DNA from: Kiritimatiellia bacterium
Lineage (GTDB): Bacteria; Verrucomicrobiota; Kiritimatiellia; RFP12; UBA1067
DNA: 40,478 bases
NCBI GenBank assembly: GCA_017450695.1
Contig: JAFSTA010000231.1
Coordinates: forward strand, 1 to 40,478
Direction of reading: 5' to 3'
A program made the position numbers and the translations under genes. The first letter of the stretch is position 1. Every line of letters begins with the position of its first letter. The notes below the pieces were generated by a model, which saw only the letters and a program-made list of their open reading frames with translations, searched no databases and was not told the DNA's origin. Below, one piece after another: positions 1-40,478 of the stretch.

Positions 1-1
1 C

Positions 2-1159
2 GCCGGCCACCCGCTCGTGAACGCGGTGACGGAAATCGTGCTGAAGGAGTCGCGCCCGTACCTCAAGGCGGGCACGGTGATGGTCAACCCCAACGACGAG
101 GGGACGGAGCCGTACCTGCTCTTCATGATCGACCATTCGGTGTCAGCGGGCGGCGAGACAAGCCGGCATACGCTCTCGCGCGAAATCCAGTTTGTCAGGA
201 TGTCGGAGAACAGCGCGCCTGCGCGCGCCGGATGGGCGCCGCACCTCGACTTGACGCCCGCCGACGGGAATCAGGCCGCGCTGTCGCTGGCCGCCGCCGT
301 CAAGCAGCAAGGCTGGATTTCCGGCGATCTGGAGGCGAAGGTGCTGGCCTACGCGGCCGACAACGTGGTGAAGGAACACTACGAGACGGTAAAGACGCGT
401 CAGCTGGAGCGCATCGAGAAACTGCATACGGAAATCTATCACCAACTGACGAAGGCGATCAACTTCTATTCGGCAAAGTACGTTGAACTCCAGGCACAGG
501 CGGTTCAGCCGGACTCGCCGCCGCTTGCCAAGGCGAACGCGGAGAACATGCGCCGCAGGATCGACGACCTCCGCGCGCGCCTGGCCGACCGCGAGGCGAA
601 ACTTGCGCAGGAGCGGAACATCTTCTCCGAGGCGCTGGCCGTGCAGGGCGGCATCATCGTCATTCCGCAGGGACTGCTGGACAAGGCGGGCGGCGGTCAC
701 GGGGTGACCGCCCTACCGAGTGGGGCGACCACGTTCTGCGCCGACGCGGAGGTACGGCGCAGGATCGAGCTTGCGGCGATGAAGGCGGTGATGGACGCCG
801 AGAAGGCACTGGGGAACACGGTGGAGGACGTGTCCGCGCAGAAGGTCGGATGGGACGTCACCTCGCGCCGTCCGGCACCCGCGATGGGCCAGCCCATCCT
901 CGAAGACCGTCTCATCGAGGTGAAGGGGAAGGGCAAGGGATCGGATGTCGTGACGATTTCGCACAACGAAATCTGCACGGCGGTCAACCTGAAGGAGAAA
1001 TTCATCCTCGCAATCGTCATCGTCGATGGCGACGCGGTGGAAGGACCGTACTACGTGAAGGACTGGGTGGATCACGAACCAGACCCGGGACAGGCCAGCA
1101 TCAACTACAGTCTCAGTTACCTGCTTGAAAAGGCGAAGAAGCCGGAGGACGTGGCATGA
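2..1159 (+). CDS. C-terminal part of a helicase-type anti-phage protein with DUF3883 (5' end outside window)
   Basis: The frame is open from the first bases, so the gene begins left of the window; an internal GTG at 17 is unlikely to be the true start. The visible part starts with a segment (GHPLVNAVTE...) typical of the region after the SNF2/superfamily-2 helicase core. A charged coiled coil follows at roughly nt 380-620. The C-terminus (about nt 845-1075) reads GWDV...RLIEVKGKG...ISHNE, which matches the DUF3883 domain often fused to defence helicases. No helicase motif lies inside the window, so the enzymatic part is inferred. Its stop overlaps the next start as ATGA, so it is translationally coupled to the DUF1156 methyltransferase. 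Likely role: nucleic-acid translocase of a DISARM-like or DUF1156/DUF499 defence system. Confidence 0.7.
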   Translation, partial: AGHPLVNAVTEIVLKESRPYLKAGTVMVNPNDEGTEPYLLFMIDHSVSAGGETSRHTLSREIQFVRMSENSAPARAGWAPHLDLTPADGNQAALSLAAAVKQQGWISGDLEAKVLAYAADNVVKEHYETVKTRQLERIEKLHTEIYHQLTKAINFYSAKYVELQAQAVQPDSPPLAKANAENMRRRIDDLRARLADREAKLAQERNIFSEALAVQGGIIVIPQGLLDKAGGGHGVTALPSGATTFCADAEVRRRIELAAMKAVMDAEKALGNTVEDVSAQKVGWDVTSRRPAPAMGQPILEDRLIEVKGKGKGSDVVTISHNEICTAVNLKEKFILAIVIVDGDAVEGPYYVKDWVDHEPDPGQASINYSLSYLLEKAKKPEDVA

Positions 1160-4014
1160 AGATCAAGACGCCGAAGAAGCTCATCGAAGTCAATCTGCCG
1201 TTGAAGGACATCAACGAGGCGGCGGCGAGGGAGAAATCCATTCGTCACGGACATCCATCCACGCTTCACCTCTGGTGGGCGCGTCGTCCGCTGGCGGCGG
1301 CGCGCGCGGTCATCTTCGCGCAGATGGTGAACGACCCCGGCGGGGAACGCGGCTGGGCGAAAGGTCTGACCAAGGAGGAGGCCGAGGCCAGACGGCAGAA
1401 ACTCTTCGGCATCATTCGTGATCTCGTGAAGTGGGAGAACACGAACAACGAAGAAGTACTTGCGCGCGCTCGGGAGGAAATCTGGAAGTCGTGGCGCGAG
1501 ACGTGCGCACTCAACAAGGGCGTGCCGGGATTCGACCCGGAGAAGTTGCCCGCGTTCCATGATCCTTTTGCGGGCGGCGGCACGTTGCCTCTGGAGGCGC
1601 AGAGGCTGGGTCTCGAATCGTATGCCAGCGACTTGAATCCCGTCGCCGTGATGATCAACAAGGCGATGATCGAGATTCCGCCCAAGTTCGCGGGACGCGC
1701 GCCGATCGGGCCAATTCCCAAAGGAGAAGAGCCGCCAGATGAATTCGCCACGTGGCCGGGTGCGACGGGGCTTGCCGAGGATGTGCGGCGGTACGGCTAC
1801 TGGATGCGCGAGGAGGCGAAGAAGCGCATCGGCCACCTCTACCCGCCCGTCGAGATCACGAAGGAGATGGCGAAGAGCAGACCCGACCTGAAACAATACG
1901 TCGGGCAGAAACTGACGGTCATCGCCTGGCTGTGGGCGCGGACGGTGAAAAGCCCCAATCCGCAATTCGCACATGTTGACGTGCCGCTCGTTTCCAGTTT
2001 CGTCCTCTCGGCGAAGGCGGGTAAGGAAGCGTATGTTCAACCGATTGTGGAAGGTGACAAATGGCATTTTGAAGTCCGTGTCGGTAAGCCGCCAAAAGGT
2101 GCAGAACTTGGAACGACGCTCGGAAAGCGAAAAGGATTCAGGTGTGTTCTGACGGACACGCCGATTGACTATAACTACATACGTGATTATGGCAAAGAAC
2201 ACGGACTGGGACAGACGTTGTTTGCGGTTGTGTTGGATGGGCCAAGTGGGCGCATCTACATTGAACCAACGCCGGACATGGAGGAACTTGCTAAATCAGC
2301 CAAACCATCGTGGAAGCCCTCGACGCCTTTACCTGATAACCCGCGCGATTTCAAGACTCCCAACTATGGTTTGACTACCTACGGCGATCTTTTTACAGAC
2401 CGGCAATTGACAGCGCTCAACACCTTTTCCGATCTTGTGCAAGAAGCGCGCAAGGAAGTTATAGGCATATCAAGTGATACAACATACGCGAATGCTATTG
2501 TAACTTATCTGACATTTGCTGTTGATAAAAGCGCAGATTATTGGTCTTCAATTTGTACTTGGCACAGCTCGGGTGAAAAAATGCGCAATACTTTTGGTCG
2601 CCAGGCGATACCAATGTCATGGGATTATGCAGAAGTAAATCCTTTGTGTGAATCTACAGGCAATTGGCGAGCAATGGTCGATTGGATTGTGAAGGTGGTA
2701 GGATTCTTCCCGTCGCAAAAAAACGGGAATGCCGTTCAAACCGACGCACAGACACAAGAAATTTCTCGAGAGAAGGTCATTTCTACGGATCCACCATATT
2801 ATGATAATATAGGTTATGCAGATCTTTCAGATTATTTTTACATCTGGATGCGCCGTGGATTGAGAGACATATATCCGGAACTCTTTTCCACAATGGCAAC
2901 ACCCAAGACAGAGGAACTGGTTGCTACACCATACAGACATGGAGGAAAAGAAGCGGCTGAACTTTTCTTTATGGATGGCATGACGGCGGCGATGCACAAT
3001 CTTGCGACACTTTCCAAACCGTCATTTCCTGTAAGCATCTACTATGCGTTCAAGCAATCAGAGACGGATGACTCGGGGACAAGCAATGCCGGTTGGGAGT
3101 CATTCTTAGAAGCGGTGATTCGTGCAGGCTTTGCAATTACTGGGACTTGGCCAATACGGACGGAATTGGAAAATAGGATGATAGGTTCAGGCGCCAACGC
3201 ACTTGCTTCTTCCATCGTCCTTGTCTGCCGTAAGCGCGCGGAGGACGCGATTACGATTTCGCGTCCACAGTTCCTGAAGGAGCTGCGTGTTGAGATGCAC
3301 GTTGCGCTGATGGACATGACGAACGGCGATGCGGAGCATGGAGCGATTGCGCCGGTCGATTTGCAGCAGGCGGCGATCGGCCCGGGCATGGGCGTGTATT
3401 CCAAGTACAAGGCTGTCCAGAAGATGGACGGCAGCAAGATGTCCGTCCACGAGGCGATGTTGGAGATCATGAAGGAGATCGATTCGTTCCTGAATCCCGA
3501 CACGGCGTTGAAGGACGTCGATTCCTCGACGCGCTTCTTCGTGGAATGGTTCAAGGTACACGGCTTCGACGACGGCCCGTTCGGCGAGGCGCAGACCTTG
3601 GCTACAGCGAAGAACACCACGGTGCAGCATATGGTCGATTCGGGCGTGGCGGTGTCGGGCGGCGGCAAGATGCGCATCCTCAACTGGGAGGAATACCCGG
3701 ATGATCCCGATTACGATCCGCGCGAGGACGACAATCTTCCGTTGTGGGAGGCGTGCCACCGCATCATCCGTGAACTGAAGACGGGAAGTGAACGGAAGGC
3801 GGCGACGTTGCTCGCGAAGATGCCCGCGAAACTTTCCGACGGCATCTACCATCTGGCGTACTACCTCTATGATTTTTGCACGAAACAGGGCGATGCGGCG
3901 AACGCGCGTGTCTATAACGCGTTAGCGACGAGCTGGGAGGATGTGTTGCTGATCAAGGACGAAATTCAGACCGCTACGGCACCGGTGATGAAGCAGGGAG
4001 AATTCGATCTGTGA
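1156..4014 (+). CDS. DUF1156-type adenine-specific DNA methyltransferase (anti-phage associated)
   Basis: This 952-residue protein starts with the DUF1156 signature (residues 1-60, including HPSTLHLWWARRPLAAAR). It then has an AdoMet-binding motif DPFAGGGTLP at 136-145 and a catalytic motif DPPYYDNI at 545-552. These are motifs I and IV of N6-adenine (or N4-cytosine) methyltransferases, separated by a long insert that probably contains the target-recognition region. The family is known from defence islands next to DUF499 ATPases and helicases, where it is presumed to mark self DNA; that role is inferred here. The start is the ATG overlapping the previous stop by 4 bp. From about nt 2030 to 3200 base composition falls sharply (21 G+C of 60 at 2461-2520 versus 45 of 60 at 1261-1320), which suggests a mosaic gene. 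Confidence 0.88.
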   Translation: MKIKTPKKLIEVNLPLKDINEAAAREKSIRHGHPSTLHLWWARRPLAAARAVIFAQMVNDPGGERGWAKGLTKEEAEARRQKLFGIIRDLVKWENTNNEEVLARAREEIWKSWRETCALNKGVPGFDPEKLPAFHDPFAGGGTLPLEAQRLGLESYASDLNPVAVMINKAMIEIPPKFAGRAPIGPIPKGEEPPDEFATWPGATGLAEDVRRYGYWMREEAKKRIGHLYPPVEITKEMAKSRPDLKQYVGQKLTVIAWLWARTVKSPNPQFAHVDVPLVSSFVLSAKAGKEAYVQPIVEGDKWHFEVRVGKPPKGAELGTTLGKRKGFRCVLTDTPIDYNYIRDYGKEHGLGQTLFAVVLDGPSGRIYIEPTPDMEELAKSAKPSWKPSTPLPDNPRDFKTPNYGLTTYGDLFTDRQLTALNTFSDLVQEARKEVIGISSDTTYANAIVTYLTFAVDKSADYWSSICTWHSSGEKMRNTFGRQAIPMSWDYAEVNPLCESTGNWRAMVDWIVKVVGFFPSQKNGNAVQTDAQTQEISREKVISTDPPYYDNIGYADLSDYFYIWMRRGLRDIYPELFSTMATPKTEELVATPYRHGGKEAAELFFMDGMTAAMHNLATLSKPSFPVSIYYAFKQSETDDSGTSNAGWESFLEAVIRAGFAITGTWPIRTELENRMIGSGANALASSIVLVCRKRAEDAITISRPQFLKELRVEMHVALMDMTNGDAEHGAIAPVDLQQAAIGPGMGVYSKYKAVQKMDGSKMSVHEAMLEIMKEIDSFLNPDTALKDVDSSTRFFVEWFKVHGFDDGPFGEAQTLATAKNTTVQHMVDSGVAVSGGGKMRILNWEEYPDDPDYDPREDDNLPLWEACHRIIRELKTGSERKAATLLAKMPAKLSDGIYHLAYYLYDFCTKQGDAANARVYNALATSWEDVLLIKDEIQTATAPVMKQGEFDL

Positions 4015-4032
4015 AGAAAGGCTTGTAGGGAG

Positions 4033-4052
4033 GGCGGCTGTCCCCAGCCGCC
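4033..4052. repeat. Hairpin of the AGCTGAGAA-flanked repeat family
   Basis: GGCGGCTG (4033-4040) and CAGCCGCC (4045-4052) form an 8-bp perfect stem with a TCCC loop, followed directly by AGCTGAGAA. The same flank follows other hairpins near 11090 (inverted), 14588, 17408 and 24452. It sits in the 107-nt spacer between the DUF1156 and DUF499 genes. It has no T-run, so it is probably not an intrinsic terminator, though it could act as an mRNA 3' stabiliser. Confidence 0.55.
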
Positions 4053-4121
4053 AGCTGAGAAACTGAATCCCCTACCTACTGAACCACCTAACGTACAAAC
4101 AAGGAATTTGGAGGAAAGAGC

Positions 4122-6980
4122 ATGAAAGCATGGCGAGAAGTGGCGATACCGCATAGTGACGTACTGGCCGGGACGCTCAAGCAGAGCGAGTTCGCGGCAG
4201 ACCTCTCCCGCGTAGCGGCGGGGACGGCGACTCCCGAATATCAGGATCCCGTTCAGTTCTTCAACCGCACCTACATCACGGAAGGGATGAAGATTCTGCT
4301 GGTTTCGATCGTAAAGCGGCTGAACGGAGAGGGCGGCGATCCGGTCATCCAGCTACAGACGAACTTCGGAGGAGGCAAAACGCACACGCTGCTCGCGGTG
4401 TACCATCTGGCGACACGAACGGTCGCGACGAGCAAACTTCGCGGCATTGAAAACATCCTGACGGAGGCGGGGGTTGACGACCTACCCCAAGCGAAGGCGG
4501 TCGTTATTGATGGAAACAACTTCGCGCCGAACCAGCCGCTGGAGACGGAGGGACTACAAATCCGAACCCTCTGGGGTCTGCTCGGTTACCGACTGCTAGG
4601 GTTGGATGGATACAAGCGCATGAAGGCGAGCGATGAGGCGGGAACGGCTCCCAGCAAGGACACGGTGATCCAGCTTTTGAAGGACGCCGGGCCTTGTGTC
4701 ATTCTCTGCGACGAGCTGACCGCGTTCATGCGCCAGCTCATCGATCCGGGGAAGCCGCTGACGGCAGGTACCTTCGAAAGCAACACCTCGTTCATTCAGG
4801 TTCTGACAGAATCCGCGACGGCGGTGAAGACGGTGGTCGTACTGTGTTCGTTGCCCGAGTCGAACACGGAAGTGGCCGGAAACAACGGCATCACCGCGTT
4901 GAACGTCCTTTCCAAATACTCCGGGCGCGTGGAGGCGGTCTGGAAGCCTGTCGCCACGGAGGAGTCGTTCGAGATTGTCCGCCGCAGACTCTTTGAAAGC
5001 GTCGGGGATGAGCAGGAACGAGACGTGACCTGCCAGGCGTTCGCCAAAATGTACACGGACAATCCCAAGCAGTTCCCCATTCACACGCAAGAGGCAAGTT
5101 ATGTCGAACGGATGAAGAAGAGTTACCCGATCCATCCGGAAATCTTCGACCGGCTGTACAACGACTGGTCCACACTTGACCGCTTCCAGCGGACGCGCGG
5201 CGTACTCCAGTACATGGCGATCGTCATCAACCGGCTCTGGTCGCTGAACAACACCGACCCGTTCATCATGCCGGGATCGCTGCCTCTCGCCGACCACGAG
5301 GTGGAGAAGAAGAGCACGCACTACCTGACGCAGGGATGGGATCCCGTGGTCGAAGGGGAGGTGGACGGCGTGATCTCCGTCCCATACCGGTTTGATATCC
5401 AGAAGCCACTATACGGGTGTATTCAGGCGGCCTGTCGGGCGACGAGAACCATTTTCTTCGGGAGTGCACCGTCAAGCGTCAATGTCGGGAAGCAGGCGGT
5501 TCGCGGAATCGACGAGCAACATATCCTGCTGGGGTGCGCCATTCCGGGACACACTCTCGGCACCTACGAGACGGTACTTGGCGATCTGCGCGACCACTGC
5601 ACCCACCTCTATGTCAACCCGGCCAACCAGCGTTACTGGTACGACACACATCCGAACCTCTTGCAGGAGATGCGCAGCCGCAAAGAGAAGATCCCGTTGG
5701 ACAAACAGAAAGCGAAACTGCACGAGGTGGTTGTCAAGATATGCGGGAAAGGGGCAAAACTAAATCGTGTCTATGTGTTCACGCCACATGGGGACATTGG
5801 CGACACGGTACACGACGGACTGGATTTGGTCGTGATGCCGCCAGACCCGAAAATTGCGTTTTCCGCGCACGCACAACCAGCAAAGGAAGCTGCGTATAAA
5901 GCTGCACGGGAGGTGATGCAGAGTCGCGGAGGAGTACCACGCCTCAACACGATGAACCGGATGGTATTCCTCTTCCCGGAGCAGAGCGGGGTTGCCCAGT
6001 TGTTCGATCAGGCGAAAACCTGTCTCGCCTGGAAGGAGATCGTCGAAGCATCCAACGCCGGTGTACTTACGCTCGACAACCTGCAGGTCCATGACGCCAA
6101 AACGAAGATGGCCGGTAGCGAACAATTGCTGACAACGCGGATGAGAGAATGCTACAAGCATCTGCTCGTTCCCGAAACAGGCACAGATGGCAAGACCATC
6201 GAGTTCCGATCATTTATCGTGACAGGAACAGCGGCGAACAGCGTGGCATCCCTTGCGGAGGACGTCCTCACGAACGAGGAACTGTTGGTTCCGAGTTGGT
6301 CACCGATCCACCTTGGAACGGTACTGGAGACCTACTTCAAGAACGCGGCGGAAGTGTCCATCAAGAAACTGTGGAAGGACATCTGCCAATACCCGATGTT
6401 TCCGAGACTGCTCAACGAGGGCGTGTTGGTCGCAACAGTGAAACAAGGAATTGAGAACGGGGGAATGTTTGGGTATGCCGACGGGAAGGTCAATGGGAAA
6501 TACTCCGGGTTCAAATACGGAGAACCTGTGACCATACTGACACCCATCAACGACACGGCGTTGTTGATCTCCCACGAAAAGGCGGAGGAAGTGCATGAGG
6601 CGAGAAAGTGTCCGGTGTGCGGAAACTATCCCTGTATCTGTGCAAAGCCATCTTCACCGAGTTCGGACCCCAGTACTGGTTCGAAGCCGGGGGCACCTGG
6701 ATCAACTCCCCCCCCCGGTACTGGTTCGCGACCGGTATCTGTGGAGAAGCGCAAGTTTTATGGCACCGTGAAGATCGATCCGCATGGCGGCGCGGCGCAG
6801 TTTTCGGACGTGATGGCGGAAGTCGTGAACCTTCTTACTGCGAAACCGGGAGTAACTGTCTCGATCAAGATAGATATCCGGGCGGAATCTCCGGCACCGT
6901 TCGACAAGGCGACCGTGATCCGCCAAGTCGAGGCAAATTGCACCACCCTGAAATTCGAAGAGTCGGCTTTTGAACCCTGA
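4122..6980 (+). CDS. DUF499 family P-loop ATPase (anti-phage associated)
   Basis: This 952-residue protein begins with the DUF499 N-terminus. Walker A is NFGGGKTHT at residues 81-89 and the Walker B-like segment is VILCDEL at 193-199. Near the C-terminus there is a small cysteine cluster ([11 protein letters not shown]), then a Pro/Ser/Gly-rich linker (about 840-875), then a terminal domain of about 85 residues. The start ATG at 4122 has a GGAGG seven bases upstream. DUF499 proteins accompany DUF1156 methyltransferases in defence islands and are thought to be the motor or sensor subunit; the mechanism is not known to me. The linker is encoded by a run of nine C (6708-6716), so strand slippage there would remove the terminal domain. 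Confidence 0.88.
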
Positions 6981-7182
6981 GCCGAAATTCCTCTATTTTC
7001 GACACTTTCTCTACGTACTCTGCGCCCTTTGCATTCTCTGCGTGAGATCAAAACTCTTGTTCGGGAAAGGTAACAGAGGAATTTGGGATCAACGTTCCTT
7101 TCGGTACTGGGAGTTTGGGAGGCTGGGAGAATAGCCACCCCAATCTCCAAAACTCCGAGACGGTTCTGCGTCTCTGCGAGAG
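6981..7182. repeat. Intergenic repeats (family C then family D) abutting a gene remnant
   Basis: 6995-7085 resembles the family C 'CTCTGCG ... AGGAATTT' element also seen near 21100, 23080 and 40200. 7093-7165 is a diverged copy of family D (gggagtttgggaggctgggag... ctccgagac), whose better copies lie at 24615-24690 and 36200-36285. A CTCTGCG stretch follows to about 7180. No independent gene is visible. Confidence 0.6.
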
Positions 7183-7788
7183 ACATTCTACACCAGTTTC
7201 ACGATCTTCAACGTGAACAACTACGATATGTTCCGCAAACCCGTCGAGGCGCGCGATTTGCTTGCCCAGGCGCTGGAAAGCCCCGGCAAACCTGTTTTGA
7301 AACTACGTCTCGTCTGCATGGGGCACGAGCCAGACTTGAAAGCCGAGCTGGAGAAACAGCTCCAGCCGTTCAAGGTCGAGATCGAGGTCGTCGATATCTT
7401 ACGCGACAAGAAGGACCTCGTCTTCAAGCGCGATTCGGAGGCGGAGATCGTCCGCAAGGGCGGCAAGGTGAAGATCGAGGCGTTTTATCCGTTCAACCTG
7501 ATGAAGAAGCTCTCGCTTCAGAAACCCAAGGTGGGCGAATGGCGCGAACTCGTCGAGAGCGTGATGATTGACTTCAACTACGACGGCGTGGTGTTTGAGC
7601 CGTCCGTCGTCGATATTCCAGAGGACAATGCGTTCGTCAAGGGCGAGTACGCGATTCCCGACGGGGCTGGCAAAATACGCGTGAAGATAACCGACCTCCT
7701 TGCCGAGTCATTCGAGATGGAGGTGAAGCGGGATGGTTGTGCAAAAATGAAAGTATGGTATTGCTTTTGCACGAGCGGGGTGTTATAA
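7183..7788 (+). pseudogene. 3' remnant of a DNA methyltransferase-like gene
   Basis: Recognisable coding begins before any good start codon: upstream of GTG 7213 the same frame reads TFYTSFTIFNVNNYDMF, which looks like the interior of a larger protein. The remaining ~190 residues (FRKPVEARDLLAQAL, EIEVVDILRDKKDLVFKR, FNYDGVVFEPSVVDIP) resemble the C-terminal region of type III/Mod-like site-specific DNA methyltransferases; I am only moderately sure of that family. No catalytic motif survives. The 5' side runs into an intergenic repeat, and the last codons, ending in a TAA at 7786-7788, are the promoter of the next gene, so the natural 3' end is probably lost too. It follows the DUF499 gene directly, so it may be a disabled member of the same island. 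Confidence 0.6.
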
Positions 7789-7789
7789 T
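7739..7789 (+). promoter_or_regulatory. Promoter with palindromic operator candidate upstream of the AAA_14/DUF4143 ATPase
   Basis: TTGCTT (7761-7766), a 17-nt spacer and TATAAT (7784-7789) form a strong sigma-70-type promoter. GTGCAAAA (7739-7746) and TTTTGCAC (7765-7772) are a perfect inverted repeat whose right arm overlaps the -35 box, a layout expected for repressor binding. The leader is only about 18 nt and contains the AAGGAG ribosome binding site. Confidence 0.7.
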
Positions 7790-7813
7790 CGCGTCCCAAA
7801 AAGGAGATGCAAG

Positions 7814-8968
7814 ATGATGATTGAACGCGATATAACAACAGTTGCCCGTAAATTATGGGCGAAATATCCTGTGCTTACGATTACCGGCCCTCGGCAATCC
7901 GGCAAGACGACATTGACGCGACATGTATTTCAAGATGCGGAGTATGTCAATTTGGAGGATCCGGACGTGCATGCGCTGGCATTGTCGGATATGCGTGAAT
8001 TCCTGCGCCGTCATCCGGCACCTGTAATTTTTGATGAAGTACAGTACGTTCCAGAAATCCTGCGCTACATACAGACGGAAGTGGACGAATCGCGTAAGAC
8101 GTCGCAGTACGTACTTACCGGAAGCCATCAGCCGGCGTTGCAGTCGGCAATCAGCGAATCCCTTGCCGGAAGGACGGGAATTTTGGAATTGATGCCTTTG
8201 GCGATTGGCGAGTTGCGCGGGGCGGGGATTGAGAAATTCCGTGACGACTGGATATTCAACGGGTTCATGCCGCGCCTCTATGATTCGGCGCTTGAGCCGT
8301 GCGAACTGTACAGAGATTACTTCCGCACATACGTAGAGCGCGATGTCAGGCAAATGGCGAATCTCCGTCACCTGTCGGCGTTTGAGACTTTCGTCCGGCT
8401 TCTGGCCGGTCGCGTCGGGCAGTTGCTGAATATAAACGCGCTTGCCGATGACGTCGGCATATCCGTTCCGACTGTGAAGGAGTGGCTCTCCGTGATGGAG
8501 GCGTCGTATGTGATACGCATTCTACGCCCTTATTTCCGCAATTTCGGCAAACGATTTGTCAAGTCTCCGAAGGTTTATTTCACCGAGACGGGACTGGCGG
8601 CCTATCTTGTTGGAATTCGTGATTCATCGCAAGTAGCCACGCACCCGCTCATGGGCAGTCTTTTCGAGAACATGGTGGTGATGGAACTTTACAAGGCCCG
8701 CCTGAACAGGGGAGAAGATGCCGACATGTATTTTCTCCGCACTTCGTCGGGAGTTGAGGCCGACGTGGTTGTGGAGAATCGCGGGAGGTTAGACCTCTAT
8801 GAGATAAAGGCGTCGTCCACTTACCACTCCGGGATGTCCGGTAATCTCTCGAAGATTGCCGGATTTGTGCCGGAGTCTGGTTGCCGCACGGTAATCTATT
8901 CAGGGCGGACGCTCGGCAAAGTGGATGATGCAAGAATTGTCAACTTTGCGGAAATACCGCCTGGTTGA
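7814..8968 (+). CDS. AAA_14/DUF4143 family ATPase
   Basis: This 384-residue stand-alone ATPase has Walker A GPRQSGKT at residues 25-32, a Walker B-like PVIFDEVQ near 70, and the C-terminal DUF4143 region, which ends in a PD-(D/E)XK-like pattern (EADVVVEN...LDLYEIKAS). The family is very common in anaerobic bacteria and archaea, is typically found alone, and has no firmly established role. The start ATG 7814 (or 7817) lies 7-10 nt after AAGGAG at 7801-7806, just downstream of a near-consensus promoter. A short ORF follows 14 nt after the stop. Confidence 0.88.
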   Translation: MMIERDITTVARKLWAKYPVLTITGPRQSGKTTLTRHVFQDAEYVNLEDPDVHALALSDMREFLRRHPAPVIFDEVQYVPEILRYIQTEVDESRKTSQYVLTGSHQPALQSAISESLAGRTGILELMPLAIGELRGAGIEKFRDDWIFNGFMPRLYDSALEPCELYRDYFRTYVERDVRQMANLRHLSAFETFVRLLAGRVGQLLNINALADDVGISVPTVKEWLSVMEASYVIRILRPYFRNFGKRFVKSPKVYFTETGLAAYLVGIRDSSQVATHPLMGSLFENMVVMELYKARLNRGEDADMYFLRTSSGVEADVVVENRGRLDLYEIKASSTYHSGMSGNLSKIAGFVPESGCRTVIYSGRTLGKVDDARIVNFAEIPPG

Positions 8969-8982
8969 AGGGGGAACACCAG

Positions 8983-9126
8983 ATGTCCAAAAAGACAATC
9001 CGGTCAGACCTCGCAGATGTCCCGTTCTACGACTATCTCTGGCAGTTCTATTCGCAGAACCGCAAGATGATCCATTCGGTCTATACGCCGCTGTGGCATT
9101 GGGCAATTGTAACACCGGGATTCTGA
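8983..9126 (+). CDS. Small 47-residue ORF, probable truncated gene
   Basis: The ORF starts at ATG 8983 with GAAGGGGGA a few bases upstream and ends at TGA 9124-9126, 14 nt after the AAA_14 gene. The peptide begins MSKKTIRSDLADVPFYDYLW and is rich in aromatic residues. It looks like the ordered N-terminus of a larger protein rather than random translation, and it ends just before repeat DNA. I do not recognise the family. It may be a decayed gene or a real small partner of the ATPase. Confidence 0.4.
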   Translation: MSKKTIRSDLADVPFYDYLWQFYSQNRKMIHSVYTPLWHWAIVTPGF

Positions 9127-9541
9127 GTTCCGTGCGGAACATTTGGAAAAGCGGCACTCTTACCTCAAGGTTAGGCGGTTGGGTAGTTAGGTGGTTGGGT
9201 GGTTGGGTAGTTGGGTAGAGCAATCGGGGAGCGACACTCCTGTCGTTTCCCCGAAAGCCGACGGCGAGGGCGCCGTCGCTACGCAGCGGACACGAAGCGC
9301 GCCACCGGGCGAGGGAAAAGACAAGCGACGTGCGACACGCGACATGCGGGATACGAGACATGAGACGAGTCCCCGTGCCGCCTCTCGGCTAAATCAACTT
9401 AGGGGCACCAGCCCCATTTAGACCGCAAGGCCACTTAGGCGGCGCAGCTGCCACTTATCTGCCTTCCCCGCCAAGTCAACTTAGGGGGCACAGCCCCATT
9501 TAGGCGGCGCCAGCCGCCACTTAGGGCGTAGCCCACTTATT
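9127..9541. repeat. Composite repeat module, copy 1, preceded by GGTTGGGT tract
   Basis: 9170-9225 is a (GGTTGGGT/GGTAGTTA)-like G-rich tract. 9235-9292 carries a hairpin (GCGACA-CTCC-TGTCG) and the family A core. 9324-9366 holds degenerate 7-nt GCGACAT-like tandem units. 9385-9540 is an array of mini-hairpins (GGGGC-ACCA-GCCCC and GGCGGC-GCA-GC(C/T)GCC types) joined by CACTTAG/CATTTAG linkers. Near-identical modules lie at 10849-11095 and 14695-15005. No gene is visible. Confidence 0.75.
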
Positions 9542-9571
9542 ATGTGGTCCCAGGTATTGAGCAGTACACTC

Positions 9572-9600
9572 TTGTATAGTACAAAACAGTATGGTACAAT
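9572..9600 (+). promoter_or_regulatory. Promoter of the AAA ATPase at 9626
   Basis: TTGTAT (9572-9577) and TACAAT (9595-9600) are separated by exactly 17 nt. The predicted start of transcription near 9607 is about 19 nt before the ATG, with AAGGAG at 9614-9619. This argues against the longer reading frame that opens at 9542. Confidence 0.65.
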
Positions 9601-9625
9601 TCTGCACCATGACAAGGAGACAGGC

Positions 9626-10735
9626 ATGAATGCATTTAAGTACGGCTGTTCGGTCGAGGGCGAGAATTTCTGCGCCAGGCCAGACCTTTCAAAGTCGCTT
9701 TCAAACTACATTGAAAGCGGGCAGAATCTTGTGATTCAGGGCGAGCGTCGCATCGGCAAGACCTCCCTTGTGAAGGAGACCGTGTCGTCGATGCGCGGAT
9801 GGTCCATCCTGTATGCGGATTTCGTGGGCGTAAAGTCGGTGCCAGACGTCTGCAACCGCATTGCCGACGCCTTGGCGCGGTTTGATTCGAGCGACTCGTT
9901 CCTGCGGAGGATATTCGCCGCGCTCGTCCATCTGCGGCCGGTGGCGACCGTCGATGCGATGACCGGGCTTCCGACGATCTCCGTCGATGCCAGGGCGTCC
10001 GCCTCCCCGTCGTCTGTCAATACGGTCATGAATGCCGTGGAGTCGCATGTCAAGGGGCGGAACGTCTGCGTCGTCTTCGACGAGTTCCAAGACATCCTTG
10101 ACGTGAAGGACGGCGAACAGATGCTGTCGCTCATGCGAGGCAGGGTTCAGTTCATGTCGCATACGTCGTTTGTCTTTCTTGGCAGCGCGAGAAATGCCAT
10201 GATGGACATCTTCATGTCACCCAAGAGTCCGTTCTACAAGTCGGCGGCGGTATTTGACGTGGGTACGATACCCGATGACGACTTCTTCGCGTTCGCCAAA
10301 GCCAGGTTTGCCACGGGACGGCGTAGGCTGCCAAGGCCGCTTTTCGACCGCATCCTCGAGTTCGTCGACAGGACGTCTGGAGACGTACAGGAGATGTGCG
10401 ACGCGATCTGGCAGATGTCCGAGCCAGGCGACAGGCTGGACGATGGACATTTCGAGCGTGGACTTGGGTTCGTCTTCAACCGCGAGAACGGTGCGTATGC
10501 CATGTTCATCAAGCCGATTACGGATATCCAGCTTCGTGTGCTCAAGGCACTTGCCATCCAGGGCGGAGAACATCCGCTTTCGGGAACGTTTCTAGATGAA
10601 GCACGGCTGACAAATACGGCGACGGTAAGGCGTTCCCTGACGTCGCTTGAGCGAACCGGGCTTGCCTATCCTTCTCCCTCGGGCTGGAAGTTCGCAAGCC
10701 CGTTCTTCCGGGAATGGATACGAAGGCGGAAATGA
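9626..10735 (+). CDS. Stand-alone AAA (ORC/STAND-like) ATPase
   Basis: This 369-residue P-loop ATPase has Walker A GERRIGKTS at residues 39-47, Walker B VVFDE at 149-153 and a C-terminal winged-helix-like region (about 300-369, ending FASPFFREWIRRRK). This is the pattern of 'archaeal ATPase'/AAA_35-type proteins found singly in many anaerobes, with unknown function. The ATG at 9626 was chosen because AAGGAG lies six bases upstream and the promoter at 9572-9600 leaves no room for the upstream start. The gene is bracketed by two direct copies of the same composite repeat (about 9235 and 10849), so it could be a mobile or exchangeable cassette. Confidence 0.85.
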   Translation: MNAFKYGCSVEGENFCARPDLSKSLSNYIESGQNLVIQGERRIGKTSLVKETVSSMRGWSILYADFVGVKSVPDVCNRIADALARFDSSDSFLRRIFAALVHLRPVATVDAMTGLPTISVDARASASPSSVNTVMNAVESHVKGRNVCVVFDEFQDILDVKDGEQMLSLMRGRVQFMSHTSFVFLGSARNAMMDIFMSPKSPFYKSAAVFDVGTIPDDDFFAFAKARFATGRRRLPRPLFDRILEFVDRTSGDVQEMCDAIWQMSEPGDRLDDGHFERGLGFVFNRENGAYAMFIKPITDIQLRVLKALAIQGGEHPLSGTFLDEARLTNTATVRRSLTSLERTGLAYPSPSGWKFASPFFREWIRRRK

Positions 10736-11013
10736 GGAATGGAGAAGTGAGCGTGACGGGATTCCTTCGCCGTCAGGCGTTCGCGTTGGCGATTCTTACG
10801 TGCGCAGTGTCGGCATACTTGTCGCTTCGCATGGGAACAAAACAGAATGAAGCGGCAGGAGTGCCGCTTCCCCGAAAGCCGACGGCGAGGGCGCCGTCGC
10901 TACGCAGCGGACGCGAAGCGCGACCCTGGGTGAGGGAAAAGACAAGCGACGTGCGACACGCGACATGCGGGATACGAGACATGAGACGAGTCCCCGTGCC
11001 GCCTCTCGGCTAA
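10732..11013 (+). pseudogene. Possible truncated small membrane protein running into a repeat
   Basis: An ATG overlaps the ATPase stop (ATGA at 10732-10735) and opens a 93-codon frame. The first ~37 residues include a hydrophobic stretch (FALAILTCAVSAYLSL) and are unique. The rest is simply translation of the family A repeat and its tandem units. This resembles a small coupled membrane-protein gene whose 3' part has been replaced by repeat DNA. It may also be chance. Confidence 0.25.
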
Positions 11014-11112
11014 ATCAACTTAGGGGCACCAGCTCCATTTAGGCCGCAAGGCCACTTAGGCGGCGCAGCCGCCACTTATCCCCTCCCCGCTTCTCAGCTG
11101 GCGCAAAGCGCC
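10849..11112. repeat. Composite repeat module, copy 2
   Basis: The hairpin GAAGCGGCA/TGCCGCTTC (10849-10857/10862-10870, loop GGAG) leads into the family A core (10867-10912). The 7-nt tandem block (about 10944-10986) and the mini-hairpin array (11010-11085) follow. 11088-11112 is an inverted copy of the AGCTGAGAA-flanked hairpin (GGCGC-AAA-GCGCC at 11100-11112), ending 10 nt before the stop of the minus-strand gene. It may therefore serve as that gene's 3' end structure. Confidence 0.75.
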
Positions 11113-11121
11113 CACTGTACT

Positions 11122-14100
11122 TTAGCGGATGCTCAAAATCGTGCCGATCCTGCCGACATAGATGCGGAGGGCGTTGCTCTTCGTGACAAGGACCACATCC
11201 GACTGGTTGAAAACAGGCGTACCCGTAATGGAAGAGGCTGTCGCGAGCGTCAACACGCCCTTCCCCGTCGCCGCCAGCGCGTTATCTACAACGATCTCCG
11301 CGCCTGAAAGGTCGAGCGTACCGCCGACATCCAGCCGTCCGCATGTGCCGTTGTCATCCAGCTCGAACGCCAGCTTTGCGGGCGTGAGTGTGCCGTCCGT
11401 CACCGTAAGCGTTCCCTTGTCGGGGTACCCTGGCCACACCGTCCCCGTCACGGTCAGCGAGCCGTTCGTCACCACTCCGCTCCCCATCAGGTTCGCCACC
11501 GTGTGCGCCTTCTCCGAGAGATCGACCGTCGCACCCGTCGCGACGCGCAGGGTCGTTGTGGTGGGCAGACTCAACGCATCCGTCACGGCCAACGTACCGT
11601 TCGAAACACACGTGGCACAGAGATAGGTGTTCGTGCCGTGCAACGTCAGCGTCCCGGCACCGATCTTCGTAAGCGCGGGCGCCACATCGAGATCCGCCGC
11701 CGACGTCCCGTCCACGTCCCACGTCTGCCCTGCCCGCGCGGCGAAGTCCTGCGCGAAGGTCAGGTTGAAGCCCGCCGTATCCACCGTCGCGCCGCCCACG
11801 CCGACCGAGGCTGCCGTGAAGCCGTGGAGGAAGTTCGTCGTGGCGGCGCTCGTGTTGGCGATGAGCGTGCCGCCGTCGAGGACGAGCGTAGATGTGTCAT
11901 TCGTGCAGGCGCTGTACAGGCGCCGCACCTTCAGCGTGCCGTTCGTGAGGACATTGACCGTACCGCTGCGTCCATGGAGAACCGAGTTATTCGGCAATGC
12001 GCAGACTACGCCGCTCACCTCCGCCCAGCCGCCGTTCGAGACCTCCATTGAGCCTTTGCCTTGATACCCCACGTAAAGTATAGCACCGTTGTACGGCATC
12101 TTGAACGTGCCGCCGCGCACGTAGATGTTGCCCGTGTCCGTACCGCTCGTCTTGTCGCTGTGTCCGCCCGTCTTGTACCGGCCGAGATAGCCGTACTGGC
12201 AACGCATGATGGCCTCGCCCCCGTAGATGAACAGGTTGCCGGTCGGCGACCCCTTCGATGTCAAGATTCCGAGGTGGAAACCATTGCCTTTTGTTGCCTG
12301 CGTCCGATCAAGCGTTCCTCCGTAGAGGTAGTAGCTGAACGTGCCGTTTCCGTGGCATCCGAGTCGCAACGACCCCGTGTCTGACTTTGTAACCTTTACA
12401 GTCCCGCTATACTGCCGGATGGTTCCGTGACGACCATGAAGGTAGCCCATCGACAGCTGCGCATCGTTCGTGACGATCACGTCGCCCGTCCCGTAGTTAC
12501 TGCCCGAACTGTAGTAGCCGGGGTAGAGATAGTTACTGCCCAGCGACACGGTTGTTCCATCAAGGACAAACGTGCCGGTCTTCCCCGTGATGCGGTTCCC
12601 GGGGTACCAGCTTCCGGAACTCGTGACCGACCCGCCCAGGAAGGTCACATGGGTTCCGCCGTGAGACGTGAGACCCGCGCAATTGACGGTCGTGTTCGAG
12701 AACACGACCTGTGCGTTGTTCGTCACGGTGGTCCACCCAACTGCCTTGAACGCGGTATTGGTCACCAGCGTCGTTCCGTTACCTTTGATCGTGACAACCC
12801 GCAGGTTGTTCGTACCGTCCAGCAGGAGCGTACCGTTTCCCGACCTGACGAAGGAGCGGTCGTTCGTCACCGCGCCCTTGACGACAGCTGTTCCCTCGAC
12901 CGCGAATTCAACGACGTTGCTGCCGCTGTCTATGCCGTTTTCAAAGGTCAGCGTGTCGGTGGCGTAGGCGTCGTTCAGGATCAGGGTTGTCAGCGAATAC
13001 ACGTCGTTGCTTGTGACGAACGGAACGGTCGCGTCGTTGCCGTACCGCACCGTCAACGGATGACCGTAGGCCGAGAAGCCTGTCTCCGTTGCGTCTGCCG
13101 CCACCGACACCTGTCCACCGCCCGTGCCGAACGTTCCCGTGAACGTGTTCGCCGTGAGCGGACAATAGATGCCACCTTTGAGGATCAGATTGTCCGTGGC
13201 GGCGAGTCCCTCTCCGAAATCCGCCACGAGCGTACCCTCGTAAACGGTAAACGCGCCACCCCAGTCGTTCTCGCCCGAGAGCGTGAGCGGCGCCGGGCCG
13301 CGCTTCGAGCCGCCCGCCGGGAATGTGAGCGATGCCGTTTCGACGAAGGGCATCGGCGTCGTGTAGTCCGGAATCGCCTGTGACCAGAGTGCCGAATCAC
13401 CCACGACCGTATCTCCGTCTTCAATACCACCCACCACGCGTCCACCGACCGCCGTCAACGCCGTCTTGCCGCCGGACGGGTAGAACTTGTTGTTCACGGT
13501 GTCGTACAGTCCCGCCACGCCGTTGGACACGGCCGGATGGAAATCGCGTACGCACACGCCATTGTTCGTGATGATGCAGGAATAGATCGTCGCGCCGCAT
13601 TGCTTGTCGATCGCCGTGTTGGAAGTCGAGCGTCCAAACAATGACAGACCGTAACTTGCGGTAGCCGTATGGGCCTCAAAGGATGTCCGCGAGGCCGTGG
13701 CGCTCGGCGTAGTAACGGTAAACACCGACGCATTCGTTCCGTTTACGACGGCCGTCGTGTCCAGCGTGATCTGTGTTCGTTCCGTCGTAGCTTCTAGCGT
13801 GGTCGGGTTCGACCAGGATCCGCCCCCGTTGTTGCTGGAGAACGCCCATTTTCCTGTGTCGCCAGAACCGTTGACGTAGGCACACAACGAGTATGTCTTG
13901 TTGACACCAAATATGTACTGCTGCGTGGTTGATGCTGTCAACTTGAAGTCGATGGTAACCGAGGTCTTCCCGCCGACAGGTTTGAACGAGGTGTTGACGA
14001 AGCAGTTTGTACTTTTCGTGGACTTGACGCCCTCGATGAAGTAGTCATACGCTTTCGCGGAAGTAGCCAACATCGCACGGCAGGCGTACTGCCCCGTCAG

Positions 14101-14382
14101 GAATGCGGCGGTCGGCAACGCGAACTCGTAGCTTGTCGCGTCATCGGCCACGCGATCCACGCGATAGGCGTTCGGCCAGTCGGCGAGGGATGTTCCCTTG
14201 TCTATGCCGTCGGTACTCCACACGTAGTAGAGTACGTGCGAATCGCCCTCGCTTCCCGCATCGAACGACACCGTAACCATACCGTTCGCCACCGACAGCC
14301 CGGTCACGTCACGCGCCGAAGCCGCCGATCCAACCAACAACGCCAATACGCCAACTACAAACTCCGCAATCCGCCTCATCAT
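11122..14382 (-). CDS. Large secreted beta-strand-repeat surface protein with LamG-like N-terminal part
   Basis: This is a protein of about 1086 residues. I chose the ATG at 14382 (or the adjacent 14379) because a purine-rich GAAAGG lies nine bases upstream and the product then begins directly with a signal peptide (MRRIAEFVVGVLALLVGSAASA). The N-terminal third carries a motif (VRDFHPAVSNG, GLYD, FYPSGG) found in LamG/concanavalin-like modules of secreted proteins in this lineage. The rest consists of Gly/Thr/Asn-rich autotransporter-associated beta-strand repeats such as GAGTLTLHGTNTY. No outer-membrane beta-barrel is visible. The C-terminus GTILSIR closely matches GTIIQIR of the protein at 31607. 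Likely cell-surface or matrix protein; ligand unknown. Confidence 0.8.
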   Translation of the reverse strand: MMRRIAEFVVGVLALLVGSAASARDVTGLSVANGMVTVSFDAGSEGDSHVLYYVWSTDGIDKGTSLADWPNAYRVDRVADDATSYEFALPTAAFLTGQYACRAMLATSAKAYDYFIEGVKSTKSTNCFVNTSFKPVGGKTSVTIDFKLTASTTQQYIFGVNKTYSLCAYVNGSGDTGKWAFSSNNGGGSWSNPTTLEATTERTQITLDTTAVVNGTNASVFTVTTPSATASRTSFEAHTATASYGLSLFGRSTSNTAIDKQCGATIYSCIITNNGVCVRDFHPAVSNGVAGLYDTVNNKFYPSGGKTALTAVGGRVVGGIEDGDTVVGDSALWSQAIPDYTTPMPFVETASLTFPAGGSKRGPAPLTLSGENDWGGAFTVYEGTLVADFGEGLAATDNLILKGGIYCPLTANTFTGTFGTGGGQVSVAADATETGFSAYGHPLTVRYGNDATVPFVTSNDVYSLTTLILNDAYATDTLTFENGIDSGSNVVEFAVEGTAVVKGAVTNDRSFVRSGNGTLLLDGTNNLRVVTIKGNGTTLVTNTAFKAVGWTTVTNNAQVVFSNTTVNCAGLTSHGGTHVTFLGGSVTSSGSWYPGNRITGKTGTFVLDGTTVSLGSNYLYPGYYSSGSNYGTGDVIVTNDAQLSMGYLHGRHGTIRQYSGTVKVTKSDTGSLRLGCHGNGTFSYYLYGGTLDRTQATKGNGFHLGILTSKGSPTGNLFIYGGEAIMRCQYGYLGRYKTGGHSDKTSGTDTGNIYVRGGTFKMPYNGAILYVGYQGKGSMEVSNGGWAEVSGVVCALPNNSVLHGRSGTVNVLTNGTLKVRRLYSACTNDTSTLVLDGGTLIANTSAATTNFLHGFTAASVGVGGATVDTAGFNLTFAQDFAARAGQTWDVDGTSAADLDVAPALTKIGAGTLTLHGTNTYLCATCVSNGTLAVTDALSLPTTTTLRVATGATVDLSEKAHTVANLMGSGVVTNGSLTVTGTVWPGYPDKGTLTVTDGTLTPAKLAFELDDNGTCGRLDVGGTLDLSGAEIVVDNALAATGKGVLTLATASSITGTPVFNQSDVVLVTKSNALRIYVGRIGTILSIR

Positions 14383-14417
14383 CGCTTCCATCCTTTCACC
14401 TTGTTCCATCACCACCG

Positions 14418-14438
14418 CCGTCGAATCCGAACCGACGG
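14418..14438 (-). promoter_or_regulatory. Hairpin in the 5' leader of the minus-strand surface protein
   Basis: CCGTCG and CGACGG arms (14418-14423/14433-14438) flank a 9-nt loop about 36 nt upstream of the chosen start. It is a simple palindrome with no recognised riboswitch consensus. I found no convincing -35/-10 pair in 14440-14560. Confidence 0.3.
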
Positions 14439-14559
14439 CTCAAAAGGACTCCAGAAGTCCCCAGAACCCAACAAATAAAACACCCATAGTCTGCCATGTT
14501 TCAGCCGCCGATTCAAGCCTACATTTTTGCGCGATCATTTTTTAGCGGGTAGCTGATTG

Positions 14560-15015
14560 GGTGGTTGGGTCGTTGGGCGGTTAGGTGGAGGGCGCGTAGC
14601 GCCAGCTGAGAAGCGAGAAAGCTGAAAAGCTGAGAAGCGGGTGGCGGATTGGGTGGTTACTTGGGTGGTTGGGCGGTTAGGTGGTGGAACAATCGGGGAA
14701 GCGACACTCCTGTCGCTTCCCCGAAAGCCGACGGCGAGGGCGCCGTCGCTACGCAGCGGACGCGAAGCGCGACCCTGGGTGAGGGAAAAGACAAGCGACG
14801 TGCGACACGCGACATGAGACGAGTCCCCGTGCCGCCTCTCGGCTAAATCAACTTAGGGGCGCCAGCCCCATTTAGACCGCAAGGCCACTTAGGCGGCGCA
14901 GCTGCCACTTATCTGCCTTCCCCGCCAAGTCAACGTAGGGGCACCAGCCCCATTTAGGCAGCAAGGGCACTTAGGCGGCGCAGCCGCCACATTATCTGCC
15001 GCCCCGCTTTCACCT
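14560..15015. repeat. GGTTGGGT tract, AGCTGAGAA hairpin and composite module copy 3
   Basis: 14558-14692 has GGTTGGGT/GGCGGTTAGGTGG tracts and the hairpin GGCGC-GTA-GCGCC followed by AGCTGAGAAGC (about 14589-14612). 14695-14722 is a 12-bp perfect hairpin (arms GGGGAAGCGACA/TGTCGCTTCCCC, loop CTCC), then comes the family A core. The tandem block is 16 nt shorter than in copies 1 and 2, an apparent deletion between two GACATG repeats. 14840-15005 is the mini-hairpin array. No gene is visible here. Confidence 0.75.
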
Positions 15016-15022
15016 TACGGGA

Positions 15023-15051
15023 TTGACCTTCAGAAAAATATCTTGTAAAGT
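15023..15051 (+). promoter_or_regulatory. Promoter of the amidotransferase-like lipoprotein
   Basis: TTGACC (15023-15028) is followed after 17 nt by TAAAGT (15046-15051). A leader of about 70 nt follows and contains a bulged hairpin of TCTTCC/GGGAAGA type at about 15080-15100. The -10 box is weak. Confidence 0.45.
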
Positions 15052-15126
15052 TTTTCCTGTCGAAACGCTTTTGGGTAAGGTCTTCCGTTCAACGGGAAGA
15101 TCAGGAAAACGAAGGATGGTTGCGAA

Positions 15127-17403
15127 ATGAAACGAAACGAAGTCCGGATGAGGATCGGGAGTGTGTTGCTGGGTATCGCGGTCGCGATGTCTGTACTGGC
15201 GCTAGGCGGATGCCGGGGAATATCACCGGAAGTCGTCGCGGATGATGCGGATGACAACTCGTTGCGAGTAGGCGTGTTCATGGGCAGGGGTGCCCGGAGC
15301 ATCGGTGCATATCAGTGGTTGGCGCTGACCACCATGACACGTGGGGTGAAAGCGGTTCCAATTGATGGGGCTGCGGTACGGGCGGGAGTGCTGGACAAGA
15401 TCGACGTGGTTGTGATGCCAGGAGGCCGCTCCGTTCAAGAGGCGGCATCGCTCGAAAAAGACGGACGGGAGAAGCTCAAGGCGTTCATCCGGCGTGGCGG
15501 CGGGTATGTCGGCACCTGTGCGGGATGTTGTCTGGTGATGCAGGAGACCAAGGGGCATCCGAACATGCTCGGAATCGTTCCGTTCACCTTCGGGAAGAAT
15601 GGCGGATTTAGCCATGCGGACCTGCTCATCCGCTTCAACAAGCGCGCGACCGAACTTGCCGGGATTCCCGCGAAGACCCCGCGGATCCGTTTTTCGGAAG
15701 GGCCTGCCCCCGTACCGGCCGCTCCGGTGGAAGGCGCAAACATCGAGACCGTCGCCACCTTCGCCAGCGACATCAACTCGGAAGGCATGGCTCCGAAGGC
15801 CTCGCTGGTCGGACATCCCGCCGCGATCGCCGGCACTTACGGGGAAGGACGCCTCTTCGTGATGACGGTGCATCCCGAGATGGATGTCGAGGATCATCCG
15901 GTGATACAGGGAATGTTCCGCTATGTCACGGGGCGTGAATTGGAATGGGCCTATCCGCAACGCCGGCGGGGGCAACTCGCGGTCGGGGTGGTCTGTGACG
16001 ACTCGTTCGGGATCGAGACGGCGACATTCATCCAGCAGCTCCTGCGCGAACGGGAATTCGACCTCGTGCCAATCAACGCCAAGACGATTGCCGAAGGTGC
16101 GTTGCGGCACATTGACGCGATCCTCGCCCCCAACGGACTGAAGTCCGCCGCCCTCAGTGCAGGGCTCTACGAGAATAATCTGGCTCGTACCAAAGAGTTC
16201 ATCGCGCACGGCGGGCGCGTCATCGCCTGGGGTAGCGCGGCGGAGGCTGCGCAGAAATATGCGCCCCATGATGTGTCAACCGTTGCCGATCAGAAAGCCG
16301 CGCTACGCGCCTTACGCGCATTCGCCTCCGAAAAGACGGTGAAACGCGCGGCCTTCCCCGCGCCTGTGGAGAAACCGGTACGAGCCGCGTTTTACACCGA
16401 CAAAGGAGGCGCGAACTTCCCGGTCGCGGAGATCCTGAAGCTGGCGCCGGAATATGAACTCACGTTCCTTTCCGCAGCCGAGATCGCGTCGGGCGCCTTG
16501 ACCAATTTCGATCTCCTGGTACAACCCGGCGGCGGATGCCATACGCAGTACACGACGCTCGGCACGAACGGAACGGCAGCCATCGAACGTTTCGTGCGTG
16601 GCGGCGGAAAGTACTACGGTATCTGCGCAGGCGCGTTCCTCGGTTCGCAAACAACCAGCACGAACCGCCCCCGCATCGGCCTGGCGCCATACAAGGCGGA
16701 CACCCCGGAACACTACCGCGGCTGGGGTCCGGTCCGCGTGAAGCTGACGCCGGACGGACTCGATATTTTCCGCGGTTCCACGACCAACCGCACGATGATC
16801 TATTGGGGCGGGCCTGCCTTTCTGGACGGTGACCCCGTACCCGATTCGGACATGAAGGTGTTCGGACGCTACAACGGACTGCACATCAACACCTGCTCGG
16901 ACAAGCCGGTGATGCCACTGGCGCCCAAAGCGGCATTCGTAGGAGGACGTCTCGGAAAGGGAAAAGTATTCCTCAGCGCCCCGCACCCGGAGAAAAGCGA
17001 GTGCAACTACGATCTCGTGCGCGGCATTCTGAAGTACCTTACCGGCGTCCAGCCGACGGCGGTAAGTGTAGATCGTGGCCGCGACGCAATCTCCGTTTTC
17101 TTCCAGTACTCCCAGCGGAAAGAGGTGGCGCAGTTCTACATGAACAAGCTGCTTCCCGACCGTCGGTTCGATTTGTCTTACGGGAAAGAGGTGGACGACA
17201 ACCTGCTACCGCACACGGATGTGGTGGTGCTGCCGACTCCCCGCAAAATTGACCTGACGAAAGGTCTCCGCAACTTCCTGTCCAACGGCGGTCGCGTCGT
17301 GATCGTTGCCGATACCCCGGAACGACAGAACCTCGCAAAAACCTTTGAGGGCGCGACAGTCGTGCAAACACTCGACGAGATCATCCCCGCAATCCTCAAA
17401 TGA
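15127..17403 (+). CDS. Lipoprotein with duplicated BPL_N/glutamine-amidotransferase-like units
   Basis: This 758-residue protein starts with a lipoprotein signal (lipobox LGGC, Cys29). It contains a BPL_N-type class I amidotransferase-like domain (about 45-275) with a nucleophile-elbow motif GTCAGCC (Cys131). A non-catalytic flavodoxin-like segment follows (about 285-405). Both are then repeated: an amidotransferase-like domain (about 420-640) with GICAGA (Cys500), and a second non-catalytic segment (about 650-758). This indicates internal duplication of a two-domain unit. BPL_N domains resemble the N-terminus of fungal biotin-protein ligase and their bacterial function is unknown to me. The protein should be anchored in the envelope, facing the periplasm or cell surface. 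ATG 15127 lies ~10 nt after AAGGAT; the alternative ATG at 15148 would still leave a lipobox. Confidence 0.8.
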   Translation: MKRNEVRMRIGSVLLGIAVAMSVLALGGCRGISPEVVADDADDNSLRVGVFMGRGARSIGAYQWLALTTMTRGVKAVPIDGAAVRAGVLDKIDVVVMPGGRSVQEAASLEKDGREKLKAFIRRGGGYVGTCAGCCLVMQETKGHPNMLGIVPFTFGKNGGFSHADLLIRFNKRATELAGIPAKTPRIRFSEGPAPVPAAPVEGANIETVATFASDINSEGMAPKASLVGHPAAIAGTYGEGRLFVMTVHPEMDVEDHPVIQGMFRYVTGRELEWAYPQRRRGQLAVGVVCDDSFGIETATFIQQLLREREFDLVPINAKTIAEGALRHIDAILAPNGLKSAALSAGLYENNLARTKEFIAHGGRVIAWGSAAEAAQKYAPHDVSTVADQKAALRALRAFASEKTVKRAAFPAPVEKPVRAAFYTDKGGANFPVAEILKLAPEYELTFLSAAEIASGALTNFDLLVQPGGGCHTQYTTLGTNGTAAIERFVRGGGKYYGICAGAFLGSQTTSTNRPRIGLAPYKADTPEHYRGWGPVRVKLTPDGLDIFRGSTTNRTMIYWGGPAFLDGDPVPDSDMKVFGRYNGLHINTCSDKPVMPLAPKAAFVGGRLGKGKVFLSAPHPEKSECNYDLVRGILKYLTGVQPTAVSVDRGRDAISVFFQYSQRKEVAQFYMNKLLPDRRFDLSYGKEVDDNLLPHTDVVVLPTPRKIDLTKGLRNFLSNGGRVVIVADTPERQNLAKTFEGATVVQTLDEIIPAILK

Positions 17404-17880
17404 GCCACTGCGCGTAGCGGTAGCTGAGAAGTGGTGAAACGGATAAGTGGCGGTTGCGCCGCCTCGGTGGCCTTACGGCCTAAATGGGGCTGGCGCCCCT
17501 CAGTTGACGTAGCCGCGAAGCGGCAGTTAGGAGAGGAGAGGCTGAAACGGGCGCATGTCGCATGTTTTTTCCCTCACGCAGAGAACGGGAGGGGCAACGT
17601 CCTCGTTGCCCGAATTGGGTCGCGCCCCGTCTCGACCGCTTTGGCAAGGCGGAACTTGCTTTCGCTACGGGGAGTCTCGGAGTTTCGGAGATAACCCCAC
17701 CGCCCGTGCTCACGCGGGAATGGAAATGAGAATAACTTTCAACCACCTAACCACCCAACCTGAACGAAGCGGCAGAAGTGCCGCTTCCCCGAAAGCCGAC
17801 GGCGAGGGCGCCGTCGCTACGCAGCGGGCGCGTCGCGCCTCTGCACAGTCCCGTGCGGTACGCGGGCGACGGGGTAAAAG
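17404..17880. repeat. Repeat-filled spacer (families G, B, C/D, E, A)
   Basis: 17408-17430 is a diverged GCGCGTAGCGGT hairpin followed by AGCTGAGAAG. 17450-17535 is an inverted copy of the mini-hairpin array. 17560-17700 contains inverted, worn family C and D elements. 17740-17760 has a CCACCTAACCACCCAACC tract. 17766-17830 carries the GAAGCGGCA/TGCCGCTTC hairpin and the family A core. No gene is visible. Confidence 0.7.
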
Positions 17881-17902
17881 TCAGATTCCCCCGATTTTCA
17901 GC

Positions 17903-17931
17903 TTGTAGTTTGGTATTTCTTTGAGTATAAC
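17903..17931 (+). promoter_or_regulatory. Promoter of the aldolase/phosphoesterase pair
   Basis: TTGTAG (17903-17908) and TATAAC (17926-17931) are spaced by 17 nt. Transcription should start near 17938, about 43 nt before the ATG, with GGAAGGAA in the leader. It probably drives both 17981-19276 and 19283-20830. Confidence 0.6.
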
Positions 17932-17980
17932 AGATGTGTCTTTTGCATGACCTAGAAGTGGGATTGGAAGGAATCTGAAA

Positions 17981-19276
17981 ATGAAGGCAAGCTATCTGCA
18001 CCCGCGGGATGAATTGGTTCAAACGATTTCCCGCATTTATCGCAACCGGATGACGACGACATCCGGCGGCAATCTTTCGATTTTGGATGAGAACGGGGAT
18101 CTGTGGATTACGCCGTCGGGCGTGGACAAGGGGACGTTGAAACCGACCGACATCATGTGCGTGAAGAAGGACGGGACGATCATCGGACCGCACAAGCCGT
18201 CGTCCGAGTATCCGTTCCATCGCGCCATCTACGAGGCTCGCCCCGATATCAAGGCGATTGTTCACGCGCACCCGACTTCGCTGGTCGCGTTTTCGATCGC
18301 GAAGAAAATCCCGAACGTCAAACTCTATCCGGCGGCGTTCGCCTGCAACGGAACGGTCGCGTTCGCGCCTTACGGCGTACCTGGCAGCGAGGACTTGGGA
18401 CGCAAGATGGCGGCGGCTTTCGCCAAGGGTTTCAATAGCATCGTACTGGAGAGTCATGGCGTTTGCTGTGGCGGCGCGAACCTGCAGGAAGCCGCGTTGC
18501 GCGTGGAGACATTGGAGTTCACCTGCGAGGCGGAGATTCAGGCGGCGCAAATGGGCAAGCCTCTCGCGTTGACGGACCGCCAGCTTGCGCTCGCCACGGA
18601 ATTCGATCCTCAGCTGCCGCCGTTCAAGCACGGCGCGGCGAAGATGACGGTGGACGAGAAAGATGCGCGTTGCCGGATCTGCCGGTTCGTGGAGCGCGGT
18701 TATACGCAGCGCCTGTTCACGGGCACGACCGGAACGGTTTCGGCGCGCGTGGATGCGGACTCCTTTGTGATCACGCCCCGCGCCTACGACCGGCGGCAGG
18801 TCTCGCCCGATGCGCTCGTGCTGGTTCGAAAGGGGAAGGTCGAGTCCGGCAAGGTGCCCGCCGCCGAGGTGCTGGCGCATCAGGCGGTCTATGCGGCGCA
18901 GCCCGAGGTGAACGCCGTGATCAACGCCTGTCCGCCCAACACGCTCGCGTTCAGTTTCATCCATCAGGTGGTCGATACGCGGACGCTACCCGAATGCTAC
19001 ATCTTCCTGCGCGAGGTCAGCCGATTCCCGTTCGACGTGCTGTACAAGAGACCGGAGACGCTGGCGAAAAAGTTGTCCATGCGGTATCCCGCCGCCATTC
19101 TGGACAACAACGGCGTGATGGTTGTCGGGCCCGATCTGCTTTCCGCGTTTGACAAGCTCGAAGTGTTGGACTGCTCCGCCGGGGCGATTCGTGGCAGCCT
19201 TCCCTTGGGAGGGATCGTTCCGATGAGCGACCAGGTCATCGAGGATATCATTGTTGCCTTTAACTTGCCGAAGTAA
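17981..19276 (+). CDS. Tandem class II aldolase/adducin-domain protein, second domain degenerate
   Basis: This 431-residue protein holds two class II aldolase/adducin domains. The first (about 1-205) has the expected pieces: SGGN near 28, catalytic Glu76 in PSSEYPFH, zinc ligands His95 and His97 in HAHP, and His159 in ESHG. Sugar-phosphate aldolases of this family (fuculose- and rhamnulose-phosphate types) use these to bind zinc and a ketose phosphate. The second domain (about 225-431) keeps the fold pattern (TGTTGTVSAR, PAAEVLAHQAVY) but reads NACP at 315-318 where HAHP is expected, so it should not bind zinc normally. The next gene starts 6 bp downstream, so co-translation with the phosphoesterase is likely. 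The substrate cannot be assigned. Confidence 0.82.
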   Translation: MKASYLHPRDELVQTISRIYRNRMTTTSGGNLSILDENGDLWITPSGVDKGTLKPTDIMCVKKDGTIIGPHKPSSEYPFHRAIYEARPDIKAIVHAHPTSLVAFSIAKKIPNVKLYPAAFACNGTVAFAPYGVPGSEDLGRKMAAAFAKGFNSIVLESHGVCCGGANLQEAALRVETLEFTCEAEIQAAQMGKPLALTDRQLALATEFDPQLPPFKHGAAKMTVDEKDARCRICRFVERGYTQRLFTGTTGTVSARVDADSFVITPRAYDRRQVSPDALVLVRKGKVESGKVPAAEVLAHQAVYAAQPEVNAVINACPPNTLAFSFIHQVVDTRTLPECYIFLREVSRFPFDVLYKRPETLAKKLSMRYPAAILDNNGVMVVGPDLLSAFDKLEVLDCSAGAIRGSLPLGGIVPMSDQVIEDIIVAFNLPK

Positions 19277-19282
19277 ACGAGT

Positions 19283-20830
19283 ATGAGCGATTCCCAGTTA
19301 ACAATTCTTGCGATCAGCGATCTGCATTACACGGGGTTGTCCCGTCAAACCGCGCAGATGGTTCCGTGCCGCGGCGAGTTGGCGAGAACCCTTTTGAAGA
19401 AGGTTTTCCTTCGTCTGCAGCACGAGGGAACGAAGCCCGACGTGGTGGTCGTGTTGGGCGACTTGACGGAAGACCGCGAGGATCCGAACGCGCAGCTGGA
19501 TATGATCTCCCTGCACGGCGAACTGGTCCGTTGCGGATTGCCCGTCATTGTCCTGCCGGGCAATCACGATATCGATCCGGCGCAGTTCAACGAGTGTTTC
19601 AATACGCCGCCCGGAATTTACCGTTATAATGGCTACGGATTGGTCGTGCTGAACGACCACTACGGCGACGCGCACGAGTGTACGCGGGGACCGGAATCGT
19701 TCCAGCTGCTGAAGCGGATCCGCGCGGAGAACCCCGACATTCCGCTGGTGGTGTTGCAGCACGCGCCCATCTATCCGCCGATCGACTCCAACTATCCCTA
19801 CCGCCCCGTCAATGTCGGGGAGATTATCGAGTCGTACGAGAAGAACGGCGTGATTCTTTCCCTCAGCGGCCACTACCACACCGGACAGAAGGCGCGCGTC
19901 CACAACGACATTCTGTATCACACGGTCGCCGCGCTCTGCGAGCCGCCATTCAATTTCAGCCTGATCCGCCTGAACGGCACCAAGATCGAGATTCAGGAGG
20001 AAAGTCTGCAGCTGACCACCTCGAACATTACGGACTTCCACTGCCACACGGAATTCGCGTTCTGCGGCACGACGATCGACAGCGCACCCGCGATCGCGCT
20101 TTCGCGTACGATGGGCGTACAGACGCTCTGCCTCGTCGAACACGCCTTCCAGCTTTACTTCCCGGACAAGCACACGGCGATGGGATTCGCGTGGCAGTCC
20201 AACCCCGAGATGGTGGAGGCCGCATGGAACACACCCGGACGCGGACGGATGGAGGCGTACCAGCGTTTTGCGAGCCAGCTCCGCCCCCTGGGCGTGAAGA
20301 TTGGACTGGAACTGGATCTCTACGGCGAAGGCGAACTCCTCCTGCATGACGAAGACGAGAAATTCGGATGGGATGTGCTGATCGGTGCGGTTCACCAAAT
20401 CAGCGGATTCGAGCGAGGAAAAACCACGCAGTCCCAGGCGGAGGAGTTGTTCATGCGCGAGATCACCAGTCTCGTCAGCTATAACATCCAGATTCTGGCG
20501 CACCCGTTCCGTTTCTTCGCCAAGAACGGGCTGAAGGCGCCGGTCGATCTCTACCCGGAGATCGCGGGGCTGCTGTCGGACAACAACGTGTGCGCGGAAG
20601 TCAACTTCCACAACTTCAACTTCCCCGCCAACCGCTTCTCGCCCTACCATCCCGATCCGGAGTTCTTCAAGCTCTGCGTGGACAAGGGCGTGAAACTGGC
20701 GTTTGCGTCCGACGCGCACGAACTGGCGGAAGTCGGCGAATTCTGGCCGCATGTCCATGCGCTCAAGCAGGTCGGGATCACCTCCAAATCCTTCGCGCAG
20801 TGCCTGTTCTCGCTGAACAAAACGAACTAA
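19283..20830 (+). CDS. Metallophosphoesterase-PHP domain fusion
   Basis: This 515-residue protein joins two metal-dependent phosphoesterase folds. The N-terminal calcineurin-like half (1-240) shows D13-x-H15, GDLTED (Asp60), GNHD at 93-96, LQHAP and GHYH. The C-terminal PHP half (248-515) shows DFHCH at 251-255, EH (CLVEHAF), a central ELDLYGEGE, AHPFRF and SDAHE, the ordered metal ligands of the histidinol-phosphatase-like PHP family. No signal peptide is visible, so it is cytoplasmic. It begins 6 bp after the aldolase stop with little Shine-Dalgarno, suggesting coupled translation. It may hydrolyse phosphate esters in the same pathway as the aldolase; that is inference. Confidence 0.82.
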   Translation: MSDSQLTILAISDLHYTGLSRQTAQMVPCRGELARTLLKKVFLRLQHEGTKPDVVVVLGDLTEDREDPNAQLDMISLHGELVRCGLPVIVLPGNHDIDPAQFNECFNTPPGIYRYNGYGLVVLNDHYGDAHECTRGPESFQLLKRIRAENPDIPLVVLQHAPIYPPIDSNYPYRPVNVGEIIESYEKNGVILSLSGHYHTGQKARVHNDILYHTVAALCEPPFNFSLIRLNGTKIEIQEESLQLTTSNITDFHCHTEFAFCGTTIDSAPAIALSRTMGVQTLCLVEHAFQLYFPDKHTAMGFAWQSNPEMVEAAWNTPGRGRMEAYQRFASQLRPLGVKIGLELDLYGEGELLLHDEDEKFGWDVLIGAVHQISGFERGKTTQSQAEELFMREITSLVSYNIQILAHPFRFFAKNGLKAPVDLYPEIAGLLSDNNVCAEVNFHNFNFPANRFSPYHPDPEFFKLCVDKGVKLAFASDAHELAEVGEFWPHVHALKQVGITSKSFAQCLFSLNKTN

Positions 20831-21160
20831 ACGAAACTCCTCTTTTGAGACGTTTGGCTGCAAAGGATGCAAAAACAAAGGAATAACAGGAAGGAACAAT
20901 CCTCAATTCCCATGTTCCGTTCGCCAGACATCGTTTTGTATCCCGCACGGAGACGCAGAGACGCGGAGGCTCTACGCTTTTGCCATGGTTTGACGAGCGG
21001 TTTTCGATTCATCCGTTTGATGAAACCGTTTCCGTATTCTTGTCCGTTCACCAATGCCGCCAGGGGATTCGGGGAATCTTTGTTTTCAATCCTCTCTGCA
21101 TACTCTGCGACCTCATGCGGCTCTGCGTGAGAACTCAAACGAGAGATCTAGGATTAAGCC
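20831..21160. repeat. Spacer with worn family C repeats
   Basis: 20940-20975 (GGAGACGCAGAGACGCGGAGG) and 21090-21150 (CTCTGCATACTCTGCGACC... then a CAAACGAGAG end) are family C elements in opposite orientations. 20985-21045 (ttcgattcatccgtttgatgaa) resembles, inverted, the stretch 40385-40435. The downstream element ends about 14 nt before the start codon at 21161. No promoter box was convincing. Confidence 0.55.
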
Positions 21161-22870
21161 ATGTTGCGACTGCTCGCCACTTCGTTCGTCTCGGATACGG
21201 ATCACCTTCCGTTACCAGCCGATAAGCCTGCGAAGTGGAATCAGTTCGATCCGCTGGCCCGCCGCTGTTACCATGCGGCGTTCGCGCTTTTCTCCCGTCT
21301 CCCCGCGGCGTGCGTAGATCGTGTCCGCACGGCTACGGTCCTGCTGGCGCCGGAAGGATCGGACGCGACGAACAACGCCTATTTCGCGGACTATCTGGAA
21401 AACGGGCGGGAGTTGGGAAGCGGACTTTTGTTCCGTTACACCTTGCCCAGCTGCGCCCCCGCCGAGGTCGCGATCGCCTTCGGGTTGCAGGGGCCGCTTT
21501 TCGCGGAACGCGCACCGGTTTCGGAGTTGCCGACCGTCCTTCCGTGGCTGGATGCGATGGCGACAGTCGAATCGCTCGATGCCGTCCTCCTGCTGGTGGC
21601 GGAGGATGGCCGCGTCACGGGACTGCTCTTTCGGAACGAGGCGGAGAAGGACGGTACGCATCTCCAGACATGGGACGCGTGGCAGCTACCGCGTGTGGCG
21701 GCGGTCGTCCCCTGTTACAATCACTCGCAGACGCTTCCCGCAATCATAAACGATCTGTACTGTCGCGTTCCCCTTGTAGTAGTGGTAGATGACGGCTCGA
21801 ATCCGCCGATTGACCGCACTTCCCTGCCGGACTCCCCGAACGTCGTACTTCTGCGCCATGCGTCGAATCAAGGGAAAGGCGCGGCTCTGCTGACCGCGTT
21901 CGCGTACCTGCATCGGGAAGGGTACGCATGGGCGGTGACGCTGGATGCCGACGGTCAACACGCGGCATCGGACTGGGCGGCGTTCTACCAGGCGATCGCA
22001 TCCGTTCCTTCCCCCGCCCTCTGGATCGGATGTCGCGAGTTCGGCGAGAATGTTCCCTCCTCGTCCCGTTTCGGCCGAGCCTTCTCCAACTTTTGGGTTC
22101 GCCTGGAAACGGGTGTTTCCCTGCACGATACGCAAAGCGGCTTCCGCGCCTACCCGCTGTGTTTCGCGGAGGAGTTGCGGCAAGCCTGCGCCACGCGCCG
22201 ATACGATTTTGAAATCGAGTCTCTCGTCTTCCTGTCGCAAGGCGGCGTCCCGGTGCGCGAACTGCCGGTCTCCGTGTTTTACGAACCTCCCGAAAAACGG
22301 GTGAGCCATTTCGATAAGTTCCGTGACAATGCGCGGTTGAGCCGGTTGCACACCCGGTTGATTTTTCGCCGACTGTTACCGTTCCGTTCCAAACGGCTGG
22401 TGGAGGAGAAACGCGATCCCGATGCACTGACGATCCGCGACTGGCTCTTTCATCCGTTGCGCGTGATCCGCCGTCTCGTCACCGATCACGTCACGCCGCT
22501 GGAACTGGCGTTTTCCACCTTTCTCGGAATCTTTCTGGGCGCACTGCCGATCTTCGGTGCGCATATCGTGGTGATCGCGTATGTCACGGCACGGTTCCGG
22601 ATGAATCAGGCGGTTGCGCTCTCCGCACAGGGACTCTGCACCCCGCCGTTCCTTCCCGTTCTCTGCGTGGAACTGGGACATCTGCTCCTACGGGGGAAAT
22701 GGTTGACCGACCTGGCTTGGGCGACGCACCCCCAAGCGTATCTTTCCCGATACGGAGAATGGTGGATCGGCTCCCTCGTGGCAGGACCGATTCTGGCGAT
22801 TTCCCTGTCGCTGCTCGTCTATGCGATCGCAACCGCGTTCCGCACGAAGAAACGGAGGGAACACGGATGA
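21161..22870 (+). CDS. Ketosynthase-like/glycosyltransferase 2/DUF2062 fusion protein
   Basis: This 569-residue protein has three parts. Residues 1-175 resemble the N-terminal ketoacyl-synthase-like domain of chain-length-factor proteins in aryl-polyene clusters (ATNNAYFADYLENG, TLPSCAPAEVAIAFGLQGPL) and carry no catalytic Cys-His-His set. Residues 184-400 are a family 2 glycosyltransferase with VPCYNH, DDGS (Asp210/211) and the metal-binding DAD (262-264). Residues about 425-569 are a DUF2062 membrane module with several hydrophobic helices (FSTFLGIFLGALPIFGAH). The acyltransferase downstream is usually found beside such genes in aryl-polyene and flexirubin loci. Probable role: inner-membrane assembly of a glycolipid or polyene-type lipid. 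No other biosynthetic genes of that type lie in the window. Confidence 0.78.
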   Translation: MLRLLATSFVSDTDHLPLPADKPAKWNQFDPLARRCYHAAFALFSRLPAACVDRVRTATVLLAPEGSDATNNAYFADYLENGRELGSGLLFRYTLPSCAPAEVAIAFGLQGPLFAERAPVSELPTVLPWLDAMATVESLDAVLLLVAEDGRVTGLLFRNEAEKDGTHLQTWDAWQLPRVAAVVPCYNHSQTLPAIINDLYCRVPLVVVVDDGSNPPIDRTSLPDSPNVVLLRHASNQGKGAALLTAFAYLHREGYAWAVTLDADGQHAASDWAAFYQAIASVPSPALWIGCREFGENVPSSSRFGRAFSNFWVRLETGVSLHDTQSGFRAYPLCFAEELRQACATRRYDFEIESLVFLSQGGVPVRELPVSVFYEPPEKRVSHFDKFRDNARLSRLHTRLIFRRLLPFRSKRLVEEKRDPDALTIRDWLFHPLRVIRRLVTDHVTPLELAFSTFLGIFLGALPIFGAHIVVIAYVTARFRMNQAVALSAQGLCTPPFLPVLCVELGHLLLRGKWLTDLAWATHPQAYLSRYGEWWIGSLVAGPILAISLSLLVYAIATAFRTKKRREHG

Positions 22871-23321
22871 ACCGATATTCCTCGTTTGTGTTTTCACGAA
22901 AAGGACGCAGAACACGCAGAGAAAGACCCGAAAACAGAGGCTTTTCGTACCCGAACTCACACGGTTACGACAAAAAAGCTGCTCACCCCAATGGTGAAAG
23001 ACCGTCTTGTTCCAGAGCGCCGTTCTTCTTTCTGGTTCCGCTTGTTTTCTTTGTGACCTTTGTGTTCTTTGCGGTTCAAAAATTCTCAACAGAGGAATTT
23101 TGGTTCAGCAGTATGCGGACGCGATCCATCCTGCGCAAGGCTACGGAGGACAAGCAAGCGCGTTCCTCCCAAAGCGGCAGGAACGCCGCTTCCCCGAAAG
23201 CCGACGGCGAGGGCGCCGTCGCTACGCAGCGGACGCGACGGAGCGCGCCCCTCCCTCCTCGGCCGGTGCTACGCACCTCCGTGTGTTCCGTGGTTCAAAT
23301 TGTCCAACAGGGGAATTTCGG
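22871..23321. repeat. Spacer with family C and family A repeats
   Basis: 22895-22930 (inverted CGCAGAACACGCAGAGAAAG) and 23040-23105 (TTTGTGACCTTTGTGTTC ... CAACAGAGGAATTT) are family C-like. 23172-23235 holds the AAGCGGC/GCCGCTT hairpin and the family A core. 23278-23318 is the CCGTGTGTTCCGTGGTT ... CCAACAGGGGAATTT variant, which ends just before ATG 23322 and supplies its ribosome binding site. No gene is visible. Confidence 0.6.
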
Positions 23322-24176
23322 ATGAATTCTGATGCGACTGTCCGGCGGGGGAATCGGCTCGGCTTCGCCATCTTCCGCGTGATCCTGGCGGTAGCGGGGA
23401 CAAGGGGCGCGTATCTTCTGCTCCTGCCTGTGACGGGCTGGTATGCGCTGATGGATCGCGTCGCACGACAAAATGCGCTCCCGTATCTGACGCGGCGTTT
23501 CCCCGCGCACTCGAAGTTCCGTCTGTTTTTCGATGTCTGGAGATTGTTTTACCATCAGGGGAAAGTGCTGATTGATCGGGGTATGGTCATGGCGCGCCCG
23601 GATCGGTATCGGGTCAGCGTGAAACGCGATGAGGCGGGCTTGCTGGGCGCGGGAGCGAAAGGCGGCGTGGTGATTCTCTCGCACGCGGGCGCGTGGCAGG
23701 CCACCCTTCCGTTCCTGTCGCGCCAATGCACAGACCGAAAGTTCGACCTGATTATGAGACCGGAGGAAAATCCGGCGGCGGACGAGGCGTTTCACTTGGC
23801 ACAGTCGGAAGCGAGAATCCGGATCATCCCGCCCGATCAGTTTGTCGATTACGCGGCGGAGATGGTCGAGAGAGTAGAGAACGGCGGATTCGTCATGACG
23901 ATGGGAGATCGTCTCTACGGCGCTGCGGCTAAAGACGCGCGATTTTTCGATGCGCCCGCTCGTTTCCCCGTCGCGCCGTATCGGCTGGCGAGAATGCTGG
24001 AATGCCCGCTCTATGTGTTGTTCGCGGTCAAGACAGGCGCGAAAGAATTCAACGTCGAAATCCGTGAGATTCCCCCGAACCCGCAGGCATACGCCAATGC
24101 CCTCCAACGCTTTCTGGAAATGCACCCGTATGAAGGTTTCCTCTTCCGCGACTGCTGGGATAGCGGCAGCGAGTAG
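23322..24176 (+). CDS. LpxL/HtrB-like lysophospholipid acyltransferase
   Basis: This 284-residue protein resembles the lysophospholipid acyltransferases of the LpxL group. The start ATG 23322 was chosen because homology-like sequence begins there (GFAIFRVILAVAGTRGAYLLLLPVTG, an N-terminal membrane helix) and AGGGGA lies about eight bases upstream; the longer frame from 23007 is repeat DNA. The active-site block is HAGAWQ at 121-126, where the usual pattern is H-X4-D/E, so the acidic partner is Gln. MTMGDRLYG and FPVAPYRLA match the later family blocks. It probably acylates the lipid handled by the upstream glycosyltransferase fusion; aryl-polyene acyltransferases are the closest functional analogy. 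Confidence 0.72.
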   Translation: MNSDATVRRGNRLGFAIFRVILAVAGTRGAYLLLLPVTGWYALMDRVARQNALPYLTRRFPAHSKFRLFFDVWRLFYHQGKVLIDRGMVMARPDRYRVSVKRDEAGLLGAGAKGGVVILSHAGAWQATLPFLSRQCTDRKFDLIMRPEENPAADEAFHLAQSEARIRIIPPDQFVDYAAEMVERVENGGFVMTMGDRLYGAAAKDARFFDAPARFPVAPYRLARMLECPLYVLFAVKTGAKEFNVEIREIPPNPQAYANALQRFLEMHPYEGFLFRDCWDSGSE

Positions 24177-24782
24177 CTACCCTCCTCGCTTACCTCGGTT
24201 GGGTTAACTGGTTAAATGATTCAATCGTCGCTGACGCGACTTGAAATCGGCCGACCGGGTGAGTAAGGACGCTGGTTTCGTCTATAACTTCAACCTCCGG
24301 CGTGTAGTATAGCAAGTTATCTGAATCGAATCACTCACGCAACGCGCGAGCGGGGGGCTAACAGCTTACCTATAAGTTCAAGGTTGGGCAGTTGAGGTAA
24401 ACCTATAAACTCCCCTGTTGGATAATTTGAAAAACCACGGAACACACGGAGGCGCGTAGCACCAGCCGAGAAGCCGAGAAGGGAGGGAGGCGTTCCGTCG
24501 CGTCCGCTGCGTAGCGACGGCGCCCCCGCCGTCGGCTTTCGGGGAAGCGGCACTCCTGCCGCTTCATTCCCGTTCCGTTATCCCGCGAGGCGGCAAACCA
24601 ACGTGACTTCCGTTGCCGGGAGTTCGGGAGGCTTGGAGAAGAGCCGCCCTGTCTCCGAAACTCCGAGACTCCCCGTAGCGAAAGCAAGAAACCGTGTCGA
24701 TCCGTTGGCAGATGATGCGTGTTCTGTATTGCGGTCGCGACGGGGTACGGCAAAGGAACTAAAGAAGCGACCGGCGAAAAAA
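24177..24782. repeat. Spacer with families F, C, A and D
   Basis: 24362-24440 has ACCTATAAGTTCAAGGTTGGG (related to 35890 and 38505) and an inverted AACAGGGG ... CCACGGAACACACGGAGG element. 24452-24475 is a GGCGCGTAGCACC hairpin variant with an AGCCGAGAAG flank. 24503-24565 is an inverted family A core with the GAAGCGGCA/TGCCGCTTC hairpin (24544-24565). 24612-24692 is a good family D copy. No protein-coding gene is visible. Confidence 0.65.
24306..24314 (-). promoter_or_regulatory. Orphan extended -10 promoter on the minus strand
   Basis: On the minus strand the sequence reads TGC-TATACT, the same extended -10 form as the promoters at 27900 and 40069. It points left, toward the 3' end of the acyltransferase, with no open reading frame downstream. 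The -35 region is weak. It may produce a small or antisense RNA, or it may be fortuitous. Confidence 0.35.
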
Positions 24783-24866
24783 GCGACATTCGACAACCCG
24801 GCGACAACCGACTGTCGAAATGTCGCATGGCGTTCCGGTTGTCGGCCGTCGAATGTCGAATGTCGC
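24783..24866. repeat. Nested palindrome upstream of the first SGNH esterase promoter
   Basis: An outer 12-nt perfect inverted repeat (GCGACATTCGAC 24783-24794 / GTCGAATGTCGC 24855-24866) encloses an inner 9-nt one (CGACAACCG 24802-24810 / CGGTTGTCG 24836-24844). The motif TGTCGAA(A/T) occurs several times on both strands. It ends 29 nt before the -35 box and could be an operator cluster, or another mobile palindromic repeat. Confidence 0.5.
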
Positions 24867-24895
24867 CCTGCGACCAAAGCGAAAGTACAAAACGC

Positions 24896-24924
24896 TTGAC
24901 GATTTCCAACAGTTCTAATACAAT
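24896..24924 (+). promoter_or_regulatory. Promoter of the DUF4886-like SGNH gene
   Basis: TTGACG (24896-24901), a 17-nt spacer and TACAAT (24919-24924) form one of the best sigma-70 matches in the window. The leader is about 70 nt, with purine-rich GGGATAGAG just before ATG 25002. Confidence 0.7.
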
Positions 24925-25001
24925 GCGCGCCGTTTCAAGGACGCGGGCCCTTGGAGGGGTGAATTACCGCAGGAAAAGAAACCAAACGGAACGGGATAGA
25001 G

Positions 25002-25943
25002 ATGAAACGGATACTGTTCATGGTGTTGACGGTCGTGGGTGTCACGGCGGCATGGGCGAAGGAAACGAAGGTACTGATCATCGGGAACAGTTTTTCCATC
25101 AGCGTGATGCGGAACTGGCCGCAGCTTGCGAAGGCGTCCGGAACCGAGCTGGACGCGGCCAGCATGTACATCGGAGGATGCTCCCTCGCGCGTCATTGGG
25201 AGAATGTCGAGAAGTCGTCGAATCCCAACTTCAAGCCGTATGAAATCTGGCGGAACAACGCGGCTGGGACAAAGCGGTTCAAGTCCAACATCCCACAGAT
25301 GCTGGCGGCGGATAAATGGGACTTCGTGACAATCCAGCAAGCGAGCCACGAGAGTTGGAAACCGGAGACCTTCCATCCTTGCGCGGACAAGCTGATCGCC
25401 AAGATCAAGGAACTTGCCCCCCAAGCGGAAATCGTGATTCAGCAGACGTGGGCGTATTCCAACCTCGACAAGCGCATCCTGCCCGGCGGGGAGTGGGGTT
25501 TCGACCAGTCGGGGATGTATGACCGCCTAACCTCCAGTTACTCGTCGCTGGCGAAACAGTTTCATCTTCGGATGCTTCCGACGGGACTCGCCGTCCAGAA
25601 ATTCCGCAAGGCGTTGCCCGTCACTCTCGTCCGGCCGTCGGACGAGACCCTGAAAGCACTGGTCCGGCCAGCCTTGCCGGACATGGGCGGCGAAGCGGTG
25701 GGACGTTTCAGCTGGGTGCGAGAGAAGGACAAGAGCGATAAACTTCGGGAAGACACCCTTCACCTGAACAAGTCCGGCGAGTATCTGCAGGCACTCGTCT
25801 GGCAGGCGTTCTTCTTCGGCACGGACGTGACCAAGACCACGTACATACCCGCACACGCGGGTTCAAAAGATCGGGCGTCCCTGTTGCAATCCTGCGCCGC
25901 CGAAGCCGTGAAAGAGGCTGCAACCGCATTCGATTTCCGGTAG
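25002..25943 (+). CDS. Secreted SGNH/GDSL-type hydrolase (DUF4886-like)
   Basis: This 313-residue protein has a Sec signal peptide (MKRILFMVLTVVGVTAAWA, cleavage near residue 19). An SGNH-type block I follows, GNSFS with the nucleophile at Ser30. The C-terminal catalytic pair is in DTLHL (Asp251, His254). The spacing and the IGGCSL segment fit DUF4886 family SGNH hydrolases, which are common in polysaccharide-utilisation loci and thought to remove acyl groups from glycans. Its place ahead of a sialidase operon suggests an accessory carbohydrate esterase, perhaps acting on O-acetylated sialic acids; the substrate is inferred from context only. Confidence 0.8.
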   Translation: MKRILFMVLTVVGVTAAWAKETKVLIIGNSFSISVMRNWPQLAKASGTELDAASMYIGGCSLARHWENVEKSSNPNFKPYEIWRNNAAGTKRFKSNIPQMLAADKWDFVTIQQASHESWKPETFHPCADKLIAKIKELAPQAEIVIQQTWAYSNLDKRILPGGEWGFDQSGMYDRLTSSYSSLAKQFHLRMLPTGLAVQKFRKALPVTLVRPSDETLKALVRPALPDMGGEAVGRFSWVREKDKSDKLREDTLHLNKSGEYLQALVWQAFFFGTDVTKTTYIPAHAGSKDRASLLQSCAAEAVKEAATAFDFR

Positions 25944-26313
25944 CTCCCACACCCGCGTGAGCATTTCCGCGCGCAGCGCGGGCGGCGAGTTTTCCTAGTT
26001 CCGTCCACCGTCCTTGGTCGCACGGATGTCTCTCCCTTCGCTTCACACCAGACGGGGAAGTCGAAGGGGATAAGCGTTTGCCCTGTTGGACACTGTTGAA
26101 CGCGGAACACACGGAACAGCTTCTGTGAGCGACGGTTTCGGTTCCGTGTATTCCGTGGTTGACCGTCAGGAAGAATACCGGAACTCTGGAACAGGACGGC
26201 CTTTCTCGATTTTTCGCGCGCTCTGCGACCTCGGCGGTTCTGCGTGAGACTTTCAGTCGAGTTTTTTAGGGGGGGGAATTGATGCATTTGCAATTGCCCC
26301 CTGATTTCACCCC
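25944..26313. repeat. Spacer with inverted CCGTGTGTTCC elements and a G8 palindrome
   Basis: 26092-26160 holds two facing copies of the CGGAACACACGGAA / TTCCGTGTATTCCG element. 26218-26255 is a family C element (CTCTGCGACCTCGGCGGTTCTGCGTG). 26269-26301 is a near-perfect hairpin: a run of eight G then AATTG, paired with CAATTGCCCCC. No gene is visible. Confidence 0.5.
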
Positions 26314-26342
26314 TTGCGCACGGGTACGAATTATGGCATAAT
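26314..26342 (+). promoter_or_regulatory. Promoter of the second SGNH gene
   Basis: TTGCGC (26314-26319) and CATAAT (26337-26342) are separated by 17 nt. Transcription would start near 26349, leaving an unusually long leader before ATG 26585. Confidence 0.5.
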
Positions 26343-26348
26343 GGACGC

Positions 26349-26584
26349 GTTTGGTCAGTTTGAGGTGCGGCGGCGTTCTGCTGCGGATGTTCAGACCGCG
26401 TGGTCTGGTTCGTGGAAGCCGCGGAAAACAGGTCGGGCGAATTCTTCAACAGGGGAATCGAGGATATATGTGTCGTTGACACGGGGAAGATCGGCGTTTC
26501 CAATGATCGGGTAACCCTCTTCTCCAGAACGGAGGAGAGGCGTGTCCGGGTCCGTGCAGGCGACGATGATCTGGGGGAAGGACT
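26349..26584 (+). ncRNA. Long structured 5' leader of the SGNH gene at 26585
   Basis: The leader is about 235 nt. It contains CAGACC-GCGT-GGTCTG (about 26391-26406) and a 9-bp stem with one G-U pair, CTCTTCTCC/GGAGGAGAG, around 26517-26539, some 45 nt before the start codon. It also carries a CTTCAACAGGGGAAT family C end at about 26442. I do not recognise a known riboswitch. A regulatory leader is possible, but an accumulated repeat is equally plausible. Confidence 0.3.
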
Positions 26585-27376
26585 ATGCGAACATCGTTTA
26601 TTTCATCTGCGGCAGTCGCCGTTTTGCTCTGTATGCCTGTATTCTGCGCGAATGCGGAAGCGGTCCAGGTTAAGGTTCCCGTTGAGACACTGCCCGCCGC
26701 AAGGATGGAGACACGGACGAGAGATTCGCGCGATCCGGGGATTTTCGGAGACTACTGGTGGGCGAACCGCTTCCTAAGCCGTCACCAGCAGATCGAAAAA
26801 GCGCGCGGGAAGACGGTTGATCTCGTCCTCCTGGGAGACTCCATCATGCATTTCTGGGAATGGAAACATCCCGCGAGCTGGGGAAAACTGGCGAACGGGC
26901 GTACGGTCTTGAATCTCGGTTATGGAGGCGACCGGACCCAGCATGTCATCTGGCGTGTCGAACACGGGGAGCTGGACGGTTACAAGGCGAAAAACATCAT
27001 CTTGATGATCGGCACCAACAACAACTATTCGAGGGACACCAATCCGGCGAATGTCGCGCTGGGGGTTCAGAAAATCATTTCGTTGATCCGGGCGAAACAG
27101 CCGGAGGCCCGCCTGATACTCCATCCGATCTTTCCAAGCGGGCGTTCCGCCGATTCCAAGCGCCATGCCGACGCCCGTACGCGAAACGAGAAGACGAACG
27201 TACTTCTCAAGGCGTTTGCCGACACGCATCCCGAAATTGTCTGGATTGACTTCAACGCGAAGTTGCTGGATTCGACGGGTTGGGTACCCCAGGCGATTAT
27301 GCCGGATGAAATCCATCCGTCCGATGCGGGATACGACATCTGGATGGAGGCCGTGCTGCCTCATCTGCGCCAGTGA
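26585..27376 (+). CDS. Secreted SGNH/GDSL esterase
   Basis: This 263-residue protein has a Sec signal peptide (about 24 residues, ...VLLCMPVFCANA). All four GDSL blocks are present: block I LLGDSI with nucleophile Ser86; block II GYGGD; block III GTNN; block V DEIHPSDAG with Asp241 and His244. This matches the lipolytic GDSL/PAF-acetylhydrolase-like group, which includes many carbohydrate and sialate O-acetylesterases. AAGGA precedes ATG 26585 at close spacing. The gene lies 540 nt upstream of the sialidase operon and is a good candidate for de-O-acetylating host sialoglycans; this is a contextual inference. Confidence 0.85.
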   Translation: MRTSFISSAAVAVLLCMPVFCANAEAVQVKVPVETLPAARMETRTRDSRDPGIFGDYWWANRFLSRHQQIEKARGKTVDLVLLGDSIMHFWEWKHPASWGKLANGRTVLNLGYGGDRTQHVIWRVEHGELDGYKAKNIILMIGTNNNYSRDTNPANVALGVQKIISLIRAKQPEARLILHPIFPSGRSADSKRHADARTRNEKTNVLLKAFADTHPEIVWIDFNAKLLDSTGWVPQAIMPDEIHPSDAGYDIWMEAVLPHLRQ

Positions 27377-27899
27377 ACGCGGGCGGTGCCCTGCCTGTAA
27401 CTTGACCGTCTGGCGTGTTATTGTGATGGACATGGTACATGTCGGTATGGTACTTGGTAGGATGCGTTGTCCCCGACGCGCCGTGCGGCGGCTTAAGGGT
27501 AAGCCGCCCTGCCGGTGCAGCGCCAACATGAACTCTGCCCGGCACAACAAGCGGCGTGAACCCAAGTATAAAATTCCACGTGTGAGCCACAAAGGGCGCA
27601 AACAAAGGCAGAACAGGGGGATTATCGGCATCTCGGAAAAGCAGACCCTTTCACCATTTGTGTGAAAGCACTCCGCACGCGCTTCGCACGGGAGACGGGC
27701 TTCGTCCCGTCTGCGGCCGCGACGAAGCACGGTCCTCCCGTTTCGCGAACGCCATCGGACGCGGGCAAATCCGTCCGTTCATTTTCTCGGCCCTGCGCGA
27801 GACTTCAAACAAGGAGTATAGGGCAAAAGCAACAGCGGAATGGTCAAATGTTCGCATTTGGATATTTTTATTTTTACGAACCTTTTTTCGTTTCGCCTG
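27377..27899. other. Spacer with hairpin, direct repeats and family C elements
   Basis: 27431-27455 has two ATGGTAC units 15 nt apart (CATGGTAC and TATGGTAC), downstream of a TTGACC at 27412. 27487-27508 is a 9-bp perfect hairpin GGCGGCTTA-AGGG-TAAGCCGCC without a T-run. 27575-27665 and 27780-27822 are worn family C-type pieces ending in CAAACAAGGAGTATAGG. No convincing gene is present; a small RNA in 27440-27510 is conceivable. Confidence 0.4.
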
Positions 27900-27908
27900 T
27901 GCTATAAT
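27900..27908 (+). promoter_or_regulatory. Extended -10 promoter of the sialic acid operon
   Basis: TGC-TATAAT (TATAAT at 27903-27908) is a perfect extended -10 box with only a weak -35 (ACCTTT, 27880-27885, 17-nt spacing). The expected transcription start (about 27914-27916) lies immediately before ATG 27917, so the first gene would be leaderless or nearly so. Confidence 0.55.
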
Positions 27909-27916
27909 GACACGCA

Positions 27917-28864
27917 ATGGCGAAAGAGGAGAGAGAGTTTTTTCAGTCGTTTCCGATCTATTTGCGGACACCGGAGACGGTTGTGGTTGATCTGTCGAGG
28001 GACGGGATTCCTTGCATTCCCGTCTTGGGCGATACGCATTATCGCCATGCCGGGACAGGCACCAAGCCCCATGTCCACCCCGGCATGATCGAGATTCTTT
28101 TCTGCCGGCGCGGCCTCAGTCTCTCGTTCGATTATGGAGGAACGATCCATCCTTTTTTGCCGGGAGACGTCTTTGTAGCGCAGCCGGATGTTCCCCATTT
28201 CCTGCGTTCCTATCCGAAAAACCTCGCGATGTACTGGATCTGGTTCCGTCTTCCGCAATCGGGGAAATCCGTGCTGGGACTCTCCGCTTCCGAGTCTCGG
28301 TGGCTGGTGTCGAAACTGCGATCGCTTCCCGTCCGTTTCTCCGGGGGCGATTTCGCCGGACGAGCCTTCCGCCGACTGTGGCAACTCTATTCGGATGATT
28401 CGAGCAAGCCGGTCGAACGCCGTCTGCTGTTGCGGGACGCGGTGCTTCACCTCCTGTTGAGACTGGTCGAAATATCGGTCAACCAGCCGCCTACCGGAGA
28501 TGACGATGCGGCTCTCCAAGCCGTCATCGAGGAGATGCGCCAACATCCTGACGCAGACTATCCGATCGAGGAACTGATGCGCCGCACGGCGATGTCGGCT
28601 CCGAAACTGTCCATCCTTTTCAGAAGGTGGACAGGGTTGCCGCCACACGCCTTTCTCGTCTCCTGCCGCATGGCGAAGGCAAAAGAGGCGCTGACCTCGA
28701 CAAGTCAGAGCATCACGGAGATCTCGCGAAAGCTTGGATTTCCGTCCGCGCAGCATTTTGCCACACAGTTTCGGCGCGACACGGGGTACACGCCGAGCAG
28801 TTGGCGCACACAGCACCGTACAGAACAATCGAAAGGAAACAAACGAGAAGATGAAAAGACGTGA
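27917..28864 (+). CDS. AraC-family transcriptional regulator
   Basis: This 315-residue protein has an N-terminal cupin-like sensor region (about 48-95: HPGMIEILFCRRG ... LPGDVFVAQPDVPH) and a C-terminal AraC double helix-turn-helix (about 210-298, ending in the family signature SITEISRKLGF...FATQFRRDTGYTP). Such regulators usually bind a sugar and switch on the adjacent catabolic genes. It is the first gene of the sialidase operon and overlaps the next gene by 14 bp. The natural ligand is probably a sialic acid or its cleavage product, by context. There is no in-frame ATG downstream that would allow a normal leader; AGGAGA occurs just inside the coding region instead. Confidence 0.88.
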   Translation: MAKEEREFFQSFPIYLRTPETVVVDLSRDGIPCIPVLGDTHYRHAGTGTKPHVHPGMIEILFCRRGLSLSFDYGGTIHPFLPGDVFVAQPDVPHFLRSYPKNLAMYWIWFRLPQSGKSVLGLSASESRWLVSKLRSLPVRFSGGDFAGRAFRRLWQLYSDDSSKPVERRLLLRDAVLHLLLRLVEISVNQPPTGDDDAALQAVIEEMRQHPDADYPIEELMRRTAMSAPKLSILFRRWTGLPPHAFLVSCRMAKAKEALTSTSQSITEISRKLGFPSAQHFATQFRRDTGYTPSSWRTQHRTEQSKGNKREDEKT

Positions 28865-29870
28865 CTTCATCCGTATGGGAACCATCGCAAGCGCGTCAGC
28901 CGCGGCGATGGGAACGAACGTAAAAGCGGAAACGACGGGATCGCCCGTCTTTCCCGTTCCGTCCGGCGCCGAATTCGCTGGAATGGCGGGCGCCTACGCC
29001 GCGCTTGTCACACCGTACCACCCCGACGGCTCGGTGAACGAGGAGATGATCGAGAAGATTGTCGAGTTCGGATTGTCGAACGGGCTGACGGGATTCTACC
29101 TGACCGGATCCACCGGCGAGGGATTCCTCCTTTCCGTCGAAGAACGCAAGACGGTGTACGACCGGGCGGTCAAGGCAGCGAGGGGACGCGCCAAGTTGAT
29201 CGCGCACGTCGGATGCCTCGCCACGCGCGATGCCGTGACGCTAGCCCGCTACGCGGCGAAGATCGGCATCGACTGGGTTTCCTCCGTCGCGCCCGTGTAT
29301 TTCGGGCAGAACTTCGACGCCGCGTTCGCCCATTACAAGACAATCTCCGAAGCGACGGATCTGCCGTTCATGATCTACTCCATCGGACAGCAGATCGTGC
29401 CGGAACGAGACGTCCGCATCTTCGAGCTGAAAAACGTGAAGGGCATGAAGTACACCGGTTATGCCTACTGGACGGTGAAGACGCTCCGCCGACGTCTGCC
29501 CCACCCCGCAATCTTCTTCGCGGGCGCGGACGAGCAGGAGTTGTGCGCGTTTGCGTATGGCGACACCTTCAGCGGCTGCATCGGCACCACGGACAACATG
29601 ATTCCCCGCCACCACGCGCAGATTTGCCGCCTGGCCGCAGCCGGACGATTCGCCGAGGCCGCGCCGCTCATGGACGAGGTCGCGCGGTTCGTCGAGCTCG
29701 TCATCGGTGCGCCCCACGCCTCGTACTGGAAGAGCGTCATGCGCTACATCGGACTGGACAGCGGTCCGGCGAGGTCGCCGGCCGGCCAGCCTCTCACCGA
29801 AGAGGAGTACGCCGCCTACGCGCGCAAGATCGACGCCCTCGGCTTCATCAGGAGAAACGACCATGCCTGA
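28851..29870 (+). CDS. Tat-exported N-acetylneuraminate lyase-like aldolase (DHDPS/NAL family)
   Basis: This 339-residue protein starts at ATG 28851 inside the AraC gene, with a twin-arginine signal (KRRDFIRMG then an Ala-rich stretch). The enzyme is a DapA/NanA TIM barrel. It has GSTGE at 86-90 (the form seen in sialate lyases, where DapA has GTTGE), LIAHVGC as in NanA, Tyr176 in MIYSIG, and the Schiff-base Lys200 in GMKYTG. NanA cleaves N-acetylneuraminate to N-acetylmannosamine and pyruvate. The long frame extending upstream is only AraC DNA in another register. Bacterial NanA is normally cytoplasmic, so the export signal is the odd feature. A related 2-keto-3-deoxy acid aldolase remains possible. 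Confidence 0.82.
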   Translation: MKRRDFIRMGTIASASAAAMGTNVKAETTGSPVFPVPSGAEFAGMAGAYAALVTPYHPDGSVNEEMIEKIVEFGLSNGLTGFYLTGSTGEGFLLSVEERKTVYDRAVKAARGRAKLIAHVGCLATRDAVTLARYAAKIGIDWVSSVAPVYFGQNFDAAFAHYKTISEATDLPFMIYSIGQQIVPERDVRIFELKNVKGMKYTGYAYWTVKTLRRRLPHPAIFFAGADEQELCAFAYGDTFSGCIGTTDNMIPRHHAQICRLAAAGRFAEAAPLMDEVARFVELVIGAPHASYWKSVMRYIGLDSGPARSPAGQPLTEEEYAAYARKIDALGFIRRNDHA

Positions 29871-30408
29871 CAAAATCGCCGCACTTTGCTGTTTCGCACT
29901 GGCAGCCCTCTTTCTGCCCCGCGGACTTTCCGCCGCAGAAAGCTGTCGTCCTTCCGCCGTCTTCGGAACCATCGCGGAGGCGGATCAACACGCCGCGCTC
30001 CATCCCCGTTTCGCGAAGGCTTTCGCCTTCCTGCGCGGAGACCTTTCCAAGCTGAAGCCGGGAGAACGGTACGAGATCGACGGCTCGAACTGCTGGGCGT
30101 TCGTCCAGGACTGCACGCTCAAACCCGTTACCGACCAGAACCAATACGAGGCACATGGCGCATTCATCGACATCCAGGCTCCGATCTCTGGGGATGAGAC
30201 CTACGGCACGATGAAGACGCCGCCCGACGCGCGGGCGCACTTCGACGCGAAAAAGGACATCGTGCTGTTCCGGGCGAAGGGCGAAATCCGCACCCTGCGT
30301 CCGGGCGAGTTCGCGATTTTCCTTCCACCTTACGGGGCGCATGCGCCGGGACTTTCGGAAGACGGTCCACGCCGCATCCGCAAAATCGTCATCAAGGTCC
30401 GCGACTGA
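29863..30408 (+). CDS. Secreted YhcH/YjgK/YiaL (TabA/NanQ-like) protein
   Basis: This 181-residue protein starts at ATG 29863, overlapping the lyase stop by 8 bp, with AGGAGA upstream. It begins with a signal peptide (CCFALAALFLPRGLSAA). The mature part fits the YhcH/TabA cupin-like family (YEIDGSN, AHGAFIDIQAPISGDE, FLPPYGAHAPGL, RKIVIKV). YhcH/NanQ of E. coli speeds opening or mutarotation of N-acetylneuraminate and is encoded with nanA. Here the protein appears to be exported like its lyase neighbour, which supports an extracytoplasmic pathway. The upstream in-frame extension is lyase DNA in another frame and was rejected. Confidence 0.82.
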   Translation: MPDKIAALCCFALAALFLPRGLSAAESCRPSAVFGTIAEADQHAALHPRFAKAFAFLRGDLSKLKPGERYEIDGSNCWAFVQDCTLKPVTDQNQYEAHGAFIDIQAPISGDETYGTMKTPPDARAHFDAKKDIVLFRAKGEIRTLRPGEFAIFLPPYGAHAPGLSEDGPRRIRKIVIKVRD

Positions 30409-30442
30409 CCCGGACGCGGCCTAACACAAAGGAGAGTCTGTC

Positions 30443-31573
30443 ATGCACAATCTGCTTCTTATCTCTGCGATCATTCTCGCGGAAAGCGTCTGCGCGGATC
30501 CCGCAGCCGGTGTCCACGTCGGGCTGGAGCTGCCGCCCGGTCCGGACAACCCGCGCAACAGCGAGGGATCGTTCCTTCCGCTCAAGGACGGACGTATCCT
30601 CTTCGCCTACTCGCGTTATTACGGCAATTCCAAATCAGACCACGCGACGGCGGACATCGCCGCGCGTTACTCATCCGATCAAGGCAGAACCTGGACGACG
30701 AACGATACGATCCTCGTGAAGAACGAGGGCGGCATGAACGTGATGAGCGCCGGTCTGCTCCGCCTCCAAAGCGGCGAAATCGCCCTCTTCTATTTGCGCA
30801 AGAACAGCACCTCGGATTGCCGTCCCATTCTGCGCCGTTCCTCCGACGAAGGTGAGACATGGTCGGATCCGACGGTCTGCATTACCGACGAGGTGGCCTA
30901 TTTCGTCGTCAACCACGACCGTGTGATCCAGCTGAAGGACGGAAGGCTGCTCTTCGCGGCATCCAGGCACAGCTTTCCGAACGGAAGGTTCAACGGCAGG
31001 GGACTCGTGATGACCTATTTTTCGGATGACAACGGCAAGACGTGGCGGCGCGGGAAATCCGAACTGAGCGTCCGCACGCCAGGCGGCCGCTTCTACTCCG
31101 CGCAGGAACCCGGCTTGATCCAGCTGAAGGACGGAAGCATCCTGATGTGGATCCGCTCGAACGGCGGATGCCAGTTCACGAGCCGCTCGACAGACCGGGG
31201 CGAAACCTGGTCTTCCCCGCAGCCGTCGTGGCTTGCTTCCCCGGAGTCTCCGGCCAGCGTCAAGCGCCTACCGTCCGGCGACCTGCTCGCGGTCTGGAAC
31301 GACCGGGAATCGCAACCGACGCTGAAGAAGAAGGTCAATCCCGGCCGCCGCACCCCGCTTGTCTCCGCGATCTCGCGCGACGAAGGGAAGACGTGGGGCA
31401 ACGTGAGACTGATCGAGGACGATCCGGACGGCTGGTTCTGCTACACAGCCCTCGAACCGCTGGACGACGGAACGGTGCTGCTTGGCTACTGCGCCTACAA
31501 GGGCCTCGCCCATTCACGCCTCGTGAAAATCCCGATCGGCTGGTTCTACCAGCAGGCAAAAACGACCGAATAA
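30443..31573 (+). CDS. Secreted BNR/Asp-box exo-sialidase
   Basis: This 376-residue protein has a short Sec signal (MHNLLLISAIILAESVCA). Five Asp boxes give the six-bladed propeller signature: SSDQGRTW, SSDEGETW, SDDNGKTW, STDRGETW and SRDEGKTW. The order and length agree with GH33-like sialidases or related BNR-repeat exoglycosidases. The FRIP motif is not evident in standard form, so substrate preference is less certain. AAGGAG precedes ATG 30443. It lies 34 bp after the YhcH gene and 33 bp before the giant surface protein, within one operon. It probably releases terminal sialic acids from host or environmental glycans. Confidence 0.84.
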   Translation: MHNLLLISAIILAESVCADPAAGVHVGLELPPGPDNPRNSEGSFLPLKDGRILFAYSRYYGNSKSDHATADIAARYSSDQGRTWTTNDTILVKNEGGMNVMSAGLLRLQSGEIALFYLRKNSTSDCRPILRRSSDEGETWSDPTVCITDEVAYFVVNHDRVIQLKDGRLLFAASRHSFPNGRFNGRGLVMTYFSDDNGKTWRRGKSELSVRTPGGRFYSAQEPGLIQLKDGSILMWIRSNGGCQFTSRSTDRGETWSSPQPSWLASPESPASVKRLPSGDLLAVWNDRESQPTLKKKVNPGRRTPLVSAISRDEGKTWGNVRLIEDDPDGWFCYTALEPLDDGTVLLGYCAYKGLAHSRLVKIPIGWFYQQAKTTE

Positions 31574-31606
31574 GGAAAGGAACCCTATACTGGAAGGAGA
31601 CCGAAG

Positions 31607-34600
31607 ATGAGAACGAACCGAATGATATGTGCGATGATTTTCTTGGTATGCTGGGGGGGGTATCGAGTATACGCCGCTAACTACTACTGGAGCGGCGGCG
31701 GGAATGACGGCCTGTGGACAACCGCGTCGAACTGGCGCACGGGAAGCGCCACGGGAAGCGTGGCAAGCACTTACCCGAAATCCAACGGCGACAACGCCTT
31801 CTTCACGTCCTCCGCGACGGTCACGCTCGACACCGGCTCGACATTGACGGTAGGGTCGATCCGGCTGTCCAAGAACGTAGGGACCGTCACCCTGAACGGC
31901 ACGGCGGGATCCGTTCTCACCCCGGTGAAAACACCAAAGCAAAACGAAAGCGGGCTCGTCGTAAACCAGGGAAGCAAGCTGATTCTGAACGTGCCGATAT
32001 CCGCCACCGGTCGCATCGACAAGTGGCAGACGGGGGAGCTCGAGATCAACGCGAACCTGTCGGAAACGGCGTCCGGCTACGCGCTTGTCTTCGGTGGCGG
32101 CACGACGGCCATCGGCGGGGATACCTCGGTTTCCGTTCCGAACGGAATGCTGGCCGTGGCGAACGGCGGCGCCACGGGCAGTTACGCGGAGCTTCTCCTT
32201 CGGGACTCCGCACGTATCGATGCCAACCAGTGCAAGACCTCGGTCAGCTCAGGCGGATACGACGCTCGCATCGTGCAGGACGGCGACGAGACGCAGATGA
32301 ACATCGCGACCACGCTGGAACTGTCCACCGGATCCGGACACGCCAATCTAGACATCTATGAACTGAAACGCGGGACACTCGCGGTGACGCAGTCCCTGAT
32401 CCTCGGCGCCGGCGGCAGCCCCGCGCGATTCGTCCAGAGCGGCGGCGCGGCATCCGTCTCGAACATCTCGGCGAACGCGGAAGGATGCCTCGTCGACCTT
32501 TCCGGCGGGACGCTCACCATCGGTACGGCGACCGCCTCCGGCGAGATTTCCGTACCGCTGAACCTGAGCGGGACGCCGACGCTGGATATTCCCGGCAGGT
32601 ATCTCGACCTGCCGGACGAAACGACGTTCGCGCCCGGCACCGCCCTCACCAAAACAGGGGAAGGGATTCTGCGGGTCGGACACGACCAGGTCGTGGACGG
32701 CTCCCTTACGGTGGAGAACGGGTATTTCCTAGTGGGTACACCGGATGGCGACACGGTCGAGGTGCGGGCGCCGTTGGGCGACCATTCGGCGTGGCCCGTC
32801 ACGGTGAAGAGCGGCGGTTTTTTCCAACTCCACACCATCAACGCGCGCGTGACGCGCCCCCTCGCGCTCGCTCTGGAACCGGGCGGAAAGGTGCGCTTTC
32901 CCCAAGCGAACAGCAAATCCTGGAACCGCACGGCGATCGTGGCGCATTCGCTCACGACGAACGGCGTTGCGCTCGCCAAGGGGCGTTACACCAACGCGGC
33001 GACTTCGCTCGGATCTTTTCTGGCGGACTGCCTAGAGCCGGCTTCCATCCTCGTGCCGTATGTCTGGACTGGAAACGGCGACGGCACGAGCTGGTCGGAC
33101 GGGGCCAACTGGGAGGGCGACGCGGTACCGCCGTCCAGCTCGGACGCTGCGGTGGACTTCTCACGCGCGGGCGGCAAGACCATCACCCTGAGCGAAGAAA
33201 AGACCGTCACCTGCATCATCTTCAATCCCCAGGGACTCGCCCGGAATCTCACGATCGCCGGGACGGGCACGATCATCCACGCCTGTCCGGACTACTCCTG
33301 CGGGATGTTCATCGGCCCGGGGCGTGAACTGACGCTCGACGTGAACCTGGTCAAGCAGGACTACAGCACCAAGCCGGCCATCATCGGCGGCGGAAATCTC
33401 ATCGTGAAGAAGAACTTTCCGGGATGCGGCCAGAAGATCGGCTCGGTGTACTCGCTCGACGCCACGGTCACGTTCGCGGGGACGACCTCGTTAATCACCT
33501 CCGAAAACCTCAAGATGCTCAGCTTCTTCACGCACGAAAACCAGGGGCGTTCCCGCGTCGTGTTCGGAAACGGATGCTCGCTTTCCTGCCTCCGGGTCGT
33601 GCCGTCCCCATCCGGTCTCTATCCCTGCGACGAAATCGTCCAGGACGGGGCGGAGATCGAGATGACCGACATCTACGTCACCCGGCACAACATGTTTTCC
33701 CGCTCGCCATTCTCTTACACGCTCGAAAGCGGGACCCTGACCCTCGCGAACGGCGTTTACCTGGGAAGTTTCCTGACAAAGGATTTCACGCGCTTTCCGG
33801 GCGGCTCGTTCGTCATGAACGGCGGCGTCTTGACACTGGGCCAGTTCGCCACCCAGCGCTACAACAATTATTTCTACCTGTACGGAGGGGACATCTACCT
33901 GAAGAACGGATTCCGGATCGCGTTCGATTCGCGGAATCTGGATAGCCCGGCCATCACGAACCGTTACCCCGTGGTTCTGGGCGGCGCCCGGATCCACTCA
34001 ACGGGCGACTGGGCGGGAGACCTCGAGGTGAACATGACGGGAAAGAACGGCGCGACGACGTTCGACACCGCGGGTTACAACGCCGCGTTCAACGAAGAGG
34101 TGAAGGGAACGGGCGGTCTCGTCAAGACGGGGAACGGCTCCCTGACGTTCGCGGGGGCGGTAACCTTCACCGGTCCCGTTACCGTCAACGGCGGCAGCGT
34201 GGTGTTCGATTCAACCGCCACGGTGAACGGGCCTGCGGACTTTACCGTCAACACGGGTTCTCTCTCTTTCCAGACCGTCCCCGCGGCTGAATTGGAGAGT
34301 ATCGCCGTGCCGACGGCGAACGACCTGGCTGTCTCGGCCGCCATATCGGGACTCATCTCGGTGAAGCGGCTCGTCATCGGAGGAGTCCCGCAACCGGCCG
34401 GCAGCGTCGCCGTCAACGGCGGTACGGTCACCGTGTCGGGAACCTCCATGAGCGTCTGGCAGGGCGCGAACGGGGGCGCATGGTCGCTACCTGCAAACTG
34501 GACGGGGGACGTGCCAGACGGCGCGACGGCGGAAGTCGATTTCGGTTACTCCACGCTCGCGGTGGAGGCGTCCATTTCGCTGGATGCGGACGTGACGCTG

Positions 34601-35833
34601 AAGGTGTTGACCTACCGTGCCGCGGACGGTGCCTCGCTGCGGCTAACGGGCGCGAACGCGCTGACGCTTGTGGCGAAGGGCGCGATCACCGTCCCGGCCG
34701 GCAACACGCTGATTCTGGACGTGCCGCTCACCTTGGGCGGCGAGGTTCTCAAGAAAGGCGGAGGCAAGCTGGTCGTCAACGGCGGCATATCCACTCCCGG
34801 CGGATCGGATATCTATTGGCTGACTACGCAGAAAGGCGAGGTCGTGGTGAACAGTCCCGTCAGCCTGTGCCGTCTGCGCTCGGAAGATCCGGAACGCCTC
34901 ACCATGCCTGCGGTGACGCTCGGCGCGGATGCGCTCGTAAGCAACAGCGTAGCCATCAACGCGGGGTGGGTGAACGGATGCGGCGAAATCGTCCAGAACG
35001 GCGGCGAGGTCAGCCTGAACCCGCCGACGCTAGGGTTCGCGAACGGCGGATACTGGGCGTTGTCCCACTCGGCAAACTGCTACGGGCGCTATACGCTGAA
35101 CGACGGCAAGTTTATCCTTCCGGCCACGGGCGAAGGTAGGCCTGCGCACTCCTCGGCAACGGCGGACTTCATCCAGAACGGCGGTCTCTTCTCGGTGACC
35201 CGGTTTGCCATGTACGCTACGGAGCCGTCCACCTACACGCTGAACGGCGGAACGCTGGAAATCGGAGAGTACTGGTCGGGGGACGCCGCCCATTCGGGCG
35301 CGGTTTCGCTCAACGGCGGAACAGTTCTCTCCAAGGCGGACGAAGCGATTTTCCGGCAGGCGATCGACATTGAGCTGGGCGGCGACGTGACTTTTACGCA
35401 GGTCACCGAACAGGTATCGGCCACATTGTCTTCGCCGATTGCCGGCGCGGGGACGATCCGTCAGGCAGGTCCCGGTACCCTGACGCTTGCGGGGTGCCAC
35501 TATTTCACGGGCGCGGTGACGGTAGATGGCGGCACGCTCGGTATCGAAACGCCGACAATCGTGACGAACCTCGCGGCGACGGCCGGATCGCTCCGTTTCG
35601 GCTCAGCCGGACTGTTGAGCGAGGAGGCGACGCTGGACCTCGGTGCGAACGGTACGCTGACGCTCGACGGCGAAGGCGAGACAACCGTCCGGAAACTTTT
35701 CCTGAATGGGATTGAACGGAGGGCGGGGCGGTACAGCGCGACGGACAACAATCCGGGAAACCGCCTTTCCGGAGACGGCGTGCTGATCGTTCTCGAAGGG
35801 AACGAACTCGGCACTATCATTCAGATCCGCTAG
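31607..35833 (+). CDS. Giant secreted autotransporter-associated beta-strand repeat protein
   Basis: This 1408-residue protein has a Sec signal peptide (about 22 residues, ending YRVYA) and AAGGAG before ATG 31607. Almost the whole length is repeated beta-strand-rich Gly/Thr/Asn sequence. It includes PATR-type units such as KTGNGSLTFAGAVTFTG and GPGTLTLAGCHYFTGAV and recurring WSGGGNDGLW / WTGNGDGTSW motifs. No translocator barrel is seen. The C-terminus GTIIQIR resembles the end of the minus-strand protein at 11122. A run of eight G (31653-31660) lies in the signal-peptide codons. As the last gene of the sialidase operon it may be an adhesin or glycan-binding scaffold. Confidence 0.85.
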   Translation: MRTNRMICAMIFLVCWGGYRVYAANYYWSGGGNDGLWTTASNWRTGSATGSVASTYPKSNGDNAFFTSSATVTLDTGSTLTVGSIRLSKNVGTVTLNGTAGSVLTPVKTPKQNESGLVVNQGSKLILNVPISATGRIDKWQTGELEINANLSETASGYALVFGGGTTAIGGDTSVSVPNGMLAVANGGATGSYAELLLRDSARIDANQCKTSVSSGGYDARIVQDGDETQMNIATTLELSTGSGHANLDIYELKRGTLAVTQSLILGAGGSPARFVQSGGAASVSNISANAEGCLVDLSGGTLTIGTATASGEISVPLNLSGTPTLDIPGRYLDLPDETTFAPGTALTKTGEGILRVGHDQVVDGSLTVENGYFLVGTPDGDTVEVRAPLGDHSAWPVTVKSGGFFQLHTINARVTRPLALALEPGGKVRFPQANSKSWNRTAIVAHSLTTNGVALAKGRYTNAATSLGSFLADCLEPASILVPYVWTGNGDGTSWSDGANWEGDAVPPSSSDAAVDFSRAGGKTITLSEEKTVTCIIFNPQGLARNLTIAGTGTIIHACPDYSCGMFIGPGRELTLDVNLVKQDYSTKPAIIGGGNLIVKKNFPGCGQKIGSVYSLDATVTFAGTTSLITSENLKMLSFFTHENQGRSRVVFGNGCSLSCLRVVPSPSGLYPCDEIVQDGAEIEMTDIYVTRHNMFSRSPFSYTLESGTLTLANGVYLGSFLTKDFTRFPGGSFVMNGGVLTLGQFATQRYNNYFYLYGGDIYLKNGFRIAFDSRNLDSPAITNRYPVVLGGARIHSTGDWAGDLEVNMTGKNGATTFDTAGYNAAFNEEVKGTGGLVKTGNGSLTFAGAVTFTGPVTVNGGSVVFDSTATVNGPADFTVNTGSLSFQTVPAAELESIAVPTANDLAVSAAISGLISVKRLVIGGVPQPAGSVAVNGGTVTVSGTSMSVWQGANGGAWSLPANWTGDVPDGATAEVDFGYSTLAVEASISLDADVTLKVLTYRAADGASLRLTGANALTLVAKGAITVPAGNTLILDVPLTLGGEVLKKGGGKLVVNGGISTPGGSDIYWLTTQKGEVVVNSPVSLCRLRSEDPERLTMPAVTLGADALVSNSVAINAGWVNGCGEIVQNGGEVSLNPPTLGFANGGYWALSHSANCYGRYTLNDGKFILPATGEGRPAHSSATADFIQNGGLFSVTRFAMYATEPSTYTLNGGTLEIGEYWSGDAAHSGAVSLNGGTVLSKADEAIFRQAIDIELGGDVTFTQVTEQVSATLSSPIAGAGTIRQAGPGTLTLAGCHYFTGAVTVDGGTLGIETPTIVTNLAATAGSLRFGSAGLLSEEATLDLGANGTLTLDGEGETTVRKLFLNGIERRAGRYSATDNNPGNRLSGDGVLIVLEGNELGTIIQIR

Positions 35834-36580
35834 CGGAAATGACCTTACCAACAAGACCGCCGATGGCGCCCGGTGTCATCCCCTTACCGATAAGTTCACG
35901 GTTCGGTGGTTGGGACAAACGGAACGATTGGCGATTGATTCATTGCGGGCTTTCAGAGCTTTCCATGTCCAATCTCGAAGACCGCTTGCGAAGGATATGC
36001 GACACGCGAGAAGCCTGTTTTGTCTATCGGATTCAGCGTTGAATCCGGTGCCGCCCATTCTTGCACACGATTCCCCGATGCTCAGAACTGAAAACTCGGC
36101 AAACGGCAGGCTCCGTCGCCACAACCGGTCGCGACGGGGCGCGCCCCTCCCGATCCTCCGTGCGCGATACAAACCGACGAATCAGGTGCCATGTTCCTTT
36201 CGGTACCGGGAGTTCGGGAGGCTTGGAGAAGAGCCTCCCTGTCTCCGAAACTCCGAGACTCCCCGTAGCGAAAGCAAGTTCCACCTTGCCAAAGCGGTCG
36301 CGATCCATCCTACGCAGGGCTACGGAGGACAGGCTGGCGCGACCATCAGGACGCGAACCGGCGCGAAAGCGGATTCGGGAGGGACGGGCCTTTCCCCGTC
36401 CGCTGCGTAGCGACGGCGCCCCCGCCGTCGGCTTTCGGGGAAGCGACGCTCTCGCTTCACGGACGAGGGTGGAACAAAAGGGATCCAAGCGATAGACAAG
36501 ATCAACGAGATTCAGGTGTCGCGCGTGTCACATATTCCCTGTCGCGCTCGAAAAAAGTCGCGATTTCTCTCGTTCGTATG
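35834..36580. repeat. Spacer with families F, D, A and a perfect hairpin
   Basis: 35884-35915 is CTTACCGATAAGTTCACGG plus TCGGTGGTTGGG (family F). 36028-36047 is an 8-bp perfect hairpin CGGATTCA-GCGT-TGAATCCG. 36194-36290 is a good family D copy. 36395-36460 is an inverted family A core with a GAAGCGA/TCGCTTC hairpin. No T-tailed terminator follows the surface-protein gene and no coding sequence is convincing. Confidence 0.6.
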
Positions 36581-36583
36581 GGG

Positions 36584-36612
36584 TGGAAAAGAGCGCGGAA
36601 ATTTGGTATGAT
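36584..36612 (+). promoter_or_regulatory. Probable promoter of the cysteine synthase gene
   Basis: TGGAAA (36584-36589) and TATGAT (36607-36612) are spaced by 17 nt. The leader to ATG 36741 is about 120 nt. No T-box or SAM-riboswitch pattern was recognised in it. Confidence 0.4.
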
Positions 36613-36740
36613 AAAGGGCGTTGCGACGATTTCGTGGCGAAGGCTCTGCGTAAGGCAAAGTTACCCTCATGGGCAATCCTGTTCGCTTGGACTGCGGGCC
36701 GTTGAAGCCGTCGCATGGAGTCGAACGGGGAAACGAAGCG

Positions 36741-37673
36741 ATGATTTGCAATACGATATTGGACGCGATGGGACACACGCCTCTGGTGCGGTTGAACCGT
36801 ATGGTGACGCAAGATATGGCAGAGGTGTTGGTGAAGTTCGAAGCGATGAACGTGGGCGGTTCGATTAAAACGCGCACGGCGTTCAACATGATTCGCGACG
36901 CGGAAGCGCGTGGCCTTCTCAAGCCGGATTCGATTATCGTGGAGCCGACAAGCGGCAATCAGGGAATCGGACTCGCGCTGGTCGGTGCGGTCAAAGGATA
37001 CGAAACCGTGATCGTCATGCCGGACAGCGTGAGCGAGGAACGCCGCAAGCTCGTCCAGCATTACGGTGCGAAAGTGGTGCTGGTGCATGATGCGGGAAAC
37101 ATCGGCGATGCGATTGCGGAGTGTTGCGACATCGCGCAGCGGATGGCGAAGGAAAATCCGCGCGTGTTCGTACCCGAACAGTTCTCCAATCCGGCGAATC
37201 CCGCCGCGCATCGCCACGGAACGGCACTTGAGATTATGGAACAGGCGGCAAAGCCGATCCACGGTTTCTGTTCCGGCGTCGGGACAGGTGGCACCCTGAG
37301 TGGGATCGGAGAAGTGCTGAAGGCGCAGAATCCCGGCATTGAAATCTGGGCGGTGGAACCCAAGAACGCGGCGATCCTGGCGGGCGGAACGGTCGGCACG
37401 CACTTGCAGATGGGGATTGGCGACGGCCTGATCCCAGACAATCTGAACACGCAGATCTATTCGCACATCTGCGTGGTCTCCGACGAAGAGGCGCTTGGTT
37501 GCGCACGCGACCTTGCCGCCAAAGAAGGGTTGCTGGCGGGAATTTCCGCCGGCACGAATGTCTTCGCCGCATTAAAACTGGCGAAACGTCTCGGCGCGGG
37601 AAAAACGGTTGTCACCATTCTGCCCGACACCGCCGAACGCTATTTCTCCACCCCGTTATTCGAGGCGCAGTAG
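36741..37673 (+). CDS. cysK: Cysteine synthase A (O-acetylserine sulfhydrylase), PLP-dependent
   Basis: This 310-residue fold-type II PLP enzyme has the HTPLVRLN N-terminus, the PLP lysine in GGSIKTR (usual form GSVKDR), the substrate/phosphate loops PTSGNQG and GTGGTLSG, and LPDTAERYFSTPLF at the end. The family makes cysteine from O-acetylserine and sulfide. The Gln in SGNQG and the Thr after the lysine match a sub-branch common in anaerobic clostridia. Start ATG 36741 fits the usual family length; the longer frame from 36669 adds unrelated residues. GGGGAAACGAAG lies just upstream. No serine acetyltransferase is nearby. Confidence 0.9.
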   Translation: MICNTILDAMGHTPLVRLNRMVTQDMAEVLVKFEAMNVGGSIKTRTAFNMIRDAEARGLLKPDSIIVEPTSGNQGIGLALVGAVKGYETVIVMPDSVSEERRKLVQHYGAKVVLVHDAGNIGDAIAECCDIAQRMAKENPRVFVPEQFSNPANPAAHRHGTALEIMEQAAKPIHGFCSGVGTGGTLSGIGEVLKAQNPGIEIWAVEPKNAAILAGGTVGTHLQMGIGDGLIPDNLNTQIYSHICVVSDEEALGCARDLAAKEGLLAGISAGTNVFAALKLAKRLGAGKTVVTILPDTAERYFSTPLFEAQ

Positions 37674-37738
37674 CATTTGAAATCGGCGGAGACCAGCAGG
37701 AGAGACGATAGGGAAAAAGTTCTGACCGAATTTCTGGA

Positions 37739-38440
37739 TTGGAAATCACGGATACGAAAAAGTTGAAAAAGATCTTGACCGGTGCCGTTTTCGTGGCAAT
37801 CGCCTTGGGGGTCATCGGGTGCAATGATGCGGGCAAGAAAGCTGAGTCACTGGGCATCCTTGGTAGTACGGACGGACCAACCTCAATCTGGATGACAACG
37901 CGCCGGGGTGATACTGCGCTTCCTTTTTGGCTGGAGGACGTTCTGCGAGCGAGTGTGTGCGCCGTCGTTTTTTGCCTGTTGTTTGTTGCGCCTTTCTGGA
38001 TTCTTGTCTCGGGAATCCGACGAAAGAAACGCATGCGTATTGTCGTTGGGGCAATCTGGATTGCTGCGTCATGCGCGTTTGTCGCGTTCGTGGCGGATCA
38101 ATTCAGCACACGCCATGAGCGGATACTGGATCAAGGCAGAATCCTCGACGGGCGCGAATACGTTCTCTTCCAAACCTGTACAGGAGAACCGTATCACATC
38201 ATGCTGTTCATTCGCGATACACAAGGTGAATGGCTGTTCCACTACGTCGATCACGAAGCGTGGCCTTGGCGAAGCGGTGGACATCTGGACTTCTCCGACG
38301 GAAGGGTTCGCGTCTTCCACGGAAAGGAACCGTTCTGCACAGTCGATTCAACCCCTACCCAAGATGGCACCCGGTATCCCGCCGCGACAACAGCGGAAGA
38401 ATTATTCGATTCTTGCAGAAAGCACGAACCATTGCCTTGA
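37739..38440 (+). CDS. Putative lipoprotein/membrane protein with a GILGSTDGPTSI motif
   Basis: There is no ATG at the 5' end. The frame opens after a stop at 37709-37711, and the first usable start is TTG 37739 (other TTGs at 37760 and 37772) without a clear Shine-Dalgarno, so the true start is unsure. The product (up to 233 residues) has a lipoprotein-like signal with VIGC (Cys28). Residues 38-51 (LGILGSTDGPTSIW) resemble the GIIG-x-x-DGPT-x-I motif of the beta subunit of Na+-translocating decarboxylases. Two hydrophobic helices follow (about 69-93 and 99-121), then a soluble C-terminal domain (about 125-233). It follows cysK by 65 nt. The function is unknown. Confidence 0.6.
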   Translation: MEITDTKKLKKILTGAVFVAIALGVIGCNDAGKKAESLGILGSTDGPTSIWMTTRRGDTALPFWLEDVLRASVCAVVFCLLFVAPFWILVSGIRRKKRMRIVVGAIWIAASCAFVAFVADQFSTRHERILDQGRILDGREYVLFQTCTGEPYHIMLFIRDTQGEWLFHYVDHEAWPWRSGGHLDFSDGRVRVFHGKEPFCTVDSTPTQDGTRYPAATTAEELFDSCRKHEPLP

Positions 38441-38490
38441 ACTTCAAAGTTAGCCCGCCGCGCGTTTCCGCGGGGGCATAGAACCGGCCA

Positions 38491-38539
38491 ACCACCGAAC
38501 CACCCAACCGTGAACTTATCGGCAGGGTGGTTCGGTGGT
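38491..38539. terminator. Strong palindrome between convergent genes (possible bidirectional terminator)
   Basis: ACCACCGAACCACCC (38491-38505) and GGGTGGTTCGGTGGT (38525-38539) are a 15-nt perfect inverted repeat around a 19-nt loop. It lies between the convergent genes ending at 38440 and 38558. There is no T-run, so intrinsic termination is uncertain. The arms belong to the GGTTCGGTGG/CCAACC repeat family. Confidence 0.45.
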
Positions 38540-38557
38540 GGGAGAAAGTTATCCTCC

Positions 38558-40006
38558 TCAGCCAAGCGGACGCGCGCTTGCCTTGCCTGGCTTTCCGCGA
38601 CGTGGCGCGGAGACCAGCGGCTTGCCACACTTCCCGAAACAGTTGCGGGGATAGACCTCGATCCGATACTCCTTGTCCTGCGGCAACTCCTCGACGTTGA
38701 AGTAGAAGCGCATCCGTGCAGGCTCGTCCTGCGGGAGCTTGTGGAACGCGGGGGAAAGGAAGCGTTTCACCAACGGCGCGGAATGATCGGTCGGCACGGC
38801 GCGAATCTCGTAATCAAAAGCGCGAATACCGCACGTCGCGGTCGGGAAGTCGCAGATCATCACGATTTCCCAAGTGTCGCCGCGCGTCTCGGTGTTGCGA
38901 GTCAGAATCTGCAGATCCGCCCCGGCTGGGAACTGGGGAACGGGCGTGCGCGCACTGTGCGCCTCGAAGGTATAAGGTTTCCGTTCCTTCGCCATCGGCA
39001 GCGGCACGATCCAGCTCTCTCCCGCCCTTTTCTGGCGGGTGAAATCATGACGTTCCAGTTCCATCCGATCGGGATAGACGGAGACGAAAAATCCTTGCGC
39101 CTCCTCCAAGTTGAAGCGGGCAGGAATCTTCGGCATGGCGCGAACGGATTTTCCGTTCCGCACGTCGCCACCGTTCTCGTACCCGTGCGGAACCGTGGTG
39201 TAGGACATGGAGGGAACGGAGACCGCCGTGTAGGCACCCTGCCAGATCGAGCGGGCGTCGTTGAGCGTCCAGTGCGTATGCCCTGAGAAGGCGACGGCGT
39301 TGGGGAAGGCGGAGAGCGCCGCAGAAACCTTCTTCGCCATGTCACCGCCACCACTGCTGGAGGTCGTTCCCGCTGGTGGCGGGTGCTGGAAGTAGAAGAA
39401 CGGACGGGAGGGATCGAGTCCGGAACCGTTCGCCTTCAGCCAATCATCCGTCCGGTCGAACCCTGGCGTCTTTTCGCGTCCGTACCATTCGGCGCTGATG
39501 AAATCGTAACCGTTCACAGTACGGCGACGGATCGGGGCAAACTCCTCCTGGAAAATAGATTCCCAGCATTGCTTCATGCCCAGACGGATCAACGCCTCGT
39601 CCTCGAAGTAACCGAGCGCGTGCATCTCCATCGTCATGTCGCCGTACCACCATCCTTCATAATCGTGGTTCCCGGTGCAAAAGAGTTTCTGTACGGGATG
39701 ACCGCCAATCCCCTTGTTGTTCGGGAATACGCGGTTCCAGGTCGCCGCCAAATACTCCAGTCCGCTACGCAGTCCCCAGTCTGAGAGGTCACCGCAGATC
39801 ATCACGGCATCCGCCTTACGGTCGCGGAAGGCGCGGAAGGTTCTTTCCAGCAACGCGGTGGATTCCGGTGTCGTGAGATGGATATCCGAAACCACGCCAA
39901 AGGTCAGCGACGGTTTCCCGTCCGCCAACCGAAACGAGGTACAGCCGGTCACCCCGGCAAACGCGGCAGCACCGCCTAGGAACCAGCGCCTTGAAATATC
40001 AGCCAT
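38558..40006 (-). CDS. Tat lipoprotein metallophosphoesterase
   Basis: This 482-residue protein begins with a twin-arginine signal that also has a lipobox (SRRWFLGG ... VTGC, Cys22), so it should be exported folded and lipid-anchored. The catalytic calcineurin-like set is clear: SDIH (Asp41, His43), GDLSD (Asp73), GNHDYEG, FQHPPP and SGHTHW. A C-terminal domain of about 150 residues (from about 330) has a beta-sandwich-like look with no motif I recognise. GGAGAGGAG lies upstream of ATG (position 40006 on the minus strand). Extracytoplasmic phosphatases of this kind scavenge phosphate or act on phospho-glycans or nucleotides; the substrate is unknown. Confidence 0.85.
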   Translation of the reverse strand: MADISRRWFLGGAAAFAGVTGCTSFRLADGKPSLTFGVVSDIHLTTPESTALLERTFRAFRDRKADAVMICGDLSDWGLRSGLEYLAATWNRVFPNNKGIGGHPVQKLFCTGNHDYEGWWYGDMTMEMHALGYFEDEALIRLGMKQCWESIFQEEFAPIRRRTVNGYDFISAEWYGREKTPGFDRTDDWLKANGSGLDPSRPFFYFQHPPPAGTTSSSGGGDMAKKVSAALSAFPNAVAFSGHTHWTLNDARSIWQGAYTAVSVPSMSYTTVPHGYENGGDVRNGKSVRAMPKIPARFNLEEAQGFFVSVYPDRMELERHDFTRQKRAGESWIVPLPMAKERKPYTFEAHSARTPVPQFPAGADLQILTRNTETRGDTWEIVMICDFPTATCGIRAFDYEIRAVPTDHSAPLVKRFLSPAFHKLPQDEPARMRFYFNVEELPQDKEYRIEVYPRNCFGKCGKPLVSAPRRGKPGKASARPLG

Positions 40007-40068
40007 AATAATCTCCTCTCCGATTGTTCAACGCCCCGACGCAACCGCGATTTCGGGGAACGGAGAAA

Positions 40069-40077
40069 AGTATAGCA
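40069..40077 (-). promoter_or_regulatory. Extended -10 promoter of the Tat phosphoesterase
   Basis: On the minus strand TGC-TATACT (hexamer 40074-40069) is an extended -10. The -35 region is weak. The predicted leader is about 55 nt and carries GGAGAGGAG. The same TGCTATA form appears at 27900 and 24306. Confidence 0.5.
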
Positions 40078-40204
40078 AAAGCACAATCAGAATTCACGCA
40101 GTATTTATCCGGCTCTTCAAAGAAGAGAGCATCTGTGTTTTTCACCCATGCGCATTACGTGTGGGTTGGAAACAACCGGCAACGAGGAGGACGTTGTCCC
40201 TCCC

Positions 40205-40313
40205 GTTCTCTGCACCCTCAGCGGTTCTGCGAGGAAACCCAAAAGAGGAATGTAGGTTGAACCCAGATTCCTCGTTTGGGTTCTCACGCAGAGCCGCTGA
40301 GGGCGCAGAGAAC
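40205..40313. repeat. Two facing family C elements forming a 47-bp imperfect inverted repeat
   Basis: 40205-40251 and 40267-40313 are inverted copies of the element GTTCTCTGC-CCCTCAGCGG ... GAGGAAT, separated by 15 nt and matching at most positions. The whole stretch 40080-40478 is non-coding as far as I can see. 40425-40478 is another CTCTGCGTCTCTGCGTG element running off the window. Confidence 0.6.
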
Positions 40314-40478
40314 GCAGAGAAAGGCCCGAAAACAGGAGCATTTTGCAGGTTCGAGCGAAGTTTGGGAAGCGAAAAGAAAGGATCGATTCTTCACCAAATG
40401 GATGAAGCGAAAACCGCGCGGCAAACCGCCACATATTTGCCGAATCTCCGCGTCTCTGCGTCTCTGCGTGAGATAAAC

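Follow-up and report, generated by a model that had tools for sequence, protein, structure and literature searches.

Sialic-acid aldolases are regarded as cytoplasmic, with the intact sugar imported after its release (PMC8141875, PMC10017367). E. coli YhcH has been proven to open the ring of Neu5Ac, supplying NanA, and according to the same 2021 paper it was the first member of DUF386 to be given a function (PMC8141875). The fusion of a mutarotase to a symporter, accompanied by NAL and AGE, is also already known from Tenacibaculum (PMC5561996). No report of an exported N-acetylneuraminate lyase was found in the open-access literature searched. A lyase of Trichomonas that may be secreted is the subject of older studies, on which the same searches returned nothing clear.

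The window analyzed here (the whole stretch of 40,478 nt) carries four tightly packed genes on one strand, encoding an AraC-type regulator, a lyase, a YhcH protein and a sialidase-like protein, all located where the earlier note had placed them. These genes and their neighbors are the following.

25002..25943, plus strand: signal-bearing DUF4886 protein, upstream of the operon (DUF4886, 152.5 bits)
26585..27376, plus strand: signal-bearing GDSL/SGNH hydrolase, upstream of the operon (Lipase_GDSL_2, 92 bits)
27917..28864, plus strand: AraC-type regulator without a signal (Pfam HTH_18, 74.7 bits; AraC_binding, 33.2 bits)
28851..29870, plus strand: lyase of the DHDPS/NAL family with a putative Tat signal (Pfam DHDPS, PF00701, 196.4 bits)
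28851..28928, plus strand: putative twin-arginine signal of the lyase, MKRRDFIRMGTIASASAAAMGTNVKA, read from the sequence, with cleavage after VKA as a guess
29863..30408, plus strand: YhcH/DUF386 protein with a putative Sec signal (Pfam DUF386, 103.1 bits)
30443..31573, plus strand: BNR/sialidase-like protein with a putative Sec signal (Pfam BNR_2, 135.5 bits)
31607..35833, plus strand: large surface-type PATR protein with autotransporter-associated repeats (PATR, 37.4 bits)

The araC and lyase genes overlap by 14 bp and the lyase and YhcH genes by 8 bp, and a gap of 34 bp separates YhcH from the sialidase gene. The regulator combines a cupin-like N-terminus with an HTH_18 C-terminus. The PATR gene starts 33 bp past the sialidase gene, with which it possibly shares a transcript, and in locus L149 the sialidase likewise precedes a PATR protein. 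A promoter scan stayed at chance level (3 found against 2.6 expected), and 15 terminator-like sites were observed for an expectation of 11.0 (sd 3.1). Neither the GDSL/SGNH hydrolase nor the DUF4886 protein had a match of at least 45 bits in the 41 other loci compared, and a role of these upstream hydrolases as sialate O-acetylesterases was rejected because the comparison of neighbors over the loci gave it no support.

The proposal that the three enzymes share an operon with an AraC regulator is sustained by related genomes. In neighbor counts for the 12-row clade, to which L152 and L068 were added, araC adjoins the lyase gene in 13 of 13 loci, 5' of it in 11 and 3' of it in L038 and L068, while the conserved operons, which belong to ruminant-gut Kiritimatiellae, contain the sialidase in 10/10 cases and YhcH in 6/10, the latter being missing in L035, L038, L039 and L175. 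When the deeper rows L042 and L050 are added these counts become 14/15 for araC, 11/12 for the sialidase and 7/12 for YhcH; in L042 the Tat-lyase follows a signal-less YhcH and there is no sialidase match, and in L050 the sialidase is present and neither araC nor YhcH is matched. A further locus outside the counts (L238) combines araC, a Tat-lyase and a sialidase. Such retention in relatives indicates that the arrangement is more than chance. The association extends to single polypeptides, with fusions of the types YhcH-BNR-GH3 (L154), YhcH-BNR (L155) and BNR-YhcH (L151). The lyase of L068 is fragmented over at least two frames. L066 and L152, whose ends match over 131 bases at 92% identity, may be the two termini of one gene; the two were never both entered in a count of one thing.

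The partners of the lyase differ with its predicted compartment. Among the 40 lyases compared (22 exported and 18 signal-less), a BNR protein of at least 150 bits is encoded in the locus of 16/22 exported lyases versus 1/18 signal-less ones (Fisher p 2e-5), and an SSS transporter in 0/22 versus 10/18 (Fisher p 5e-5), p values that are overstated, since the rows share ancestry and the tree has just two changes of the signal. Three signal-less lyases (L049, L051 and L056) have a weak sialidase-like neighbor of 30-33 bits, under the 150-bit threshold. The lyase compartment thus appears to match the partner, with BNR proteins beside exported lyases and SSS transporters beside signal-less ones.

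The earlier note had seen no sialic-acid transporter in the window and had read the operon as exported handling of sialic acid instead of import. The first statement is true of the window and misleading for the genome, in which contig C9 encodes a signal-less lyase, 65% identical to the window lyase, next to a sodium symporter (SSS) that is fused to a NanM-like mutarotase. Given this import operon, of a kind that the note had itself named as refuting its reading, the exported set is best regarded as a parallel branch and not as a replacement. An extracytoplasmic pathway as such still agrees with the export-type N-termini, the lyase clade and the sialidase fold. Neither is the exported lyase usually the sole NAL-type lyase of its genome. 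Although a search at E 1e-60 had left it alone in six relatives (G101, G102, G104, G106, G148 and G149), a wider search revealed a signal-less lyase in 5/6, and the notion that it is the only NAL in some relatives was dropped. These five additional enzymes are 27-28% identical to NanA, keep D191, E192 and S208, and have T47 and N167. The one in G148 adjoins an AGE fragment, a sialidase and a symporter; near the other four the probes used recognized no nan genes, and in G149 (64% complete) the wider search matched no extra signal-less lyase.

We assign a probability of roughly 0.52 to the reading that the operon constitutes a periplasmic sialic-acid branch beside the normal import route of this ruminant-gut bacterium. 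In such a branch, the exported sialidase-fold enzyme would liberate a keto acid of the sialic type from a glycan, the exported YhcH would accelerate its ring opening, and the Tat-exported NAL-type lyase would act on the opened molecule, still outside the cytoplasm, to give N-acetylmannosamine and pyruvate. Both products would then be taken up, and ManNAc would be converted to GlcNAc by an AGE-type 2-epimerase and enter the Nag route. That sialic acid is the substrate, that the enzymes act jointly, that the products are taken up and that the site is periplasmic rather than at the outer surface is what we infer from features legible in the sequences, namely the gene set and its conservation, the signal-type N-termini, the lyase clade and active site, the sialidase fold and the import operon. 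The ManNAc-using end of the route is plausible, for this genome holds an AGE-type epimerase gene, split over two frames, and nagA- and nagB-like genes scoring under the NCBI cut-offs. NanE was not found in this genome, and among 114 family genomes it exceeded the cut-off in none and was weakly matched in 16; AGE-family epimerases occur in 71 of the 114 and, where a window-type lyase is present at full length, in 10 of 11 genomes.

With regard to enzyme identity, the window lyase joins E. coli NanA in the tree, away from DapA, YagE and YjhH, with support of 100/99, NanA and the outgroups lying on long branches for which the tree tool flags a warning; the tree omits L143, L146, L154 and L156 as repeats and L152 and L068 as fragments. 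In the alignment the window lyase retains all of NanA S47, T48, Y137, K165, T167, G189, D191 and E192, of which we take K165 to be the Schiff-base lysine, Y137 the catalytic tyrosine, D191, E192 and T167 sialate-side residues and S47-T48 the pyruvate pocket. This NanA-type active site and the NanA-side placement speak against a non-sialate aldolase clade, and the enzyme would presumably split Neu5Ac, giving pyruvate and ManNAc. In the second exported clade (C64 type), 8/8 lyases show S47G and E192Q.

The YhcH protein has E-x-H, D and H-x-P positions in common with E. coli NanQ, the E-x-H, D and H being presumably metal-site ligands. It passes the TIGR00022 subfamily model (69.6 bits, cut-off 45.5) and misses the cut-off of the NCBI N-acetylneuraminate anomerase model (70 of 160 bits), so that the label "NanQ-like" given to it earlier holds at the level of the DUF386/TIGR00022 subfamily and not at that of the anomerase model. 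Judged by sequence, it is likely to be a sugar anomerase.

For the BNR protein, the AlphaFold model (pLDDT 81, pTM 0.84) superimposes on 2ber (Z 35.1, rmsd 2.8, 317 residues) and 1eus (Z 34.7, rmsd 2.6, 314 residues), and the modeled structure is the propeller fold of bacterial sialidases. R38, D66, E222, R238, R303 and Y334, which we take to be the arginine triad, the acid Asp, the Glu and the nucleophile Tyr, are invariant in 20/20 sequences, its own included. E222, R238 and Y334 match solved sialidases in two alignments, R303 is aligned in one, its neighbor R302 taking its place in the best alignment of the other, and R38 and D66 were assigned from order and spacing alone. Fold and residues point to an exo-glycosidase of the sialidase superfamily. 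The FRIP motif is a mark of GH33; the window protein has N-P-R-N-S-E-G around the N-terminal arginine and, lacking FRIP, is not filed as GH33.

This last feature also bears on the possibility that the exported chemistry concerns another ulosonic acid and yields pyruvate and a different sugar. Examples would be Kdn, or Kdo originating either in lipopolysaccharide or in the RG-II of pectin. Sialidase-fold enzymes and NAL-type aldolases each act on several keto acids. Moreover, relatives fuse exported YhcH domains to GH28, GH27 and M14 enzymes, for which reason YhcH is no pointer to sialic acid, and GH3 domains lie in the reading frame of the sialidase in 5/10 loci, an arrangement untypical for work on sialoglycans and hence a point against the sialic-acid reading. 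Nevertheless, the retained D191/E192 pair, the location of the 65% identical C9 lyase next to a NanM-like mutarotase and symporter, and the frequency of AGE-family epimerases in the family make a different substrate unlikely, if worth bearing in mind.

The export of the lyase in the cell is predicted from an N-terminus (MKRRDFIRMG) in which the earlier note had seen a twin-arginine signal. The motif R-[RK]-x-F-[ILM] precedes the domain in 14/14 lyases of the window clade, and a twin-arginine motif is found in 8/8 of the second exported clade, including L065, which has a GTG start and was counted as exported from a hand reading. The same genome encodes TatC. The best 12-residue hydropathy of the lyase (1.22) is no higher than that of E. 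coli NanA (1.39), and this weakness makes the case depend on the twin-arginine motif. By itself, a loose version of the motif is unspecific, occurring in the first 20 residues of 49 of 527 genes of at least 100 residues (L035-L068 and L139-L178, some loci doubled). The Sec-type signals read on the other two enzymes are clearer, the N-terminus of YhcH reaching 2.75, versus 1.10 for the signal-less YhcH of the same genome and 1.38 for E. coli NanQ, and that of the sialidase 2.30; for the latter, the signal-type N-terminus, the modeled fold (Z about 35) and the invariant residues are in keeping with a predicted exported sialidase.

The weakly hydrophobic lyase N-terminus would also suit a scheme in which, like NanM in E. 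coli, exported sialidase and YhcH prepare sialic acid to be imported, with the lyase signal weak or unused and cleavage taking place inside. The genome has the full import operon, and symporters here bear an N-terminal mutarotase or other domain. On contig C155, the operon recurs in a decayed form in which YhcH is retained and araC and lyase are gone, and contig C269 has a second intact sialidase with no lyase within the 16 kb seen. The conservation of the twin-arginine motif in both exported clades and the 0/22 exported lyases beside a transporter weigh against cleavage inside, which we consider rather improbable.

It is still less credible that the exported lyase has ceased to be a sialic-acid aldolase and now binds or senses sialic acid or catalyzes another reaction. 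Four residues of NanA loop 140-143 are missing, S208 is replaced by T, and the curated NAL cut-offs are missed (PRK04147, 196.7 bits, cut-off 281; TIGR00683, 158.9 bits, cut-off 382), for which reason we call the enzyme NAL-type and not a proven NanA; with the dapA model it scores 128.8 bits, also under the cut-off. Yet signal-less, transporter-linked lyases have the same loop deletion, and the Schiff-base lysine and tyrosine are retained. Finally, an ordinary cytoplasmic Nan pathway with signals due to start-site errors is the least probable reading, since, in spite of alternative internal starts, chance start codons are ruled out by the recurrence of signals with a conserved motif in related genomes and the YhcH of the decayed C155 copy also begins with a hydrophobic stretch (2.44).

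If the periplasmic branch is real, sialic-acid cleavage would shift outside the cytoplasm through an exported aldolase that has a ring-opener of its own, and the shareable products would be ManNAc and pyruvate instead of sialic acid, which changes who can share. It would also hint at what exported YhcH domains are for, and a genome with closely related lyases inside and outside offers a natural experiment. We would lay even odds on the broader proposition that release, ring opening and aldol cleavage outside the cell's interior form a conserved set parallel to import, with the lyase compartment matched to its partner, and that exported YhcH is a general "ring-opener" module on many secreted glycan enzymes of this lineage.

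With respect to known systems, the window sialidase finds some of its best profile matches among solved sequences in 8axi and 8axs (E 3.4e-22; best, 9eob, E 7.1e-23), which we take to be chains of the Akkermansia muciniphila sialidase Amuc_1547 (GH181). The match spans part of the domain, and membership in GH181 or GH33 would be a putative assignment. The import-type nan operons of the lineage (C9; L054; L043, L045 and L048) encode lyases 60-68% identical to that of the window in their best segments, and these are signal-less and lie beside an SSS symporter with a mutarotase or other N-terminal domain. Like nanATEK-nanQ of E. coli, which has a periplasmic NanM, the window operon brings together a NanA-side lyase and a YhcH-type protein; unlike in E. 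coli, both bear export-type signals, and a sialidase and araC stand where E. coli has transporter, epimerase and kinase, in a genome without NanE. Like the YhcH/NanQ anomerase, the window YhcH belongs to DUF386 and has the conserved E, H, D and H positions; the anomerase is described as cytoplasmic (PMC8141875), whereas the window protein has a putative Sec-type signal and YhcH is fused to a sialidase in some relatives.

The araC, lyase, YhcH and sialidase genes are packed on one strand of the window, as the earlier note described, and are given here with the gene that follows them, other large proteins sharing its C-terminal end, and a decayed second copy (C-numbers denote other contigs of the same genome; L-numbers, compared loci, mostly relatives' DNA):

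27917-28864, plus strand, araC, first gene of the operon
28851-29870, plus strand, lyase of the DHDPS/NAL family, overlapping araC by 14 bp
29863-30408, plus strand, YhcH/DUF386 protein, overlapping the lyase gene by 8 bp
30443-31573, plus strand, BNR/sialidase-like protein, after a 34-bp gap
31607-35833, plus strand, surface-type protein of 1408 residues with autotransporter repeats, 33 bp 3' of the sialidase gene
11122-14391, L025:11889-14753 and L022:16-774, large proteins with a C-terminal end similar to that of the surface-type protein
L023:328-569 (C155), decayed operon duplicate: short araC-like and Tat-lyase-like frames, then an intact exported-type YhcH

We favour, at slightly better than even odds (about 0.5), the reading that the operon provides a periplasmic branch of sialic-acid use alongside import. 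The four large proteins have like endings (GTIIQIR, GTILSIR, GTVISVR, GLIILLR), possibly a sorting signal, and at least one of them has autotransporter repeats.

The lyase has 339 residues, about 44 of them ahead of the domain, and begins MKRRDFIRMG. N-acetylneuraminate lyase models score it best (196.7 and 158.9 bits, with dapA at 128.8), no named model's cut-off being reached, these included, and all of its best 25 solved-structure matches are N-acetylneuraminate lyases. A tree of 47 proteins places E. coli NanA with 40 lyases of the lineage (support 100/99, long branches making the depth of this grouping uncertain) and leaves outside DapA, YagE, YjhH and three more proteins of the DHDPS family from the window's genome, which agrees with the earlier assignment to sialate lyases. 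The main doubt concerns the substrate, which might be Kdn or Kdo instead of sialic acid, and we hold this to be unlikely. Among NanA active-site residues, S47, T48, Y137, K165, T167, G189, D191 and E192 are all retained, S208 is replaced by threonine, and NanA positions 140-143 are deleted in all 40 lineage lyases. Further distant DHDPS-fold proteins, possibly exported, one of them adjoined by an exported-type YhcH, occur in the lineage (seen at L142:2-1870 and 1924-2487 and at L031:9092-10186).

The sialidase model, built from a six-sequence alignment including the window's (pLDDT 81, pTM 0.84), is a match to bacterial sialidases, namely 2ber of Micromonospora viridifaciens (Z 35.1, rmsd 2.8, 317 residues) and 1eus (Z 34.7, rmsd 2.6, 314 residues); above both ranks 4j9t (Z 35.3), a designed metalloprotein by its description. 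R38, D66, E222, R238, R303 and Y334 are unchanged in 20 of 20 sequences; E222, R238 and Y334 align to solved sialidases in both comparisons, R303 in one (R302 instead in the other), and R38 and D66 were matched by order and spacing. FRIP, a sialidase motif, is not retained in the window's sequence. A sialidase relative at 1e-30 was found in 38 of the 114 genomes of the family.

Export of all three proteins is suggested by sequence motif and hydropathy: the YhcH and sialidase starts are hydrophobic by hydropathy, the lyase start weakly so, and TatC is encoded in the genome. R-[RK]-x-F-[ILM] stands ahead of the domain throughout the lyase's clade of 12 (99/97), or 14 (93/85), whose sister is a signal-less clade of 12 (100/99; both together 100/98), and a second, separate exported clade of eight (100/100) includes the C64 lyase of the same genome. 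Signal presence and absence require two changes on the tree. That the lyase signal goes unused ranks as a doubt after the substrate, and seems improbable.

The periplasmic reading draws further on the relatives, counted over the loci of the 12-row lyase clade plus two fragments. araC adjoins the lyase in 13 of 13 loci with enough sequence to judge (12 at 45 bits or more, plus the cut araC of L068), lying 3' of it in L038 and L068; where downstream sequence exists, a BNR protein is present in 10/10 loci, YhcH in 6/10 and GH3 in 5/10, and none of the loci has a sodium symporter (SSS). A lyase is found at E 1e-60 in 40 of the 114 family genomes, and a full-length window-type lyase at 70% identity or above in 11. 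One 1263-residue protein of L154 combines YhcH, sialidase and GH3 domains, and fusions in L155 and L151 have the orders YhcH-sialidase and sialidase-YhcH; being single polypeptides, these are good evidence that the two proteins act together. However, GH28, NPCBM-GH27, M14 and a beta-helix protein are fusion partners of YhcH as well, so that in this lineage it is a general module. A sialidase joined to a GH3 enzyme, its two domains in swapped order, is seen at L154:2378-6169 and L175:3235-6534.

On C155, the intact YhcH (77% identical to the window's, start hydrophobic) follows a 48-residue frame. The final 19 residues of this frame match the lyase end by tblastn, its start resembles the lyase signal by eye, and it shares 8 bp with the start of yhcH, just like the lyase gene of the window; this preserved stop/start overlap perhaps serves translational coupling. 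A 32-residue frame further 5' resembles the araC start by eye. C269 also carries a second intact sialidase (74% identical) with no lyase beside it. YhcH and sialidase can thus persist where the lyase is gone, an argument against a strict need of each for the others.

That the exported set replaces import, as first proposed, did not hold, for on C9 a signal-less lyase (65% identical) adjoins a NanM-like mutarotase and SSS symporter in one protein. An AGE-type epimerase split across two frames lies on C167, and C67 carries nagB- and nagA-like genes, both below NCBI cut-offs, with another symporter; NanE was not found in this genome, nor above cut-off in any of the 114. Because of the C9, C167 and C67 gene sets, the genome looks able, from its gene content, to import sialic acid and use it inside as well. 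Across loci, a BNR protein (at least 150 bits) accompanies 16/22 exported lyases versus 1/18 signal-less ones, and an SSS symporter 0/22 versus 10/18, counts that are non-independent, because the tree has just two changes of signal, and that come from loci cut by contig ends.

SSS symporters of signal-less lyase operons (L048:4175-5986, L043, L045, L057 and, by eye, L164:2580-4397) begin with a domain of some 125 residues, for which Pfam names no family in L048 and which may stand in for the mutarotase. A ceramidase-like protein (PF04734, 36 bits, L048:6955-8316) lies near 10/18 signal-less lyases (L048, L040, L043, L045, L046, L047, L052, L053, L055, L058), one idea being that gangliosides serve as food. 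Two small conserved proteins adjoin nan genes (L164:4400-4906 and L164:4903-5361, these without Pfam match; also L042, L043, L045, L057), the first (MxPSDHFVxFYNE) being joined to YhcH in L042, L170 and L178.

The source genome is a 5.03-Mb draft (completeness 97.7%, contamination 3.2%). Drafts of Kiritimatiellae and Verrucomicrobia are its nearest named relatives, and the titles of several point to ruminant guts. In the portions of the open-access literature covered, no exported N-acetylneuraminate lyase was found, and a review describes release of sialic acid as being followed by its transport into the cell (PMC10017367). The C9 mutarotase-symporter has a precedent in Tenacibaculum, where such a fusion is already known with NAL and AGE (PMC5561996). 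The E. coli YhcH is cytoplasmic and supplies NanA with open sugar (PMC8141875), whereas the YhcH of the window has a hydrophobic start and would be exported.
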